DNA of 64,000 nt from Actinomyces slackii (GTDB lineage Bacteria > Actinomycetota > Actinomycetes > Actinomycetales > Actinomycetaceae), in the NCBI RefSeq assembly GCF_900637295.1, contig NZ_LR134363.1, positions 744,001 to 808,000 of the forward strand, read 5' to 3'. The translations under genes were made by a program, and so were the position numbers. Under the pieces are notes generated by a model, which did not search any database, was not told the DNA's origin, and saw only the letters and a list, made by a program, of their open reading frames with translations. Numbering within the stretch: position 1 is the first letter of the stretch; the number at the start of each line of letters is the position of its first letter. Of the stretch, positions 1-64,000 are shown one piece after another.

Positions 1-1
1 G

Positions 2-406
2 GCGCTGACCAGGGACTACGTCCTGGGATACACCTGCACGGACGGCCAGGAGGGCGTGATGCGCGTGCCGGGGACCGGGGCGCTGAGCGCCGTCGACGCC
101 ACCTTCCCCGTGGGCACCCGCTGCACCGTGGTGGCTGATGCCGAGGACCTCGACCTGCCCGGCTACACCGCGGTGGCGACGGGGGGAAGGGGCGCCCCGG
201 CGCGCTCGGTGGTCATCGGCGCGGAGTGGTCCGGCAATACGGCGGCACTGGTCGAGATCGTCTATGAGGGTGCCTGCCGCGACGAGGTCGACCCCGAGTC
301 CTGCCGGAGTGAGGGGACGACGGGATCGGGAACAGGGACCGGGGCCACGCCGACCGTTGAGGTGTCGGCGGAGATGGCCGAGCCCGAGCGCGCCCCCGCC
401 CCCTGA
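2..406 (+). CDS. C-terminal end of a DUF5979-type surface protein (5' truncated by window)
   Basis: The reading frame is open from the window edge and stops at TGA 404-406. The visible 134 residues contain one beta-sandwich-like module with the pattern YVLGYTCTDG, then PVGTRC, then a second conserved Cys (VYEGACRD). I associate this pattern with DUF5979 domains, which occur as tandem modules in Actinomyces surface and adhesin-like proteins. After the module comes a short Gly/Thr/Pro/Glu-rich tail ending EPERAPAP. No LPXTG motif, membrane helix or positively charged sorting tail follows, so this end does not look cell-wall anchored by sortase. The N-terminal part lies outside the window, so total size and overall function cannot be judged. 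The family call is from memory of the motif and is moderately sure. Confidence 0.6.
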   Translation, partial: ALTRDYVLGYTCTDGQEGVMRVPGTGALSAVDATFPVGTRCTVVADAEDLDLPGYTAVATGGRGAPARSVVIGAEWSGNTAALVEIVYEGACRDEVDPESCRSEGTTGSGTGTGATPTVEVSAEMAEPERAPAP

Positions 407-487
407 ACGGGCGGCTCCGAGCGGGTCAGTCACAGCGGGGCGGTCACGGCGGGGCGGTCACGGCGGGTCAGGCACGCAGCGGACGCC

Positions 488-605
488 GATCTGCGTCGCG
501 GACGAGGGTTCGCGTCATCCGACTGGGGTTAGCACAGGGGCGGGTGACGCAAAGTCACGTCGTCGACGCATACTCACGTCCTCTACGCAAACTCACGTCT
601 TGCGC
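488..605 (+). repeat. Intergenic repeat family 3, copy 1 (forward)
   Basis: Positions 488-570 match the reverse complement of 40636-40718 over 83 nt with about nine differences. The shared core includes GGACGAGGGTTCGCGTCATC and TAGCACAGGGG. The right flank (545-605) continues as three degenerate units of about 19 nt, each containing TACGCAAACTCACGT or a variant. The left units (GCGTC type) run opposite to the right units, so the element is a nested inverted repeat. It occupies most of the 246-bp gap between the DUF5979 gene and the TetR gene. No coding content is seen. Confidence 0.75.
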
Positions 606-652
606 ACCCGGGCTGGGCGCGAGTAGTACCTGGCCCTGCGAGTCGCGCACGG

Positions 653-1282
653 CTAATCCCGGATCCCGGCCTCGAGGACGTCCAGGGCCTCATTGATGAG
701 CTGCGGGATGTCGGCATCCTCCTGCTGCCACCACTCCTCCAGGGCCAGCAGAAGCGTGCCTACCAGCGCATTGACCTTGATGGTCAGCTCCGGGCCCGCC
801 TCCACGCCCCGCCGCCGAGCCACCTCCTGGGTGATGACTCTGACGGCGCTGCTGGCCTCGATCATCTGCTGGGCCCAGATGCTGGGCTGCTCGCTCATGT
901 AGCGGGCCCGACGCCGCCATGCCGGGTCCTCGCGCAGGCTCTGCGCCATGGCGTCCACGGCCTTGCGGGCGGCGCCCACCAGGGAGAGGCCCTCGTCGAT
1001 CCCTGACAGGAAGAGATCGGCTGCGGACTGGTCGTACTCGTCGTGGACGATGAGCCTGTCCTTGGTGCCGAAGTACCGGTACACGGTCGACGCCGAGGCC
1101 CCCGCCGCCTTGGCCACCTCCTCGACTGTGACGGCGTCGTAGCCGCGCTCGTCGAACAGGTCCAGGGCCACGGTCTGGATCTGGCGCATGGCCTCCCGCT
1201 TGGCCCGCTCGCGCAGGCTCAGGTTGGGCGCCGCATGCCGGTGCTGCGCCCAGTCCTCATCCCTGCCGGTCTCCTCGCTCAC
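653..1282 (-). CDS. TetR-family transcriptional regulator
   Basis: A 209-residue protein with the classic TetR N-terminal helix-turn-helix: ALDLFDERGYDAVTVEEVA at about residues 37-55, then KAAGASASTVYRYFGTKDRL. The C-terminal two thirds are helical and unrelated to any ligand class I recognise. It is transcribed divergently from an ABC exporter (starting at 1429), the usual arrangement for a local repressor of an efflux or drug-export pair. Palindromes between the two genes (1399-1432) are plausible operators. Length is normal for the family. The ATG at 1282 is the only start compatible with a full HTH domain. The inducer is unknown. Confidence 0.9.
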   Translation of the reverse strand: MSEETGRDEDWAQHRHAAPNLSLRERAKREAMRQIQTVALDLFDERGYDAVTVEEVAKAAGASASTVYRYFGTKDRLIVHDEYDQSAADLFLSGIDEGLSLVGAARKAVDAMAQSLREDPAWRRRARYMSEQPSIWAQQMIEASSAVRVITQEVARRRGVEAGPELTIKVNALVGTLLLALEEWWQQEDADIPQLINEALDVLEAGIRD

Positions 1283-1398
1283 GCGGGCAGTCTACGAGGT
1301 TCCTCCCGCGGAGCCGGCAGTCCTCAGCGCCCATGCGGGCCGCTGAGGAGTAGGGCGAGTGCGGTGGTCAACGTCGATGCGCGGTGATACGCTCATAT

Positions 1399-1432
1399 GT
1401 GACAGTCACTATCAAGTTGGAGGTCACTGTGA
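1399..1432 (+). promoter_or_regulatory. Candidate TetR operator (two adjacent palindromes) over the exporter start
   Basis: GTGAC-A-GTCAC (1399-1409) is a perfect odd palindrome. A second one, TCAC-T-GTGA (1424-1432), overlaps the GTG start codon at 1429. The ribosome binding site TTGGAGG (1417-1423) lies between them. A repressor bound here would cover the translation start region of the exporter. Assignment to the TetR protein is inference from position. Confidence 0.45.
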
Positions 1433-2313
1433 ATTCGGTTGTCCGTTTCGACGGCGTCGTCAAGACCTACGGTCGCCTGCGCGCCCTGGACGGCTTCGAC
1501 CTGGAGGTGCGCCCCGGAGAGATCCACGGCTTCTGCGGCCCCAACGGCGCCGGCAAGTCCACCGCCCTCCGCATCCTGCTCGGACTGGCCCGCCACGACT
1601 CCGGCGTCGTTCAGCTCTTCGGCTCAGACCCGTGGCGGGAGGCCGTTCCCCTCCATGCCCGCCTGGCCTACGTGCCAGGGGACGTAGGCCTGTGGCCGGG
1701 CCTGACCGGAGGACAGGCCCTCGACATCCTCACCCGCCTTGGAGGGGGCCACAGCCCGCGCCGCCGCGATGAGCTCCTGGAGCGCTTCGCCCTGGACCCC
1801 ACCAAGAAGGCCCGCACCTACTCCAAGGGCAACCGGCAGAAAGTCGCCCTCATCGCCGCCTTCGCCGCCGACGTCGAACTGCTCATCCTCGACGAGCCCA
1901 CCTCCGGCCTCGACCCCCTCATGGAGGACGTCTTCCGCGACGAAGTGCGCCGGGCCGCCGAGCGCGGCACCACCGTGCTCCTGTCCAGCCATATCCTCAC
2001 CGAGGTCGAGGAGCTCTGCGGTCGGGTCACCATCATCCGCGATGGCCGCACCGTGCGAAGCTCGACCCTCGCCGAGATCCAATCCCTCACCCGCACCGCC
2101 ATCGAGGCTCGCACCCGCGAGCCCGTCGCGCTCGACCCGGCCCTGGGCGCCGAGCTCTCCAATGCCGGGCGCCACCTGCGTGTCGAGGCCCCCACCGCTG
2201 AGCTCGACACAGTCCTCACCCAGGTCCTGGCCGCCGGCGTCGAGCAGCTCAGCGCCCGGCCTCCCAGCCTGGAGCAGATCTTCCTCGAGCACTACGAGGT
2301 CGACGCCCGATGA
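1429..2313 (+). CDS. ABC exporter ATP-binding protein (drug/antibiotic export type)
   Basis: A single ABC ATPase domain of 294 residues. It has Walker A GPNGAGKST, a Q-loop region near ARLAYVPGDVG, the divergent signature YSKGNRQKVALIAAF, Walker B LLILDEPTSGLDP and an H-loop (LLSSHILTEVEEL). This is the DrrA-like type that pairs with a separate large permease, and the permease gene follows with a 4-nt ATGA overlap at 2310. I chose GTG 1429 because TTGGAGG sits 5 nt upstream. An upstream in-frame ATG at 1384 has no ribosome site and would add residues encoded by the operator region. The pair probably exports a hydrophobic compound under control of the divergent TetR protein; the substrate is unknown. 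Confidence 0.92.
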   Translation: MNSVVRFDGVVKTYGRLRALDGFDLEVRPGEIHGFCGPNGAGKSTALRILLGLARHDSGVVQLFGSDPWREAVPLHARLAYVPGDVGLWPGLTGGQALDILTRLGGGHSPRRRDELLERFALDPTKKARTYSKGNRQKVALIAAFAADVELLILDEPTSGLDPLMEDVFRDEVRRAAERGTTVLLSSHILTEVEELCGRVTIIRDGRTVRSSTLAEIQSLTRTAIEARTREPVALDPALGAELSNAGRHLRVEAPTAELDTVLTQVLAAGVEQLSARPPSLEQIFLEHYEVDAR

Positions 2314-4463
2314 CACGCCTGGCCGGAACCCCCACCCTCATCCGCCTGGCCGCCCGCCGCGAGATCATCCCCACCGCGGCATGGGCCGCCCTGCTCGCCG
2401 CGCTCCTGGCCGCAACCACCCGCTCCTTCCGCGACACCATGTCCACCCCCCAGGCCCTGGCCGCCTACAGCGCCGCGATGAAGGCCTCTCCTGTTCAGCG
2501 CTTCTTCAACGGCCCTGGGGCCAGCCCGGGCGCTCGTATCGACAGCCTGGGAGGCGTCGTCGTCTTCGAGATCGGCGGGTACCTCCTGGTGCTGGTGGCT
2601 GCCCTGTCCCTGCTGACCGCCGTGCGCCACACCCGCGCGCTGGAGGCCGAGGGCGGTGCCGAGCTCCTCGGAGCCGGTCGAGTGGGCCGCTGCGCTCCAG
2701 AGACTGCCGCATTCATCGTCGTCGCCGGGCAGGCCCTCTGCTGGGGCGGTGCCAGCGCTACCGGGATGTGGGCGGCGGGACTGCCCTGGCGCGGTGCCGT
2801 GGCCTACGGAGCCTCCCTCGCCCTGGCCGGAGTGCTATTCGCAGGAATCGCCCTGGTCGCCGCTGAGGTCTATGAACAGCCCGGATCGGCCAGCACTGCC
2901 ACTCTCATACTCCTCCTGGTGGCCTTCCTGGTACGCGGAGCGGCCGATATGGGGAATCCCGCCGCACGCTGGGCCTCCCCACTGGCCTGGGCCCAGGCCC
3001 TGCGCCCCTTCGACGAGCCCGACCTCGGCCCCCTTGCCCTGGGGTCTGCGGCTCTTCTCCTCCTCCTGGGGGTCACCGCCCTCCTGCGGGAGCGCCGGGA
3101 CTCGGGCGCCGGGATCTGGCAGCAGCGGCCGGGTCCGGCCAGTGCCTCACGGTGGCTGACGAGGCCCGCCGGTCTGCTCGTCTCCCACCTGCGCGGCGCG
3201 GCGATCGGATGGGGGCTGGTCATGGCCGCGCTCGGGATCGCCTTCGGACTGGTGGCCGCGGAGATCGAGTCGGCCGGGGCACAGGGTGCGGCAGTGGTGC
3301 TCGGGAGGCAGGACGCCAATGTCCTGGGCGTGCTGCGATTCGCCGCGGCGCTTCTGGCGGTCCTCGCCATATCCTGCGGAACCGCGCTCCTGGGGCGCCT
3401 GGCCCGCGAGGAGACCTCCGGGCGACTGGACGCCGTTCTCGCGCGACCCGTGGGGCGGGGGCGGTGGCAATTGCTGGCAACCGCCGTCACGCTAGGGATC
3501 GCCACGGCTCTCCTGGCCCTGGGCGGAGTCGGACTGGCACTCGGCGCTCAGATCGCTGGAGCCGACTACGAGGTCACCGACCTGGCCTGGATCGTCGTCG
3601 CGCAGATGCCGGCTGTTTGGGTGGTCCTCGGGCTGGGCGCGCTGGTGGTGGGAGCCTCCGCGCGCCTGTCGCCCCTGACTTGGGTGGTGGTGGCGCACAG
3701 CGCGGTGGTCGGGGTGTTCGCGCAGACCCTCGACCTGCCCCAGTGGCTGCGCAACACCGCCCCGATGACGCATGTGCCGCGCATCCCCGAGGAGGATCCG
3801 GCAGCCCCTGCGCTGGCGGCCTTCGCGCTCGCGGCCCTGATTGCCGCGCTCGTTGCCTGTCTTCTCATGGCTCGTCGTGACGTCAATCGGCACTGGGAGG
3901 GGCCCTCGCCGGGGCGGCTGCCTACAATGGCAGGGACAGCGCGGCGGCATCACAGGAGGAGCCGTGATCCGCAACGTCCACGAGCGCAGCATCCAGGCCG
4001 GCGCCGAGGCCGCCGGCGCCCTGCTCGACGGCCTCGGCCGCCCCGGGGATCGCCTATGGCCCGCGCAGCTCTGGGAGCCCATGGTGCTGGATCGCCCGCT
4101 CGCCGTCGGGGCCGACGGCGGCCACGGCTCCATCCGCTATCGCGTCGTGGAATACGAGCCGGGACAGCGTGTGCGCTTCGCCTTCACCCCCGGTACGGGC
4201 ATCGAGGGCTTCCACGAACTCGAGATCCAGGCCCTGCCCGGTGGCCGCTGCCGAATGCGCCACGTGCTCATGGGGCGGGCGCGCGGCACCATGCGCCTGC
4301 TGTTCCCCGTCCTGGTCGAGTCCCTGCACGACGCCGTGATCGAGGATCTCCTCGACAATGCCGAGCGCGAGCTCACCGGGCGGGTGCGGCGCCCGGCCAG
4401 GCACCCGGCCTGGGTCAGGCTCTGGTCGCGCAGGGAGCGCCGCGGATGAGACAGGGCCGCTGA
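2310..4463 (+). CDS. ABC exporter permease, open frame running through the next gene (probable frameshift near 3' end)
   Basis: Residues 1 to about 527 form a polytopic membrane protein with roughly a dozen hydrophobic segments, for example LLVLVAALSLLTAV and FALAALIAALVACLLMA. This fits the permease partner of the ATPase just upstream, whose end it overlaps by ATGA. After the last helix (about 3890) the frame becomes an Arg/Pro-rich out-of-frame reading of the following SRPBCC gene and stops only at 4463. In the -1 frame there is a TGA at 3965-3967 that would overlap the GTG start of that gene as GTGA, the coupling style used elsewhere in this window. One lost base in a G run near 3899-3914 would explain this. 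The real C-terminus is therefore probably near 3967. Confidence 0.8.
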   Translation: MTRLAGTPTLIRLAARREIIPTAAWAALLAALLAATTRSFRDTMSTPQALAAYSAAMKASPVQRFFNGPGASPGARIDSLGGVVVFEIGGYLLVLVAALSLLTAVRHTRALEAEGGAELLGAGRVGRCAPETAAFIVVAGQALCWGGASATGMWAAGLPWRGAVAYGASLALAGVLFAGIALVAAEVYEQPGSASTATLILLLVAFLVRGAADMGNPAARWASPLAWAQALRPFDEPDLGPLALGSAALLLLLGVTALLRERRDSGAGIWQQRPGPASASRWLTRPAGLLVSHLRGAAIGWGLVMAALGIAFGLVAAEIESAGAQGAAVVLGRQDANVLGVLRFAAALLAVLAISCGTALLGRLAREETSGRLDAVLARPVGRGRWQLLATAVTLGIATALLALGGVGLALGAQIAGADYEVTDLAWIVVAQMPAVWVVLGLGALVVGASARLSPLTWVVVAHSAVVGVFAQTLDLPQWLRNTAPMTHVPRIPEEDPAAPALAAFALAALIAALVACLLMARRDVNRHWEGPSPGRLPTMAGTARRHHRRSRDPQRPRAQHPGRRRGRRRPARRPRPPRGSPMARAALGAHGAGSPARRRGRRRPRLHPLSRRGIRAGTACALRLHPRYGHRGLPRTRDPGPARWPLPNAPRAHGAGARHHAPAVPRPGRVPARRRDRGSPRQCRARAHRAGAAPGQAPGLGQALVAQGAPRMRQGR
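3964..4449 (+). CDS. SRPBCC-fold protein (polyketide-cyclase/START-like)
   Basis: A 161-residue protein with the alternating beta-strand pattern of the SRPBCC/Bet v1 fold: RNVHERSIQAGAEAAGALLD, then strands around SIRYRVVEYEPGQRVRFAFT and GFHELEIQALPGGRCRMRH, ending in a long C-terminal helix. Such proteins bind hydrophobic ligands or act as stress or cyclase proteins; no specific role is evident. The GTG start at 3964 is preceded by AGGAGGA at 3954-3960. A TACAAT hexamer at 3923-3928 could give an extra promoter. It lies wholly inside the overlong permease frame but in another frame, and its codon pattern and fold-like sequence make it the real coding frame here. Confidence 0.75.
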   Translation: MIRNVHERSIQAGAEAAGALLDGLGRPGDRLWPAQLWEPMVLDRPLAVGADGGHGSIRYRVVEYEPGQRVRFAFTPGTGIEGFHELEIQALPGGRCRMRHVLMGRARGTMRLLFPVLVESLHDAVIEDLLDNAERELTGRVRRPARHPAWVRLWSRRERRG

Positions 4464-4542
4464 TCAGGGTGGAGTCTTCGCCGCAGGGTGCGGTCCCGGC
4501 GCCGGAGCCGGCGGTGGTCGTCGTCGGCTGGGCTGTGGTGCC

Positions 4543-6426
4543 TCAGTCCGCGGGGACGTAGCCGATGAGGCTGCCCGTCTCACGGTCGTGGCTGACCACA
4601 AGGCCGGGGCTCACCACCATGAAGATCCCCGTCTCGATGGAGGGCGCTCCCGGGAAGGCGATCTCCTTGCCGGTCTTGGTGCTCACCAGGCTCTGGAATA
4701 TGCCGCTGATGCTCTGCGGGGTATGGTGCAGGGCGACCACGGAGCCCCCCTGGGACAGATGGGCCCAATTCGGGCAGGACGAGTAGTCGTCGGAGGACTC
4801 GGGGGAGAATGACTTGTCTCCCATGGTGACCTTGGTGATGCACGCAGAGGTGATGCTGATGGTGACCCCGCTCGGTGGATCGTCGGGCTTGGTCAGCGTG
4901 GTCTCCAAATCCTCCAGCGTGCTGACACTGTTGACAGGCTCCAGGCCGAACTTCTGCAGCTCAGGATCAGGTGCGGTGAAGTCCCTGATCTTCTCCCCCT
5001 CGGGCGTGAAGAGCCGTACCTGGCGATCCTCGTCGTCCTTGCCGGAGGCGATCACGGCCCACCCGTCCTTGGCGGGGGCGATATAGGTGTAAGCGGTCTT
5101 GCTCTTCGGCAGAGGGCTGTCAAGCTCCATGACCTCGCCGCTGTCAATGTTGATCACGTTCGTCTCCACTGTGGTGAAGCGCTTCTCATCGCGCTGGATG
5201 AGCGGCAGGTAGCCCGCGATTCCCGTGTCCGTTGAGTACTCGTCGTCATCAGCACTGGGGCCGGCATCCTCGATCTCAGCGCGCCACAGCCGTGAGCCAT
5301 CGGCGGACCATGCTGTGCAGGAGTCGTCCTCATTGCAGCTGATGGCCACATCCTCGACGATCGCGACCTGCTCCTCCTTCCAGGGGGCCTGTGAGGTGGA
5401 GCCGTCATTGAGATTGAGGACGAGTGAGCCCAGGACGGCCTTGTCCTCGCCCCAGGCGAGCACATGGACGATGGATCTGGGAGGGTCATCAGGGCGTGTC
5501 TGCCATGCCTTCTCGATGCCCTCGGCGGAGGCCCTGTAGCCGGTGATCTCCAGGTCGTCCGACTCCCCGCCGATGGTCAGCACCCTGCCGTTGACAGCAA
5601 TGGCCCCGGTGCCCTCGTCGATGCTCTCCTCCCAGACCTGCCGAGCCCCCGAGGCCCAGGCCTCGGCCAGGACGATGTTGCCCGCATAGGTCACCCGCAC
5701 ATCCGGCTGGCGGAAGAAGGCGTACCAGACCCCGCCTCCGGCGACCACCAGTGCCAGGACCGTGGCGACGACGATGCCCACCACCAAAGCGCGCCGGCGC
5801 TTGCGCGGCGCAGGGCCCATGGCCATCGCCTGCGGATGCGCCATCTGTCCCATCGGTGCTTGGGGGCCCCACTGCTGGCCGAACTGGCCGGGCTGGCCCG
5901 GCTGGCCGGGCTGGCCCGGCTGCGGGCCGCTGTTGAGGAGGGCGCTCGGAGCGGCCTGGGCGTTCGGCGCAGGAGCGGCCTGAGCGCTATGCCCATAGGG
6001 TGCTGGGGCCGGCGGGCCGGACTGTCCGGACTGCTGGGACTGGGCGCTGTGCGCAGGAGCGGCCGGTGCCGGCGTCGGCAGTCCTGACTCCGCGGCCGCG
6101 GGGCGCTCAGCGGATCCATCTGCCGGCGACTCGGCAGGAGTGCCGGTGGGCTTGGCCACCGTGTTGACCGGCTGGGCCGCATCCTGGGACGCCGAGGCGG
6201 CGTCGGCCTGCAGATGCCCCCGCTGGATCAGCACCTCACGGACCTGGGGGTCCGACGAGTCGCGCATGAGGTCGAGGACCTCGGCGGGGACCGCAGGATT
6301 CGAGGCCAGGACGGCGTGCAGGTCGGGGCGCTGCTCCGCGATGCGCTTCCACTGCTGGGGTGGGGCAAATCGACTCCCCGCCGTCACCGCGTCGTGGTCG
6401 GCAGGGGAGGGTGGGTCCTGGCTCAT
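4543..6426 (-). CDS. Membrane-anchored protein: N-terminal LRV-like domain, Pro/Gln linker, one TM helix, large outside domain
   Basis: The protein has 627 residues. Residues about 20-75 (PQQWKRIAEQRPDLHAVLAS, then NPAVPAEVLDLMRD) look like the variant leucine-rich repeat domain seen in actinobacterial membrane proteins. A Pro/Gln/Ala-rich linker with GQPGQP repeats follows to about residue 205. A basic RKRRR stop-transfer and one helix (ALVVGIVVATVLALVVAGGG) give a cytoplasmic N-terminus. The remaining 390 residues outside the membrane are beta-rich with repeated blade-like segments such as VHVLAWGEDKAVLGSL and DGSRLWRAEI, suggesting a beta-propeller-like sensor or binding domain. Function is not known. 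It sits alone, upstream of nothing obvious, and is transcribed in the same direction as upp. Confidence 0.8.
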   Translation of the reverse strand: MSQDPPSPADHDAVTAGSRFAPPQQWKRIAEQRPDLHAVLASNPAVPAEVLDLMRDSSDPQVREVLIQRGHLQADAASASQDAAQPVNTVAKPTGTPAESPADGSAERPAAAESGLPTPAPAAPAHSAQSQQSGQSGPPAPAPYGHSAQAAPAPNAQAAPSALLNSGPQPGQPGQPGQPGQFGQQWGPQAPMGQMAHPQAMAMGPAPRKRRRALVVGIVVATVLALVVAGGGVWYAFFRQPDVRVTYAGNIVLAEAWASGARQVWEESIDEGTGAIAVNGRVLTIGGESDDLEITGYRASAEGIEKAWQTRPDDPPRSIVHVLAWGEDKAVLGSLVLNLNDGSTSQAPWKEEQVAIVEDVAISCNEDDSCTAWSADGSRLWRAEIEDAGPSADDDEYSTDTGIAGYLPLIQRDEKRFTTVETNVINIDSGEVMELDSPLPKSKTAYTYIAPAKDGWAVIASGKDDEDRQVRLFTPEGEKIRDFTAPDPELQKFGLEPVNSVSTLEDLETTLTKPDDPPSGVTISITSACITKVTMGDKSFSPESSDDYSSCPNWAHLSQGGSVVALHHTPQSISGIFQSLVSTKTGKEIAFPGAPSIETGIFMVVSPGLVVSHDRETGSLIGYVPAD

Positions 6427-6480
6427 GGGCTCAGCGTAGTGAGGGGACGTCGTTGGCCGCGGACATACGGGACAGCGCGA

Positions 6481-7119
6481 TCAGTCGATGATGCCGTAGA
6501 GGCGGTCTCCGGCGTCGCCCAGACCCGGGACGATGTAGGCGTGCTCATTGAGGCGCTCATCCACCGCCGCGGTCACCACGGTGACATTCGCGCGCTCGCC
6601 GACGGCCTCCTCCAGGGTCTTGACGCCCTCGGGGGCCGCGATGAGGCACAGGGCGGTGACATCGCGGGCGCCGCGCTCCAGGAGGTAGTCGATGGCGGCC
6701 ACGAGGGTGTGGCCGGTGGCCAGCATGGGGTCGATGACGAAGCACTGGCGGCCTGAGAGGTCGTCGGGCAGGCGGTTGGCGTAGGTCTCCACCTCCAGGG
6801 TGTCCTCGTCGCGCTTCATGCCGAGGAAGCCGACCTCGGCCGTCGGCAGCAGGCGGGTCATGCCCTCTAGCATGCCCAGGCCCGCGCGCAGGATCGGCAC
6901 GACGATGGGCCGGGGCGAGGCGATGCGGCGGCACTGCGCCACGGCAACAGGGGTGGTGATCTCCACGGCCTCCGTTCGCACCTCGCGAGTGGCCTCGTAG
7001 GCCAGGAGGGTGACGAGCTCGTCAACGAGTTGGCGGAAGACCGCCGAGGGCGTCCTCTGGTCGCGCAGGACGGAGAGCTTGTGATCGATGAGGGGGTGAT
7101 CGGCAACGTGCAGGTGCAT
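6481..7119 (-). CDS. upp: Uracil phosphoribosyltransferase
   Basis: The 212-residue product matches the length and motifs of UPRTase, which converts uracil plus PRPP to UMP in pyrimidine salvage. Visible motifs are the N-terminal [16 protein letters not shown], the segment [15 protein letters not shown], the PRPP-binding loop [13 protein letters not shown], and the C-terminal [15 protein letters not shown] that forms the uracil pocket. The start is at ATG 7119. The gene is transcribed away from the RiPP operon, so the low-GC gap 7120-7427 must hold promoters for both. No obvious regulatory RNA was recognised upstream. Confidence 0.97.
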
Positions 7120-7344
7120 GGTGAAAGACTACGGCCCATCTGCGTGGCGAGTCGCGCAGGTCGTGGGGAGAGGCGCACGTGGGTGCGGGTGCTGATACCC
7201 GCCCACCGGTCAGAGCCGATGGTGGCTGGGACGTGGCGCAAGACGACAGCGAAAAGAGTAGCGCAACAATATAAGCGAAGGCTTCCATACTTCTTATAAA
7301 GTGGTAAAAGTCACGTATAGAAACGCTAAATTCGCGTGATCTGC

Positions 7345-7399
7345 TTGACACTCTGTGTGTATCCAATCACACTTATATGGCAGCTCAATGAACGAGCTG
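7345..7399 (+). promoter_or_regulatory. Low-GC promoter/leader region of the RiPP operon
   Basis: The stretch 7255-7400 is markedly AT-richer than its surroundings. It contains a consensus TTGACA at 7345-7350 and a TATAT element at 7374-7378; their spacing of about 22-23 nt is longer than ideal, so the true -10 is uncertain. GTGTG (7355-7359) and CACAC (7368-7372) form an inverted repeat between these boxes, a possible operator. A 6-bp hairpin CAGCTC/GAGCTG (7381-7399, loop 7 nt) lies just upstream of the ribosome site and could protect the mRNA 5' end. Confidence 0.45.
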
Positions 7400-7427
7400 T
7401 GTGATCCCTTAGGAAAGGAGGTGTGTG

Positions 7428-7580
7428 ATGACGCTGATGAGTGCGCTTGCTGACGCAGGCAAGGATGCTGGGACGCCGATGGTGCGCAGTGCTGGGTGCA
7501 TCGCTTGCTGGCGCTTCCGCAAGGTAGTTGCAGTGCGGCGAGCCTGTGGAAGGCCGAACCCGATCCTCCTGGCCCTGTGA
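7428..7580 (+). CDS. SkfA-like sactipeptide (sporulation-killing-factor type) precursor peptide
   Basis: The ORF encodes 50 residues from ATG 7428 to TGA 7580. Its ribosome site AAAGGAGGTG (7414-7423) is almost a perfect match to the 16S tail, 6 nt from the ATG, as expected for an abundantly made precursor. The segment GTPMVRSAGCIACW (residues 15-28), a third Cys at 40, and the end CGRPNPILLAL align with remembered B. subtilis SkfA (GTSIVKAAGCMGCW, third Cys, then a PxP motif, and a final hydrophobic residue). By analogy the leader is residues 1-23, cleavage falls at Gly23-Cys24, and the core is 27 residues with Cys at core positions 1, 4 and 17. SKF itself is a 26-residue head-to-tail cyclic peptide with one thioether and one disulfide. 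The radical SAM, protease and exporter genes follow directly. Confidence 0.88.
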   Translation: MTLMSALADAGKDAGTPMVRSAGCIACWRFRKVVAVRRACGRPNPILLAL

Positions 7581-7600
7581 CCTCCTGGCCGGGAGTTGGT

Positions 7601-7638
7601 GCCCCGGGGCGCGGGCCGGTGTGCTCGTGGCCCGGGGC
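7601..7638 (+). terminator. GC-rich hairpin between precursor and modifying enzyme (possible attenuator)
   Basis: GCCCCGGG (7601-7608) and CCCGGGGC (7631-7638) form an 8-bp perfect stem. An alternative inner stem CGGGCC (7612-7617) with GGCCCG (7629-7634) competes with it. There is no U-run, so partial termination or RNA processing is more likely than full termination. Such a hairpin would yield more precursor mRNA than enzyme mRNA. Confidence 0.5.
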
Positions 7639-7683
7639 CGAACCGGAAGGAGTGCTGGTGTCTGATCACAACGAAGGTTACCT

Positions 7684-8946
7684 ATGAAAATCGCAGAAAG
7701 AACTACCCTGGGTCGGGACTACGCTTCCCGGTGGGTGCTCCATTCTCAGCCGGACGGCATGATCCTCGTGGACAAGTCGAGTCTCTACTACGTGCGCCTC
7801 ACTCCGCTCGCGGCGGAGCTGATGCTTCAGTTCTCCAAGGGGCGAAGCCTGGATGATGTCGCAGCTGCAAGGGCGGTTCTCGAGAACGTCACCGTCGCAG
7901 AGGCCAGGGCCGCACTTGTCCAGCTGCTCTCCGGGGACCCGCTCACAGGGGAGTGGCTGAAGGGCGGCGTGGACTCCGAGATCCGGGTTACTGGGTCGGA
8001 GCAGTCCTACGTTCCTGTCACGATGTCGCTGCAGTTGACGAACGGCTGCAACCTCGAATGCTCCTTCTGCTATGCGGCTTCCGGAGCCAGGCGTGACAGC
8101 GAGTTGAGCGCCCAGGAGTGGATCGACGTCATCAAACGGGGGTCTTCCCTCGGGGTGCTGTCTTGTACATTGACTGGAGGGGAGCCCACTATGGCCAGGG
8201 GCTTCCATCATATCCTCACCGCCGCCGCAAGTTACTTCACCACTGTCTCTCTGTTCACTAACGGGTACGCGCTCTCCCGCAGGACAATCAGCCTTATCGC
8301 TGCACTGGGCAACGTCGACGTCCAGGTAAGCCTTGATGGGGTTGGGGAGACCCACAACACTATTCGAGGCGGACGGGACGCCTTTAATAAGACCCTAAAG
8401 ACGATCAGCGATCTCACCGCGCAGGGGGTGTCGGTTGATGCGGCGATGGTTGCCACGCCAAAAAACTACCGTCAGGTCGAGGACCTGGCGGCAGTTCTGG
8501 ATGATGCGGGCGCTTACCGGCTCCGTGTAGCGGAGATTCAGACCCTCGGCCGTGCGGCGGGCAGTGACGAGTTTAGGCTGGCAGAGGAAATGGCCGCCGC
8601 GGTGGAGGAGCAAATGGAGCGCTTTAGCGCCCGGGGACGCAATTTGGAGATCGTCCAGGGGACGGGGTGCGACCTCGGAGAGGAGGTTGAGGTTCTTACA
8701 GGACGGGAGTCGGAGTACCTTGTCCCGGGCTACCTCAGTTGGCACGTCCTAAGTGACGGGCGGGTGACACCGTGCACTCTTGAGGAGGTTGGTGCGATCG
8801 GTAACGTTCGAACCGATGCTCTGGAGCGGATCGGCTCACTGGACAACCTTGAGGCGGCGGCGCAGAAGTCGTTCGGGTGCCGGTGCATGAAGTACGTGTC
8901 GCGGCCCACCAGTTGTGGTCACCCGTACGCGGAGGCCGTCCGATGA
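7684..8946 (+). CDS. PqqD/radical SAM/SPASM peptide-modifying enzyme (SkfB-like thioether synthase)
   Basis: A 420-residue protein. Residues about 10-95 (ILVDKSSLYYVRLTPLAAEL onward) resemble a PqqD-type leader-recognition domain. The radical SAM CX3CX2C motif is Cys122, Cys126, Cys129 (NGCNLECSFCY), followed by TGGEP at 164-168. The C-terminal SPASM-like part has Cys364, Cys399, Cys401 and Cys411, able to hold an auxiliary Fe-S cluster. SkfB of B. subtilis, about 410 residues, has the same layout and makes the Cys alpha-thioether in SKF; by inference this enzyme does the same on the 50-residue peptide 104 nt upstream. GAAGG precedes ATG 7684. The gene overlaps the next one by ATGA. Its GC is lower than that of flanking housekeeping genes, consistent with transfer. 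Confidence 0.9.
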   Translation: MKIAERTTLGRDYASRWVLHSQPDGMILVDKSSLYYVRLTPLAAELMLQFSKGRSLDDVAAARAVLENVTVAEARAALVQLLSGDPLTGEWLKGGVDSEIRVTGSEQSYVPVTMSLQLTNGCNLECSFCYAASGARRDSELSAQEWIDVIKRGSSLGVLSCTLTGGEPTMARGFHHILTAAASYFTTVSLFTNGYALSRRTISLIAALGNVDVQVSLDGVGETHNTIRGGRDAFNKTLKTISDLTAQGVSVDAAMVATPKNYRQVEDLAAVLDDAGAYRLRVAEIQTLGRAAGSDEFRLAEEMAAAVEEQMERFSARGRNLEIVQGTGCDLGEEVEVLTGRESEYLVPGYLSWHVLSDGRVTPCTLEEVGAIGNVRTDALERIGSLDNLEAAAQKSFGCRCMKYVSRPTSCGHPYAEAVR

Positions 8947-10463
8947 CAGCCATGGCGCAGGCCCTTGTTACGCTTGCCGCAGTCCTTCTGCTCGCTCGGG
9001 TGTACCGCAGCCTTCGCCCGACAGGGCACCCGATAGCGGGAGATCCGGGGCTTTTGCAGAGGGAGGAGGCCATATCGCGCGCCCGCCAGTACGCCGACGT
9101 GCTTCTGGGAGTCAGTACGGGAGACTGGCACGCCTTCGCCACCACCTCCAGGGACGAGGAGGCGCTCGCCGCCGTTGAGTTGCTTCCCGGAGGGCCGACG
9201 GCGGAAGAGACCGAGTTTGTGAATCAGAGGGGGTATACGGGGGAGTGGTACGTCCGCCTCATTCCCGATCTTCGCCAGGAGTCCTCCGTCCTGATCGGTC
9301 TGGCAGCCGGTGGCCGGCTCAGCCTGTTTGAGGCTCGCGGAGAGTTGGGGCAGCCGAGGACCGATGCTCCGGAGCAAGATGCCTCTCCTGTGCTGGAGGC
9401 ATCGGTGATCGGATTGGGCACTGAGCCGGATGCCATCAGTTGGCAACGCGAGGAGAGGGATTCTGGCGGCCCGCGCGTCGCCCACTTCCGCCACACTGCC
9501 GGGCGCCTGGTGTCGGAGCATGTGACCCGCTTCAGCGCTGGGAGGCTCACCCGCGTTGACCGGCGGCTGGAGGTAACGAACCAGAGTGGAGCGGAGCAGC
9601 CGGTCCAGGATAGACAGGAGCTCGCCGGTGCTGGTGCGATGCTCATGACTGTACTGGCTGTGGGCGGTGGGATGGTGGTTCTCGTAGTTGGTCAGGGCCG
9701 TCCTGACTGGGAGGTGCCCTCGGCTCTGGCTGCTGCAACATTCTTGGCCAGCTTCCTAAACGGGATCCTCTATCCCTCCGGCATCGTTGCGGGTGCCCTG
9801 CCGCCCGGTGTGCGGGCTGGGGCCTACATAGTGCTGACCGTGATCACCAACGCGACTCTTGCGATTCTCAACGGAGTGGTCGTCTTCATTGTCTCCTGCG
9901 CGGCGCTGTCGGTGTCGCCCAACGCGACGCTGGGGCTGGCAGGTCCGGGGTTGGTGCTGCCTATCCTGTCAGGTACTGCTTTTGCCATGTTCTGGCTCGT
10001 GGTCTCTTCAGGACTGTACTCGTTTGTGTCCAGGAGGGCTGGTTGCCGGGTGTTCAGGAACCCGTCACGAAGTTATATATTCATGCTTCCCGGAGCCCGT
10101 GTCAACGGAGTTCTTAACGCATTGGTCAGTGCCCTGACGGAGGAGACCGTGTTCCGCCTGTTCGTCCTTTCTGGGACACAGGTGCTGTTAGCCCCTGTGC
10201 TACCGGAGCCGTGGGCCACGGTGGCAGCGGTGGCGGTCAGCGCCCTACTGTGGTCGCTGGCGCACTCGACCCAGGCGTGTCAGCCTTCGTACTACCGTTA
10301 TGTCGAGCTCTGGGTCGTGGGCGCGGGTCTCGGTGTGCTGTACGTTATTTTTGGCATACTGGCGCCACTGGTGGCGCACACGCTGTACAACGCTGTCGTC
10401 ATGCTCTCCCATGACGACCTTGTGCAGCCGAGAGAAGTACTCCAGGAAAGGAGAGTCCATTGA
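8943..10463 (+). CDS. CPBP-family intramembrane protease (SkfC-like leader peptidase/cyclase candidate)
   Basis: The product is 506 residues from ATG 8943, which overlaps the radical SAM stop as ATGA. One N-terminal helix (MTAMAQALVTLAAVLLLARV) precedes an outside beta-rich region of about 200 residues, then about eight membrane segments. The CPBP/CAAX-protease motifs are present: EETVFR (EExxxR), LLWSLAHS and HTLYNAVV. These supply the glutamates and histidines of the metal site. SkfC, similar in size and also CPBP-type, is the protease in the skf operon, proposed for leader removal and head-to-tail cyclisation. Here it is the only protease in the operon, so the same role is inferred. The large non-membrane N-terminal domain is unassigned and could hold the peptide. 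Confidence 0.85.
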   Translation: MTAMAQALVTLAAVLLLARVYRSLRPTGHPIAGDPGLLQREEAISRARQYADVLLGVSTGDWHAFATTSRDEEALAAVELLPGGPTAEETEFVNQRGYTGEWYVRLIPDLRQESSVLIGLAAGGRLSLFEARGELGQPRTDAPEQDASPVLEASVIGLGTEPDAISWQREERDSGGPRVAHFRHTAGRLVSEHVTRFSAGRLTRVDRRLEVTNQSGAEQPVQDRQELAGAGAMLMTVLAVGGGMVVLVVGQGRPDWEVPSALAAATFLASFLNGILYPSGIVAGALPPGVRAGAYIVLTVITNATLAILNGVVVFIVSCAALSVSPNATLGLAGPGLVLPILSGTAFAMFWLVVSSGLYSFVSRRAGCRVFRNPSRSYIFMLPGARVNGVLNALVSALTEETVFRLFVLSGTQVLLAPVLPEPWATVAAVAVSALLWSLAHSTQACQPSYYRYVELWVVGAGLGVLYVIFGILAPLVAHTLYNAVVMLSHDDLVQPREVLQERRVH

Positions 10464-12217
10464 ATCAGAGCCCTGGCAGGGAAGGAGGCCCGGACGCGGA
10501 CGGCCCGGCCTGGGCAGACTCTGCCCAGGACCTCGAGTCCGGACCGCGGCTTAGACAGCTGTGGCCCTTCCTTCGCCCCCTCAGGGCGAGGATCGTCCTG
10601 GGCATCGTCCTCGCCCTAGCAGGTGCGGTGGCGTCGTTGGCCCAGCCGATAGTGATGGCGCAGGTGATTAACGCGACGCTTCTGGAGGAGTCGGTGGCCC
10701 GACCTTTTGCGCTGCTGGCGCTCCTGCTGCTGCTTGACGTCGTCCTGTCCGGGCTGCAGGCCTGGGTGCTCCTACGGGCAGGGGAGGATCTCGTCCTCAC
10801 CGTGCGCACGCTGCTCATAGAGCGCATTATCTTCTGGCGCCTGCCGACCCTGAGGAGGCACCGCAGTGGGGACCTCATCTCGCGAGTCAGCAATGACGCG
10901 GGTACTCTGCGAGGTATTCTCAGTGATGGCACCGTTGACGTCGTGGGCTCCGTGTTCATGCTGGGGGGAGCAATCTGGATCATGATCGTCATCGATCCGG
11001 TCCTCTTCGGCTGTACCGTCGCGGCGCTTGTCCTCGCCGGAGCCAGCGCCGTGGCGCTTCTGCCGCAGATCTCACGGGAGACCGAGCGCTCTAACAAGGA
11101 GTTGGGGGTCCTCTCCGCTGACCTGGACCGCGCCGTCACCGGCTTCATCACGGTCATCACATCAGGAATGCGTTCTCTGGAGCGTGAGCGCCTGGCGGGT
11201 GATGCGCGGGCGAGTTGGCGGGCAGGCCGCAGGGCCGCCGCCTGGGACGCCCTGACGACCCCGATCCTGCTGCTTGGGATGAATCTCGGATTTCTCGTCG
11301 TCTTCGGTGTAGGAGGAGTCAGAGTCGCCGAGGGGCGCCTGGGTGTCGCCGAATTCATCTCCTTTATCCTGTACTTCGGTATCCTCACCCCTCCGATCAT
11401 CATGGGCATGACCGCTCTGACGACCGTCCAGCGCTGCCTGGGAGCGGTTGGGAGGATATCGGAAGTGCTGGACGAGCCTGTCGAGGATCCGGTGGATGGC
11501 CTTCTGGACCGCCACTACGTCCCCGACGAGGGCAGCCCCCCATTCTCGGCGGCGCTGTCCGATGTCACTTTCCGTTACTCCATGCGTGAGGCCCCTGTAC
11601 TTGACAGTCTCAGCCTGGAGCTGGAGACCGGCGGGCTTACCGCCCTGCTCGGTGAGTCCGGAAGCGGCAAGACCACCACGCTCTACCTTCTGGCAGGCCT
11701 GGAGCGCCCCGACTCCGGTGAGGTCCTCATCGACGGCGAGGCACTGACCGAGGAGCGCGCGGGAGATGTCCTCGACGGTGTCGCGGTGGTGCAGCAGGAG
11801 ACACCGGTCTTCTGGGGGACCGTGCGTGACAACCTGTGCTATGGGGTGTTTCCGGAGCCCTCAGTGGAGGAGGTTGACGAGGTCGTCGAGCGGCTCGGTC
11901 TCCGTCCGCTAGTGGACAGCCTGCCCGGGGGGCTGGACTCCCACATCGAGGACCATGGTGTCAGCCTCTCCGGCGGGGAGCGTCAACGGATCGCCATCGC
12001 GCGGGCCCTCCTGCGCAGGCCGCGCCTCCTGCTGCTCGATGAGCCCACCGCCCAGCTTGACGGGCACAACGAGAGGCGGTTGCTGGAGGCTCTACGCACT
12101 CTGAGGGGGCGTACGACCGTGATGCTGAGCACCCACCGCTCATCCACCGCGGCCGGTGCGGACAAGGTGGTCCAGGTCTCACCCGCCGGGACTCCCGTAT
12201 GCCAGTCAGCCGAGTGA
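10460..12217 (+). CDS. ABC exporter, fused TMD-ATPase (peptide export/self-protection)
   Basis: A 585-residue half-transporter. A type IV exporter membrane domain (about residues 30-320, six hydrophobic segments) is followed by an ATPase with Walker A GESGSGKTTT, signature VSLSGGERQRIAIARA and Walker B LLLLDEPTAQLD. No C39 peptidase domain is present, so it does not cut leaders itself. The start is TTG 10460, overlapping the CPBP stop as TTGA, with AAGGAG at 10448-10453 exactly 6 nt upstream. It probably exports the mature cyclic peptide and may give immunity, as SkfE/SkfF do in B. subtilis. In that operon, however, ATPase and permease are separate proteins of a different exporter class. It is the last gene of the operon; no thioredoxin-like SkfH homologue follows. 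Confidence 0.9.
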   Translation: MNQSPGREGGPDADGPAWADSAQDLESGPRLRQLWPFLRPLRARIVLGIVLALAGAVASLAQPIVMAQVINATLLEESVARPFALLALLLLLDVVLSGLQAWVLLRAGEDLVLTVRTLLIERIIFWRLPTLRRHRSGDLISRVSNDAGTLRGILSDGTVDVVGSVFMLGGAIWIMIVIDPVLFGCTVAALVLAGASAVALLPQISRETERSNKELGVLSADLDRAVTGFITVITSGMRSLERERLAGDARASWRAGRRAAAWDALTTPILLLGMNLGFLVVFGVGGVRVAEGRLGVAEFISFILYFGILTPPIIMGMTALTTVQRCLGAVGRISEVLDEPVEDPVDGLLDRHYVPDEGSPPFSAALSDVTFRYSMREAPVLDSLSLELETGGLTALLGESGSGKTTTLYLLAGLERPDSGEVLIDGEALTEERAGDVLDGVAVVQQETPVFWGTVRDNLCYGVFPEPSVEEVDEVVERLGLRPLVDSLPGGLDSHIEDHGVSLSGGERQRIAIARALLRRPRLLLLDEPTAQLDGHNERRLLEALRTLRGRTTVMLSTHRSSTAAGADKVVQVSPAGTPVCQSAE

Positions 12218-12304
12218 GGCGCACGGGGGCCCGACGGGTCCCACAGACCTGACTCCTGCCGTTTTAGCCTCGGGTTTTCGTTGTTGGGGTGGTGGGGGTA
12301 GGGG

Positions 12305-12376
12305 TGAAGGTGCCCCTTTTCCTGGGATAATGCGGGTTGTCGAAGCTCGCGATGATCCTGGAGAGGGGCACCTTCA
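12305..12376. repeat. Inverted repeat with 13-bp perfect arms, possible IS remnant
   Basis: TGAAGGTGCCCCT (12305-12317) is repeated inverted as AGGGGCACCTTCA (12364-12376). Imperfect pairing extends inward. The gap 12218-12502 around it has no convincing gene. A short frame starting at the right arm (MVKATAGLYPRAGA) could be the start of a lost transposase. Downstream of the RiPP operon, this may be an insertion scar or a terminator. I do not recognise a specific IS family. Confidence 0.45.
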
Positions 12377-12502
12377 TGGTGAAGGCTACAGCAGGCTTGT
12401 ATCCACGGGCGGGGGCCCGGGCTGGTGGAGTGCTGGGTGTAGCCGAGTGGCGAGACGCGTCAAAGTTGTTCATGACGGACACTTTTGGGGGCGCCGAGGT
12501 GG

Positions 12503-13177
12503 TCAGGCGGTGGCGCGCAGCCAGGCCAGCACGGCGCGAACCCGGCGGTTGTCCTGGCCGGGAGGCAGATCCAGCTTGAGGAAGATATTGGCCACGTGCT
12601 TGGCCACCGCGCCCTCGGAGACCACGAGGCGCTCCACGATCTGGGCGTTGGTCAGACCCTCGGCCATGAGGGCGAGCACCTCGCGCTCCCGCTCGGTCAG
12701 GCGCGCTATTCCTGGATGCGCGGCGTCCGTGGTGCGGCCTCCTGCCAGGAGTCGGGCCACCACCTCGGGGTCGACCACCACGCCGCCGCCCACAACGACC
12801 TCCAGGGAGTGCATGAAGTCGGCAACCCGCCCCACGCGCTCCTTGAGCAGGTAGCCCACCGCGCCCGCATCGTCCTCCAGCAGGTCGCGCACATAGGGGC
12901 CGGCCACATAGGCGGAGAGCACCATGACCGGCAGGCCCGGGTGGGAGCGGCGCAGCTCTAGAGCGGCCCGCAGGCCGTCATCTGTACCGCCCGGGGGCAT
13001 GCGCACATCGGTGACGACAGCATCGGGCAGGGCGGCCTGCTCGGCCAGGCTGGTCACGGCTGAGCGCAGCTCATCGGCATCCGCGGCCTGGGCCACCACC
13101 TCGTGCCCCGCCGCGCTCAGCAATCCGGCCAGGCCCTCGCGCACGAGAGCGGCATCGTCGGCCAGCACGATCCTCAT
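12503..13177 (-). CDS. NarL/LuxR-type response regulator
   Basis: A 224-residue two-domain regulator. The receiver starts MRIVLADDAALVREGLAGLL with the acidic pair, a phospho-acceptor Asp in AVVTDVRMPPGG, and Lys in GYLLKERV. The output domain is LuxR-type: RLTEREREVLALMAEGLTN followed by VSEGAVAKHVANIFLKL. I chose ATG 13177 because the receiver begins exactly there; the longer frame to 13324 only reads through an intergenic repeat. It pairs with the histidine kinase at 13425-14876, transcribed in the same direction just upstream. Two copies of the TGCACATTCAT repeat separate the two genes. Target genes are unknown; the neighbouring M28 peptidase and ABC pair are candidates. Confidence 0.93.
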   Translation of the reverse strand: MRIVLADDAALVREGLAGLLSAAGHEVVAQAADADELRSAVTSLAEQAALPDAVVTDVRMPPGGTDDGLRAALELRRSHPGLPVMVLSAYVAGPYVRDLLEDDAGAVGYLLKERVGRVADFMHSLEVVVGGGVVVDPEVVARLLAGGRTTDAAHPGIARLTEREREVLALMAEGLTNAQIVERLVVSEGAVAKHVANIFLKLDLPPGQDNRRVRAVLAWLRATA

Positions 13178-13206
13178 GGGGCGATCCTGGCACCAGCCAG
13201 CGGCTG

Positions 13207-13300
13207 TTGCACATTCATTCCGCGGGGGCGCCGCGACGATCGCTGCTATTCCAAGGAACCTGCCGATCATGGCGGGCGCTGGAGGGTGATGAATGTGCAA
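13207..13300. repeat. TGCACATTCAT intergenic repeat, copy A
   Basis: The left end TTGCACATTCAT (13207-13218) and right end ATGAATGTGCAA (13289-13300) are exact inverted repeats of 12 bp. The interior holds a weaker dyad (GATCG ... CGATC). It lies between the kinase and regulator genes. Confidence 0.8.
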
Positions 13301-13312
13301 GGAGGGGTGTCG

Positions 13313-13405
13313 TTGCACATTCATCGCCGGGCGAGGCCCCTACAACTCAGAGGTGAACCGCGTCATTCCGCCGATCGCTGCCGCGAGCAGAGAAGCTAAA
13401 TGTGC
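13313..13405. repeat. TGCACATTCAT intergenic repeat, copy B (right arm degenerate)
   Basis: TTGCACATTCATC begins at 13313, only 12 bp after copy A. The right arm is decayed to AAATGTGC (13398-13405). Tandem placement with copy A suggests either local duplication or a preferred landing site. Confidence 0.65.
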
Positions 13406-13424
13406 GGTGCGGCGCTCGCCCGGC

Positions 13425-14876
13425 TCACCATGGCGGCGATGCCGGGGCCTGGATGAGCAGGGTGGTGCCCTCGCCCGGGGCCGAGTCCAGATGCATGCTG
13501 CCGCCGACGGTCTCCAATCGCTGGGCGATCCCCGCCAGGCCTGTTCCCCCACCCGTCGCCTCGGGGATCGCCCCGCCGACGCCCTTGTCCTCGATGCGGG
13601 CGGATACCCCCGTGGCGCCGCAGAGCAGGTGGACGTGGGCGCTGCTTGCCCCCGAGTGGCGGGCGGCATTGGTCAGCCCCTCACTGATGGCGAAGTAGAC
13701 GGCCGTGGACACCGGATCGCTCAGGCCGGAGTCATCCCTGGAGGCCGTCAGGGCAACCTCGATGCCCGCGCCCGCGCACAGCTCGCGCACCCCGGCGATG
13801 AGACCGCGCTCGGTCAGGACCGCAGGGCGCACCGAGCGCACGGTGTTGCGCAGCTCGGCCAGCGCGGCCTCCGCCTGCTCCTGGGCGCGGTCGAGCTGGG
13901 AGATGAGCCGGTCCCGAGCGGTGGTCTCCGGTGTGCTGGCGGGGTCGACGGAGCCGGCAGAGCCAGCGGGGCTGGCAAGGCCGGCAGAGCCGGCAGGGTC
14001 GGTAGGGCCGGCAGAGTTGGCAGAATCGGCCGGCCCAGCGGGGCTGGTTGGGCCGACGGTGCTGGTAGGCCCGGCGGAGTTGGCCGGCCCGGCGGAGTTG
14101 GCAGAGCCGGCGGGGCCAGCCGGGCCAGCAGACTCCGGCAGGGACTCGGCGCTCAGCCGCGCGGCTCCCAGGGTCATGGTCAGTGCGGTCAGGCGCTGCT
14201 GGGCGCCATCGTGCAGGTCGCGCTCAATGCGGATGCGCTCGGCCTCGAATGCGTCCACGAGGGTGGCCCTGCCGCGGCGCAGGTCCCCGACCTGCTGGGC
14301 CAGGGCGGCCCACTCGGCGTCCTGATCCCGGCTCAGAGCAGCGATCAGCCGCAGACGCGCAGTGGCGACGACAGCGAGGACCAGCACCGTGAAGAGGCAG
14401 AATCCCACCCCCAGGGGAGGAGCCCACCAGGAGTCTCCCGGCGAGTGCAGGCTCCTGAGGCCGCGCAGGATGAAGCGGAGCCCCAGGACGCCGATGACGC
14501 CCGCCCCGAAGCTGGGGCCGGACATGAGCAGGGAGGAGATCACCAGGGGCAGGTCCTGCCTCCAGAAGGGTCGCTTGGTCACGCGGGAGGCCAGCCAGAT
14601 CGGGAGCGGCGTGCCGGGCCTGCATCCCGAGGGCGCCTCGGCGCCCAGGAGGCGGGCCGTGAGCCGATCAGCCTCCGCCGCCAGTGGGATCGTCAGGGGA
14701 AGGGCGAGGGAGCTCAGGCCCAGGAGGATGGCTGAGGGGATGAGGAGAGCGGCCCGGGCCGCCTCGAGGAGCACCAGGATGACAAGGCGCATTCGCCAGG
14801 AGGCCATGAGGCGCTCCCACACGCGCCGCGCCACCTCCCGCGGTGGCATGGCGGATTGCTGCATGGACTCGGGCAT
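13425..14876 (-). CDS. Sensor histidine kinase, NarL/HisKA_3 type, with low-complexity insert
   Basis: The product has 483 residues. The N-terminal half has about four membrane segments in two pairs (for example LVILVLLEAARAALLIPSAI and LFTVLVLAVVATA). The HisKA_3 box IERDLHDGAQQRL places the phospho-acceptor at His222. The ATPase part has the N box SEGLTNAARHSG, then IEDKGVG, and GGGTGLAGIAQRLETVGG. Between the two helices of the dimerisation domain, residues about 249-318 are replaced by a degenerate Ala/Gly/Pro/Ser/Asn repeat. This is unusual because this is normally a short turn. The kinase is the upstream partner of the response regulator at 12503-13177. The signal sensed is unknown. Confidence 0.92.
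   Translation of the reverse strand: MPESMQQSAMPPREVARRVWERLMASWRMRLVILVLLEAARAALLIPSAILLGLSSLALPLTIPLAAEADRLTARLLGAEAPSGCRPGTPLPIWLASRVTKRPFWRQDLPLVISSLLMSGPSFGAGVIGVLGLRFILRGLRSLHSPGDSWWAPPLGVGFCLFTVLVLAVVATARLRLIAALSRDQDAEWAALAQQVGDLRRGRATLVDAFEAERIRIERDLHDGAQQRLTALTMTLGAARLSAESLPESAGPAGPAGSANSAGPANSAGPTSTVGPTSPAGPADSANSAGPTDPAGSAGLASPAGSAGSVDPASTPETTARDRLISQLDRAQEQAEAALAELRNTVRSVRPAVLTERGLIAGVRELCAGAGIEVALTASRDDSGLSDPVSTAVYFAISEGLTNAARHSGASSAHVHLLCGATGVSARIEDKGVGGAIPEATGGGTGLAGIAQRLETVGGSMHLDSAPGEGTTLLIQAPASPPW
13923..14132 (-). repeat. In-gene degenerate tandem repeat encoding (A/N)SAGP-type residues
   Basis: The coding stretch for kinase residues about 249-318 consists of short GC-rich units around GGCCGGCAGAG and GGCGGAGTTGGC. 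They encode repeated AGP, ANSAGP and TSTVGP. The unit length is imperfect (12-15 nt). It keeps the reading frame. Confidence 0.7.
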
Positions 14877-15075
14877 GGTGGCGACGCTACCGCGCGGCGC
14901 CTACCGGGGCAGTGGGGCCCGCACCCGCCTTCCCGGTGGAGCTGGCTCCACCATGGTTGGGCGGTGGGCCCAGTGACCCGCGGGAGGCCGGGCGCTGGGA
15001 TGGAGCCATGATTCTCATGATCCTTCTCAAGCATCCGTCCCGACCCTGCTCGCCGATGACCCCGGGGGTGGTCCT

Positions 15076-16776
15076 GTGAGCACCTCACCCACCGCACGGC
15101 CCGCACCACCCGCGTCCACGCGCTCGCGAGCCTCCTTCCTCCCCCTCCTCGTGCCGCTCCTCGGCGTCCTCTTGGCGATCGCCGCCACCGCCTCCGTGCT
15201 CATCCTGCCCCGCCCCCTGCCCGAGGACGCCGACCCCGCGCGCTTCTCCGCCCACAGGGCGATGAGGCATGTTGAGACACTGGCCGACGAGCCTCACTCC
15301 GTCCCCGACACGGCGGCCCACGATCGGGCCCGCGACGACGTTGTGGGCATGTTCCGCGACCTGGGCTATGAGCCGGAGATCCATGCCGACCCGATGATTC
15401 TCAACACCTGGAGCGGGATGGTCACCGAGGCCGACCGCGCCTGGTTCCGCCCGATCGAGGACCTGGAGTCCCAGAACATCGTGGTGCGCGTGCCCGGGGC
15501 CTCCCAGCGCACCCTCATGCTCACCGCCCACTACGACTCCGCCGCATCACAGGAGGGCGACCAGGTCGCGCCGGGGGACTCCCATGGCGCCGGCGACGAC
15601 GGCTACGGCGTGGCCACGATCATCGAGACCCTGCGGGCGCTCAAGGCCCAGGGGCGCCAGCCGGAGAACTCGCTGCTCATCGTCATCACGGATGCCGAGG
15701 AGGTCGGCATGGTCGGTGCCCTCAACGAGGTCACCCACCACCGGGAGACTCTCGACGACGTCGAGCTCATCGTCAATCTGGAGGCCCGGGGCATGAGCGG
15801 ACCCGCCCTCATGTTCGAGACCTCCCAGAACAACTCCGCCGTCATGCGCCGTTTCCTGGCCAGCGCCCCCAACCCGGTCACCACCTCCTTCCTGCCGACC
15901 GTCTACCGGAACATGCCCAACGGCACGGACCTGAGCGTCTATTTGGACGAGGGCTTCACCGGGCTCAACATCGCAGCCATCTCAGGCGGAGAGCACTACC
16001 ACCACGCCACAGATGCCCCGGAGCATGCGAATGCCGCGACCCTCCAGCATTACGGCGACCAGGTGCTGGGCCTGACGCAGGCCTGGCTCGACGACGCCGA
16101 TGCCTTGGGGCTGACCGCCGACCACGACCTCCACTACTTCCCCCTGTGGCGCGGAATGATGGTCGGCTACCCGGAGGCCGTGGGCCTGGGGATTGCGGCC
16201 GCAGCCCTGATCCTGGGCGCGCTGGCCGCATGGGGGCTGCGCCCCTGGCGCGTGAGGGACGCGCTCAGGGTGTGCTGGGGCGTGGTGTGGCGCTCGGCCC
16301 TCATTGCCGTCGCCGCCACGGGCCTCCACTACGCCGTCGGATTCCTGGGCTGGGGTGCGATGCCCGGGGGAGTGGGGCCCAATCCGCTGCTCCTCTGGGA
16401 GTTCCTGGGGATGGTGGCCCTGGGCGGTGCCTGGCTGGGGCGCTTCATCTGGCGCCGTCGTCAGGAGCCGGCTGCGGCCGCCGCCGTGGTGGGGATGCTC
16501 ATGGCCGCGACCCTGGCCTGCGCCGTGTGGGCGCCCGGCCTGTCCTACATCGCCGCGCTGAGCCTGGCGGCTCTGGCCGTCTCCCTCCTGGTGCGCGGCC
16601 GGGCGGCGCTGCTGGTGAGGCTGCTGGCCGCCTTCGCCATTGCCCTGGTCTTCGGCCTGCCCATCGTGCTGCTCCATGAGGCCATGAGCGTCAACATGCT
16701 GGCCCTGCCCGTCATCGGTGCGCTCCTGCCGCTTGGTCCGCTGGCTCTCGTGTGCCTCCGCGACGCGCGCCTGTGA
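15076..16776 (+). CDS. Membrane-bound M28-family zinc aminopeptidase
   Basis: A 566-residue protein with one N-terminal signal-anchor (ASFLPLLVPLLGVLLAIAAT), an extracytoplasmic M28 peptidase domain and about eight C-terminal membrane helices, similar in plan to ER-type metallopeptidase-1 proteins. Metal and catalytic motifs visible are LTAHYDSA (His, Asp), GAGDDGYGVA (Asp), DAEEVGM (catalytic Glu and metal Glu), LEARGMSG, and the final His in GEHYHHATDAP. It likely trims N-terminal residues from peptides outside the cell. The start is GTG 15076, after a GGGGTGG stretch. It is followed by an ABC pair in the same direction. Confidence 0.88.
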   Translation: MSTSPTARPAPPASTRSRASFLPLLVPLLGVLLAIAATASVLILPRPLPEDADPARFSAHRAMRHVETLADEPHSVPDTAAHDRARDDVVGMFRDLGYEPEIHADPMILNTWSGMVTEADRAWFRPIEDLESQNIVVRVPGASQRTLMLTAHYDSAASQEGDQVAPGDSHGAGDDGYGVATIIETLRALKAQGRQPENSLLIVITDAEEVGMVGALNEVTHHRETLDDVELIVNLEARGMSGPALMFETSQNNSAVMRRFLASAPNPVTTSFLPTVYRNMPNGTDLSVYLDEGFTGLNIAAISGGEHYHHATDAPEHANAATLQHYGDQVLGLTQAWLDDADALGLTADHDLHYFPLWRGMMVGYPEAVGLGIAAAALILGALAAWGLRPWRVRDALRVCWGVVWRSALIAVAATGLHYAVGFLGWGAMPGGVGPNPLLLWEFLGMVALGGAWLGRFIWRRRQEPAAAAAVVGMLMAATLACAVWAPGLSYIAALSLAALAVSLLVRGRAALLVRLLAAFAIALVFGLPIVLLHEAMSVNMLALPVIGALLPLGPLALVCLRDARL

Positions 16777-16958
16777 AGCGCGACCCCACGACGGCGCTTC
16801 GCAGAGTTGCAGGTCAAGGCCCAGTCGCGAGGAGTGACTGGGCGACGAGCCCCGCCCCCGGATGCTCCTCGCGGACATCTGGGGGTGGGGGCAGCCCGAC
16901 TCTGGGACGGGTGCTGGCCGCACAGACGCCGGCGGGTGCCCACTGGTGCCATGGGGGC

Positions 16959-17741
16959 ATGACTCTTCACGACACAGTCGATGCCCTGATGCCCCCGCCC
17001 GCCGGGCAGGGCATTGCGATCAGCGTGCGGGGCCTGTCCCGCATCTACGAGGTGCCCGGCCGGCACGACGCCCGAGTCGTCGCCCTGGACGGCGTGAGCG
17101 CGGAGCTGCCCGCCGGGAGCTTCACCGCCGTGGTCGGCGCCTCGGGGTCGGGCAAGTCGACCCTCCTGCACACCATGGCCGGCCTGGACGAGCCCACCAG
17201 CGGGCGGGTGAGCCTCCTGGGCACGGAGATCACCTCCCTGACATCGGCCAAGCGAGCCCAGTTCCGCTCGCGCAACGTGGGCTTCGTCTTCCAGGACTAC
17301 AACCTCATCGCCTCGATGACGGCGGCCGAGAACGTCTCCATGCCCTCCCGGTTGGCCCGCCGCCCACTGCCTGAGGGCCAGGCCCTGACGGCGCTGGAGG
17401 CCGTCGGCCTGGCCGACCGGGCCGGGCTCAAGCCGCACCAGCTCTCCGGAGGCGAGCGGCAGCGGGTCGCCATCGCCCGCGTCATGGCCTCCCAGCCCCG
17501 AATCGTCTTCGCCGATGAGCCTACTGGGGCCCTCGATCTGACCTCGGGGCAGGTGGTCCTGGAGTGGCTGAGCCACCTCGCCCAGCGCGGGACCACCGTG
17601 GTCATGGTGACTCACGACGTCGAGGCCGCCGCCCGGGCCGACGCTGTGGTCGTCATGGACCGCGGGCGTCTGGCGACCTGGTCGGACTGCCGCGACGCCG
17701 CACGCATCGCCGAGCTGGTCCACCGCGCCCGCATCTACTGA
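16959..17741 (+). CDS. MacB-type ABC ATP-binding protein
   Basis: A 260-residue ATPase of the LolD/MacB/FtsE class. It has Walker A GASGSGKSTLLHTMAGLD, Q-loop NVGFVFQDYNLI, signature LSGGERQRVAIARV, Walker B IVFADEPTGALD and H-loop VTHD. The ADEPTGALD form is typical of ATPases that work with FtsX-fold permeases. The permease gene follows 13 bp downstream. The ATG at 16959 was chosen because it gives the normal length; the longer frame from 16752 would overlap the M28 gene. The 182 bp upstream hold no recognised element beyond a GGGGG stretch before the start. Confidence 0.92.
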   Translation: MTLHDTVDALMPPPAGQGIAISVRGLSRIYEVPGRHDARVVALDGVSAELPAGSFTAVVGASGSGKSTLLHTMAGLDEPTSGRVSLLGTEITSLTSAKRAQFRSRNVGFVFQDYNLIASMTAAENVSMPSRLARRPLPEGQALTALEAVGLADRAGLKPHQLSGGERQRVAIARVMASQPRIVFADEPTGALDLTSGQVVLEWLSHLAQRGTTVVMVTHDVEAAARADAVVVMDRGRLATWSDCRDAARIAELVHRARIY

Positions 17742-17754
17742 GCTGGAGAGCCCC

Positions 17755-19161
17755 ATGACTGCACTGATCTGGAAGGACCTGCGCCACCACGCCCGTCAGT
17801 GGGTGTGGTCCCTGTGCGTGACCACGACCGGCGCCGTCTTCATCGGCGTCATCATCGTCTCCTGGAGCAGCGCCCTGGAATGGTCGGCCGCCCAGGCCGA
17901 CCCCGGTGAGTACACCACCGCCGCCCACGTCCTGGGCAGCAATCTCGTCAACTACGTGGGCCTGGCCATCGCTGCCGTGGTCTCCTCGACCCTGTCCCTG
18001 ACGGTGACCGCTCAGGCCCGTGCCCACGCCATGTGGAAGATCATCGGCATCCCGGCTTACAGCATCCGCCGGATCATCATGAGTCAGGTGGCTGTGGTGG
18101 GGGCGCTGGGAGGGCTCCTGGGCGGCGCGCTCTCGCCCCTGGCGACCCGCTGGTACCTGCTCACCTGGCAGGAGTTCGATCTCTACCCGTCGGATATGCC
18201 CGTGGTCATGCCGGCCTTCACCCTGCCGCTGACGGTGGTGCTGACCGCCGCCTTCAGCCTCCTGGGAGGGCTGGGGGCCGCGCGCCGCGCGGCCGCCACC
18301 CCGGAGATGCAGGCCCTGCGGGAGGCGGCGGCCCCGGTCGCCCGCACCCGCATCTGGCAGTGGGTGGTGGCGGGGATCCTGCTCATCGGCGTCGTGTCGG
18401 TGACCCTATCGGCTCTGATCGACCCCACGGCCGAGGAGCTGAGCCGGTTGGATCCCGAGGCCGCGGCAGAGCTGGCCGAGATGCAGGCCGCGGGCGGGAC
18501 GGGGGCGGATGCGGCGGGCGTCGCCGTCATCATGCTGCTCATGGCGGCCCTGTGCGTGCCCGCCTGGACCCTCCGGCCCCTGCAGGCGGCATGGACGGCG
18601 CTCGTTCCCGGGCGCAGCCCGGCCTGGTTCGCCGCGCGGGCCAACGCCCTGCACCGCTCGGCCATCAGCCTGACCACTGTGGTGCCCTTCGCCATCTGCG
18701 TGGGCATGACCGGCACCATCTTCTCCGTGGACGGGGCGTTCCGGGCCGCGAGCGGATCCGGCGGCGTCAGTGGGTTCGGCGCTGTCGCCGTCCCCATCTT
18801 CATCATCGCCGGGATCGGGGGCGTCGCGAATATCGCCATGGTGGGCTCGAGCCGACGCCAGGAGGGAGCGCTGCTGGGGGTGATCGGGGCGGACCACCGC
18901 ACCCAGATGCTAACCACCATTCTGGAGGGGACCATCTACGCCGTCACCGGCATCCTCACCGGCCTGATCGCCACCACGGCGAGCGCGTGCATGGCGGCAC
19001 TCATCTCCGGGGGAGGCGGGGCCATGCTCCGTGCCGCCATGCCGGTGGGCGCCCTGGCACCCGTTATCGTCGCCGTCCTCGTGCTGTCCATCACCACCAC
19101 CTGGCTGCCCGCCCAGGTGGATCGGCGTCCCGTCATGGACCGTCTTCGTCAGCCCGTCTGA
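17755..19161 (+). CDS. FtsX/MacB-fold ABC permease
   Basis: The 468-residue permease has an N-terminal helix (WSLCVTTTGAVFIGVIIVSW), a three-helix FtsX core around AQARAHAMWKIIGIPAYSIRRIIMSQVAVVGALG, and a second repeat near the C-terminus with SSRRQEGALLGVIGADHRTQMLTTILEG. Two core repeats in one chain mark the Gram-positive BceB/YxdM-like or MacB-like arrangement. It works with the ATPase just upstream. Substrate could be peptides or membrane-active compounds; the two-component system nearby would fit a stress-response module, but the link is only positional. Confidence 0.88.
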   Translation: MTALIWKDLRHHARQWVWSLCVTTTGAVFIGVIIVSWSSALEWSAAQADPGEYTTAAHVLGSNLVNYVGLAIAAVVSSTLSLTVTAQARAHAMWKIIGIPAYSIRRIIMSQVAVVGALGGLLGGALSPLATRWYLLTWQEFDLYPSDMPVVMPAFTLPLTVVLTAAFSLLGGLGAARRAAATPEMQALREAAAPVARTRIWQWVVAGILLIGVVSVTLSALIDPTAEELSRLDPEAAAELAEMQAAGGTGADAAGVAVIMLLMAALCVPAWTLRPLQAAWTALVPGRSPAWFAARANALHRSAISLTTVVPFAICVGMTGTIFSVDGAFRAASGSGGVSGFGAVAVPIFIIAGIGGVANIAMVGSSRRQEGALLGVIGADHRTQMLTTILEGTIYAVTGILTGLIATTASACMAALISGGGGAMLRAAMPVGALAPVIVAVLVLSITTTWLPAQVDRRPVMDRLRQPV

Positions 19162-19210
19162 GACGGCGGGGCCCGGGCCCCGCTCCCCGGCGCTCGGGGA
19201 GGCCCGGCTG

Positions 19211-20470
19211 CTACCGCCAGAGCGCGGTGATGGGCAGGCCCCACAGGCCAGGCCCATAGCGCAAGGGCGTGTCGAGGCAGGCCAGGACGATTCCTGCGCG
19301 AAGCCGATCGCCCAGGCGCTCCCGCAGGAAGTCAAGGCCCGTGAAATGCCGCGCCTGCAGGGACTGGGAGCTCTTGACCTCCAGGGCGATCACTGAGCCG
19401 TCAGCGAGCTCGATGATGATGTCGACCTCCTTGCCCGACCGGTCGCGCCAGTGGAAGAGCTCGTAGTCAGCATCCGCCCACTCCTGCTGGGCGCGCAGCT
19501 CGGAGGCCACGAATCCCTCCAGTAGTGCTCCCAGGGTCTTGGCTCCGGCGACGACGTCGTCGAGGGCAGCGGCACTGGCTCCGATGAGCCGGGCGGCGAG
19601 TCCCGAGTCGGCGACCAGGGCCTTGGGGCGCCCGATCTCCCGTGTGGTCAGGTTCGGCGTCCATGGGCGCAGGGTCTCCATCATGTAAAGCCGGGAGAGC
19701 GCATCCAGGTAGGCCGTCACTGATGACGTCGGCAGCGAGGCCTCCTGCGCCAGGCGAGCCTTGACAAGCTCGCCGGACTGGTTGGCCGCGATGAGGCGGA
19801 GCAGTGCCTCCAGGCGTGCTGGGTTCAGCCGAATGCCCAGGTCCCTGGTATCGATTCTCAGGAGGCGACTGGTGTAGTCGCTGAGCCAACGACTGTGAAG
19901 CCGGGGGTTGGCGTCTCGGATCGCTGGATAGCCGCCGCGGACAATCCTGGTGATGAGCTCGCCGCGAGCGATTGGCTGGGCGCTCTGCAGGGCGTCCAGG
20001 TCGGGGCCATCGGCGAGAAGGCGATCGACGAAGCCGCGGGGCTCGAGCCCCTCGGCCTCGGCCTGGCTCAGCGGGAAGACGTGCAGGCCCATGGCACGGC
20101 CGGCCAGGGAGTCCTTGTCGCCGCGCACGCGGGCCAGGTCAGAGGAGCCGGTGAGGATGAAGCGGCCGGGCCTGCGGTCGCGATCCACTGAGGCCTTGAC
20201 CGCGATCGTCAGCTCAGGCATGCGCTGGACCTCATCGATGACGAGGGTCCGCTCCCCGGCCTGGTCGACGAAGCCGCGGGGGTCGCGCCGGGCCGCGGCC
20301 AGGACGCCGGAGTCGTCGAGTGTGACGACCTGGGCGGGTCGGTCCTTGGCGAGCATCTGGGCCAGCGTGGACTTCCCCACCTGCCGTGCCCCCTGCAGCG
20401 TGAGGATAGGGGAGAAGTCAAGAATCTCCTGGGCGCGCAACTCCAGAGCGCGAGGAAGAAGCCTGCTCAT
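19211..20470 (-). CDS. ATP-binding protein with DUF4143 (AAA_14 type)
   Basis: The product has 419 residues. The N-terminal AAA_14 domain has Walker A LQGARQVGKSTLAQML, Walker B TLVIDEVQRMP and sensor region FILTGSSDLARV. The C-terminal DUF4143 domain carries SFVASELRAQ-like and a nuclease-fold-like segment YELFHWRDRSGKEVDIIIEL with ALEVKSSQ. The D-E-K pattern resembles the PD-(D/E)XK fold, but activity is unproven. Such proteins are common single-gene accessory ATPases of unknown role and are often linked to mobile or toxin-antitoxin-like DNA. It is convergent with the ABC permease and divergent from tadA. Confidence 0.9.
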   Translation of the reverse strand: MSRLLPRALELRAQEILDFSPILTLQGARQVGKSTLAQMLAKDRPAQVVTLDDSGVLAAARRDPRGFVDQAGERTLVIDEVQRMPELTIAVKASVDRDRRPGRFILTGSSDLARVRGDKDSLAGRAMGLHVFPLSQAEAEGLEPRGFVDRLLADGPDLDALQSAQPIARGELITRIVRGGYPAIRDANPRLHSRWLSDYTSRLLRIDTRDLGIRLNPARLEALLRLIAANQSGELVKARLAQEASLPTSSVTAYLDALSRLYMMETLRPWTPNLTTREIGRPKALVADSGLAARLIGASAAALDDVVAGAKTLGALLEGFVASELRAQQEWADADYELFHWRDRSGKEVDIIIELADGSVIALEVKSSQSLQARHFTGLDFLRERLGDRLRAGIVLACLDTPLRYGPGLWGLPITALWR

Positions 20471-20520
20471 GGCAGCATACTACCTGTTCAGACCCCTCTG
20501 CTCGAAGATTCGCGGACCTG

Positions 20521-20579
20521 AAGTCGTAGGTTTGCAAGCGTGAAGTCGTAGGTTTGCGCACGCCAAGTCGTAGGTTTGC
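20521..20579 (+). repeat. Three 22-nt-spaced direct repeats of AAGTCGTAGGTTTGC
   Basis: The 15-mer occurs exactly at 20521-20535, 20543-20557 and 20565-20579, a constant 22-nt period. It lies between the DUF4143 ATPase and tadA, upstream of both. The number is too small for a CRISPR array and the spacers are only 7 nt. It could be an iteron-like protein binding array or a decayed repeat. Confidence 0.8.
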
Positions 20580-20662
20580 CGACTCGACGGCGGGGCCGCT
20601 CCCTGGGTCCCTGAGTCCCGGGCCCCGCTCCCCGGGCGCTCCGGGGATGGGACACTGAAGGC

Positions 20663-21142
20663 GTGATGCATGACCTCCTGTCGCCCGCGGACCGGGCCGT
20701 GGATCAGGCCATGGACCGGGCGCTGGGGCTGGCCGAGCAGGCCGCAGCCGCCGGGGAGGTGCCCGTGGGCGCCGTCGTCCTGGGGCCTGATGGGGGGCGG
20801 CTCTCCCAGGCCGCCAACGCCCGCCAGTCCCGCCACGACCCGACCGCGCACGCCGAGATCCTCGCCCTGCGCGCCGCCGGGGCCGCCCTGGGGGACTCCC
20901 ACCTGGAGGGCTGCACGCTCGTGGTCACCCTGGAGCCCTGCACCATGTGCGCCGGCGCGATCGTCCTGGCGCGGGTGGCCCGCCTGGTCTTCGGCGCCTG
21001 GGAGCCGCGCACTGGTGCCTGCGGGTCGGTGCGCGACGTCGTGCGCGACCCCCGCTCCAACCATCGGGTGGAGGTGCGCGGCGGCCTGCGGGAGTCGCAG
21101 TCCCAGGCCCTGCTCACGGAGTTCTTCGCCCGACGGCGCTGA
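20663..21142 (+). CDS. tadA: tRNA-specific adenosine deaminase
   Basis: The 159-residue product deaminates A34 to inosine in tRNA-Arg(ACG). The zinc site is complete: HAEILAL (His and catalytic Glu) and EPCTMCAGAI (two Cys). The ending SQALLTEFFARRR is typical. Starts GTG 20663 and ATG 20666 are adjacent and equivalent. A tRNA-Ser gene lies 163 bp downstream in the same direction, the common actinobacterial tadA-tRNA-Ser neighbourhood. Confidence 0.95.
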   Translation: MMHDLLSPADRAVDQAMDRALGLAEQAAAAGEVPVGAVVLGPDGGRLSQAANARQSRHDPTAHAEILALRAAGAALGDSHLEGCTLVVTLEPCTMCAGAIVLARVARLVFGAWEPRTGACGSVRDVVRDPRSNHRVEVRGGLRESQSQALLTEFFARRR

Positions 21143-21305
21143 GCTGGGCCGGCCGGCGCCGAGGAGGCGGCGCCGCGCACCATCGCCGGTGGGTTCCGTC
21201 CGGGCCGACTCGCGAGGCTCCCCAGTGAGGGCGCGAGCCCGTGACCCATGCCGCAGGGCCGGCGACTTGGGCGGGGACTGGCGGGCGTGTACTCTCGTCG
21301 CCTGA

Positions 21306-21394
21306 GGTAGCGTGTCCGAGCGGCCGAAGGTGCAGATCTCGAAAGTCTGTGTGGTTCATAGCCACCCTGGGTTCGAATCCCAGCGCTACCGCCA
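21306..21394 (+). tRNA. tRNA-Ser (anticodon CGA) with encoded CCA
   Basis: The acceptor strands GGTAGCG (21306-21312) and CGCTACC (21384-21390) pair fully, followed by discriminator G and CCA at 21392-21394. The anticodon loop CTCGAAA gives anticodon CGA at 21340-21342, decoding UCG. A long variable arm and the T-loop GGTTCGAATCC are present, as expected for a type II tRNA. Confidence 0.97.
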
Positions 21395-21398
21395 GCAC

Positions 21399-21433
21399 GA
21401 TCCCCGGCACCCCCTCGCGGAGCGCCGGGGATC
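21399..21433. terminator. Hairpin after tRNA-Ser, convergent with hrpB
   Basis: GATCCCCGGC (21399-21408) pairs perfectly with GCCGGGGATC (21424-21433) around a 15-nt loop. It starts 5 nt after the tRNA and ends 22 nt before the hrpB stop, so it may serve both strands. There is no clear U-run. Confidence 0.6.
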
Positions 21434-21454
21434 AGCGTCTGCGGCGCCCGCCCA

Positions 21455-24361
21455 TCAGGTGGACCGACGACGGGTGCCGCGATGCGGTGGAACGGTCCCG
21501 GGATCCTCGGGCCAGGCGTGCTTGGGGTAGCGGCCCCGCAGCTCGGCCCGGACCTGCGGGTATCCCTGCGCCCAGAAGGAGGCCAAGTCCTCGGTGACGG
21601 CCACGGGCCTGCGCGCGGGGGAGAGCAGGTGGAGGAGCACCGCCACCCTGCCCTCGACGATGCGCGGGGTGGCCTGCCAGCCGAAGCACTCCTGCACCGC
21701 CACGGCCAGCACCGGCTGCCCCTGGGAGTAGTCCACGCGCAGCTGCGAGCCCGAGGGGACCTCGAGGCGCTCCGGCACCAGGTCCTCCAGTCGCGCGGCC
21801 TGGGGCCAGGGCAGGAGCGCGCGCAGGGCCTCGGCCACATCCAATCGCTCCAGGCTGAAGCGCCCCGACGACGATCCCACAGCCGCAGCCGCCGGGGCCA
21901 GCCATGTCTCGGCGCAGGCCACCAGGTCGGCGTCGGTCATCGATGGCCAGGGCTCGCCCAGGTGCTCATGCAGCAGGGCGAGCCTGGCGCGCAGGCGCCG
22001 GGCCTCCTCATCCCAGGTCAGTGCCTCCAGTCCGTCGTCGGTCACGAGGTCGACGACGGCGCGCGCCGTCTCCCGTGGGCCGGGCGCGGCAGCGGGGGCG
22101 GTCTCCAGGGTGATGGCGCCCAGTCGGCGCACGCGCTCGGCCCGGAGCCGGCCCTCCTGCCAGAGCGTGCGCTCCTCAACGGTCAGCCAGGGCGCGGCGA
22201 GCAGCAGGGCCATGTCCTGGGTCAGCGGGGCCGCCGCCCGGATCAGCGCGTCCCGGCCGCCGTCGCGCTCGACCTGGGACACCGCCAGCCACGGGGAGTC
22301 CGCCAGCGGCGAGTCCGCCGGCAGCCGCAGCCCCGTTCCGGCCACGGTCGCGTAGGCCGCCTGCGCGCCCGCCCCTGGTGGGCCGCCGCGGCGCCGGGCG
22401 ATCCACTGCGGTTGGGCCAGGCCGGCCACCAGGGCGATCGCCTCCTCCGTGTCCAGGTGGCGGTCCCGGCAGTGCTCCGCCACGGCATCGGGAGTCAGCC
22501 CCGCCGCGGCGGGCTGGCCGGCGATGGGCTCGGCCGGCTGGGAGCTCGGGCCCGCCTCTCCGCCGCCCGCACTGACCGAGCCGGCCTCGGCTGCACCGCT
22601 GGGGCCGCTGGGGTCGGTGGGGTTGTTGGGGCCGGCGGGGTTGTTGGGGTTGTTGGGGCCGGCGGGGTTGTTGGGGTCGGCGGGGCCGGCGGGGTTGTTG
22701 GGGCCGGCGGGGCCGGACCCGACCTCCCCGGCCCCGGGCGCGCCGGGCCCGGTAGTGCTGCTGGGGCCGCCGTCGTCCAGGATTCCGACGGCCCGGGCCG
22801 CCGCGCGCTCCAGGCGCCGCGCCTCCAGCCGCCAGGCCGAGCCGCGTCCCTGACCCGGCCCGTCCTCGCGCAGGTCGCGCGCCAGACGGGCCAGATCGGC
22901 GCCAGCGGGTCGCAGGTCGGCGGTCAGCAGCGCCGTCATCCGCGCCGCCCGCCGGAGCCCCAGGATCGGCCAGGCCGCCAGTAGGGCCCGGGCCGGCCGA
23001 ACCTCGGCGGGAACCGCCACCACCGCCCGTCCCGCCGCGGTGATGGCCCCGCCCAGGACCAGCCCCAGCGCCTCCAGGGTGGTGCGCGCCGCCTCCATGG
23101 CCGGGGCAGGGGGCTCGTCGAGCCAGGTCAGGCCGGCGCCGTCGGGCACGCCCCAGGCGGCCAGCTCCAGGGCGGCGCGCGTGAGATCCGCGGTGAGGAT
23201 CTCCGGGGTGGGGGCCATGGGGGCGCGCGCCCAGTCCGTGGGCGAGCAGCAGCGGTAGACCGCTCCGGGCCCCTCGCGGCCGGCCCGGCCCGCCCGCTGA
23301 ATGCCTGCCGACCGAGAGGCGCCCACAGTCACCAGCCCACTCATCGAGCGCGCCACATCCAGGCGTGGCTCGCGGGCAAGCGTGGAGTCCACGACGATCC
23401 GCACCCCGGGGACGGTCAGCGAGGACTCCGCGACATTCGTGGACACGACCACGCGCCGCCCCGCCCCCGGCCGCAGCGCCGCGTCCTGGGCGCTGGCAGG
23501 CAGGCGGCCGTGCAGCGCCAGGACATCGACCTCCCGGGCCACCAGGCCGCGAAGGCGGGCCACGACCTCCTCGACCTCGCGGGCCCCGGGCAGGAAGACC
23601 AGGGCATCGCCCTCATGGGCCTCCAGGGCCTGCGCCGTCGTCCGGGCGACGTGGGCCAGGAACTCCCGGGGCACGCCGCGCGCCCCCAGGCGCCCGGGCC
23701 CCGGCGCCCACTGCTCCTCCACTGGATGCGCTGCGCCCTGGGCGGTCACGGCCCGCGCCCCCATGACTGCCGTGAGGCGCTCGGCCTCCAGGGTGGCGGA
23801 CATGGCCACCAGTGGCAGATCCTCGCGCAGGCCGCGGGCGTCCAGGAGCAGCGCCAGGAGGAGGTCGGAGTCCAGCGCCCGCTCATGAGCCTCATCCAGG
23901 ATGACGGCACCGATGCCCGCCAGCTCGGGGTCGGCCTGGAGCCGGCGCAGGAGCAGCCCCGCGGTGACGATCTCGATGCGGGTGTCCGGGCCCGAGCGCC
24001 GCTCCCCGCGCACCGCGTAGCCGATCGTCTCCCCGAGCTCCTGACCCAGGAGCCCGGCCAGGCGGCGGGCGGCCGCGCGGGCGGCCATGCGACGCGGCTG
24101 GGTGACCACGACCCGCCCGGTGCTGCCGGCGCGGGCCAGGGCATCGGCGACCAGGGCGGGGGCGAGGGTGGTCTTGCCCGTGCCCGCGGGGGCGGTGACC
24201 ACGACGGCGGGGCCCGGCCCGGCCAGTGCGGCGCGCAGCGGCTCCAGGGCCGCGGCGAAGGGCAGATCGGGCGGTGAGGCGAGCAGGGCGGCGATCGGGT
24301 CGCCCGCCGAGGGCGGGACGGTGGTCGAGGATGATCGTGGGGCCGCGCTCATGGGCGGCAT
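21455..24361 (-). CDS. hrpB: ATP-dependent RNA helicase HrpB, with Pro/Asn/Gly repeat insert
   Basis: A DEAH-box helicase of about 968 residues: motif I TAPAGTGKTTLAPALV, motif Ia TQPRRMAARAAARR, motif II VILDEAHERALDSD, motif III VAMSATLEAERL, then VSTNVAESSLTVPGV and SAGIQRAGRAGREGPG (motifs V and VI). The HrpB-specific C-terminus has SQLRVDYSQGQPVLAVAVQE and a segment ending in RRRST. The start could be ATG 24361 or 24352; I used 24361 next to AAGGGA. The frame extends open to 24607, but the extra residues are low-complexity. An insert of about 45 residues with repeated GPNNPAGP sits inside the region between helicase core and C-terminal domain (22597-22725). The cellular role of HrpB is not well known. 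Confidence 0.93.
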   Translation of the reverse strand: MPPMSAAPRSSSTTVPPSAGDPIAALLASPPDLPFAAALEPLRAALAGPGPAVVVTAPAGTGKTTLAPALVADALARAGSTGRVVVTQPRRMAARAAARRLAGLLGQELGETIGYAVRGERRSGPDTRIEIVTAGLLLRRLQADPELAGIGAVILDEAHERALDSDLLLALLLDARGLREDLPLVAMSATLEAERLTAVMGARAVTAQGAAHPVEEQWAPGPGRLGARGVPREFLAHVARTTAQALEAHEGDALVFLPGAREVEEVVARLRGLVAREVDVLALHGRLPASAQDAALRPGAGRRVVVSTNVAESSLTVPGVRIVVDSTLAREPRLDVARSMSGLVTVGASRSAGIQRAGRAGREGPGAVYRCCSPTDWARAPMAPTPEILTADLTRAALELAAWGVPDGAGLTWLDEPPAPAMEAARTTLEALGLVLGGAITAAGRAVVAVPAEVRPARALLAAWPILGLRRAARMTALLTADLRPAGADLARLARDLREDGPGQGRGSAWRLEARRLERAAARAVGILDDGGPSSTTGPGAPGAGEVGSGPAGPNNPAGPADPNNPAGPNNPNNPAGPNNPTDPSGPSGAAEAGSVSAGGGEAGPSSQPAEPIAGQPAAAGLTPDAVAEHCRDRHLDTEEAIALVAGLAQPQWIARRRGGPPGAGAQAAYATVAGTGLRLPADSPLADSPWLAVSQVERDGGRDALIRAAAPLTQDMALLLAAPWLTVEERTLWQEGRLRAERVRRLGAITLETAPAAAPGPRETARAVVDLVTDDGLEALTWDEEARRLRARLALLHEHLGEPWPSMTDADLVACAETWLAPAAAAVGSSSGRFSLERLDVAEALRALLPWPQAARLEDLVPERLEVPSGSQLRVDYSQGQPVLAVAVQECFGWQATPRIVEGRVAVLLHLLSPARRPVAVTEDLASFWAQGYPQVRAELRGRYPKHAWPEDPGTVPPHRGTRRRST
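22597..22725 (-). repeat. In-gene tandem repeat encoding GPNNPA units in HrpB
   Basis: On the plus strand the sequence repeats GGGGTTGTTGGGGCCGGC with variants about six times. It encodes NNPAGP-type residues on the minus strand. The unit of 15-18 nt keeps frame, so copy-number change would lengthen or shorten a linker without breaking the gene. Confidence 0.75.
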
Positions 24362-24676
24362 TGTCCCTTGCTGCGGGGTTGGGAGCCTGCTCGGCTGCCG
24401 GGCCCGCCCGGCTGCCGGGCCGTCGGGGCTGGCGGTGAGGAGGCCGGGCCGGGAGCCTGCTGGCGGTGGGCCGGCCGGGCCCGCGGAGCCGGCGGCCGGC
24501 TCTCCCGCCGGGCGCCCCGGAGCGCCCGTGAGCCCCCGCCGGAGCCTGCGCGGGCCGCGCGCCCCGGCGCTCCCGGCGCCGTCGACAGCCACCGCATGTC
24601 GGGACATGTGCGGGCCGCGTGCTCCGGAACCGGGCTGCCGGACCGCTCGACTGAGGTATTCTCCAGAGGATTCTCC

Positions 24677-24711
24677 GTGAGATAGTCACATCTCACACAT
24701 AGGGGGATACT
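24677..24711 (+). promoter_or_regulatory. Inverted repeat and -10 element upstream of the PNP-like gene
   Basis: GTGAGAT (24677-24683) and ATCTCAC (24690-24696) form a perfect 7-bp-arm palindrome with a 6-nt gap. A GATACT hexamer at 24706-24711 could be the -10, which would place the palindrome over the -35 region as a repressor site. This AT-richer patch separates the divergent hrpB from the PNP-like gene. Confidence 0.45.
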
Positions 24712-24775
24712 GCGGCCGGTACCCTTGCTGAGAAACTTTGCTGAAGCATCCCCACGCAGTTCGACCGGAGGTTCC

Positions 24776-25591
24776 ATGGCCCAGCCTGTCCCACGTGGAG
24801 CCTGGAGCGGCGACCCCGCCGACACCTCCATCCTCGTGGCTACTGGCCGCTCCCGGCACGATCTGTTCGTCGTCGCCGAGCCCGCCATGCTGACCTCACT
24901 GGATGCCTCCTGGGGCCCGCCCCTGCGCAGCGTGCGCCTGTCCAGCCTGCCGGGGGTCTCGGCCCCGGCCACAGCCGGCCAGGAGGACTCCCTGGTCGCC
25001 TACCGCCGAGACGGCCTGAGCGTGCTCATCGCGCGCGGACGCACCAGCCCGCTCGAGGGCAAGCCCGCTGATCTCACCACCGCCCTGGCCCAGATGGTCG
25101 GGGCCAGGGGCGTCAGGGCGGCCCTGCTGCTGACCCGGGCGACCTCACTGGGAGCCGCCGTTCCGGGCGACCTGCTGGCCGTCGGCGACCACCTCAACCT
25201 GTCCGGGGCTGCCCTGTTCTCCGCCGAGCGGACGATGTCGGGCGCCTGGCATGGGGGCCTGACCGCCCGACTGGGCCGGCTGCGCGGAGTGCGCGGCACC
25301 GGCGTCGTCGCCCTGATCCCCGGCCCCATGCGCCCGACTCCGGCCGAGGCCCGCATCCTGGACGGCATGGGGGCTGACGCGGTCGTGTTCGACACGGTGG
25401 CCGAGGGCATGGCACTGGCCGCCCGGGGAGTGCCCACGACGGCGCTGGCCGTCATCGACGACGCCGTCGCCTCTCCCGGCTCCCAGCCCTCGGGCCGCAG
25501 GGCGGCCGCTCCCGACCCCCGGCTCCGGCGCCCCGCCGCCTCCGTGGTGCTCGACGCCGTCGAGACCGTCCTGGCCACCTTGCACCGGTGA
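24776..25591 (+). CDS. Divergent purine-nucleoside-phosphorylase-like protein
   Basis: The product is 271 residues, the usual size of trimeric PNP/MTAP proteins. The order of motifs fits that fold: YRRDGLSVLIARGRTSPLEG (phosphate/ribose loop region), VRAALLLTRATSLG, PGDLLAVGDHLNLSG, and the late ADAVVFDTVAEGMALAARGV that mirrors the GADAVGMSTVPEV segment of PNP. Several usual residues differ: the TNAAGG motif reads TRATSLG, and the phosphate-loop His is missing, so catalysis may be altered or lost. It starts at ATG 24776 after GGAGG. The substrate cannot be named. It may be a nucleoside-binding paralogue rather than an enzyme. Confidence 0.6.
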   Translation: MAQPVPRGAWSGDPADTSILVATGRSRHDLFVVAEPAMLTSLDASWGPPLRSVRLSSLPGVSAPATAGQEDSLVAYRRDGLSVLIARGRTSPLEGKPADLTTALAQMVGARGVRAALLLTRATSLGAAVPGDLLAVGDHLNLSGAALFSAERTMSGAWHGGLTARLGRLRGVRGTGVVALIPGPMRPTPAEARILDGMGADAVVFDTVAEGMALAARGVPTTALAVIDDAVASPGSQPSGRRAAAPDPRLRRPAASVVLDAVETVLATLHR

Positions 25592-25664
25592 GTCTCCGCA
25601 TCGAGGGGCGACGATCCGTGAGACCGCGCGCTATTCGGGCTGTCGGCCCGATAGGGTCACCGCT

Positions 25665-26399
25665 GTGAAGCCCTTCCTGTTCCTGGCCACCCGCGACGAC
25701 GACGAGCCCGCCGACGCGGAGTACGAGGCCTTCCTGCTGCGCACCGGACTGGATGAGTCCACCCTGGTGCGCCATCGGCTCGAGTCCGCGCCACTGCCCG
25801 ACCTGGATCTCCAGGAGTGGTCGGGCATCCTGGTGGGCGGCTCGCCCTTCAACGCCTCCACGCCGCCCGAGGCCAAGTCGCCGGTTCAGCTGCGCGTCGA
25901 GGCCGAGCTCAGTGGGCTCCTGGATCGGCTGGTGGAGCAGGACTTCCCCTTCCTGGGGGCGTGCTACGGGGTGGGGACTCTGGCCTGCCATCAGGGCGCG
26001 GTCGTGGACACGACCTACCGCGAGGAGGTCGGCGCCGCGACGGTGACCCTGACGCCGGAGGGGATCGCCGACCCGGTCTGCGCGGGACTGCCGCAGGCCT
26101 TCCCGGCTTTCGTGGCCCACAAGGAGGGGGTCACGGTGATGCCCAGGACGGCGGTGCTTCTGGGCCGGGGCGAGGTCTGCCCGGTCCAGATCTTCCGCGT
26201 GCGCCGCAATCTGTACGCCACCCAGTTCCATCCCGAGCTCGATGGCGACTACCTGGCTCACCGACTGGCCTTCTACGCGGGCCACGGGTACTTCGAGAAC
26301 GATGAGCTGGAGGCTCTCCAGGCGCGGGTGCGCACCCAGGACGTCTCGCCGTCGTGGAGGATCCTGGAGAACTTCGTGGCGGTTCACGCCGCTCCCTGA
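25665..26399 (+). CDS. Class I glutamine amidotransferase-like protein
   Basis: The 244-residue protein has the triad of GATase-1 domains: the nucleophile elbow FLGACYGVGTL (Cys) and ATQFHPELDGD (His and Glu). A typical GILVGGSPFN segment gives the oxyanion region. No synthase domain is attached, so it belongs to the stand-alone GMP-synthase-like GATase group (as in YfeJ-type proteins). The acceptor substrate is unknown. The start is GTG 25665, 73 bp after the PNP-like gene in the same direction, so a two-gene purine-related unit is possible. The gene ends 12 bp before a CCGAGGTAGAC repeat. Confidence 0.85.
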   Translation: MKPFLFLATRDDDEPADAEYEAFLLRTGLDESTLVRHRLESAPLPDLDLQEWSGILVGGSPFNASTPPEAKSPVQLRVEAELSGLLDRLVEQDFPFLGACYGVGTLACHQGAVVDTTYREEVGAATVTLTPEGIADPVCAGLPQAFPAFVAHKEGVTVMPRTAVLLGRGEVCPVQIFRVRRNLYATQFHPELDGDYLAHRLAFYAGHGYFENDELEALQARVRTQDVSPSWRILENFVAVHAAP

Positions 26400-26410
26400 G
26401 GTTCGCTTCC

Positions 26411-26483
26411 CGCCGAGGTAGACATGTCCCGCCGAGATAGACGGTGAATGCGTCTACCTCGGCGGACAACGTCTACCTCGGCG
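26411..26483. repeat. CCGAGGTAGAC repeat, copy 1
   Basis: Four half-sites are visible: two forward (GCCGAGGTAGAC and GCCGAGATAGAC) followed by two inverted (GTCTACCTCGGC twice), around a GGTGAATGC centre. It overlaps the last codons of the siderophore-interacting gene by 11 nt. Confidence 0.9.
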
Positions 26484-27231
26484 ACGAGGCGGAGGACGTC
26501 GTGCCCATGGCCCGACCGCGCACCCAGTAGGCCTGATGCTGGATGGATCGGCGCTCCAGCCCCGACGACACCAGATGACGGCGCACCGCGCGGTTCAGCC
26601 TCATCTCAAGCGCCACCCAGGTCCAATCAGGGGCTCCGCCCCGTGCGGTGGCTCCGATCGCCCCATCGACCTCCTCGAGCACCACGGCCTCAGCCGCCTC
26701 GGGATCCACCAGGCTCATACGATGGGGGCGGCTGGCGCGCGGCAGCCAGTCGTCGGCATGCGCCAGCATGACGACCTCGACGGTGCACCCCGGGGGAGCG
26801 GCCTCCACGGCCTCAGCGATGGCCGGCGCCGAGGCGAGGTCGCCCACCAGCAGCATGCGGTCGCCGTCGGCCGGGGTCCGGTAGCTGGTCCCGCCCAGTA
26901 GTTGGACGGACACGCTGCTGCCCGGCTCCGCACGGAGCGCCCATCGCGAGGCGGGGCCAGCGGGATCATGGTGCAGCACGAGGATCTGCGCAGTGGCCGC
27001 CTCGCGGTCCAAGCAGGTGAGGGTGTAGGCGCGCTGGTGCTCGCGACCGCCCTCCGGGATCCACATCCGAACCCAGGAGGTGGGAGGCAGGTTTGTGCCC
27101 GGACCCAGGAGGCTTGGGCATTGGACGGTCAACTCGGTGTAAGGGGGCGCTTCGCGGGCCTTGATGATGGCGAGCTCGTGCTCGGGGGCGCGCAGCATCT
27201 TGAGCACTGCCCCCTGGAATCCCCGGCCCAT
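26473..27231 (-). CDS. Siderophore-interacting protein (FAD/NAD(P)H ferric-siderophore reductase)
   Basis: The 252-residue product belongs to the ViuB/SIP family, cytoplasmic flavoenzymes that reduce ferric siderophores to release iron. The FAD motif is HQRAYTLT, with the adjacent PPTSWVRMWIPEGGRE beta-barrel segment. The NAD(P) domain has DRMLLVGDLASAPAIAEAVEA, and the C-terminal VALEMRLNRAVRRHLVSSG matches the family. I set the start at ATG 27231 because GGAGGAG lies 7 nt upstream; the frame stays open to 27801 only as antisense of the methyltransferase. An iron-box-like palindrome at 27261-27280 implies repression by a DtxR/IdeR-type regulator when iron is plentiful. The last codons are supplied by a repeat. 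Confidence 0.92.
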   Translation of the reverse strand: MGRGFQGAVLKMLRAPEHELAIIKAREAPPYTELTVQCPSLLGPGTNLPPTSWVRMWIPEGGREHQRAYTLTCLDREAATAQILVLHHDPAGPASRWALRAEPGSSVSVQLLGGTSYRTPADGDRMLLVGDLASAPAIAEAVEAAPPGCTVEVVMLAHADDWLPRASRPHRMSLVDPEAAEAVVLEEVDGAIGATARGGAPDWTWVALEMRLNRAVRRHLVSSGLERRSIQHQAYWVRGRAMGTTSSASSPR

Positions 27232-27260
27232 CTCAGCGCTCCTCCATTCGCTTCGCCACT

Positions 27261-27280
27261 GGTATGTAAGGCATACCTTA
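27261..27280 (-). promoter_or_regulatory. Iron-box-like operator (DtxR/IdeR type) for the siderophore reductase
   Basis: TAAGG-CATA-CCTTA (27267-27280) is a perfect palindrome, and GGTATG/CATACC (27261-27266 and 27272-27277) gives a second overlapping dyad. The layout resembles the 19-bp DtxR/IdeR consensus TTAGGTTAG/CTAACCTAA. It lies 30-50 bp upstream of the reductase start. Confidence 0.65.
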
Positions 27281-27332
27281 TCTGCATCACTCGTATCGGT
27301 GAGCGCGAGGGACGGATGCGCTGCTCGCGCAG

Positions 27333-27427
27333 GCACCGGCGCTGGTGGGGTCTGCGCCGAGGCAGACATGTCCCGCCAAGATAGACGGTGAATGCGTCTA
27401 CGTCGGCGGACAACGTCGACCTCGGCG
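27333..27427. repeat. CCGAGGTAGAC repeat, copy 2, with extended left flank
   Basis: The core at 27355-27427 matches copies 1 and 3 with a few substitutions (CGAGGCAGAC, GCCAAGATAGAC, CTACGTCGGC). The 22 bp to its left (GCACCGGCGCTGGTGGGG start) are shared with copy 3 but not with copy 1. Confidence 0.88.
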
Positions 27428-27481
27428 GGGTGGGCCGGCGGGGTAGGACTCCGGGGCCGGCGGCGCGGATAGGCTCCGGCC

Positions 27482-28117
27482 ATGACGAACCAGCATGCAC
27501 AGCACTGGGAGGAGCGGTACGCCTCGGTCGACCGGCTCTGGTCCGGGCATCCCAACGAGTGGCTGCCCGAACTGGCCGCCGCATGGGACCCCGGAACCGC
27601 CTTGGAGATCGGCTGCGGCGAGGGCGCCGACGCCCTCTGGCTCGCCGAGCGCGGATGGCGGGTCACGGGGGTGGATCTGTCGGCCACCGCCGTCGAGCGA
27701 CTGCTCAGGGAGGCCGAGCGGCGAGGCCTGGGCGAGCGGATCACCGCCCGAGCCCAGGATGTGGCGGCGGGGCTTCCGCAGGGGCCTTTCGACCTGGTCA
27801 CCTGCTTCTACGTCCACGGCGGCCCCGAGGAGGGCGGGCTGTCCTTGGGCGCACTGCTGACCAGTGCCGCCGCGCGCCTGACCGACGGCGGGCGCCTTCT
27901 GGTCGCCGTCCACTCGGTCAACCCGCCCTGGCACACCCATCACGCCCGCACCTACACCGCCTCCGGCCTCCTGGCGGAGATCGGCGGCGCCGCCCGCTGG
28001 GAGGTGGCCGTCGCCGAGGAGCGCTGGCGCGAGGCCACCGGGCCCCAGGGGCAGGCCGGCCGCCGCGCCGACGCCGTGCTGTGCCTGCGCAAGCCCGGCG
28101 GCCGCGCATCCGCGTAA
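27482..28117 (+). CDS. Class I SAM-dependent methyltransferase
   Basis: The 211-residue protein has methyltransferase motif I ALEIGCGEGADALWLAERG, an acidic residue in motif II (RVTGVDLS), motif III-like ITARAQDVAAGL and motif IV FDLVTCFYVHGG. The short size and N-terminal WEERYASVDRLWSGHPNEWL resemble the small TehB-like/thiopurine-type detoxifying methyltransferases. The substrate is not known. It starts at ATG 27482 and is flanked on both sides by direct 95-bp copies of the CCGAGGTAGAC repeat, so it sits in a potentially excisable segment. Confidence 0.88.
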   Translation: MTNQHAQHWEERYASVDRLWSGHPNEWLPELAAAWDPGTALEIGCGEGADALWLAERGWRVTGVDLSATAVERLLREAERRGLGERITARAQDVAAGLPQGPFDLVTCFYVHGGPEEGGLSLGALLTSAAARLTDGGRLLVAVHSVNPPWHTHHARTYTASGLLAEIGGAARWEVAVAEERWREATGPQGQAGRRADAVLCLRKPGGRASA

Positions 28118-28212
28118 GCACCGGCGCTGGTGGGGCCTGCGCCGAGGTAGACATGTCCCGCCGAGATAGACGGTGAATGCGTCTACCTCGGCGGGAAATG
28201 TCTACCTCGGCG
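28118..28212. repeat. CCGAGGTAGAC repeat, copy 3, with extended left flank
   Basis: The core 28140-28212 has the best-kept arms of the three copies. The flank 28118-28139 repeats that of copy 2. It fills the gap between the converging methyltransferase and NAD(P)-binding genes. Confidence 0.9.
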
Positions 28213-28227
28213 GAATAGACCAGCGGC

Positions 28228-28860
28228 TCAGCCCTGGGAGGCCACGGTCCAGCGGGTGCCGCGGTGGGTGTCGGCCTCCGCTTCGTCGATCAGGGCGACG
28301 GCCATGTCCTCGGCGGAGACGCGCGGGCCGGCGGGGGAGTCGGTTGCCTGCTCGTAGGTGCCGGTGCGCTTGCCGGGACCGATCTCCGGCGCGGGCGCCA
28401 CGATGCTCCAGGCGAAGGCGTTCCCGGCGGCGCGGTAGAGCTCCAGGATCTGGGCGTAGGCGTTGGCCTCGGGGTAGATCTCCGCGGGGAATCCGGGGGC
28501 GTCCTTGATGAGCAGACCCGAGCCGGGCTCGGTCTCCAGGGCGCCGGCGCCGCCGACCACCACCAGGCGCCCCACCGGCTCGGCGCTCAGGGAGTCCACC
28601 AGCGCCCGGTGCTCGTCGATCGTGGGCTGGACCGGCCCGCCGCTGCGATCCGGGGAGGTGGTGATGATGACGACGTCGTTGTCGGCCAGCAGGGAGCGCA
28701 CCTCTGCCACATCGGCCAGCGGCACGGTGACGTCCCGGGCGGCTCCCTCGGCGGGACGGCCCGAGCGGCTGGCGCTGGTGACCTCGTGGCCCCGCGCGGC
28801 CGCCTCGGCCACAGTGCGCGAGCCGATCATTCCGGTGCCTCCGATGACGGCGATCCTCAT
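28228..28860 (-). CDS. NAD(P)-binding Rossmann protein (atypical SDR, NmrA/YwnB-like)
   Basis: The 210-residue protein begins MRIAVIGGTGMIGSRTVAEA, the GxxGxxG dinucleotide motif of atypical short-chain dehydrogenases. VGRLVVVGGAGALE and the helix EIYPEANAYAQILELYRAAG follow the usual order. No YxxxK active site is evident, so it may be a flavin/quinone-type reductase or redox sensor. It is divergent from the HxlR regulator at 28961, a very common pairing in which HxlR represses the reductase. Confidence 0.88.
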   Translation of the reverse strand: MRIAVIGGTGMIGSRTVAEAAARGHEVTSASRSGRPAEGAARDVTVPLADVAEVRSLLADNDVVIITTSPDRSGGPVQPTIDEHRALVDSLSAEPVGRLVVVGGAGALETEPGSGLLIKDAPGFPAEIYPEANAYAQILELYRAAGNAFAWSIVAPAPEIGPGKRTGTYEQATDSPAGPRVSAEDMAVALIDEAEADTHRGTRWTVASQG

Positions 28861-28924
28861 GACTCCTCCTCAGGATTCAATGGCGCCCCGAGGTTCGGGG
28901 CGAGATGCTCTCATGCTATTCTTT

Positions 28925-28950
28925 GCATACTAGGTACCTCAAGCATACTA
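28925..28950. promoter_or_regulatory. Candidate HxlR operator/promoter between divergent genes
   Basis: GCATACTA occurs twice in direct orientation (28925-28932 and 28943-28950), 18 bp apart. The palindrome AGGTACCT (28932-28939) lies between. TTGCAT at 28923 and ATACTA at 28945 give a fair promoter with 16-nt spacing for the regulator gene. Binding by the HxlR protein is inferred from position. Confidence 0.5.
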
Positions 28951-28960
28951 AGGAGGGGTT

Positions 28961-29458
28961 GTGAGCACTGGCACGACTGCGTCCACTGAGCCCACTGAAG
29001 CCGAGCGGAGTGAGCCGCTTGTCGACTTCGATGTCCTGTCCCCGCACTGCCCCTCGCGCACGGTGCTGCGCCATGTGGTGGATCGCTGGACACCGCTGGT
29101 GGTTGTCGCCCTGCAGGACGGGGCGCTGAGATTCGGAGAGCTGCGCCAGCGCGTGGGCGGTGTCACGCCCAAGGTGCTCACCCAGACCCTGCGCTCGATG
29201 GAGCGCGACGGCCTGCTGAGCCGCCGCGCCACCGGCGGCGTGCCGCCCCGCGTCGACTACGAGCTCACCGCTCTGGGCGCCACCCTTGCCAGGCCCATGG
29301 AGGTTCTGCGCGTGTGGGCCCAGGAGCACACCCATGAGGTTCTCAACGCCCGCGAGACCTATGACTCCGCGCCCACCGCCACGGAGGGCGCGGATACCGA
29401 CGCCGCCGAGGCCGGTGCGGATCGCCCGATGGGGCCGGTGTTGCACATTCATTCATGA
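28961..29458 (+). CDS. HxlR-family winged-helix regulator
   Basis: The product is 165 residues. The HxlR core is clear: CPSRTVLRHVVDRWTPLVVV, GALRFGELRQRVGGVTPKVL, TQTLRSMERDGLLSRRATGG and RVDYELTALG. Many HxlR proteins sense quinones or aldehydes through a Cys near the N-terminus; here the only candidate is the Cys in LSPHCPS. The start is GTG 28961 with AAGGAGG at 28950-28956. The last residues LHIHS and the stop codon are encoded by the left arm of a TGCACATTCAT repeat, so the native C-terminus has probably been replaced or extended by repeat insertion. Confidence 0.9.
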   Translation: MSTGTTASTEPTEAERSEPLVDFDVLSPHCPSRTVLRHVVDRWTPLVVVALQDGALRFGELRQRVGGVTPKVLTQTLRSMERDGLLSRRATGGVPPRVDYELTALGATLARPMEVLRVWAQEHTHEVLNARETYDSAPTATEGADTDAAEAGADRPMGPVLHIHS

Positions 29459-29546
29459 CCCGCGTCGGAGTGCCAACGTGGGAATCCGCATGATTCTGCG
29501 GATCTGGTTCCCAGGCCTCTAGCACCGCGCAAGGATGAATGTGCAA
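29441..29546. repeat. TGCACATTCAT intergenic repeat, copy C
   Basis: The ends are TTGCACATTCAT (29441-29452) and ATGAATGTGCAA (29535-29546). The inner stem ATCCGCA/TGCGGAT surrounds TGATTC. It aligns along its length with the reverse complement of copy E at about 70%. It supplies the HxlR stop codon. Confidence 0.9.
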
Positions 29547-29596
29547 CCCGGACCTCGCCATGATCCGGCTCGGCGCGAAGGGCGAGCTCCCGGGCC

Positions 29597-32443
<2,847 letters not shown>

Positions 32444-32515
32444 AGGCGCAATCCCAGCAGCCCTGCGCGCGGGCCCGCAATCCCGCGGGCCCGCCTGGGG
32501 CGGGGTTCACAGGAC

Positions 32516-32565
32516 GGCGCTGGGGGCTGAGCACGGGTCGCACCCCGTGCTCAGCCCCCAGCGCC
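32516..32565. terminator. 22-bp perfect hairpin downstream of the PEPCK gene
   Basis: The arms 32516-32537 and 32544-32565 pair without mismatch (GGCGCTGGGGGCTGAGC at the base) around a 6-nt loop. It lies 54 bp after the stop of the PEPCK-like gene and upstream of the P-ATPase start. It probably ends PEPCK transcription. Confidence 0.8.
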
Positions 32566-32619
32566 ATGCTCGGCCGGTGAGCCCTGCGAGCCGCCGCGCG
32601 GACCGCGTCTCGGGCCAGA

Positions 32620-35600
32620 TCAGGCCAGATCGGGCTGGAGGCCCAGGGTCCCCACCAGGTGCTCGCGGTAGGCCGGGGAGGTGACCTCGTCCAGCCAGGC
32701 GCGGGCGGCGGCCAGACGGCCCTCGATGTCCAGGCGCGCGGCCGCCTCCTCATTGTGCTCGGTGGTGTTGAAGCGGGTCAGGTCCTCGATGGCCTGGTGG
32801 GCCTGACGGGCGTCCCGGGTCACCTTGGCATCCAGGCGGGCCGCGTACCAGTCCGAGGCCAGGATGGCCTCGCGCTCGAACAGGGCGCGGAACTGCGGAT
32901 CGGCCAGGGTCCAGCCCTCGCGGCTGGTGCCGTCCATCATGATCTCCAGCAGGGCGCGCAGCGGCGGGACCGCCCACTCCAGGGAGCCGTCGGCCCGGTA
33001 GTGCTCGGCCACCGCCTTGTGCGTGGTGACGATGACCTCCACCGAGGTGGCGAAGACCTCCGGGTCCTGCAGCTCGGGGCGCAGCATCTCCTCGGTGAAG
33101 ACCACATCGGGGTGCAGGAAGATGCGGCCGAAGAAGGTCGAGGCGAAGGCCTGGTTCATGCGGTAGCCCAGGCGGGAGGCCTCGATGGTGCGCCCCTCGT
33201 GGGTGAAGTCCTCCATCCTCTCCAGGAAGCCGTGGCGGATGAGGGCCCCGGCGTCGCGCTCCTCGGGGCTCATGCGCGAGAAGATCTCGGGGATGAGCAG
33301 GGAGATGTCGTGGGCCACCTTGACCTTGGGGCCGATGTACCCCGCAGAGGACAGCCAGCCGTCATAGCCCCCCAGGGCGTAGGACAGCAGGGCCGCGTTG
33401 AGGTCGTAGATGGCCGGCAGCGCGTTGAAGGGGGCCTTGGTCAGCGCGCCCTCGGATCCCGCCCCGGTGGTGGAGGGCGACTTGCCGGTCATGGAGGAGA
33501 TGAACTCCATGAACAGCTCGGGCAGCTCCATGTAGTGCAGCGGGTTGTAGGCGCACAGCGGCGGCACGCCGTCCTCCGGCGGGTTGTTGCGGCGCCCGGC
33601 GGCCACGACGTCGACGTAGTGGCGCAGCGGCTCGCCCAGCGGCATCGCGTGGTAGAGGTGGGTGGACAGGGAGGTCAGGGCCGCCTCCCGCGGCTGGGCC
33701 AGATCCGGGCGGACCTGGAGGTAGCGGGGGTTCTTCGAGGGGACGCCGTCGACCAGTCGGGGGTTGGCCGAGGAGACCCAGAAGCTGCCCTCCTCTGCCT
33801 GGGCGGCACGGCGCACCAGGTCCTGCATGGGGGCGGTGAAGCGGGCCAGGCCCGGGGCGTCGTCGATCATGGCGCGCGCATCGGCGGGCGTGAGCGGCTC
33901 GAAGTTGGAGATGAACACGCCCTCGGCGGGGGGCTGGGCCATGTCCGCCTCGGTCTGCTTGTCGTATCCGCGCACGATGGCGTCGTCGGGCCGCTGGAAG
34001 AGCAGGCGCTCGCAGTTGGTCACGAACTTGCGCGACACCGAGGCCCCGGCCGTGGCGCGCAGGTTGCCCGGCACGGTGATGGAGGCGGTGATGTCATCCT
34101 CGGTCTGGACCTTGGCGGCCGGGGAGAAGTCCGGGCGCAGGGACAGCAGTCGCCAGGAGCCGTCGGCCTCGAAGCCCACGCGCAGCATGTTGACCTTGAC
34201 GACCTCCCCGTCCAGGCGCAGGGAGTTGCCCTGGCGCCCGTTGATGAGGCCCACGGAGAAGTGGTTGCGCCAGCGCGTGCCCCAGGAGGGCTGGTAGTAG
34301 CGCTTGACCGTGAAGACCAGTTCCTTGATGTGGGCGGGGATGCGCCCCAGGAAGGCGTTGTGGTCCTCGTTGAAGGCCGAGGAGGGGGTGAAGAGCTTGA
34401 TGACGCTGCCCAGGGAGCGATCCTCGGACAGGATCGGGCGGTGGTCCTTGCCATTGGCCTCGGCCTGGGCGAAGCGCTCGGAGTAGTCGCGGTCCAGAAG
34501 GGCCTGGACGGCGTCGAGGTCGGCCTCGACATCCCCGATGTAGGCCTCGCCGTGGACGAAGGCGTCCAGGAGGGACTTGGAGATCTCCGACTTCCCGCCG
34601 CCGGAGACCGTGGCCGGCTTGTGGGCGTGGGTGGCCCAGGGGGCGGTGCCCACCAGGTGCCACTGGGTGGGCTCGCCCTCGCGGTGCTTGGCGTGGATGC
34701 GGTAGCCGCTGGGGGTCACGTAGGTGCGGCCGGCCAGCAGGGGGATGGAGTGGGGGCCCTCGGGGCCCTGCCAGGTGACCGTCTGGCTGCGCATGGAGTA
34801 GTGGGCGCCGCCGGGCACGATGATGATGGAGTCGTCGCTCAGGTCGACGGCGTGGCCCTCGGGCTGGGCCTGGAAGCGGCCCGCCCCCAGCTCGACGGCG
34901 CCGGCCACCGTGGCCTCGGCGGGCGTGTGCTTCTCGGTGTACTCCTGGCCGAGGTTGTAGCGGGGCAGGGCGATGGCGCCGCCGGCGTGCTCCTCCTCCA
35001 CGCAGCCGAAGAGGTTGGCCGAGTACCCGATCTGGGTCTTGACCTCCTTCTTGCAGTAGCCGAAGTAGTTGTCCGCGATGATGGTCACCACGACGCCGCG
35101 CTGGTCGCGGGCGCAGCACTTGAAGGCCTGGCCGTTGTTGTAGCGCTCGTCCTCGCTGCGGTAGCACATGCCGTCGCGGCGCTGGCGCTCGGTGGCCTCA
35201 TCCCAGCTGGGCAGGCCCAGCTCCTTCTTGGTCAGGCCGGTCAGGTGGGGGGCCAGGATGACGCAGCCGGTGTGCCCCGTCCAGGACTCGGGGGCCAGGG
35301 AGGCGTCGTTCTCCGGCAGGTAGGGGTCCCCGCCATTGCCGAAGATCCCCTCGACGAAGTCCAGGTTGGAGACCAGTCCGCCCGGTGCGATGAAGCGGAT
35401 CTCCATGCTGCGGGCGGTGGAGTAGCCGGGAACCTCGGGGACGACGACGGGGCGCAGCAGCAGGGAGGCCCAGGTGCGGGCGGGCTCGGGCTGCTCGGCG
35501 CCCCAGGGCAGGGTCATGAGGCCCTCGGGGGCCTGGAGGGCGTGGTCCAGGAGGCGGGCGAACACGTCGCGTGGCACGGCGGCCTTGTCGTCCGGGATGG

Positions 35601-36015
35601 GCAGGCCGCCCTCGGCCACGTGGAAGACGCCGGCCGTGGTGCGCCGGTCATTGCGGGGGTTGTGCAGGACGCCGCCCTGCACGCGGTAGCTGGACACGTA
35701 GTCGGACTCGAAGCTGGAGGCGCCAACCGGAAGGGACAGGGCGCGGGCCAGGCCGGGCTGGTCCAGGACGAAGGTGGTGTGGGGCAGGGTCGGGGCGACG
35801 GGGGCGTCTTCCAGGTAGGAGTCGAGGAAGGCCTGGATACGCTTGTCGGTGGCGCAGGGCCGGTGGGCCAGGCGGCGCGAGAGCTCGCGCTGGCGGGCGA
35901 CGATGGGGGACAAGAGGCGGTCGGTCTCATCCTGGATGGCGTCAGCGGGGGCGGGTAGCCCCAGCAGCTCCAGGCGCAGTGCGATGGCAGAGGTCGTGGC
36001 CGCGGCTGTGTTCAT
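32620..36015 (-). CDS. Candidate pyrophosphate-dependent PEP carboxykinase (very large, about 1131 aa)
   Basis: A soluble protein of 1131 residues with no membrane helix. Features I recall for the PPi-type PEPCK family (Propionibacterium, Entamoeba) are its unusual length, the segments MEIRFIAPGGLVSNLDFVEG, GCVILAPHLTGLTKKELGLP and MCYRSEDERYNNGQAFKC, and the glycine/lysine loop VSGGGKSEISKSLLDAF that stands where PEPCKs bind phosphate. That enzyme converts PEP, CO2 and phosphate to oxaloacetate and pyrophosphate. The next gene upstream is a Dcu C4-dicarboxylate carrier, which fits a succinate-forming branch. ATG 36015 was taken as start; GTG 36045 is possible. It could instead be an unrelated hypothetical; I am moderately sure. 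Confidence 0.65.
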   Translation of the reverse strand: MNTAAATTSAIALRLELLGLPAPADAIQDETDRLLSPIVARQRELSRRLAHRPCATDKRIQAFLDSYLEDAPVAPTLPHTTFVLDQPGLARALSLPVGASSFESDYVSSYRVQGGVLHNPRNDRRTTAGVFHVAEGGLPIPDDKAAVPRDVFARLLDHALQAPEGLMTLPWGAEQPEPARTWASLLLRPVVVPEVPGYSTARSMEIRFIAPGGLVSNLDFVEGIFGNGGDPYLPENDASLAPESWTGHTGCVILAPHLTGLTKKELGLPSWDEATERQRRDGMCYRSEDERYNNGQAFKCCARDQRGVVVTIIADNYFGYCKKEVKTQIGYSANLFGCVEEEHAGGAIALPRYNLGQEYTEKHTPAEATVAGAVELGAGRFQAQPEGHAVDLSDDSIIIVPGGAHYSMRSQTVTWQGPEGPHSIPLLAGRTYVTPSGYRIHAKHREGEPTQWHLVGTAPWATHAHKPATVSGGGKSEISKSLLDAFVHGEAYIGDVEADLDAVQALLDRDYSERFAQAEANGKDHRPILSEDRSLGSVIKLFTPSSAFNEDHNAFLGRIPAHIKELVFTVKRYYQPSWGTRWRNHFSVGLINGRQGNSLRLDGEVVKVNMLRVGFEADGSWRLLSLRPDFSPAAKVQTEDDITASITVPGNLRATAGASVSRKFVTNCERLLFQRPDDAIVRGYDKQTEADMAQPPAEGVFISNFEPLTPADARAMIDDAPGLARFTAPMQDLVRRAAQAEEGSFWVSSANPRLVDGVPSKNPRYLQVRPDLAQPREAALTSLSTHLYHAMPLGEPLRHYVDVVAAGRRNNPPEDGVPPLCAYNPLHYMELPELFMEFISSMTGKSPSTTGAGSEGALTKAPFNALPAIYDLNAALLSYALGGYDGWLSSAGYIGPKVKVAHDISLLIPEIFSRMSPEERDAGALIRHGFLERMEDFTHEGRTIEASRLGYRMNQAFASTFFGRIFLHPDVVFTEEMLRPELQDPEVFATSVEVIVTTHKAVAEHYRADGSLEWAVPPLRALLEIMMDGTSREGWTLADPQFRALFEREAILASDWYAARLDAKVTRDARQAHQAIEDLTRFNTTEHNEEAAARLDIEGRLAAARAWLDEVTSPAYREHLVGTLGLQPDLA

Positions 36016-36113
36016 GGGCCCGAGCCTAGTGGCAGGCCACGACACCTGCCTGTCACGCTCCTGGTGCCCCGGGCCTCGCCGCCCTGCCGCCCCGCCGCCC
36101 CGGGCCCCGCCAC

Positions 36114-36159
36114 CACGAGTCCGGCATGGGGGCGCCGGGCAGCGCGCGACGGACTCGTG
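36114..36159. terminator. Hairpin between Dcu and PEPCK genes
   Basis: CACGAGTCCG (36114-36123) pairs perfectly with CGGACTCGTG (36150-36159) around a 26-nt GC-rich loop. It lies 18 bp after the Dcu stop on the minus strand, so it may terminate or attenuate readthrough into the PEPCK gene. Confidence 0.5.
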
Positions 36160-36177
36160 ACGGCGTCGGCGACCGGC

Positions 36178-37536
36178 TCAGGCCAGGAGCAGCTGGGCCA
36201 GGACGGTGCCCACCAGGCAGGAGGTGATGACGCCGATGAAGCCGGGGACCAGGAAGGAGTGGTTGATGATGTACTTGCCGATGCGCGTGGTGCCGGTGGG
36301 GTCGAATCCGATCGCGGCCAGGTCTGAGGGGTAGGTGGGCAGGATGAAGTACCCGTAGGAGGCTCCGATGAAGCCGATGACGATGACCGGGTCGACTCCC
36401 AGGGACAGGGCCATCGGCGCGACGACAAGCAGTCCGGCTGCCTGGGAGTTGACGAGCTTGCCGATGATGAACAGCACGATGGCGTACATCCACACGTGAT
36501 CGGCCAGGACGCTGGTCAGCCCCTTCTCGAGGGAGTCAAGGTGGGCGTGCACCACGGTCTCGGTCATCCAGGCCACTCCGAAGATCGAGAACATGGCGGT
36601 GGCACCGGATTTGAACACGGCGGTGGAGGCGATCTTCCCGGCGTTGACCTTGCAGGTCAGCAGGATGAGCGCTCCCGCGGCGAGCATGACGATCTGAATG
36701 GCCAGGTTCATGCTCAGCGGTTCGATCTCATTGGTCTCCGGATCGGGGAAGGCGGGGCGCAGGGCCTCGACGGCGCCCAGGACGACGACCACGGCGATCG
36801 CCCCCAGGAAGATCGAGGTGGCCCGGTAGGCCTCGGCCGGGAACACCTTGCCGATGAGGGTGGTGGATCCGGAGTAGACATTCGCCTTGAACTCCGGGTC
36901 GGCCAGGCGGCGCTGGAAGTCCTCGTCCTTGTCCAGGTCCTTGCCCCGGTGCATGGACCACAGGGCCGCCAGCAGCACGCCGGCCAGGGATGCTGGCATG
37001 GAGATCATGAGGATCTGGGGGACTGACCAGTTCTTGTCCGTGTTCTCCGCGATGATGGACACCACCGAGACGGTGGCCACGGAGACCGGTGAGGCCGTGA
37101 CCCCCATCTGGGCGGCCACGGAGGAGGCGGCCATGGGCCTCTCGGGGCGGATATCCTTCTTGATGGCGATGTCGGCGATGATCGGCAGCATGGTGTAGAC
37201 CACATGCCCGGTGCCGCACAGGACGGTCAGGGTCCAGGTGACGAGTGGGCCCAGGATGGTCACCTGCTCGGGATGGCGGCGGAGCAGGCGCTCGGCCGCC
37301 TGCATCATGACGTCAAGGCCTCCTGACTGCTGCAGCGTTGCGGCGCAGCCGATGACGGCCAGGATGGTCAGGATGACGGAGACGGGCGGCTCCCCCGGCT
37401 CCAGGCGGAAGACGAAGACGAGGAGGACCAGGCCGATCCCTGCGATGAGGCCCAGTGCCATCCCGCCCTTCTTCGCTCCGAAGACGAGGCAGGCAAGGAT
37501 GATGGTGACTTGGAGGATGATGATGACGGCGTCCAC
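36178..37536 (-). CDS. DcuA/DcuB-family anaerobic C4-dicarboxylate transporter
   Basis: The 452-residue membrane protein matches Dcu in length and in hallmark segments: GLIAGIGLVLLVFVF, LCGTGHVVYTMLPIIADIAI, KKDIRPERPMAASSVAAQMG, VTASPVSVATVSVVSI, and the C-terminal FILPTYPSDLAAIGFDPTGT. Dcu carriers exchange fumarate, malate or aspartate for succinate during anaerobic growth. GTG 37536 was chosen because TGGAGG lies 6 nt upstream; the longer frame to 37596 has no ribosome site. It is transcribed towards the PEPCK-like gene, which suggests a shared role in succinate fermentation. Regulation is not visible. Confidence 0.92.
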   Translation of the reverse strand: MDAVIIILQVTIILACLVFGAKKGGMALGLIAGIGLVLLVFVFRLEPGEPPVSVILTILAVIGCAATLQQSGGLDVMMQAAERLLRRHPEQVTILGPLVTWTLTVLCGTGHVVYTMLPIIADIAIKKDIRPERPMAASSVAAQMGVTASPVSVATVSVVSIIAENTDKNWSVPQILMISMPASLAGVLLAALWSMHRGKDLDKDEDFQRRLADPEFKANVYSGSTTLIGKVFPAEAYRATSIFLGAIAVVVVLGAVEALRPAFPDPETNEIEPLSMNLAIQIVMLAAGALILLTCKVNAGKIASTAVFKSGATAMFSIFGVAWMTETVVHAHLDSLEKGLTSVLADHVWMYAIVLFIIGKLVNSQAAGLLVVAPMALSLGVDPVIVIGFIGASYGYFILPTYPSDLAAIGFDPTGTTRIGKYIINHSFLVPGFIGVITSCLVGTVLAQLLLA

Positions 37537-37686
37537 GGGCAGCCTCCAGGGGCGGGACGGTGGCGGGCTGAGCACCGCCGTGGTGCGTACTCCCACGTTA
37601 GATGGGTGAGGCGATGGCCACAGTAGTTTTACGGCATGGGATTGCAGGGGTGGTGGTCTCTGGGCCTGCGGTCGTCTGATGTCTGG

Positions 37687-37802
37687 GGCTTTGGGCCCGT
37701 GGGCGGATCCGGTGCCCGACGGCGAGGCGGCCTGAGCCCTCCGGTTCCTGCCCCCACGGGGCCGCCTGGTTCATGGGGTGGGAGGCCTCGCCGCCCAAAG
37801 CC
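37687..37802. repeat. Nested long inverted repeat upstream of the PBP gene
   Basis: GGCTTTGGGC (37687-37696) recurs inverted as GCCCAAAGCC (37793-37802). Inside them GGCGAGGC and GCCTCGCC pair as well. It occupies part of the 599-bp gap 37537-38135, in which I see no gene. A function as terminator or cruciform is possible. Confidence 0.4.
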
Positions 37803-38135
37803 ACCCCGCCGCCCCGCCCGCGGGAGGTCCGGGCATGTGGGGGAGGCCTTGGTCATAGAGGTGCCTCCTTGCTCACGCCTGTATTCGGGGCGGGGCCGCC
37901 TCGGGGGCGCGCCGGGTGCGGATGGCGGTCGGGCCTTGGCCTGCGCTGCCGCCTCTTGCGCCCGGTGGTCATGGGCGCCAGAGGCCGGTGCCGGCCGGGT
38001 GCCTTCCCGGTCACATGGCGGCTTCCCAGAAATCTCCCGCTATCCATCAGCCCCCAGGTCCGGCCATACTGGGCAACAGATTGGCAACCTTTGCCGTTGC
38101 CGCCCGTCATGACAGTCAACCGAAACGAGGAGCGC

Positions 38136-40535
38136 GTGGCTCACAGGACGAACCAGGGAGTTCCCCGCCCTGGAGGCAGCAAGCTCTCCCAGGCGCTGAG
38201 CGCCGGGAGGCAGGCTTCCGTTAAGCCTCCCAAGAAACCTCGTGCCACCTCGAAGAGCGCGAGCGGCAAGGCCTCTGCGGCGAGCAAGCGCACGGGCTGG
38301 CGTCGCGTCTTCAACTACCCCCGTGCGGGCAAGGGCCCCATCCACCGGTGGATCCCCAGCTGGCGCTTCGTGCTGGGCTGCTTCCTCATGGGCGTCCTGG
38401 CCGTCATCGGGCTGTTCGCCTACGCCTACTCCACCATCAAGGTCCCCGATCCCTCCGAGTTCGCCCAGGCCCAGACCACCACCGTCTACTACGCCGACGG
38501 CACCACGGTCATGGGCGAGTTCGCCGAGATCGACCGCACCATCGTGGACAGCACCACCCTGCCCGACTACGTGGGCCAGTCCATCGTGGCCTCGGAGGAC
38601 CGCAGCTTCTACACCAACAACGGCGTGGACCCCAAGGGCATCGTCCGCGCGCTGTGGAACAACCTGCGCGGCGGTGACACCCAGGGCGCCTCGACGCTGA
38701 CCCAGCAGTACGTGAAGAACTACTACGTGGACACCACGGACTCGTACTTCGGGAAGTTCCAGCAGGCCATCATGGCCATCAAGATCGACCGGGAGCAGTC
38801 CAAGGACCAGATCCTGGGCGCCTACCTCAACACGGTCTACTACGGGCGCAGCGCCTACGGCATCGAGGCGGCCGCCCAGGCCTTCTACGACAAGTCCGCC
38901 AAGGACATGACCGTCTCCGAGGCCGCCCTACTGGCCGGCATCCTGCCCGCGCCCAGCGCCTGGGACCCGGCCGAGAACCCGGACAAGGCCAAGGAGCGAT
39001 GGCAGCGAGTCATGGACCACCTGCTCGCCGACGGCTACATCTCCCAGGCCGACTACGACTCGGCGGCCTTCCCCGAGACCATCACCCCGGCCAATGAGCA
39101 GGTCTACTCCGGGCCCAACGGCCATCTGCTGCAGATGGTGCGCGCCGAGCTCAAGACGAATGCCAAGCTGACCGATCAGCAGATCGACACCGGCGGACTG
39201 CGCATCACCAGCACCATCGACAAGGCCGACCAGGACGCCATCATCAGCACCGCCCAGAGCCTGCCCGAGGGCTACTCGGAGAACCTGAAGGTGGCGATGG
39301 TCTCCGTCGATGCCAAGACCGGGGGCCTCCTGGCGCTCTACGGCGGCCCTGACTATCTGATCAACCAGGTCAACACCGCCACGGACGCCGTGGCCCAGGC
39401 CGGATCGACCTACAAGCCCTTCGCACTGGTGGGCGGCATGGAGCAGGGCCTGACCCTGTCGAACGGATACAAGGGCGACTCGCCGATGACGATCGCGGGC
39501 CACTCCTTCCAGAACTTCCGCAACGCCTCCTTCGGGTGGATCAACCTCATCGAGGCCACCAAGGACTCCGTCAACACCCCCTACCTCCAGCTCAACGAGG
39601 ACCTGGGGCCCGAGGAGACCAACAAGGTGGCGATCCGTGCCGGATACCCCGAGGACACCCAGGGCATGAATGACTTCGTGCAGAACGTTCTGGGCTCGGC
39701 CTCGCCGCACACCATCGACATCGCCTCGGCGTACTCGACCTTCGCGGCCCAGGGGGTGCGCCGTGACACCCATATCGTCAACAACGTCACCGGCCCGGAC
39801 GGGACCGTGACCTACTCGGCCCCTACCGAGGGCAAGCAGACCTTCGACTCGGGTGTCATGGCTGATACCAGCTACGCCCTTCAGCAGGTCGTCAACGACG
39901 GCAGCGCGACCAAGGTCCAGGCCCTGGGGCGGCCGGTCGCCGCCAAGACCGGGTCCTCCTCGGACAACAAGTCCGCCCAGTTCGTCGGGTACACCCCGCA
40001 GGTCGTCACGGCGGTGACCCTCTACCAGTCGGGCCCCAACGGCGAGGAGGAGTCCATCACCCCGTGGGGCGAGTACGACGAGATCACCGGCTCGACCTAC
40101 CCCGCCGACCTGTTCGTCGACTACATGGAGACCGCCCTGGCGGACCTTCCCATCGAGGAGTTCCCCCCGCGCACGGACCGCTCCTACACTCGCGGCGCGC
40201 TCTACGGCGAGCCGGGAGAGGTTGAGGAGGACTACTCCACTCAGGCTCCCCAGGCGACCCAGGAGCCCACCCAGGAGATCGCTCCGGAGCCCACCCAGGA
40301 GCCGACCGCCGAGGCGACCCAGGCGCCCACCCAGGAGGCGCCGTCCGAGCCTTCGCAGGCGCCGACTGGGGAGGGCGGAGGCGGCAACACCGCTCAACCG
40401 GGCGATCAGCCCACCAACCCTGGCGGAGGGATCGAGCCGCAACCGGAAGTGCCTGATCCACAGCAGCCGGTGCCGAATCCGCCGAACCAGCCGGAGAACC
40501 AGAACCAGCAGAACCAGAATCAGAACGGCGGTTAG
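38136..40535 (+). CDS. Class A penicillin-binding protein (transglycosylase/transpeptidase)
   Basis: A bifunctional peptidoglycan synthase of about 799 residues. A basic N-tail and one anchor helix (WRFVLGCFLMGVLAVIGLFAYAY) come first. The GT51 domain has SIVASEDRSFYTNNGVDPKG and QGASTLTQQYVKNYY. The transpeptidase has the SxxK serine in AGSTYKPFALVGG, SVN in KDSVNTPYLQL and the KTG motif AAKTGSSSDNKS. The C-terminal 100 residues are a Pro/Thr/Gln/Glu-rich tail with repeats such as PTQEPTAEATQAPTQE, likely crossing the wall. I took GTG 38136 after ACGAGG as start; ATG 38109 is an alternative without a ribosome site, and the frame is open further upstream to 37773 only as low-complexity sequence. 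Confidence 0.93.
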   Translation: MAHRTNQGVPRPGGSKLSQALSAGRQASVKPPKKPRATSKSASGKASAASKRTGWRRVFNYPRAGKGPIHRWIPSWRFVLGCFLMGVLAVIGLFAYAYSTIKVPDPSEFAQAQTTTVYYADGTTVMGEFAEIDRTIVDSTTLPDYVGQSIVASEDRSFYTNNGVDPKGIVRALWNNLRGGDTQGASTLTQQYVKNYYVDTTDSYFGKFQQAIMAIKIDREQSKDQILGAYLNTVYYGRSAYGIEAAAQAFYDKSAKDMTVSEAALLAGILPAPSAWDPAENPDKAKERWQRVMDHLLADGYISQADYDSAAFPETITPANEQVYSGPNGHLLQMVRAELKTNAKLTDQQIDTGGLRITSTIDKADQDAIISTAQSLPEGYSENLKVAMVSVDAKTGGLLALYGGPDYLINQVNTATDAVAQAGSTYKPFALVGGMEQGLTLSNGYKGDSPMTIAGHSFQNFRNASFGWINLIEATKDSVNTPYLQLNEDLGPEETNKVAIRAGYPEDTQGMNDFVQNVLGSASPHTIDIASAYSTFAAQGVRRDTHIVNNVTGPDGTVTYSAPTEGKQTFDSGVMADTSYALQQVVNDGSATKVQALGRPVAAKTGSSSDNKSAQFVGYTPQVVTAVTLYQSGPNGEEESITPWGEYDEITGSTYPADLFVDYMETALADLPIEEFPPRTDRSYTRGALYGEPGEVEEDYSTQAPQATQEPTQEIAPEPTQEPTAEATQAPTQEAPSEPSQAPTGEGGGGNTAQPGDQPTNPGGGIEPQPEVPDPQQPVPNPPNQPENQNQQNQNQNGG

Positions 40536-40554
40536 CGCCGGGCCCCAACGGTGA

Positions 40555-40596
40555 GGTGGGCCGACGACGTGTCGCATGGCACGTCGTCGGCCCACC
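40555..40596. terminator. 17-bp perfect hairpin after the PBP gene (duplicated unit, copy 1)
   Basis: GGTGGGCCGACGACGTG (40555-40571) pairs exactly with CACGTCGTCGGCCCACC (40580-40596) around TCGCATGG. It starts 19 bp after the PBP stop, so it probably terminates that mRNA. The 60-bp unit 40561-40620 is repeated almost exactly at 40738-40797. Confidence 0.8.
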
Positions 40597-40625
40597 TCCC
40601 GTCTTCCGAGCCATGGGGCGGCGCG

Positions 40626-40733
40626 GACGAGCCTTTGCGTCGACGACGAGCCTTTGCGTCATTCACCCCTGTGCTAGCCCCAGTCGGATGACGCGAACCC
40701 TCGTCCAATACGCAGATCCTCGTCCTCGACGCA
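40626..40733 (-). repeat. Intergenic repeat family 3, copy 2 (reverse)
   Basis: The core 40636-40718 is the reverse complement of 488-570. On the plus strand it reads two forward units GACGAGCCTTTGCGTC, a centre CACCCCTGTGCTAGCCCC, then inverted units ATGACGCGAACCCTCGTC and TACGCAGATCCTCGTCC. It sits exactly between the two copies of the long hairpin. Confidence 0.8.
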
Positions 40734-40734
40734 G

Positions 40735-40770
40735 GGGCCGACGACGTGTCGCATGGCACGTCGTCGGCCC
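40735..40770. repeat. Second copy of the long hairpin unit
   Basis: GGGCCGACGACGTG (40735-40748) and CACGTCGTCGGCCC (40757-40770) form a 14-bp stem with the same TCGCATGG loop as at 40572. The unit continues to 40797 with the same CCCGTCTTCCG and GCCATGGGGCG as copy 1. It lies about 150 bp upstream of rpsF. Confidence 0.85.
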
Positions 40771-40921
40771 ACCCCCCGTCTTCCGGGCCATGGGGCGTGT
40801 CCGGTACTGTGGCGACTTGGCTGCGCCGTCGGGCATCCGCCCATCAGCGCAGCGCACGCATCAACCCTCCTGTCACGGAAAGACCGTGACCGCTTGAGAC
40901 CAGAGGAGGTGGGTACCAAGC

Positions 40922-41209
40922 ATGCGTCACTACGAGATCATGATCATCCTCGACCCTGAGACGGACGAGCGCACAGTCTCCCAGTCGCTGGAGAAGCTGC
41001 TGCAGGTTGTCCCCAGCAACGGGGGCACCGTGGACAAGGTCGATGTCTGGGGCAAGCGCCGCCTGGCCTACGACATCAAGAAGAAGTCCGAGGGCTTCTA
41101 CGTCGTCGCCGATCTGACCACCACGCCCGAGATCGCCCAGGAGCTGGACCGTCAGCTCGGCCTCAACGAGACCGTCCTGCGCACCAAGCTGCTGCGTCCC
41201 GAGGCCTGA
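40922..41209 (+). CDS. rpsF: 30S ribosomal protein S6
   Basis: The 95-residue protein begins [19 protein letters not shown] and has [20 protein letters not shown], the standard S6 core that binds S18 on the 16S central domain. It starts at ATG 40922 with GAGGAGG upstream. It heads the rpsF-ssb-rpsR-rplI operon, the classic actinobacterial order. An S6:S18 autoregulatory leader could exist in the 150 bp upstream, but I could not confirm the motif. Confidence 0.97.
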
Positions 41210-41233
41210 GCCCCATCGGGAACGGAGAGACCC

Positions 41234-41842
41234 ATGGCCGGAGACACTGTCATCACCATCATCGGGAACCTGACCGCGGATCCCGAGATGCGCTTCACCC
41301 CGTCGGGGGCTGCGGTGGCCTCCTTCACGATCGCCTCGACGCCGCGGACCTTCGACCGTCAGACCAATGAGTGGAAGGACGCCGAGACCCTGTTCATGCG
41401 CTGCTCGATCTGGCGCGACGCCGCGGAGAACGTGGCCGAGTCGCTGACCAAGGGCATGCGCGTGATCGCCCAGGGCCGTCTCCAGCAGCGCTCCTACACC
41501 ACCCGTGAGGGCGAGCAGCGCACCGTCGTGGAGATGCAGGTCGATGAGATCGGCCCCTCGCTGCGGCGCGCCAAGGCCCAGGTCACCCGCACCGGCGGAG
41601 GCCAGGGCGGCTTCGGCGGGCAGAACCAGGGCGGTTTCAACCAGGGCCAGCCTCAGGGCGGCTTCAATCAGGGAGGCCAGGGGGGCTACAACCAGGGCGG
41701 CTTCGGCGGCCAGGGACAGCAGCCCCAGCAGGGCGGCGGCTTCGGCGGCCAGCCCGGCTACAGCGCCCCTGCCGGCGGCGCCCCGGACGACCCCTGGGCC
41801 ACCGGCGGCTCCACCTCCTTCGGGGACGAGCCCCCTTTCTGA
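41234..41842 (+). CDS. ssb: Single-stranded DNA-binding protein
   Basis: The 202-residue protein has an N-terminal OB fold ([20 protein letters not shown], then [20 protein letters not shown], and the [15 protein letters not shown] strand). A long Gly/Gln/Asn-rich linker follows, with repeats such as GGFNQGG. The acidic tip GDEPPF docks partner repair and replication proteins. It lies 24 bp after rpsF, within the operon. Confidence 0.97.
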
Positions 41843-41922
41843 GGCGCTGCGGCACCCCGTTCCCCTCATCATCACCGTTATCTCGTAGAGCGCCCTGAGC
41901 GCTCAGACCAAGGAGTACCACT

Positions 41923-42159
41923 ATGGCGAAGCCCCAACTTCGCAAGCCGAAGAAGAAGATCGGCCCCGTCAAGGCCATCAAGGTCGGCGTCATCGACTAC
42001 AAGGACACCGCCACGCTGCGCAAGTTCATCTCCGACCGCGGCAAGATCCGTGCCCGCCGCGTCACCGGTGTCTCCGTCCAGGAGCAGCGCAAGATCGCCA
42101 AGGCCGTGAAGAACGCCCGCGAGATGGCCCTGCTGCCCTACTCGAGCTCGGCTCGCTGA
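41923..42159 (+). CDS. rpsR: 30S ribosomal protein S18 (cysteine-free form)
   Basis: The 78-residue protein has the S18 core [40 protein letters not shown] and [10 protein letters not shown]. There is no Cys in the sequence, so it is the non-zinc (C-) paralogue used when zinc is scarce in some actinobacteria, or the sole S18 of this species. It lies 80 bp after ssb. Confidence 0.96.
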
Positions 42160-42173
42160 TCGGAGGGAGAGAC

Positions 42174-42629
42174 ATGACCACCAAGCTCATCCTCACCCAC
42201 GACGTCTCCAAGCTCGGCTCCGCCGGCGATGTGGTGGAGGTCAAGGACGGCTACGCCCGCAACTACCTCCTGCCCCGCAAGCTGGCCACGCCCTGGACCA
42301 AGGGGGCCCAGCGGCAGATCGACCAGATGACCGAGGCTCGCCGCAAGCGCTCCATCGCCTCCCTGGAGGAGGCCCAGACGGCCCGCGCCTGGCTGACGGA
42401 GAACGTGGTGACCGTGACGGCCACCGCCGGCGCCAACGGCCGCCTCTTCGGCGCGGTCACCACGGCCGCCCTGGCCGAGGCCGTCAAGGAGGCCGATGGC
42501 CCGGCCATCGACCGTCGCAAGATCGAGGTTGTTCCCCCGATCAAGTCCACCGGGCGCCACAGCGCCTCGGTGCGCCTGCACCCCGACGTCGTCGCTCCCC
42601 TTGAGGTCAACGTCGTCGCCGAGCGCTGA
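42174..42629 (+). CDS. rplI: 50S ribosomal protein L9
   Basis: The 151-residue protein begins with the L9 signature: KLILTHDVSKLGSAGDVVEV and DGYARNYLLPRKLATPWT. A long central helix and the C-terminal domain (ending DVVAPLEVNVVAER) follow. It starts 14 bp after rpsR and closes the operon. A strong hairpin follows at 42708-42758. Confidence 0.97.
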   Translation: MTTKLILTHDVSKLGSAGDVVEVKDGYARNYLLPRKLATPWTKGAQRQIDQMTEARRKRSIASLEEAQTARAWLTENVVTVTATAGANGRLFGAVTTAALAEAVKEADGPAIDRRKIEVVPPIKSTGRHSASVRLHPDVVAPLEVNVVAER

Positions 42630-42707
42630 GGCCCAGGGGGCGGGCGGCTGACCGCCTGCCCCGCTCCGGCCCGCGGCTGGTCGTCGCCGGCCCCGCACTG
42701 CACCGAG

Positions 42708-42758
42708 CTCGATGCTTGGTGGTGAGTTCTGTCTACGAGCTCGCCGCCAAGCATCGAG
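42708..42758. terminator. Hairpin after rplI
   Basis: CTCGATGCTTGG (42708-42719) and CCAAGCATCGAG (42747-42758) pair perfectly. Six or seven more pairs (GGTGAG with CTCGCC, one wobble) extend the stem to about 19 bp. A TTT follows the right arm. It lies about 80 bp after the rplI stop. Confidence 0.65.
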
Positions 42759-42843
42759 TTTCGCGTGTCTGGGGCAAGGCGCGGCGCCCCCGGCGCATGA
42801 GCCAGCAGGCCGCGGCTCGGGCCGGGCCACTGGGCGGCCCGAG

Positions 42844-42913
42844 ATGTACGTGACCAGGCACGTAGAAATGTACGTGGAGGATGACGTACATGTGTACGTG
42901 GTGGGCCACGTAC
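42844..42913. repeat. Cluster of TACGTG/CACGTA half-sites
   Basis: Six half-sites occur in 70 bp: ATGTACGTG at 42844 and 42868, CACGTA at 42859, GTACAT at 42886, TGTACGTG at 42893 and CACGTAC at 42907. They are spaced about 9-15 nt in alternating orientation. It lies in the 1,053-bp gap 42630-43682, which holds no convincing gene. It could be a protein-binding array or a structured RNA. Confidence 0.75.
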
Positions 42914-43176
42914 GAAGGGTGACCCTGAACCAGGTGTCCCCGGAGCCCTGTCACTGGCGAAGGCCGAGGAGCCAGCTCCGGAGCCTCCTGTCGGGGATCG
43001 GGGTTGGTGGGGCTCTCCGGGCGAGGCTTGAACCGGCCCCGAAGGTCGCCGCTGAACTGGTGCGCCTCACCGACGGTATCCCCTTCCTCATGCAGCGAGC
43101 CATGACTCTGGCGGGCCAAGGGGAGTGTCGGCGGTGTAGCCGCGGGCGGTCGGGTTGGAGCGTGGTCGGACCCGCG

Positions 43177-43269
43177 TTGCACATTCATCTTGGGTGCGTG
43201 CATGAGGAATCGTTGGAATTCCAACGATCTGTCTCCGTGGGCGCTTCTTCCGACAGGGATGAATGTGCA
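43177..43269. repeat. TGCACATTCAT intergenic repeat, copy D, with 20-bp central palindrome
   Basis: The ends are TTGCACATTCATC (43177-43189) and GATGAATGTGCA (43258-43269). The centre ATCGTTGGAATTCCAACGAT (43209-43228) is a perfect 20-bp palindrome. Its position matches the inner stem of copies C and E, but the stem bases differ on both sides. Confidence 0.92.
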
Positions 43270-43282
43270 TCGGCGACGCTCA

Positions 43283-43386
43283 TGCACATTCATCATGGTG
43301 CAGCGCCAGGGGCTTGGGCGGCCAATCCGCAGAATCATGCGGATTCCTCTGCTATCACCCCGACCCAGGTCATGAATGAATGTGCA
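43283..43386. repeat. TGCACATTCAT intergenic repeat, copy E
   Basis: The ends are TGCACATTCAT (43283-43293) and ATGAATGTGCA (43376-43386). The inner stem is AATCCGCA/TGCGGATT (43324-43331 and 43338-43345). It is in inverted orientation relative to copy C and lies 13 bp after copy D. The rest of the gap to 43682 shows no further element. Confidence 0.92.
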
Positions 43387-43682
43387 TAGCCGCCCCCAGC
43401 CGGGCGAGCCAGTCCATCCGGAAGGCGCTCTTGCGGCCCGGAGGCACTCAGGAGCAGCGAGGCTGCACGCAGCACGTCACGGGCTCACGCCCGGGTCCGT
43501 GCATCCCTGAGTCAGAGGGTTCTAACGGTGCTGGGCGCTCGCTCCCCGGCGGAGGTCTATGAGGGCACGCCTGGTGATGAGCCGCCGCCCACGGTGCCGG
43601 CCCTGGTGTCCCTACCCCTCAGCATTGGCATGCGCTCGCTCCTACACCGCCCCTGAGATGCAGGCCGAGGTAGGTTGAGGCC

Positions 43683-44485
43683 ATGCCCACGAGCAGCAGG
43701 CGTCGAGGCACGGCGCGCATGGCGGATATCGACCCGGCGCATCTCGAGGCGCTCAACGCCGGGACGGCGCCTGCGCGCACGCTCACCGAGGCGCTGGCCA
43801 TCGACCAGTTCTTGCTGCTGCGCGCTGTTGTGCCCGAGGCTGACGATGACCTTCTCGCCGAGGCCGACCGCGCCCAGAGCCTGGGCATCCTCAAGCGCAT
43901 GGCCCGCATCGGGGCGGCCCTGGCTGATCGCCCGCAGGTCGTCGAGGTGGAGCGGCTGGCCTCCCACCCCAGCGACACCGTGCGGGGTGGGCCTGCTTCC
44001 TCATCGCCGCGCGCTCGAGTGCCGGACCCGCTCGGCTGCTTCAGGAGCTGCGGGGCCTGGCGGACGACGAGCACTTCTCGGTGCGCGAGTGGGTGTGGAT
44101 GGCGGCCCGACCCACGCTCGTGTCCGATCTGGATGCCAGCATCGACCACCTGGCCGACTGGACGCAGGACCCCTCCGAGCGCATCCGCCGCTTCGCCAGC
44201 GAGTCACTGCGGCCCCGCGGCGTCTGGGCCACTCATATCGCCGCCCTCAAGGAGGCCCCCGAGCGCGGCGAGCCGATCCTGACCCCGCTGCGCGCCGACC
44301 CCTCGCGCTACGTGCAGGACTCGGTGGCGAACTGGATCAATGACGCCGCCAAGTCCCGCCCCGACTGGGCCCTTGACCTGTGCCGCCGATGGACGACTGC
44401 CGGTGAGAACCCGGCTACCGAGCGCATTGTGAAACGGGCACTGCGATCCGGCGACCTGGCGGCCCAGCTGCACTCACAGGCATGA
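43683..44485 (+). pseudogene. AlkD-like DNA alkylation repair gene with one-base frameshift
   Basis: Two frames join to one protein. Frame 43683 onward gives LTEALAIDQFLLLRAVVPEA and LADRPQVVEVERLASHPSDTV. After the GGGG run at 43984-43987 the homologous reading continues in the -1 frame as WACFLIAARSSAGPARLLQE and VREWVWMAARPTL, then to the stop at 44485 (PTLVSDLDASIDHLADWTQ, RFASESLRPRGVW). HEAT-like helical repeats and the final RRWTTAGENPATERIVKRAL are typical of AlkD-type 3-methyladenine glycosylases. A fifth G in the run would restore the frame. This may be a true inactivation, a phase-variable tract or a base-calling error. A later start at ATG 43719 is possible. Confidence 0.8.
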
Positions 44486-44529
44486 CGATGGTCCCCGGGC
44501 CCGGCAAGGTCCAGCCGCCCCGGCAGCGC

Positions 44530-45852
44530 TCAGCGCATCCACGCCCGGACCCGTAGGCCGGTGGTCAGGGCCCGGGCGCCCATGAACACCCAGGCGAAGG
44601 CCAGCCACAGGGTCACCAGCCCTCCGGCGCCCATGCCCACCACCAGCGCCAGCGGCACGTAGGGCAGGAGCGTGATCAGGCCCGCCCGGGCCAGGTAGGG
44701 GCCATCGCCCGCCCCCATGAGGATGCCGTCGAACAGGTAGACGGCCCCGGCCAGGGGCATCGCCGAGGCCATGACCACCAGCACGGGGATGGCCGCGGCC
44801 ACCACCGCGGACTCGGAGGTGAACAGCAGCGGCAGCCACGGGCTGGCCACCGCCAGGACCAGGCAGATCCCCGCCCCCGCTCCCAGGCCCCAGGCCAGGC
44901 ACCGGCGCAGCAGAGCCCCGATCCCCGGACCTCCCTGGGCGTCCCCTCCGGAGGAATCAGCCCGCCCCAGAGCAGTGCCGACCAGTGCCTGCGCCGCCAC
45001 CGCCAGGGCATCCAGGGCGAAGGCCGCGAAGCTCCACAGGGCGAAGGCCACCTGATGCGCCGCCAGAGGGACAGGCCCCAGCGCCGTCGCCGCCCACACC
45101 GTGGTTAGGATCGCCGCCCGCAGGCTGAGAGTGCGCACCAGCAGGGGAAGCCCACTTCCCAGGGAGGCCCCGAGCCCGGCGCGGCGAGGCCGCAGCCCCA
45201 CGCCCTCAGCCCGGGCGGCGCGCATCACCGGGGCCACAAGCGCCACCGCCATGAGACTCTGGGCAATCGCCGTCCCCGCCCCGGAGCCGGCGATCCCCAT
45301 CCCCACGCCATAAAGCAGCACGGCGTTGAGGACAACGTTGAGAGCCGCCCCCGCCGCGGCCACGATAAAAGGCGTGCGCGTGTCCAGCAGCCCCCGCAGC
45401 ACGCCCGTCGCGGCGAAGACCGCGAGCATCCCGGGCATACCGGGGGCCGATGCGCGCAGGTAGGCGATGGCAGCGCCCGCCACCTCGCCCTGCGCCCCCA
45501 GGGCCGAGACGATGAGCGGGGCCCCACCGCCCAGCAGCAAACCGGCCCCCAGGCCCAGGATGAGGGCCAGCCAGATCCCGTCGACGCCGGCGCGCAGCCC
45601 CTCCTGCCTCCTCCCGGCCCCGAAGAGCCGCGCCGTGGTCGCGGTGGTGGCGTAGGCCAGGAAGACGAACAGGCCGACGGCGGTGGTCAGGACCGTCGAG
45701 GCGATGGACAGCCCCGCCAGGCTCGCCGTCCCCAGATGCCCCACCATCGCCGAGTCGATGAGGACGAACAGGGGCTCCGCCACCAGTGCCCCCAGGGCCG
45801 GCAGGGCCAGGGAGAGGATCTGCCGGTTGAGGCTGCGGGGCGCGGTGGGCAC
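44530..45852 (-). CDS. MATE-family multidrug/toxin efflux protein (DinF-like)
   Basis: The product of about 440 residues has twelve hydrophobic segments and the MATE pattern of two six-helix halves. The start RQILSLALPALGALVAEPLF with DSAMVGHLGTASLAGLSIAS is the DinF-subgroup signature. The second half opens at LPLLVRTLSLRAAILTTVWA and ends GALVGTALGR-like and AFAWVFMGARALTTGLRVRA. These are Na+- or H+-driven exporters of cationic compounds. GTG 45852 was used as start because it gives the usual N-terminus; the frame is open to 45906. It is divergent from the DnaA-box region before dnaB. Confidence 0.9.
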   Translation of the reverse strand: MPTAPRSLNRQILSLALPALGALVAEPLFVLIDSAMVGHLGTASLAGLSIASTVLTTAVGLFVFLAYATTATTARLFGAGRRQEGLRAGVDGIWLALILGLGAGLLLGGGAPLIVSALGAQGEVAGAAIAYLRASAPGMPGMLAVFAATGVLRGLLDTRTPFIVAAAGAALNVVLNAVLLYGVGMGIAGSGAGTAIAQSLMAVALVAPVMRAARAEGVGLRPRRAGLGASLGSGLPLLVRTLSLRAAILTTVWAATALGPVPLAAHQVAFALWSFAAFALDALAVAAQALVGTALGRADSSGGDAQGGPGIGALLRRCLAWGLGAGAGICLVLAVASPWLPLLFTSESAVVAAAIPVLVVMASAMPLAGAVYLFDGILMGAGDGPYLARAGLITLLPYVPLALVVGMGAGGLVTLWLAFAWVFMGARALTTGLRVRAWMR

Positions 45853-46103
45853 GGCCTGAATTGTGCCCGACGGGCCTCGGCGTGTCGCGACGAGCAGCCC
45901 GACCACCCCCGAGGCGCCGGCGACACGGCTGTGGAACTCCTACAGGAACCGGCATGTCGCCCGCACCACGTCTCTGAATGAAGCCTGAGAATAAGCCCGA
46001 AAGTGCCTGGCACTCATAGGTGGGGGCGCATCTGGGGAAAACCGAAGGCGATCGACCTGTAGGACCCCCACAAAGCGCCCTAACCTCAAGTCGAGGATCA
46101 CCT

Positions 46104-46255
46104 CTGTCCACAGAGATTCCCACTTATCCACAGATTAAGTTGTGATCTGGTGAGAGAGTCCTATGTATTTCCTGATGGCTGTTTTGCCTGGAATGACAGG
46201 GAGCATGTGCGGACGGTCGTGTGATCAGATGTCGCTGTGCACACACTTATCCACA
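46104..46255 (+). promoter_or_regulatory. DnaA boxes upstream of dnaB
   Basis: Two perfect DnaA boxes TTATCCACA lie at 46124-46132 and 46247-46255. A near-match CTGTCCACA sits at 46104-46112, 20 bp before the first. The stretch 46130-46200 between the perfect boxes is clearly AT-richer. The 602-bp gap 45853-46454 holds no convincing gene. The boxes could let DnaA control dnaB or mark an origin-proximal site. Confidence 0.7.
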
Positions 46256-46454
46256 GGGAGCCCTGGCAGATCCCCAGGGCAGGTGGCCACATCCACAGCC
46301 ATCTGCCGGATATCCCCAGAGGTGCGCCGTCGAGGGTTTGCACGCCCTGACAACAGCCGCTATGGTCACGCGCGCGCAAGCGCCCGCGCGGCCTGAACAG
46401 GAGGGCCGACCGTCGTCGGGCCGGCGCGGATCGAGGCACCGGGAGGGGAGCGTG

Positions 46455-47876
46455 ATGGACGGCATGGAGGGCGCCGACGAGCCCGAGAGCCCGGAGCACA
46501 GCGGCTACGCGCGCTACGACTCGGCCTTCGACCGCCTCCCGCCCCAGGACCTGGACGCCGAGATGGCCACCCTGGGCGGCATGCTCCTGAGCAAGGAGGC
46601 CATCACCGACGTCATCGACGTGCTGCGCGGCCCGGAGTTCTACCGCTCCGCCCACGAGTCGATCTTCAGCGCCATCGTCGAGATCTACAACCGCTCCGAG
46701 CCCGCCGACCCGCTCATCGTGGCCGATGAGCTCTCCAAGCGGGGCGAGCTGGAGCGCATCGGCGGCGCCCCCTACCTGGCCTCCCTCATGGCCACCGTCC
46801 CCACCGCCGCCAACGCCGGCTACTACGCCCGCATCGTCAAGGACAAGGCGCTGATGCGCGGGCTCGTCCAGGCCGGCACCCGCATCACCCAGCTGGGCTA
46901 CTCCACCGACGCCGGGGACATCGACAACCTCGTCACCCTGGCCGAGGCCGAGGTATACGCCGTGGCCCACAACGAGGGTGAGAGGGAGGACTACGTCGCC
47001 GTCGCCGAGCTCCTGGGCGAGGCCAACCTGGAGATCGAGGCCGCCCAGAACCGGGACAACGGCGCCATGACCGGGGTGCCCACCGGCTTCCTGGAGCTCG
47101 ATGAGCTCACCGGCGGCCTGCACGCCGGGCAGATGATCATCGTCGCCGCCCGCCCCGCCATGGGCAAGTCCACCCTCGCCGTCGACTTCTGCCGCTCGGC
47201 CTCCATCCACCACGGCATCACCAGCTGCTACTTCTCCCTGGAGATGGGGCGCATGGAGCTCATGATGCGCATCCTGGCCGCCGAGTCCGGGGTGGACATG
47301 AACAAGCTCCGCGGCTCGCGCCAGATGGAGGACCGCGACTGGACGGATGTGGCCGTGGCCTACAACCCCGTGTCCAACGCGCCCCTGTTCATCGACGACT
47401 CGCCCAACCTGACCATGCCGGAGATCCGCTCCAAGGCGCTGCGCATGAAGCAGCAGCACAACCTGGGGATCATGGTCATCGACTACCTCCAGCTCATGAG
47501 CTCGGGCAAGCGCGTGGAGTCCCGCCAGCAGGAGGTCTCGGAGTTCTCCCGGTCGCTCAAGCTCCTGGCCAAGGAACTGGAGATCCCCGTCATCGCCGTC
47601 GCCCAGCTCAACCGCGGACCCGAGCAGCGCACCGGCAACAAGCCCCAGATGTCCGACCTGCGCGAGTCCGGCTCCCTGGAGCAGGACGCCGACATCATCG
47701 TGCTGCTGCACCGCCCCGAGTACTACAACCCCGAGGAGCGCCCCGGGGAGGCCGACATCATCGTGGCCAAGCACCGCAACGGCCAGACCCGCACCATTCC
47801 GGTGGCCTTCCAGGGGCACCTGTCGCGCTTCGCCAACATGGCCCGCGACATCGTCCCCGAGCCCGCCTACGAGTAG
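46455..47876 (+). CDS. dnaB: Replicative DNA helicase
   Basis: The 473-residue helicase has the N-terminal primase-contact domain (PPQDLDAEMATLGGMLLSKE, and AHESIFSAIVEIYNRSEPAD) and the RecA-like motor. Walker A is ARPAMGKSTLAVDF, Walker B is LGIMVIDYLQLM, and the ssDNA-binding loop region is QLNRGPEQRTGNKPQMSDLR. No intein interrupts it. The start is ATG 46455 with GGAGGGGAG just upstream, preferred over the open frame back to 46221, which reads through DnaA-box DNA. It lies downstream of the rplI operon as in many actinobacteria, but separated by AlkD-like and MATE genes. Confidence 0.97.
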   Translation: MDGMEGADEPESPEHSGYARYDSAFDRLPPQDLDAEMATLGGMLLSKEAITDVIDVLRGPEFYRSAHESIFSAIVEIYNRSEPADPLIVADELSKRGELERIGGAPYLASLMATVPTAANAGYYARIVKDKALMRGLVQAGTRITQLGYSTDAGDIDNLVTLAEAEVYAVAHNEGEREDYVAVAELLGEANLEIEAAQNRDNGAMTGVPTGFLELDELTGGLHAGQMIIVAARPAMGKSTLAVDFCRSASIHHGITSCYFSLEMGRMELMMRILAAESGVDMNKLRGSRQMEDRDWTDVAVAYNPVSNAPLFIDDSPNLTMPEIRSKALRMKQQHNLGIMVIDYLQLMSSGKRVESRQQEVSEFSRSLKLLAKELEIPVIAVAQLNRGPEQRTGNKPQMSDLRESGSLEQDADIIVLLHRPEYYNPEERPGEADIIVAKHRNGQTRTIPVAFQGHLSRFANMARDIVPEPAYE

Positions 47877-48069
47877 GCGCCGGCCGCCGACCATCGGTTG
47901 CCGGCCCGCCGGCCGCCGGGCCCGACGTCGGGGCGCGCCTCCCCCGGGGCCCTGGCCTCCCGGGGCGCGCCGCCGGCCGCCGGACGACAACCGCCGCACC
48001 GGGCCGTCCCGGGGCGCCGCCCGCTCGGCGACCCCGCTTGGCGCCGCTCAGCGACCCTGCCCGACGGCG

Positions 48070-49608
48070 CTACTCGGCGACGTCGGAGGCGGACAGGTCC
48101 ATCTGCCGCAGGGACACCAGGCGGGAGCGGCGCGCCACCTTGTAGCCCAGCCACAGGGCGACGGCGATCGGCAGCCCCACATAGGCCACCAGCACCCCGT
48201 ACCAGGTGAACTCGCCGGACAGGGCGAGGTTGAGGCCCTGGCCGGCGATGACCCCCAGGAAGACGATGAGGGAGAGCCAGGTGCCCACGGGGTAGAGCTT
48301 GGCCCGGTAGGCCAGCTCCTCATCCTTGCGGCCCTGGGCCCGCCAGGCCGCCCGGAAGCGCAGGTGCGCCACGCACACCCCGGCCCAGACGATGAAGCCC
48401 GTCAGGCCGGTGGCGTTGTAGAACCAGGTGTAGGCCACCGAGTCGCCCACCAGGGAGGACAGGAAGCCGAGCGTCGAGATCCCCACGGTCGCGATGACTC
48501 CGGCCACCGGCACCCCCGCCGCGGAGGTGCGCGCGAAGATCCTCGGGGCGCGGCCCGTGTGGGCCATGGAGTACAGCAGGCGCGAGCCGATGTAGAGCGT
48601 CGAGTTGCCGGCGGAGAGCACCGAGGACAGCACGACGGCGTTCATGACGGCCGCCGCGGCCGCCAGGCCGGCGCGCTTGAAGACCAGGGTGAAGGGGCTG
48701 GCGGCGATGTTCTCCTCCGAGGCCTGCAGCAGGCTCGGGTCGGTGTAGGCCACGAGGGTCGAGACCACAGCGATCGCACCGACGTAGAACAGCAGGATCC
48801 TCCAGAACACCGAGTTGATGGCCCGGGGCATGGTCACCCGCGGGTTCTCCGCCTCCCCGGCGGCCACGGCCGCCGACTCCACGCCGATGAAGGAGAACCC
48901 GGCGACCATGAGCACCCCGAGGGTCCCGCCCAGGCCGCCGACGAAGGGGGCCTCCCCGACCACCCAGTTGTCCAGGCCGGGGCTGGCGCCGCCCATGATC
49001 CCGACGATCATGGCCACCCCCAGGACGAGGAAGACGATGATGGTGACCACCTTGATGCCGGCGAACCAGAACTCCGCCTCCCCGAAGGCCTTGGCGGAGA
49101 ACAGGTTGAGCCCCAGGATGATCGCCAGGAACAGGGCGCTCCACAGCAGGGAGGGGGAGCCCGGGAACCAGAACTTCATGATGATGGAGGTGGCAACCAG
49201 CTCGACGGCGATCGTCATGGCGCAGGAGTACCAGTAGGTCCACCCGAGCATGAAGCCCACAGCCGGCTCCACGTACTCCCCGGTGTAGGTCTCGAAGGCC
49301 CCGGCCACGGGACGGTGGGTGACCATCTCGCCCAGGGCCGTCATCATGAAGTAGATCGCCAGGCCGATCAGGCCGTAGGAGACGATCGCCCCGGCGGGCC
49401 CGGCCGTGGAGATGGAGGCGCCCGTGCCCACGAACAGGCCGGTGCCGATGGCGCCGCCGACGGCGATGAGGTTGACGTGCCGGGCCTTGAGGGTCCGCTG
49501 CAGGCCCGCCCCGGAGTCGGTCGGGGGAGTCTGGCCGGTGCTGGTCCGCGATGCGGCCGCGGCGGGCTGTGCCGGGGGCACGGGGGATGGGTGAGCGTCG
49601 TTGCCCAT
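48070..49608 (-). CDS. Amino acid permease (APC superfamily, AAT/LysP-like)
   Basis: The 512-residue protein has the AAT signature near the start: RTLKARHVNLIAVGGAIGTG, then VGTGASISTAGPAGAIVSYG, GEMVTHRPVAGAFETYTGEY and VEPAVGFMLGWTYWYSCAMT. Twelve helices fit the length. It most resembles lysine or basic amino acid carriers (LysP group), but the substrate is inference. ATG 49608 was chosen because the preceding sequence is antisense to the divergent hydrolase gene. A 7-bp-arm palindrome sits between the two genes. Pairing with an arginine-analogue hydrolase hints at import of arginine-like compounds. Confidence 0.9.
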   Translation of the reverse strand: MGNDAHPSPVPPAQPAAAASRTSTGQTPPTDSGAGLQRTLKARHVNLIAVGGAIGTGLFVGTGASISTAGPAGAIVSYGLIGLAIYFMMTALGEMVTHRPVAGAFETYTGEYVEPAVGFMLGWTYWYSCAMTIAVELVATSIIMKFWFPGSPSLLWSALFLAIILGLNLFSAKAFGEAEFWFAGIKVVTIIVFLVLGVAMIVGIMGGASPGLDNWVVGEAPFVGGLGGTLGVLMVAGFSFIGVESAAVAAGEAENPRVTMPRAINSVFWRILLFYVGAIAVVSTLVAYTDPSLLQASEENIAASPFTLVFKRAGLAAAAAVMNAVVLSSVLSAGNSTLYIGSRLLYSMAHTGRAPRIFARTSAAGVPVAGVIATVGISTLGFLSSLVGDSVAYTWFYNATGLTGFIVWAGVCVAHLRFRAAWRAQGRKDEELAYRAKLYPVGTWLSLIVFLGVIAGQGLNLALSGEFTWYGVLVAYVGLPIAVALWLGYKVARRSRLVSLRQMDLSASDVAE

Positions 49609-49652
49609 GATGTCCGGTGTCTCCTCGTCGAGTACAGTGGGGATCCACAAAC

Positions 49653-49670
49653 CATGCAGTGACCTGCATG
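49653..49670. promoter_or_regulatory. Palindrome CATGCAG-TGAC-CTGCATG in the divergent intergenic region
   Basis: Perfect 7-bp arms flank TGAC at 49653-49670. Two further TGCAT copies follow within 10 bp. Its place between the divergent permease and hydrolase genes suggests an operator for a shared regulator that is not encoded nearby. Confidence 0.5.
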
Positions 49671-49743
49671 AGGATGCATACAAGGAACGTTTTCTATCAC
49701 ATCTGGCCCTGGCGTGCGCGGGGCCGCATCGAAGGAGATGCTC

Positions 49744-50526
49744 ATGGAGACCGAGATCTTCGCGGCGCTGGTGCGCCGTCCCGGACCCCGCCTGGCCGAG
49801 GGCCTGGTCACGCATATCGAGCGCAGCGAGGTGGACCTGGAGCTGGCGCAGCGCCAGTGGCAGGCCTATGTGGAGGCCCTGGAGGCCGCCGGCTGGAGGA
49901 CCATCGAGGTCGAGCCCGCGCCGGACTGCCCCGATGCGGTGTTCATCGAGGACGCCGTCGTCGTCTACGGGGATGTGGCCGTGGTGACGCGCCCGGGCGC
50001 CGATGAGCGCAAGCCCGAGACCGAGGCCGCTGAGCGCGCCGTGCGCGACCTGGGCTACACGGTGCGCCGCATCGAGGCGCCGGGCACGCTCGACGGCGGG
50101 GACGTGCTCAAGTTCGGCGGCACCGTATGGGTGGGCCAGGGCGGGCGCACCAACGCCGAGGGCCTGCGCCAACTCGGTGAGATTCTCGCCGAGCAGGGGG
50201 CGCGGGTCGTGGGCGTGCCGCTGACCAAGGTGCTGCACCTGAAGTCCGCGGTCACGGCGCTGCCCGACGGCACGGTCATCGGCTACGAGCCGCTCGTGGA
50301 CGACGCCTCGGTGTGGGAGAGCTTCCTGGCCGTGCCCGAGGAGTCGGGGGCCCATGTGGTGCTGCTGGGCGGCGATCGGCTGCTCATGGCGGCCGATGCG
50401 CCCAAGTCCGCAGAGCTGTTCCGCTCCCGGGGCTATGAGGTCACCGAGGTCGACATCTCCGAGTACGAGAAGCTCGAGGGCTGCGTGACCTGCCTGTCCG
50501 TGCGCCTGCGCGGCTGCCCGTCCTGA
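49744..50526 (+). CDS. Dimethylarginine dimethylaminohydrolase-family protein (DDAH)
   Basis: The 260-residue protein belongs to the guanidino-modifying superfamily with arginine deiminase. Visible motifs are CPDAVFIEDAVVVYGDVAVV (substrate acid residues), APGTLDGGDVLKFGGTVWVG, the catalytic His in KVLHLKSAVTALPDG, and the nucleophile Cys region KLEGCVTCLSVRLRG at the end. DDAH hydrolyses methylated arginine to citrulline and methylamines; some bacterial members act on other guanidino compounds. ATG 49744 is 6 nt after AAGGAG; ATG 49738 overlaps that site. It is divergent from an AAT-type permease that may import its substrate. Confidence 0.9.
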   Translation: METEIFAALVRRPGPRLAEGLVTHIERSEVDLELAQRQWQAYVEALEAAGWRTIEVEPAPDCPDAVFIEDAVVVYGDVAVVTRPGADERKPETEAAERAVRDLGYTVRRIEAPGTLDGGDVLKFGGTVWVGQGGRTNAEGLRQLGEILAEQGARVVGVPLTKVLHLKSAVTALPDGTVIGYEPLVDDASVWESFLAVPEESGAHVVLLGGDRLLMAADAPKSAELFRSRGYEVTEVDISEYEKLEGCVTCLSVRLRGCPS

Positions 50527-50595
50527 CGGTGGAGGACGGCGACGTCGGGCGGCTTAGCCGAGGACTGAGCCCGCCGCCGGCCTCCGCTCGCCCGG

Positions 50596-51309
50596 CTAAG
50601 CCTCCGCCACCCCCGCTCCGGCGACCGGCGCGACCCCCGGCACCCGCCGGGGGCGCAGGCGGCGCCAGCCGAGGATCGAGCCCATGAGGGCCAGCACCAG
50701 AAGATAGGTGGCGCCGTGGGCCAGGCCGTCGCGCAGGTACTGCGCCCCCGCGGCCGGCTCGACGATGTAGCTCGCCAGCTCACGCGTCGACCACAGCGGC
50801 AGGACGCGCGTCCAGGAGTCGGCCGGGTCCACGAGCAACTGCACCGCCATGATCCCCAGGAGTGCCAGCGCCCCCTCCAGGTCGTGCGGCACCAGCGAGG
50901 CGACCAGCGACCCCAGGGGCACGGCGATCGCCGTCGTGAGCAGGAGCATGACGGTCACCGCCTCCGGACGGTGCAGGTCCTGCCCGATCGTGACGGCCGC
51001 CAGCCCCGCGTAGGCCAGGCCCACCGCCCACCCCAGGGCGAGGACCGCCAGGTGCCGGCCGGCGTGGATCGACGTCGGCGAGGCTCCGGCCACCACCAGG
51101 CGCCGGTCCAGCCGCCGGGCGGAGACCTGCGTGAACAGGGTGAGAGTCGCGACCGCCCACCCCAGCCCCATGGACAGCAGCCGCAGCGCCGTCCAGTGGG
51201 TGTCGAGGCGCACCAGGAAGAAGCTCAGCGGCAGCAGGAGGGTCAGGGCCAGGGCGCCGCGGCGCCTGGCGAGCTCTGCCAGGGTCACGCGGGCGACGAG
51301 CCGGGTCAT
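50596..51309 (-). CDS. ABC transporter membrane protein (PadR-controlled operon)
   Basis: The 237-residue integral membrane protein has about six hydrophobic segments: ALALTLLLPLSFFLV, LLSMGLGWAVATLTLF, GWAVGLAYAGLAAVTIG, VTVMLLLTTAIAVPLGSLVA, ALALLGIMAVQLLVDP and YLLVLALMGSILGW. It resembles ABC-2 type permeases. Its start overlaps the upstream ATPase gene stop by 4 nt (51306-51309), so the two are translationally coupled. Export of an unknown compound is inferred. Confidence 0.82.
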   Translation of the reverse strand: MTRLVARVTLAELARRRGALALTLLLPLSFFLVRLDTHWTALRLLSMGLGWAVATLTLFTQVSARRLDRRLVVAGASPTSIHAGRHLAVLALGWAVGLAYAGLAAVTIGQDLHRPEAVTVMLLLTTAIAVPLGSLVASLVPHDLEGALALLGIMAVQLLVDPADSWTRVLPLWSTRELASYIVEPAAGAQYLRDGLAHGATYLLVLALMGSILGWRRLRPRRVPGVAPVAGAGVAEA

Positions 51310-52190
51310 CGGTCCACCTCCGGGCTGGGCAGCTCAAGCACGCGGTCCACGAGCCCGACGTCGCGCAGCAGATGCGTGACCAGCAGGATCCCGCTGGTGG
51401 CACGCCAGGCGTCGATGAGCTCCCACAGCTCCTCGTAGGCCGAGGTGTCGAAGCCCTGGTAGGGCTCGTCGAGCAGGAGCAGGTCGGGGGCGTCGAGCTG
51501 GGCCAGGGCCAGGTTGACCTTCTGCTGGGTGCCGCCCGAGAGCGTCCCCAGCCGCTGTGCCCCGCGCGCCCGCCAGCCCAGGCGCGACAGGAGACGGTGA
51601 CCGGTTGTGGTGGATCGGCGTCGGGACTGGCGGCGGGCCGCCCCGAAGAGCGCCAGGTGCTCGTCAACCGTCAGCAGCGGGGACAGGCAGTCGCGCTGGG
51701 GCGCGTAGCCGAAGCGCCCCGTGCGCTCGACCGTTCCGGCCGTGGGGGCGAGCATGCCCGCGCAGACCTGCATGAGCGTGGACTTACCGGCCCCATTCGC
51801 CCCGACGACGGCCACGACCTCCCCGCGGCGCAGCTCCAGGTCCACGTTCCTCAGGACGGCGCGACGACGACGGCCGAGCAGGCGGGGCCCGCCGCCGAGC
51901 CCGCCTCGGGTGACGGTCAGGCCCCGCAGGCGCAGCACCACCTCCGGTGCCGGTGCCGGTGCCGGGGCCAGGGGGCGGCGCGCCGGCTCGGCGGCGCGCA
52001 GGGCGCCGGCGAGCTCGCGGGCGTAGAGGGTCGCTGGTCCGAACATGGCGGCGGGGTCGGCGCTCGCGGCCTCCGCCTCGGCGCGCGTGGCCTCCAGGAG
52101 CCGGCCGGCCTCCGCGGCGGCCACGCCGACGGCGTCGAGCTCGGCGGCCAGGGAGGCGTACCACAGGGTGCTGGGCGGGGTGGCGCTCAT
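51306..52190 (-). CDS. ABC ATPase with N-terminal HAAS-like helical domain
   Basis: The 294-residue protein has two parts. Residues 1 to about 80 (LWYASLAAELDAVGVAAAEA and DPAAMFGPATLYARELAGAL) look like the HAAS-type helical module that usually accompanies PadR regulators as a separate membrane protein. The ABC domain follows: Walker A VGANGAGKSTLMQ, signature LGTLSGGTQQKVNLALAQL, Walker B LLLLDEPYQGFD and H-loop VTHLL. A HAAS-like module fused to the ATPase is unusual. ATG 52190 overlaps the PadR stop as ATGA. It pairs with the permease downstream. Confidence 0.88.
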   Translation of the reverse strand: MSATPPSTLWYASLAAELDAVGVAAAEAGRLLEATRAEAEAASADPAAMFGPATLYARELAGALRAAEPARRPLAPAPAPAPEVVLRLRGLTVTRGGLGGGPRLLGRRRRAVLRNVDLELRRGEVVAVVGANGAGKSTLMQVCAGMLAPTAGTVERTGRFGYAPQRDCLSPLLTVDEHLALFGAARRQSRRRSTTTGHRLLSRLGWRARGAQRLGTLSGGTQQKVNLALAQLDAPDLLLLDEPYQGFDTSAYEELWELIDAWRATSGILLVTHLLRDVGLVDRVLELPSPEVDR

Positions 52191-52579
52191 GAGCGGGACG
52201 CCCCCCGCGTGGAGGCGGTGGATCGCGGGGGAGGGGCTGCGACGTCGGCCCGGGCGGCGCCCTCGATGATCTCGCCGAGGGTGGAGGAGAAGGAGCGCCA
52301 CTCCTCGCGGCGGGCGGCCAGCTCATCGTGGCCTGCGGGGGTGGGGGTGAAGTACTTGCGGGCGGGGCCGGAGGCTGAGGGCTGCCAGGTCACGGCCACC
52401 AGGCCCCGCTTCTCCAGGCGCAGCAGCGCGGGGTAGAGGGTGCCGCCGGGCAGTGGGCCCAGGCCGGCAGCCTCCAGGCGCTGGCCCAGACCCAGGCCGT
52501 AGTCGGGGTGGTCGGCCAGGAGGGAGAGCAGGCAGGTCTCCAGGAAGCCGTGCAGGAGGCGGGCGGTGGCGGCGCTCAT
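52187..52579 (-). CDS. PadR-family transcriptional regulator
   Basis: The 130-residue regulator has the PadR winged helix: LHGFLETCLLSLLADHPDYG, LGPLPGGTLYPALLRLEKRG, and LVAVTWQPSASGPARKYFTP with TPAGHDELAARREEW. The start at ATG 52579 has no ribosome site; GTATACC directly precedes it, so the mRNA may be leaderless or very short-leadered. It heads a three-gene operon with the ATPase and permease and probably represses itself through the dyad at 52580-52602. Confidence 0.92.
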   Translation of the reverse strand: MSAATARLLHGFLETCLLSLLADHPDYGLGLGQRLEAAGLGPLPGGTLYPALLRLEKRGLVAVTWQPSASGPARKYFTPTPAGHDELAARREEWRSFSSTLGEIIEGAARADVAAPPPRSTASTRGASRS

Positions 52580-52602
52580 GGTATACAGACTAACTGCATA
52601 CC
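52580..52602. promoter_or_regulatory. PadR autoregulatory operator candidate
   Basis: GGTATACAG and CTGCATACC form an inverted repeat with 9-bp arms (one mismatch) and a 5-nt centre. It abuts the PadR start codon. This spacing is near the ATAC-type dyads known for PadR proteins. Confidence 0.6.
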
Positions 52603-52762
52603 AGAGAGACTGACAACCGGTTAGGAAGTGGAAGGTGTGCCCACTGCTCCAAGCACGAGAACTTCCGAGAATTGCGGCATGTCCGTCCGTCTGCGTGGTC
52701 GCTCGGCTCAGGCAGCGCCGGTCCTCCACGCACCTACTGCGGAACCAATGCTGGACGTAAAC

Positions 52763-53362
52763 TCACAGATCGCTGAGTAGCGCTTCGAGAACGGCCGGAG
52801 ATGCCCATCCATTGATTTCGAGAGTGCCCGTCGGTGAAACGTGGATTTCCAGTCGGTCGGGTATTGCTGGAAGTTGTGCGACAAGATCGACGTATCGCGG
52901 GGTCAGCGCATGAAAACGCTGATTGGTTGAACCTACCCAGGGTCTGACTGTGTCCAGCCGCTGAGCATCGAAAGGGCCGTCCACGAGAAGGTCGGTGTGG
53001 GAGAGAAGTGCACGAACGCTAGCATCATTAGATGCCTCAAGATCCTCCCGCAAAAATCCTGTGAAGGTCATGACGCTCATGTCTCGGTCGCGAACTTCCT
53101 TAGCTAACGCGGCAAGTGGCTCTGCCTGCTCGAAAGGTTCTCCTCCGAGTAGTGTGATTCCCTCGATGCTGCTCGGCAAGCGGTCTAGTATATCTGATAC
53201 CTGAGTTGGAGTGCCCCCATGGTGTCCCCAAAGATCTGGGTTGAAACAACCTGCGCAGCGGATGCTGCAGCCCTGGACCCAAATCGCAGTTCTCCAGCCT
53301 GGTCCTTCGGCGGCCGTTTGCTCAATAAGCCGCGCCAGTGCGATAGTAGCACCCTCACCCAT
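52763..53362 (-). CDS. NrdG-like radical SAM protein (4Fe-4S single-cluster type)
   Basis: The 199-residue protein has CX3CX2C at Cys32, Cys36 and Cys39 (VQGCSIRCAGCFNPDLW), and GITLLGGEPFEQAEPLAAL as the SAM-binding GGEP motif. It resembles activases of anaerobic ribonucleotide reductase and pyruvate formate-lyase, but no such target enzyme is encoded nearby. Its GC is lower than the surroundings. It starts at ATG 53362 with GGAGG 8 nt upstream and is the last gene of the four-gene unit 52763-56612. Activation or modification of a partner in that unit is inferred. Confidence 0.87.
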   Translation of the reverse strand: MGEGATIALARLIEQTAAEGPGWRTAIWVQGCSIRCAGCFNPDLWGHHGGTPTQVSDILDRLPSSIEGITLLGGEPFEQAEPLAALAKEVRDRDMSVMTFTGFLREDLEASNDASVRALLSHTDLLVDGPFDAQRLDTVRPWVGSTNQRFHALTPRYVDLVAQLPAIPDRLEIHVSPTGTLEINGWASPAVLEALLSDL

Positions 53363-53379
53363 GTGTAAACGCCTCCGAT

Positions 53380-54297
53380 CTATAGGTCGAGCAAGCGCCC
53401 GGTCGAAGTGGGGGGTTTTGAGGTGTTCGGGGCAAGCGGGCTGAAGGACACTCGCTCGGTCAGCGCAATCAACTGATGTGGCTGGAGAGAAGAGGTGACA
53501 ACTAGATGATCCAGGTCTGTGAATCCACCACAGTCTTGTCGCGCACGAAGAATCCGATCGACTGCGGCCGCGTCTAACGATGGCAGTCCCATCAACTGAT
53601 CACGAGTGGCGGTGTTGACATCAATGGGTGCGAAACCACCATGTGGTGCATGGCTGTGACTAACATTCGATGGCTGTGCTGAAAAAGATCCTGGTGCAGA
53701 TGAGGGTGTAGGTTGTACAGACTGTACTGGTGCCCAACGGGACGATGCTGGCTGTGGGGGAAAGTGGTGAAAGTTTGCCGGAGAAGCTGACGTGCCTGGT
53801 TGGGATGTCGGGACTAGCCGTGCGGTAGAATACTGGGGATAACCAGGAGCGCATACTCGAGGTGGAGTCGCCTGGACCTGAGTGATTGTTGCATAGCCTT
53901 GATGGGATGGTATTGAGCCATTCACTAATAACCTCAGCCTTTCCTCTCGCGCGGCTACGGCTCGCAAGACACTGCGACGTAGGAATAGTGCGTGAATAGT
54001 GCCGACAATCCAGACAAGCAGAATGAGCACCGAGCCGAAGGCGCCTTTGGATAGGCGATCGAGTGTCGGATTACTCTCGGCTCCTCCGAAAGTAATCCAC
54101 ATGACAACACTGGCTGCGATCCACAACGATGCGATGATCCACATGCGTCGCGTCCCCACCTTGCTTCCTGCCCAGAGCCATCCGGCGAAAGCAAATAAAC
54201 CTAGACTACCTGCAATGACCAGAATCCAAGCCGAGTGACCAAGGCGCCAGATCAGAGGACGACGAGAGATGGCAGCGTCAATTCTGTCGGGTTGCAA
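53380..54297 (-). CDS. Membrane protein with C-terminal helix-hairpin-helix (ComEA-like) domain
   Basis: The 305-residue protein has three hydrophobic segments (AWILVIAGSLGLFAFAGWLW, MWIIASLWIAASVVMWITFG and GSVLILLVWIVGTIHALFL), then a Ser/Pro/Gln-rich linker of about 100 residues. Its C-terminal domain APIDVNTATRDQLMGLPSLD with VDRILRARQDCGGFTDLDHL is the HHH fold seen in ComEA-type DNA-binding proteins. The TTG start at 54297 is strongly supported by AGGAG (54305-54309) 7 nt upstream and overlaps the previous gene by 20 nt. The longer frame from 54378 would overlap by 101 nt. The HHH may bind DNA or protein; the function is unknown. Confidence 0.78.
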   Translation of the reverse strand: MQPDRIDAAISRRPLIWRLGHSAWILVIAGSLGLFAFAGWLWAGSKVGTRRMWIIASLWIAASVVMWITFGGAESNPTLDRLSKGAFGSVLILLVWIVGTIHALFLRRSVLRAVAAREERLRLLVNGSIPSHQGYATITQVQATPPRVCAPGYPQYSTARLVPTSQPGTSASPANFHHFPPQPASSRWAPVQSVQPTPSSAPGSFSAQPSNVSHSHAPHGGFAPIDVNTATRDQLMGLPSLDAAAVDRILRARQDCGGFTDLDHLVVTSSLQPHQLIALTERVSFSPLAPNTSKPPTSTGRLLDL

Positions 54298-54937
54298 CAG
54301 TGTTCTCCTGGGTGATGTTCTGAAGTTGCGCGGCGTAGGCGGAAGTGAATGAGCTCTCGGTAGCGTGTCCGTCAACAAGCTTCTCTAACACTGGGATCTG
54401 CGACAGACATGAATGACCAGTGAAGCCGACAGTCTCGGCACGGACTTCCCCTCGGCTGTCTACCGACATGTCGACTCGACGGTCATCAGTCAGGACGAGA
54501 GTGACATGTTGCTCATGGCCGCGAGTTTGCTCCTCGACGCGCATGCCGAGTTCAGGCGCACGCGCACGCAGTTTACGTAACACAGAGTCTTGAACCTGTA
54601 GCCCATATGCGTGGTCGAGATCAGCGATAAACGACTGCGCTTCATCGAGTGCCCAGCCTTCAGCAAAGCGCGCGACCCACACACCTGAAGAGTTGTCGCG
54701 GGCCAGAATAGCCGACCTGTGCCTTGTGGAGACTCTCAGATTGTTCGAGGTCTCCCAGTGACAGTTGAGGCCAAGGCTCCGAAGAGCTCCAGCCAATAGC
54801 GCAGGATCGCTCATACGTGTTTGAACGTACATCTGAGAGGGATCCTGAGCAGCTGGACGGGCCTTACCTTCACTAATGGCCTTACCTGCGGCAAATAGAG
54901 CGGCGGCGAGAGGGACGATGGTGACTGTCAGACTCAT
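54278..54937 (-). CDS. DUF1257 (Ycf35-like) plus DUF2997-like fusion protein
   Basis: The 219-residue product has an N-terminal hydrophobic stretch (VTIVPLAAALFAAGKAI), then a Ycf35-like part (SDPALLAGALRSLGLNCHWE and FAEGWALDEAQSFIADLDHA). The C-terminal VTLVLTDDRRVDMSVDSRGE with GFTGHSCLSQIPVLEKLVDG resembles the small DUF2997 proteins, whose hallmark is a GxSC motif. In cyanobacteria and other bacteria these two usually occur as neighbouring genes; here they look fused. The gene starts 7 bp after the AAA+ gene. The family assignment is from memory of the motif order and is moderately sure. The biochemical role of Ycf35 is unknown. Confidence 0.65.
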   Translation of the reverse strand: MSLTVTIVPLAAALFAAGKAISEGKARPAAQDPSQMYVQTRMSDPALLAGALRSLGLNCHWETSNNLRVSTRHRSAILARDNSSGVWVARFAEGWALDEAQSFIADLDHAYGLQVQDSVLRKLRARAPELGMRVEEQTRGHEQHVTLVLTDDRRVDMSVDSRGEVRAETVGFTGHSCLSQIPVLEKLVDGHATESSFTSAYAAQLQNITQENTVATRQN

Positions 54938-54944
54938 GATGTTT

Positions 54945-56612
54945 TTAGAACTCCACGTGTCGACCTGCTGAGCCGGTCATTGTTGATGGGAAGTCGGGCG
55001 GCGGGGGTGCCTGACTGGATGATGTCATGGGTGGCACGGTACCTGTGCGCGCCGGCGCAGTTCTTAGATCGTTGGACGCGGAGACCGCTCGCGGCCGAGC
55101 CCAGGCTCGCACCGCATCCAGTTGTTCGGCTTGCGTGACACTAAGCGGCACGGTCCGTTCGACCGCATTGAGGAGATCTTGTCCGACAAGGGGGCGCCTC
55201 TCGCTGAAAGCATCAAACAGTGCATCGTTAATGGCTTGCTCAATCTCCGCTCCTGAGAAACCTTGGGATTCTTGGATGAGGCGGTTGAGAAGTGCTCTGC
55301 TCGGGTTGAAAGAAGCGTGACGGGGAGCAGTAAGAACGTGCTTAGAGATATGCAGATGCCAGATGTCGGCACGCTCCTTCGCGGATGGCAGATCGACGAA
55401 AAAGATTTCGTCAAATCGGCCTTTGCGGAGCAGTTCCGGGGGAAGTGCTTCGACATTGTTCGATGTTGCGATAACGAATACGTTTGACCGTTTCTCCTGC
55501 ATCCAGGTGAGGAACGAGCCGAAGACTCGAGTTGAGGTTCCGGAGTCAGCCGCGCCGTTGATCCCTGCAAATCCCTTCTCAATCTCATCGACCCACAAAA
55601 CTGCCGGGGCTGCGCTCTCAGCTGAGCGAATGGCGCTGCGCAGGTTGGACTCTGAAGACCCGACTAGGCCCGAGAACAGTTTGCCGATGTCGAGTCTGAG
55701 CAGAGGCAGTTGCCACGTGGAGGCAACAGCCTTGGCGGTCAACGACTTTCCACATCCGGGTACTCCTGTGATGAGAACACCACGGGGCGCCTTGATTCCG
55801 TACTGCTTCGCCTCGGTGAGCCAGGAATTACTGCGTCGATCCAGCCAGCGCTTGAGGTTCTCCAGCCCACCGACCTGGTTTAAATCGCCTTCGGAGTCGA
55901 CGTACTCCAGTAGACCGCCTTTACGTACAGCCTGCTTCTTCTCCTTGAGGACGATCTCGATGTCGGAGGCGTCGAGCCTGCCGTCTTCGGCCATGGCATA
56001 GGCGAGCGCGCCTTCTGTCTCCGTGGTCGTGAGACCAACGGCAGCTCCGACCAGGCGGTCCTTGTCCTCTTCGCTCAAATCAACCTGCAGACCGGAGGCC
56101 GCGTTGTCTCGGATTAGGGTATCCAAGATGAGACGAATGTCGTTCTTCGCGGGAAGAGGAAAATCCATCAAGTGGATTTCTTTCTCAAGGTCAGATGGAA
56201 TGCACAAGGATGGCGCGATGAGGATGAGTGTGCGTCGAAGACTGCCGTTCTTGAATACTGCGGCGACCTCGCGGAGACGTCGCACGACGTTGGGAGGTGC
56301 CGGAATGGAGTTTGTTCCCAGATGCGCATGAAGGTCCAGGAAGACGAAGGTGGCGGCTTCGTTGAATCGACACGCGGCATCCAATGCATGCATGGGGTCT
56401 GTTGTTCCTGTCACGGTGCGACCGTCGGGCCCAACCAGACCAGTGCTGCAACTCCATGTGTGGACTGGCCGAGGGGATGGGAGGCGGCCTCCCGGCCCAA
56501 GCGTGGCGTGAATGCTGGCAAGCGCCCGCTGTTCCTCGTAGGTCTCGATATAGAGGATGGGGAATCGCGCTTTAGCGAGAATCGTCAACGAGTCCTCGAA
56601 GGTATGCGACAT
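54945..56612 (-). CDS. Ycf46-type AAA+ ATPase
   Basis: The 555-residue protein has an N-terminal Ycf46-like domain ([20 protein letters not shown], then [12 protein letters not shown]) and an AAA+ module: Walker [41 protein letters not shown], Walker [17 protein letters not shown], sensor 1 [20 protein letters not shown] and the arginine finger in [14 protein letters not shown] Pro/Ser-rich tail ends the protein. It starts at ATG 56612 with AGGAAG upstream. It heads a lower-GC operon with a Ycf35/DUF2997 fusion, an HHH membrane protein and a radical SAM protein. A role as remodeller or chaperone for its operon partners is inferred. Confidence 0.88.
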
Positions 56613-57117
56613 AGGGAATCTTCCTTGAGGGGGGAGGTTGTGTCAGAGGATATTTATATGGGATATGGATGCTGTTGCTATGGGAGTCGATTAGCTGAAT
56701 TGTGGGGTCTCAACTATGTGCTAAGAGATGTGGTGTAACTTTCTTGATGGTCTTGGAGTATTAGTGCATTGAAAATGGACAGTTGCTGTTGATCTCTATT
56801 GATTGTCGTCCTGGCACTGCGTTGTGCGTTCTAGTGGATGGCGGGTGGTTGATAAATCCCTATGGCGGTGAGAAAGTTGGGAATCGGCGCGCGCTGAGAA
56901 CGTGATTCGCTCCAAGACCTTTCTGCGTGAGATCAGTGGTGACTGACTGGTCGAGACGCCATCGCGGGTGAAACGCTCCCGCACCAAGGGGAGCTCCCCG
57001 TCGTCGATCGCCAGCGTCAACCTCATGCGGATATCTTGCCATCGCTTCTTGCGGTTGTCACCGACCAGGTGTCGTCCCAGCCCCAGCGCGTCCTGCGTCA
57101 GTCGTACACTCCTGCAT
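56613..57117. other. AT-rich intergenic region upstream of the Ycf46 operon, no clear gene
   Basis: The first 250 bp are the most AT-rich DNA of this end of the window. On the minus strand TATAAAT (near 56655) and TTGAGA (near 56710) are possible promoter elements of the AAA+ gene. Beyond 56870 the GC rises. A minus frame reading GDNRKKRWQDIRMRLTLAID looks like a gene remnant I cannot identify. A 26-residue plus frame (56658-56738) is discussed under rejected items. Confidence 0.4.
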
Positions 57118-57153
57118 CCTTGCCGAGACCGACAGTCGTCGGTCTCGGCAAGG
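57118..57153. terminator. 16-bp perfect hairpin between the Ycf46 region and pdxK
   Basis: CCTTGCCGAGACCGAC (57118-57133) pairs exactly with GTCGGTCTCGGCAAGG (57138-57153) around AGTC. It lies 46 bp after the pdxK stop on the minus strand, so it most likely terminates pdxK. Confidence 0.8.
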
Positions 57154-57198
57154 AAGGAGTGGCGGGATCCTCGGCAGGCTTCGTGCTCCGGCGCTGCG

Positions 57199-58017
57199 TC
57201 AGGCCGAGTACCAGCCCTGATACACGTAGGGGAAGGGGATGTTGCCGCGCATGCCGATGGAGGCGGCGACCACATCCTTGGCGGTGACGGCGGCCTCCAG
57301 GGGCGTGGCCCCCTTGGCGAGCTCGGCGGTCACCGCGGCCGCCAGCGTGCAGCCGGCGCCGTGGACCCGCTCGGTGCCCACGGCGGGGACCTCGAGGACC
57401 TCCAGGGTGGTGCCGTCGTAGAAGACGTCCAGGGCCGTGCCGGTGCCCAGCGACGGGCCGGCCTTGGCCAGGACATTGGGCACGCCCTGGTCGTGGATGC
57501 GCTTGGCGGCGTCCTTGAGCGCCTCAACGGTGGTGATCTCCTCGACGCCGGCCAGCGTGGCGGTCTCGAAGAGGTTGGGCGTCGTCATCGTGGCGCGCGG
57601 CAGGATCTTGGAGCGCAGGGCGTCGTCCACCGCCTTGGCGCCGGCGAACTCCTGGCCCTTGCACACCAGGACCGGGTCGAGGACCACGGTGGGCAGGGCG
57701 TAGCGGCCCAGGGCCTCATCAACCGCCTCGATGACGGGCAGCGAGCCGAGCATGCCGATCTTGACGGCGTCGATGCCGGCGTGCACGCCCACATTGGCCT
57801 CGATCTGATCGAGGATGACCTGCGGCTCAATGCCCACGACCCGGTGGTCGAAGTCGTTCTTGGGATCCATGGACACGATGCAGGTCAGCGCCACGCAGCC
57901 GTAGACGCCCAGCTGCTGGAAGGTCTTGAGGTCGGTCTGGGCGCCGGCGCCGCCGCTCGCCTCGCTCCCCGCGATGGCCAGAGCAATGGGAGGTGCGGGT
58001 TTGTCATGTGTGCTCAT
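57199..58017 (-). CDS. pdxK: Pyridoxine/hydroxymethylpyrimidine kinase (PdxK/ThiD family)
   Basis: The 272-residue ribokinase-fold enzyme has the N-terminal AIAGSEASGGAGAQTDLKTF and the C-terminal anion-hole/catalytic motif VPAVGTERVHGAGCTLAAAV, where Asp is replaced by the ERVHGAGC form. VLDPVLVCKGQEF marks the Gram-positive PdxK-like branch, which phosphorylates pyridoxal/pyridoxine and often HMP. No other thi genes are near, so vitamin B6 salvage is the better guess. ATG 58017 gives the usual length; the frame is open to 58107. It is divergent from the Wadjet operon, 256 bp away. Confidence 0.88.
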   Translation of the reverse strand: MSTHDKPAPPIALAIAGSEASGGAGAQTDLKTFQQLGVYGCVALTCIVSMDPKNDFDHRVVGIEPQVILDQIEANVGVHAGIDAVKIGMLGSLPVIEAVDEALGRYALPTVVLDPVLVCKGQEFAGAKAVDDALRSKILPRATMTTPNLFETATLAGVEEITTVEALKDAAKRIHDQGVPNVLAKAGPSLGTGTALDVFYDGTTLEVLEVPAVGTERVHGAGCTLAAAVTAELAKGATPLEAAVTAKDVVAASIGMRGNIPFPYVYQGWYSA

Positions 58018-58273
58018 GAGGACAGCCTGCCCCCGACGGCGCCGCCCCACCAAGTCCGGCGCCGGGCTGCGGCCAGGCAGGCCGGTGGCCCGGGCATCGA
58101 ACTCCACGAGGCGCCACCGCCCGCGTAGGGTGTGTCAAAGCGCGGGCCACAGCCAACCGATCCTGGCCAGGACACGTGCTCGCCGGCGCCGCCTTGGCCG
58201 GTCCGCCTTGGCCGGCGCCGCAATGGCCCATGGCGCCGTAACCGCCTCTGACCCCACGCACCAGGAGGTGCCC

Positions 58274-59824
58274 ATGCCCCGGACCACCGGCGTTGTCGCC
58301 TCCGCCCTGGAGCTGCACCGCCTGAGCACCGGACCGGATGCCGACGCCGGCCTGCGCCTGCTGCGCCTGGACCGCACCCACGTTGCCGCCGCAGTCCTGG
58401 CCGCGCACCTGGGCGGCCAGGTCCGTCGCCTGCCCGCCGCCGACCTGCACGCCCTCATCGAGGAGGATCTCGCGGCCCTGCGGGAGGCCGGCGTCGAGCT
58501 CGGCGAGAGCGTGACCGCCCGCACCTACTGCGACCAGTGGCGCAGCCAGGGCATCCTCGTGCGCACCACTATGGCAGGCGGCCGTGAGGAGACCTACGAG
58601 CTCTCCGCCCCCGCCGAGGCCGCTCTGCGCTACCTCGCCCAGGTCGAGCGCCCCCGCCCCGCCGTCACCCAGTCGCGCCTGACCACCATCGCCTCCCAGC
58701 TCGACGCCCTGGTCCGTGACTCCGACCCCTCTGTCGAGGGCCGGCTGGCCGCCCTGCGCGCTCAGCGCGACGCCATCGACGCCGAGATCGAGCGCGTCGA
58801 GTCCGGCCAGACCCAGCCAGTCGGCGGCGCTGAGGGCGCCGAGCGCCTCGCCGAGATCCTCGCCCTGGCCGAGCAGGTCCCCGGGGACTTCTCCCGCGTG
58901 CGCGCCGAGCTGATCGCGCTCAACCGCTCCCTGCGCGAGCGCATCATCGAGATGCCCGGCTCACGCGGTGAGGTGCTGGACGACGTCTTTCGCGGCGTCG
59001 ACCGCATCGAGTCCTCCGAGGCGGGCCGCTCATTCCTCGCCTTCCTCGAGCTCTTCCAGGACCCGGAGGCCTCAGCCCGCCTCGACGACCACCTCGACGA
59101 GGTCCTGGCCCGCCCCTTCGTCGATCTCCTGCCCGACGCCGATCGCCGCTACCTGCGCCACTGGCGCGGGACCCTGTCCACCGAGTCCGCCAACGTCCGC
59201 CAGACCATGACCGGCTTCTCCCGCTCCCTGAGGCGCTTCGTTCAGTCGCGCGCCTTCGAGGAGCACCGCCGCCTGGCCGAGGAGCTCGCCCGCGCCCAGG
59301 CGCTCGCGGCCCGCGCCGCCGCCACCACCTCCCCGATTCGGCGCATGAGCACGGCCCTGGACCTGACCGGCATGAGCCTGGGGAGCATCGGCTCGTGGCG
59401 CCTGCACAACCCCGCCGACGCTCGGGTTGCCGAGGAGGTCGTGCGCCACGACGTCGCCGACCTGGACCTGGAGGCCATGAGGGAGGTCGTGCGGGCCAGT
59501 GAGATCGACCTGGCCGAGCTCGGCGAGTCCATCGAGGCGAGCCTGGCGGCCCGCGGCGTGGCCACCATCGGCGAGATCCTGGCCGACCACCCCGCCACCC
59601 AGGGCCTGGCCAGCGTCATCGGCCTGCTGCTCCTGGCTCGCGAGCGCGGCGCGGTCCTCGCGGTCGAGCCGGTCGATGGGGCCGACGGCGTCACCGCCAC
59701 CGCGGACCGGGAGGCCGCCGCCCCCGTCGAGTGCGTCGCCTGGGTCTCCGAGGCGGGCACCCACCGCAGCGCCACCATCCCCCGCCTGCTCATGAGCGCG
59801 GCGGACGACACCGCCCGCCGGTGA
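58274..59824 (+). CDS. jetA: Wadjet component JetA (DUF3375, kleisin-type)
   Basis: The 516-residue protein has the DUF3375 pattern: VASALELHRLSTGPDADAGL at the start, TYCDQWRSQGILVRTTMAGG with ETYELSAPAEAALRYL as a winged-helix part, a coiled middle (AALRAQRDAIDAEIERVESG) and RHWRGTLSTESANVRQTMTG. In type I Wadjet (JetABCD, homologous to MksFEBG) JetA is the kleisin linking the SMC heads. AGGAGG precedes ATG 58274. JetB follows after 12 bp. The system cleaves or silences small circular DNA such as plasmids. Confidence 0.9.
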   Translation: MPRTTGVVASALELHRLSTGPDADAGLRLLRLDRTHVAAAVLAAHLGGQVRRLPAADLHALIEEDLAALREAGVELGESVTARTYCDQWRSQGILVRTTMAGGREETYELSAPAEAALRYLAQVERPRPAVTQSRLTTIASQLDALVRDSDPSVEGRLAALRAQRDAIDAEIERVESGQTQPVGGAEGAERLAEILALAEQVPGDFSRVRAELIALNRSLRERIIEMPGSRGEVLDDVFRGVDRIESSEAGRSFLAFLELFQDPEASARLDDHLDEVLARPFVDLLPDADRRYLRHWRGTLSTESANVRQTMTGFSRSLRRFVQSRAFEEHRRLAEELARAQALAARAAATTSPIRRMSTALDLTGMSLGSIGSWRLHNPADARVAEEVVRHDVADLDLEAMREVVRASEIDLAELGESIEASLAARGVATIGEILADHPATQGLASVIGLLLLARERGAVLAVEPVDGADGVTATADREAAAPVECVAWVSEAGTHRSATIPRLLMSAADDTARR

Positions 59825-59836
59825 GAGGATCCTTCC

Positions 59837-60658
59837 GTGAGTGACGACCTCCGCAGCGCCCCTTCCGCGGCTGACGCGCAGGCGGTGCCCGGCTCCGCCG
59901 AGGCGACCGCGGCCCAGGCGCCCGATGCTCTTGCCCCAGAGCCTGCAGAGCCTGATCGCGACCCCGCCTCCCTGGCGCCGGGCGCCCTGTGGGACGGCGA
60001 TGCCGGAGCCCTGCCACGCGACACGCGCCGTGCCATCGTGCGCCTGGTCCAGGGCCCGTACCTGTCCGCCGAGCGCCAGCCGGACCTGTGGAACGCCCTC
60101 ATGAGTGATGAGGCCGTCGTCCAACGGCACCTGGCGGATATGTTCCTGGCGCTCGTCATCGACCGCGAGACGGGCCTGGCCTTCGTGCGCAACGCCGATG
60201 ACCCCACCGGCGCCGCCCCGTCCGTCGTGCGCACCATGCCCCTGACCTTCATCGACACCGCCCTCCTGCTGCACCTGCGCACCCTGCTGCTGCGCGTGCC
60301 CGCCGCGGGCCAGCGCGCCTTCGTGGACCGCGAGGAGCTGCTCGACCACCTGCGCGTCTACCGCCCCCGCACCTCCACCGATGAGTCCGGCTTCGACAAG
60401 CGCGTCAGCGCCTCGGTCTCCAAGATGCTCAAGGCCTCCCTGCTGCGCGAGACCTCAGTGGGCGAGCGCTACGAGATCTCCCCGATCCTCGCGCTGGTCT
60501 TCGGGCCCGACGAGGTGGCCGCCGTGGCCCGCGAGTACCGCCGCATGCTGGGGGACGACGCCGGGGCGGAGGGACCCGCCGCAGCGGGAGCCGGGGCAGA
60601 GGGCTCCGACCCGGACGATGCGGACGGTGCAGCCGACCCGGACGAGGAGGATCAGTGA
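59837..60658 (+). CDS. jetB: Wadjet component JetB (DUF4194, KITE-type)
   Basis: The 273-residue protein has an acidic, Ala/Pro-rich N-tail, then the DUF4194 winged-helix region: RAIVRLVQGPYLSAERQPDL, DMFLALVIDRETGLAFVRNA, LTFIDTALLLHLRTLLLRVP and RVSASVSKMLKASLLRETSV. It is the MksE-like subunit that binds the kleisin. The start is GTG 59837. The stop overlaps jetC as GTGA (60655-60658). A Glu/Asp-rich tail of about 40 residues precedes the stop. Confidence 0.9.
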   Translation: MSDDLRSAPSAADAQAVPGSAEATAAQAPDALAPEPAEPDRDPASLAPGALWDGDAGALPRDTRRAIVRLVQGPYLSAERQPDLWNALMSDEAVVQRHLADMFLALVIDRETGLAFVRNADDPTGAAPSVVRTMPLTFIDTALLLHLRTLLLRVPAAGQRAFVDREELLDHLRVYRPRTSTDESGFDKRVSASVSKMLKASLLRETSVGERYEISPILALVFGPDEVAAVAREYRRMLGDDAGAEGPAAAGAGAEGSDPDDADGAADPDEEDQ

Positions 60659-63600
60659 GCCGCCGCCCCGCCGCCCCCGCGGACCCCACCGCCGCTCAGC
60701 ACCGCCTGGCCCGGGTCCAGGTCCACAACTGGGGCACCTTCGGCGGCTACCACGACCTGCCCGTGCCCCGCCGCGGCCTGGTGCTCACCGGCCCGTCGGG
60801 ATCGGGCAAGTCCTCCCTCCTGGACGCCCTGGCGGCCGTGCTCGTGCCCGCCAAGAACCTGCGCTTCAACGCCGCCGCCCAGGACTCCGGTGGCAGCGAC
60901 CGCGCCCGCACCGTGCTCAGCTACGTGCGCGGCGCCTACCGCCGCAGCCCCGACCCCGCGACCGGCGAGATCTCCACCGACTACCTGCGGCAGGGCGCCA
61001 CCCGCTCCGGGATCGCACTGACCTTCGCCAGCGCGGAGCCCGCCGAGCGCCTGACCCTCGTGCGACTCTTCCACGCCAAGGCCTCCGGCGCCGCCGGGGA
61101 CGCCATCTCCCAGGCCCTCATCCTGGCCGAGGGCGACCTCGACCTGGACGAGCTCATGCCCTACGTGGCCAGTGGCATCGACCGGCGCGCCATCCGCCGT
61201 GACCTGGGGGAGCGCCTGCGCCTGTTCGACAAGTACGATGCCTTCGCCGCCTCCTTCCGCAGGCGCCTGGGCCTGGCCAGTGAGGTCGCCCAGCGGCTCC
61301 TGCACCGCACCCAGGCCGCCAAGTCCCTGACCAGCCTGGACACGCTCCTGCGTGACTTCATGCTGGACACCCCTGCCACTTTTGACCAGGCGAACGCCGC
61401 CGTCGAGCAGTTCTCCGAGCTGCGCGACGCCCACGCCTCAGTCGTCACCGCCCGCGAGCAGGAGCAGGTCCTGGGGCCGCTGGCGGACCATGACCGGACC
61501 ATCACCGAGGCCCGCGCCGAGCAGAAGCGCACCAGTGCGCTCGCGGCCGCCGTCGAGCACCACGCGCAGCGCCTGCGCCTGGAGCGCCTGGAAGTCGAGC
61601 GGGACAAGGCCGCCCAGGCCGCCGCGGCCCTGAGCGCTGAGGTGCGCCGGGCGGCCCTGGCGGAGGATGAGGCCCGCGCCGCCCATCGGGACCTGGCCGT
61701 GGCGCGGCAGGGGGCCGGCGGCGCGGAGCTCGGGGAGGCCACCGCCCGCCTGGAGTCCGCCGAGCATGACCTGGCCCGAGCCCAGGACCAGCGCCGCTCC
61801 CTCGCGGCGGCCCTGGCGGTTCTTGAGGCTGAGGTTCCCGATGACGACGCCGCCTTTGACGAGCTCGTCCAGGCGCTGGGACGCGAGGAGACTCGGATCG
61901 ACCAGGACCTGAAGGCTCTGAGTGAGGCTGAGGCCGCCCTGGTCGTCGAGCTCGAGCGCCTGCGGAGCCGGCTTGCCGAGCTGCGCGCCGACGCCGAGCA
62001 GGTGACCGCCACCGGCTCAGCCATGCCCCGTCCGCTGCTGGAGGCCCGCCGCCTCATCGCCGAGGCGATCGGCCAGCCGAGCTCCGTGCTGCCCTTCGCC
62101 GGGGAGGTCCTGCGCATCGTGGAGGGCGAGGAGAACTGGCGCGCCGCCATCGAGGCCGTGGCCTCCGGCTTCGCCCGGCACCTGCTCGTGCCCGACCACC
62201 TCTACCGGCAGGTCGCCCAGGCGGTCGACTCCCACCGGTTGGGGGCGCGACTGTCCTACGACCGGATGCTGCCGGTTACCGCGCCCTCGGGGGTGCCTGC
62301 CGACGCCGTGGCCCGCAAGATCGAGCCGGTGCCGGGCGCAGGAGGAGCGCGCGCCGGCATCGGGGACGGGCTCGCCGACTGGCTCAACGCCGAGCTGCTG
62401 CGCCGCTTCGACCACCGGTGCGTTGAGGATGCCGGCGCCCTGGTCGGCATCGAGCGGGGCGTGACCCGCGCCGGCCAGGTCAAGAGCTCGCGCACCGCCC
62501 ACGTCAAGGACGACCGCCGAGATCTTGCCGACCCGCGCACCTGGACGATCGGCGTGGACGCGCGCGACCGGCTGGAGCAGATCGCCCAGGAGGTCTCCGA
62601 GTTGCGCGCCCGCCAGGAGGCCGCTGAGGCCCGGCGCGATGAGCTCACTGGGCGGGCCGTCGCCCTGCGCTCCCGGCGCGATGCCTGCCTGCGCGCACGC
62701 GAGACCCGATGGCAGGACGTGGATGTCACCAGTGCCGCGGCCCGCATGGAGGCGCTGCGTCGCCGCTGCGAGCGCCTGCGTGAGGACACCCCGGAGCTCG
62801 CCGAGCTCGAGGCCCGCCTGGAGGCCGCCGCTCAGGTGGAGGACGAGGCTCGCGAGAACCATGTGGCCCTGCGCTCGCGCCTCGCGGAGAGCGAGCACCT
62901 GCGCGACACCCGCGCCCAGGAGGCCGAGGCCCTGCGCGAGCGGCTGGAGCGCGAGGAGGGCGAGAGCCAGACGGCGCCGTCGGACACGCCGTCGCTGACC
63001 GAGGAGCTCAACGCCCGCTTCCACGCCCACGGCCGCCACCTGGGCCTCGACGAGCTGGCGGGCGTGGCCAGTGCCGTCACCCGGGAGCTCTCGCGCGAGC
63101 GCGAGGCCGCCGTGCGCCGTGAGACCCAGGCAGTGGGCGCCGTCGAGCGGGCCATGACCCAGTACGCCGAGCGGTGGCCGGTCGCCCGCGGCCAGATGCT
63201 GCCGCGCATCGACTATCTTCCCGACCACCTCGATCGCCTGGAGGAGCTGCGCCGCGACGACCTGCCCCGCCACGAGCGGCGCTTCGCCGAGTTGCTGGCC
63301 TCCCAGACGCGCCAGAACGTCGGGCAGCTCGCCAACGAGGTGCGCCGGGCCGCCAGCCAGGTGCGCGCCAGGATCGGACCGGTCAACGATGCGCTGGCGG
63401 CAGCGGAGTACTCGCCGGGGCGCCACCTGCGCATCGAGGTCGCCGAGCGGCGCCTGCCCGTGGTCACCGACTTCCTGGCGGATCTGGCGGCCATCTCGAC
63501 TGGCACCCTGGATCTGGCCGAGGAGACTCGCGAGGAGGCGGAGGCCCGCTTCGATCGGCTGCGCCGCGTCATGACGCGACTGGCCTCCTCCGACCCGCGC

Positions 63601-64000
63601 GATGCCACCTGGCGCACTCAGGTGCTTGACACCCGCCTGCACGTGTCCTTCACCGCCGTGGAGCGCGATGAGACCGGCAGGCCCGTCAACTACTACGAGG
63701 GGGCCTCGGGGCTCTCGGGCGGTCAGCGGCAGAAGCTCGTCGTGTTCTGCCTGGCGGCGGCTCTGCGCTACCAGTTGACCGAGGCCGACGCGGCCGTGCC
63801 CGGCTACGCCCTGGTGGTCCTCGATGAGGCCTTCGACAAGACCGACGTCGCCTTCACGCGCGCCGGCCTGGACGTGTTCGCCGGATTCGGCTTCCAGCTG
63901 CTCCTGGCCACGCCCATGAAGATGCTCCAGACCCTGGAGGAGCATGTGGGCGGCGCGGCCATGGTGACGAACAACGAGGAGGGCTCGGACTCGCGGCTCT
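60655..64000 (+). CDS. jetC: Wadjet component JetC (SMC-like ATPase), 3' end beyond window
   Basis: At least 1115 residues are visible. The head begins ARVQVHNWGTFGGYHDLPVP with Walker A LTGPSGSGKSSLLDALAAV. Two long Arg/Glu/Ala-rich coiled-coil arms run through about residues 260-430 and 640-830, flanking a hinge-like region (PSSVLPFAGEVLRIVEGEEN and beyond). The C-terminal head shows the ABC signature ASGLSGGQRQKLVVFCLAAA and Walker B YALVVLDEAFDKTDVAFTRA. This is the MukB/MksB-type motor of Wadjet. The GTG start overlaps jetB. The nuclease JetD (DUF3322/DUF2220) is expected just outside the window. Confidence 0.93.
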   Translation, partial: MSRRPAAPADPTAAQHRLARVQVHNWGTFGGYHDLPVPRRGLVLTGPSGSGKSSLLDALAAVLVPAKNLRFNAAAQDSGGSDRARTVLSYVRGAYRRSPDPATGEISTDYLRQGATRSGIALTFASAEPAERLTLVRLFHAKASGAAGDAISQALILAEGDLDLDELMPYVASGIDRRAIRRDLGERLRLFDKYDAFAASFRRRLGLASEVAQRLLHRTQAAKSLTSLDTLLRDFMLDTPATFDQANAAVEQFSELRDAHASVVTAREQEQVLGPLADHDRTITEARAEQKRTSALAAAVEHHAQRLRLERLEVERDKAAQAAAALSAEVRRAALAEDEARAAHRDLAVARQGAGGAELGEATARLESAEHDLARAQDQRRSLAAALAVLEAEVPDDDAAFDELVQALGREETRIDQDLKALSEAEAALVVELERLRSRLAELRADAEQVTATGSAMPRPLLEARRLIAEAIGQPSSVLPFAGEVLRIVEGEENWRAAIEAVASGFARHLLVPDHLYRQVAQAVDSHRLGARLSYDRMLPVTAPSGVPADAVARKIEPVPGAGGARAGIGDGLADWLNAELLRRFDHRCVEDAGALVGIERGVTRAGQVKSSRTAHVKDDRRDLADPRTWTIGVDARDRLEQIAQEVSELRARQEAAEARRDELTGRAVALRSRRDACLRARETRWQDVDVTSAAARMEALRRRCERLREDTPELAELEARLEAAAQVEDEARENHVALRSRLAESEHLRDTRAQEAEALRERLEREEGESQTAPSDTPSLTEELNARFHAHGRHLGLDELAGVASAVTRELSREREAAVRRETQAVGAVERAMTQYAERWPVARGQMLPRIDYLPDHLDRLEELRRDDLPRHERRFAELLASQTRQNVGQLANEVRRAASQVRARIGPVNDALAAAEYSPGRHLRIEVAERRLPVVTDFLADLAAISTGTLDLAEETREEAEARFDRLRRVMTRLASSDPRDATWRTQVLDTRLHVSFTAVERDETGRPVNYYEGASGLSGGQRQKLVVFCLAAALRYQLTEADAAVPGYALVVLDEAFDKTDVAFTRAGLDVFAGFGFQLLLATPMKMLQTLEEHVGGAAMVTNNEEGSDSRL

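Follow-up and report, generated by a model that had tools for sequence, protein, structure and literature searches.

A sporulation killing factor-like sactipeptide operon in a genome of Actinomyces slackii

Introduction

In Bacillus the skf gene set yields a cyclic peptide, the sporulation killing factor (SKF), which is interpreted as a cannibalism toxin of the sporulating members of this genus. What would a similar gene set be doing in an actinobacterium? The question is raised by a stretch of 64,000 nucleotides from Actinomyces slackii (the window in what follows), in which a sequence-only reading had claimed an SKF-like locus. The claim is supported, with corrections. The precursor (just below the family cut-off), the enzyme and the protease resemble their SKF counterparts; the exporter is not SkfEF, and the gene order was not found in the relatives searched. 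We consider it likely that the block is an SKF-family sactipeptide cluster gained by horizontal transfer, and that it makes a cyclic cationic peptide.

Results and Discussion

Gene layout

Four genes lie on the same strand in the order A-B-C-transporter (Table 1), as they do in all four skf loci that were read together with their downstream genes. The 50-residue ORF with its ribosome site (the preceding sequence is AAGGAGGTG) and the three genes after it, joined by overlaps (ATGA between the enzyme and CPBP genes and TTGA between the CPBP and exporter genes), are all found where the earlier reading had placed them.

Table 1. Features of the operon and of the block that contains it (positions within the window).
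Feature	Position	Strand	Basis
Inserted block between upp (UPRT) and response-regulator gene	7132..12490		Flank homology, gap sizes, GC
5' leader with 15-nt direct repeat	7366..7430	+	Suggestive only
skfA-like precursor, 50 aa	7428..7577	+	TIGR04404, alignment, HMM
G+C-rich hairpin between precursor and enzyme genes	7601..7638	+	Suggestive only
skfB-like radical SAM sactisynthase, 420 aa	7684..8946	+	TIGR04403, 6efn match, cysteine map
skfC-like CPBP membrane protease, 506 aa	8943..10463	+	PF02517, blastp, alignment
One-piece ABC exporter, 585 aa	10460..12217	+	PF00664 (ABC_membrane) and PF00005 (ABC_tran)
Probable remnant of insertion-sequence end, right edge of block	12262..12427		Repeat similarity

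The repeat in the 5' leader has two copies only (7391-7405 and 7415-7429, 87% alike), and such repeats often arise by chance. The second copy spans the ribosome binding site and start of the precursor, and the stretch ATCACAC (7366-7372) is able to pair with either copy. The leader folds with a z of -2.38 (equally good folding in 3 of 200 shuffles); pairing with the precursor ribosome site as an RNA switch is suggestive only. The hairpin downstream of the precursor (z -1.96, equalled in 5/200 shuffles) is a possible attenuator or processing signal. A scan of 7100-7720 gave no promoters or terminators, and Rfam gave no match at gathering scores in the whole window.

The maturase

The enzyme passes the cut-off of the SkfB equivalog TIGR04403 narrowly (304.6 bits, cut-off 300). 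Among solved proteins it is closest to SkfB itself (6efn, E 6.6e-70), in an alignment that covers residues 18-405. We rejected an ordinary maturase, PqqE-like or other, as the next NCBIfam family scores 108.6 bits and the next solved protein, PqqE, has an E of 1.9e-13. No cut-off was reached among 24 other families listed of the 91 matched (StsB stands at 92.9 of 625 and AlbA at 79.5 of 850). The enzyme had been described as PqqD/radical SAM/SPASM. The radical SAM part stands; for PqqD there is no Pfam match even with E allowed up to 1, SPASM stays below its Pfam cut-off (20.2 vs 21.5), and judging from the alignment these parts correspond better to the RRE and the Twitch domain of SkfB.

The enzyme and the SkfB rows lie on one side of a branch in a tree of 22 rows (support 83/80) and group together in a tree of 14 rows (82/94), although support is moderate, not firm, in both and the outgroup branches are long. 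The larger tree contains 8 of the 15 non-window SkfB rows, each from a distinct genome, and omits L003 (146 aa), L028 (a 25-aa ORF) and L005 (a duplicate of the G025 row); the smaller is the same set minus eight longer rows. Passing the equivalog cut-off and grouping with SkfB at this moderate support, the enzyme does not group firmly with a non-sactipeptide maturase clade. We regard it as very unlikely that it forms some other bond, for instance a C-C bond or the side-chain thioether of ranthipeptides. Members of the SPASM/Twitch group do differ in function, which sequence networks fail to predict (PMC6231123; this and the other papers are cited from excerpts), but SkfB is by far the best match in the bit scores above and the substrate has the donor Cys context of SkfA.

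A way to look at the enzyme more closely is through its cysteines. The radical SAM motif CxxxCxxC (C122, C126 and C129) and the three Twitch ligands (C364/C399/C401, for Cys351, Cys385 and Cys387 of SkfB) are found in 16/16 aligned rows, window included; these rows represent 13 distinct genomes or records (same-genome pairs L030/L040, L038/L041 and L037/L042). In the SkfB crystal the auxiliary cluster is held by Cys351, Cys385 and Cys387, while Cys333 lies about 12 A from the cluster (PMC6231123) and is therefore probably not essential. Unlike B. subtilis SkfB, the window enzyme lacks the equivalents of Cys333 (Leu346 here; kept in 15/16 rows, 12/13 distinct) and of Cys380 (Gln394 here; kept in 14/16 rows, 11/13 distinct), and so has the three cluster-holding cysteines of the crystal without the fourth, unligated one. 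Such a diverged SkfB bears on the role of a fourth cysteine, namely whether the auxiliary cluster requires one. If the three-cysteine cluster is true, the enzyme would put the open-site interpretation of the crystal to a natural test. Its C329 and C411 are candidates for additional ligands.

The precursor and its predicted product

The 50-aa ORF scores 43.3 bits (E 2.7e-11) with the SkfA family TIGR04404, just below the NCBI cut-off of 45, so that the peptide may be missed in routine annotation even where the enzyme is named. With an HMM for which only the precursors of other organisms, 12 in number, were used, it reaches 36.4 bits (E 2.3e-10) among the 1285 six-frame peptides of the window, the next best having an E of 0.32. 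Nothing exceeded 8.0 bits in the controls, 2955 peptides from 156,518 bases that comprise 17 stretches from other genomes of the genus and one from elsewhere in the genome to which the window belongs. Since this model singles out the ORF in the window and the controls are empty, the resemblance to SkfA is not a chance match.

The SkfA pattern that had been proposed for this ORF holds in its G, V, AGCxxCW and third Cys, which together with a K are invariant in 5/5 aligned precursors, and fails in its PxP part, which is missing from the Anoxybacillus plasmid precursor (blastp of the window precursor against that locus also gave no match at E 0.01). All 12 other skf loci (12 distinct loci) carry a CxxCW precursor, and the precursor is in this sense conserved in related operons, as had been expected.

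We predict a split into a leader of 23 aa and a core of 27 aa, CIACWRFRKVVAVRRACGRPNPILLAL. The core is cationic, with six Arg/Lys (three in B. subtilis SKF) and zero acidic residues, and is one residue longer than SKF. The latter has a thioether Cys4-Met12, a disulfide Cys1-Cys16 and a head-to-tail ring, and hydrophobic acceptors are tolerated by SkfB (PMC8172795). The extra residue falls after Cys4 and before the third Cys, and Val13 takes the place of Met12, so the ring size may differ from that of SKF. The product is most likely a cationic 27-residue cyclic sactipeptide of about 3058.69 Da (monoisotopic, calculated for ring, thioether and disulfide together; [M+3H]3+ 1020.570 and [M+4H]4+ 765.679). 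The operon would offer a new antimicrobial, cyclic and cationic, from a group that has been mined little.

The protease and the exporter

The CPBP protein matches PF02517, with EExxxR at 400-405, H441 and HxxxN at 479-483, and in blastp it matches the SkfC-position ORF of 4/4 loci over most of its length (22-23%, E 2.9e-17 to 1.4e-22). By these alignments it is a near full-length homologue of SkfC with its catalytic residues. The peptide might still be crosslinked in the manner of SKF and not cyclized head to tail, the CPBP protein only trimming the leader from a linear thioether product, and in favour of this the homology to SkfC is just 21-24% and the ring-closing enzyme of SKF is not named in the excerpts of the SKF literature covered. 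We consider it unlikely, given that the match to SkfC extends beyond the protease domain and that the core is laid out like that of SKF (AGC at the cleavage site, the third Cys and a hydrophobic last residue).

The exporter is less like SkfEF than the sequence-only reading had suggested. It is a one-piece ABC protein with Walker A, signature and Walker B all present. Its nucleotide-binding domain matches the SkfE-position ORF at 28-31%, whereas the SkfF-position ORF is unmatched in 4/4 loci (blastp, E 0.01), and no NCBIfam cut-off was reached among the 25 families listed of 199. The self-protection transporter of SKF is skfEF (PMC13343845), and we propose that the one-piece exporter takes its place in export and self-protection. 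There is no room at the locus for SkfG or SkfH, as 285 bp, partly an IS-like repeat, separate the exporter from the next conserved gene.

Insertion between conserved genes

Homology of the flanks to relatives ends at 7119-7134 and restarts at 12491-12507. The two flanking genes are 62-1180 bp apart in 9/13 compared stretches of relatives, and here they enclose a block of ~5.3 kb; the 13 stretches (from 48 other genus genomes) were picked partly for the known nearness of these genes, so that the fraction is not that of a random sample. The block has a GC of 0.635, against 0.704 in the left and 0.711 in the right flank. The repeat at its right edge is 81% similar to G000:C1:2842049-2842208, a copy that overlaps DDE_Tnp_1_4 transposase ORFs, while the window ORF at the repeat (12337-12579) has no Pfam match. 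A lower-GC block, set between genes that are close in relatives and ending in an IS-like repeat, is on this sequence evidence horizontally acquired.

It could be argued that the block is a decaying transferred remnant that makes nothing, with the IS-like repeat at its edge and the operon found in a single actinobacterial genome among the genus, family, order and phylum samples. This appears highly improbable, as all four frames are open and the catalytic motifs intact. Along these lines, third-position GC is 0.70-0.79 in the operon genes, compared with 0.85-0.92 in six genes of the flanks. Assuming a low-GC donor, it has shifted towards that of the host, which suggests long residence without loss.

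Small modified peptides often act as signals, and a two-component system (12503-14876) adjoins the block, both of which would suit a product acting mainly as a signal on the producer's own population and not as a toxin. This reading is quite unlikely in our view: SKF is believed to lyse neighbouring cells (PMC13343845), the core has a strongly cationic composition, and the regulator lies within 4 kb of upp in 11/13 compared relatives without the operon and is therefore part of the backbone. Control of the operon by this system was rejected on account of its backbone position. The best protein match to the flanking regulator is found at a distance from upp in G005, G027 and G032 (L080-L082); G005 and G032 have another copy beside upp (L117, L125).

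A model for an SKF-like peptide without Spo0A

No protein of the genome reaches the cut-off for Spo0A (best 64.3 bits vs 200), a difference from B. subtilis. The homologies, conserved residues, gene order and insertion are likewise read from the sequence, whereas the linkages and the closing of the ring, the part played by the transporter, the target and the trigger we infer as follows. The SkfB-like enzyme would bind the leader via its RRE, and the radical SAM cluster would take the alpha-hydrogen of the acceptor, by alignment core Val13, which would form the thioether to Cys4. The SkfC-like membrane protease would cut the leader, probably after Ser-Ala-Gly, and join the ends into a 27-residue ring, with Cys1 and Cys17 forming a disulfide. 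The exporter would both secrete the product and protect the producer. The product is probably a membrane-active bacteriocin against neighbouring bacteria, made under control other than Spo0A.

A fuller account is quite possible, if somewhat short of probable: the A-B-C module would have moved into a non-sporulating actinobacterium, gained an unrelated one-piece exporter that replaced export and the self-protection by SkfEF, lost SkfG/SkfH and come under new control (possibly the leader RNA switch at the precursor ribosome site), with the auxiliary Fe-S cluster of the maturase held by only three protein cysteines. Since an actinobacterium without the sporulation master switch has acquired and rearranged the gene set, the SKF family of peptides probably has no fixed link to sporulation, and a working copy without Spo0A would show the toxin chemistry to be portable and sporulation-independent.

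Distribution and comparison with known systems

The same gene order had been expected in relatives, but SkfB over cut-off appeared in no other genome of 49 of the genus, 213 of the family and 396 sampled from the phylum, nor in a profile search of the order sample. Carriage of this version of the operon by phages was rejected (of 25 phage records with a match to the enzyme, the 10 listed have 22-29% identity), as was carriage by plasmids: among 15 listed of 428 plasmid records, only the Anoxybacillus skf locus is SkfB-like (35%; others at most 28%). Plasmid searches with the protease (no match) and with the precursor (tblastn, 30 records, best E 0.7) say little, since both missed that Anoxybacillus locus in the same collection. 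In viral contigs the enzyme gave a single 23-residue match, and a degenerate precursor pattern gave 9 stretches, 0/9 with a tblastn match (E 0.001) to the four proteins, 16 SkfB or 12 SkfA. Searching genome contigs with the enzyme returned 19 loci (best E 2e-12, 28% identity), a search that was insensitive because it missed Bacillus skfB too.

Sactipeptide clusters have been predicted in other actinobacteria. That of Crossiella includes a CPBP (Rce1-like) protein likened to SkfC (PMC9415966), one in Actinomyces bowdenii was predicted by BAGEL4 and not by antiSMASH (PMC11381294), and Actinomyces is among the genera with sactipeptide or bottromycin clusters without a core peptide (PMC11153084); neither SkfA nor SkfB is described for these clusters in the excerpts of the three papers. 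A literature lead joining 'SkfB' to Actinomyces was discarded, being tunB of Rathayibacter, an enzyme of the 'MoaA/NifB/PqqE/SkfB family', which is a superfamily name (PMC7143919).

A sactipeptide-like locus of the same genus (L043 in G025) also has a radical SAM enzyme adjoining a CPBP protease gene. It was rejected as a second copy in the genus: the locus is a different one, the enzyme scores 166 bits, below the SkfB cut-off, the protease is fused to an ABC ATPase, and there is no SkfA-like precursor (the best control peptide there has 7.1 bits). With skfABCEFGH of B. subtilis the window shares homologous precursor, maturase and CPBP protease genes in the same order, the Cys pattern of the core and the catalytic residues, and differs in having one exporter for SkfE and SkfF and neither SkfG nor SkfH in the operon. 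Plasmid pDSM15939_1 of Anoxybacillus amylolyticus (NZ_CP015439.1) has the skfA-skfB-CPBP order and, like the window, lacks the Cys380 equivalent, but it retains Cys333, an ABC ATPase and SkfF.

Gene layout and precursor

The sequence-only reading had described a 50-residue ORF followed by genes for a radical SAM enzyme, a CPBP protein and an ABC exporter, and all four were found on the plus strand (see table), the last three overlapping one another, in a genome consisting of a single contig of 3.22 Mb (window at 744001-808000). Among 86 plasmid records that carry a relative of the window's upp protein, the top three are actinobacterial (67-68% identity) and are followed by a Firmicute at 53%, in keeping with an actinobacterial genome. 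As far as sequence can show, this locus would work like that of the sporulation killing factor (SKF). The enzyme and the protease belong with SkfB and SkfC, and the precursor falls just short of the SkfA cut-off. In contrast to SKF of Bacillus subtilis, neither an SkfEF-type transporter nor SkfGH was found in the operon when tested for, so that the whole system is a variant of SKF; the locus is a clear, somewhat surprising extension of this kind.

Features of the operon and other stretches of the window
Feature	Position	Strand	Remark
Operon block (upp-regulator interval)	7132-12490		
Leader with 15-mer direct repeat, AACGAGCTGTGTGAT / AAGGAGGTGTGTGAT, and upstream ATCACAC	7366-7430		second copy over RBS and start codon
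skfA-like 50-aa ORF	7428-7577	+	
G+C-rich hairpin	7601-7638		between precursor and maturase genes
420-aa radical SAM enzyme gene		+	second of four
506-aa CPBP protein gene		+	third of four
585-aa ABC exporter gene		+	fourth of four
Second low-GC island	53001-57000		GC 0.55-0.58

Against the SkfA model (TIGR04404) the precursor scored 43.3 bits (E 2.7e-11), the curated NCBIfam cut-off being 45. An HMM built from 12 precursors of other organisms found it as the sole peptide among the 1285 of the window (E 2.3e-10, the next at 0.32), and with the same HMM none of 2955 control peptides exceeded 8.0 bits. By blastp it hit the three loci of Bacillus type, at E 1e-9 to 5e-8, and gave no match at E 0.01 to the skf locus of the Anoxybacillus amylolyticus plasmid pDSM15939_1 (NZ_CP015439.1), whose precursor lacks the PxP motif. 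Preserved in the precursor and four aligned others are G, V, AGCxxCW, K, the third Cys and the penultimate Ala. The hairpin behind the precursor gene possibly sets the precursor-to-enzyme ratio.

The radical SAM enzyme

The enzyme passed the SkfB model (TIGR04403) narrowly, with 304.6 bits over a cut-off of 300, and all other families shown stayed at or below 108.6 bits. The closest solved protein is SkfB itself (6efn), matched over residues 18-405 (RRE, radical SAM and Twitch parts). Placement in the SkfB clade, which had been proposed as a check, received moderate support in both trees built, where the enzyme stood with eight SkfB rows on one side of a branch (83/80 and 82/94), the outgroup branches being long.

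The three radical SAM cysteines are kept throughout the 16 rows of the alignment, which stand for 13 different genomes or records, as are the equivalents of Cys351, Cys385 and Cys387, described as holding the [2Fe-2S] auxiliary cluster in the SkfB crystal, where Cys333, the expected fourth ligand, sits ~12 A away (PMC6231123). Cys333 is missing from the window enzyme alone among aligned rows (Leu346 instead), and Cys380 from this and the Anoxybacillus enzyme. The window enzyme also has Cys329 and Cys411, in stretches absent from the other rows, and these might substitute for the missing ones.

Protease and exporter

Most of the CPBP protein can be aligned with the ORF in SkfC position of each of four loci (22-23%, E 2.9e-17 to 1.4e-22), and its E400, E401, R405, H441, H479 and N483 are invariant in 5/5 aligned. 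The fourth gene does not correspond to SkfE plus SkfF and encodes a one-piece exporter instead. Its NBD resembles SkfE (28-31%), a likeness that is usual among ABC ATPases, and no match was obtained between the exporter and the SkfF-position ORF. Since SkfEF is described as a self-protection transporter and SKF as undetectable in an skfEF mutant (PMC13343845), the replacement exporter is, by analogy, likely essential here too.

Predicted product and control

SKF is described as a head-to-tail ring with a Cys4-Met12 thioether and a Cys1-Cys16 disulfide, and SkfB as strict for Cys4 and tolerant of hydrophobic acceptors (PMC8172795). By homology, the core CIACWRFRKVVAVRRACGRPNPILLAL would carry Cys4-Val13 and Cys1-Cys17 bonds, and with ring, thioether and disulfide its calculated monoisotopic mass is 3058.688. 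It has six Arg/Lys and zero acidic residues, compared with three Arg/Lys in SKF.

Control of the operon would be by something other than Spo0A, because the best Spo0A match in the genome, covering profile positions 2-124, scored 64.3 bits where the cut-off is 200. Upstream of the leader repeat, ATCACAC could pair with either 15-mer copy, and the predicted fold would hide the ribosome site (z -2.38; -1.96 and -0.36 for the other two of three folded stretches). Repeat and fold are possibly an operator or RNA switch, a lead only, from one sequence.

Previous descriptions

The portions available of the open-access literature gave no account of an actinobacterial skfA-skfB operon, nor did those of PMC6284299, PMC4289311, PMC7794033, PMC7738495, PMC10456417, PMC6469967 and PMC7143919. 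A Crossiella CPBP protein has been likened to SkfC in a paper that traces known sactipeptides to Firmicutes (PMC9415966); BAGEL4, unlike antiSMASH, calls a sactipeptide in two Actinomyces bowdenii genomes (PMC11381294); and Actinomyces is among the genera with sactipeptide or bottromycin clusters without core peptide (PMC11153084). The available parts of these three papers do not name SkfA or SkfB for the loci in question. Mining of Actinomyces RiPP clusters is described as giving two core peptides that resemble RiPPs already known, SKF not being among these (PMC8549736), and a sactipeptide mining rule as including TIGR04404 (PMC13289728).

Distribution and horizontal gain

In other Actinomycetaceae, where a search for the four-gene order had also been proposed, the SkfB family model gave no second copy: a protein over its cut-off occurs in the window's genome alone among 213 family genomes, and likewise among 49 genus and 396 sampled phylum genomes. 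The alignment A1 profile (E 1e-60) also retrieved only this genome from 396 sampled order genomes. SkfB was found in 1/398 sampled genomes of the class of a Paenibacillus genome (G609), and in 11/80 genomes of the family of that single hit.

In relatives, the genes flanking the operon, upp (UPRT) and a response-regulator gene, are neighbours, with gaps of 62-1180 bp in 9/13 fetched stretches, wider gaps (2.7 and 3.7 kb) in which nothing matches the operon in 2/13 and the regulator outside the stretch in 2/13, the 13 having been partly picked for this linkage and three genomes having a regulator paralogue elsewhere. The block has a GC of 0.635 (flanks 0.704 and 0.711), and third-position GC is 0.70-0.79 in its four genes versus 0.85-0.92 in six flanking genes. 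The repeat at its right edge is 81% alike to sequence overlapping DDE transposase ORFs elsewhere in the genome. Distribution, the upp-regulator linkage in relatives, lower GC and edge repeat together indicate that the operon was gained horizontally. A recent transfer from the compared Bacillaceae is excluded, since the enzyme is 33-37% identical to their SkfB.

The interval is filled otherwise in the two relatives with wider gaps (L126, 2.7 kb; L123, 3.7 kb), which points to a possible site of repeated DNA uptake.

A different sactipeptide-like locus was seen in another genome of the genus (G025, L043:5601-10092). Reading by eye shows a short ORF that contains Cys and follows GAGGAGGTG. The locus also encodes a 441-aa radical SAM enzyme, which has more cysteines in its C-terminal part than SkfB has and stays below the TIGR04403 cut-off at 166 bits, and an 805-aa CPBP protease/ABC ATPase fusion. 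Within the window, the second low-GC island encodes an AAA ATPase (IetA-like, 95 bits in PADLOC) together with one DUF2997 and one HHH_3 protein, and these may be genes of defence or of a mobile element.
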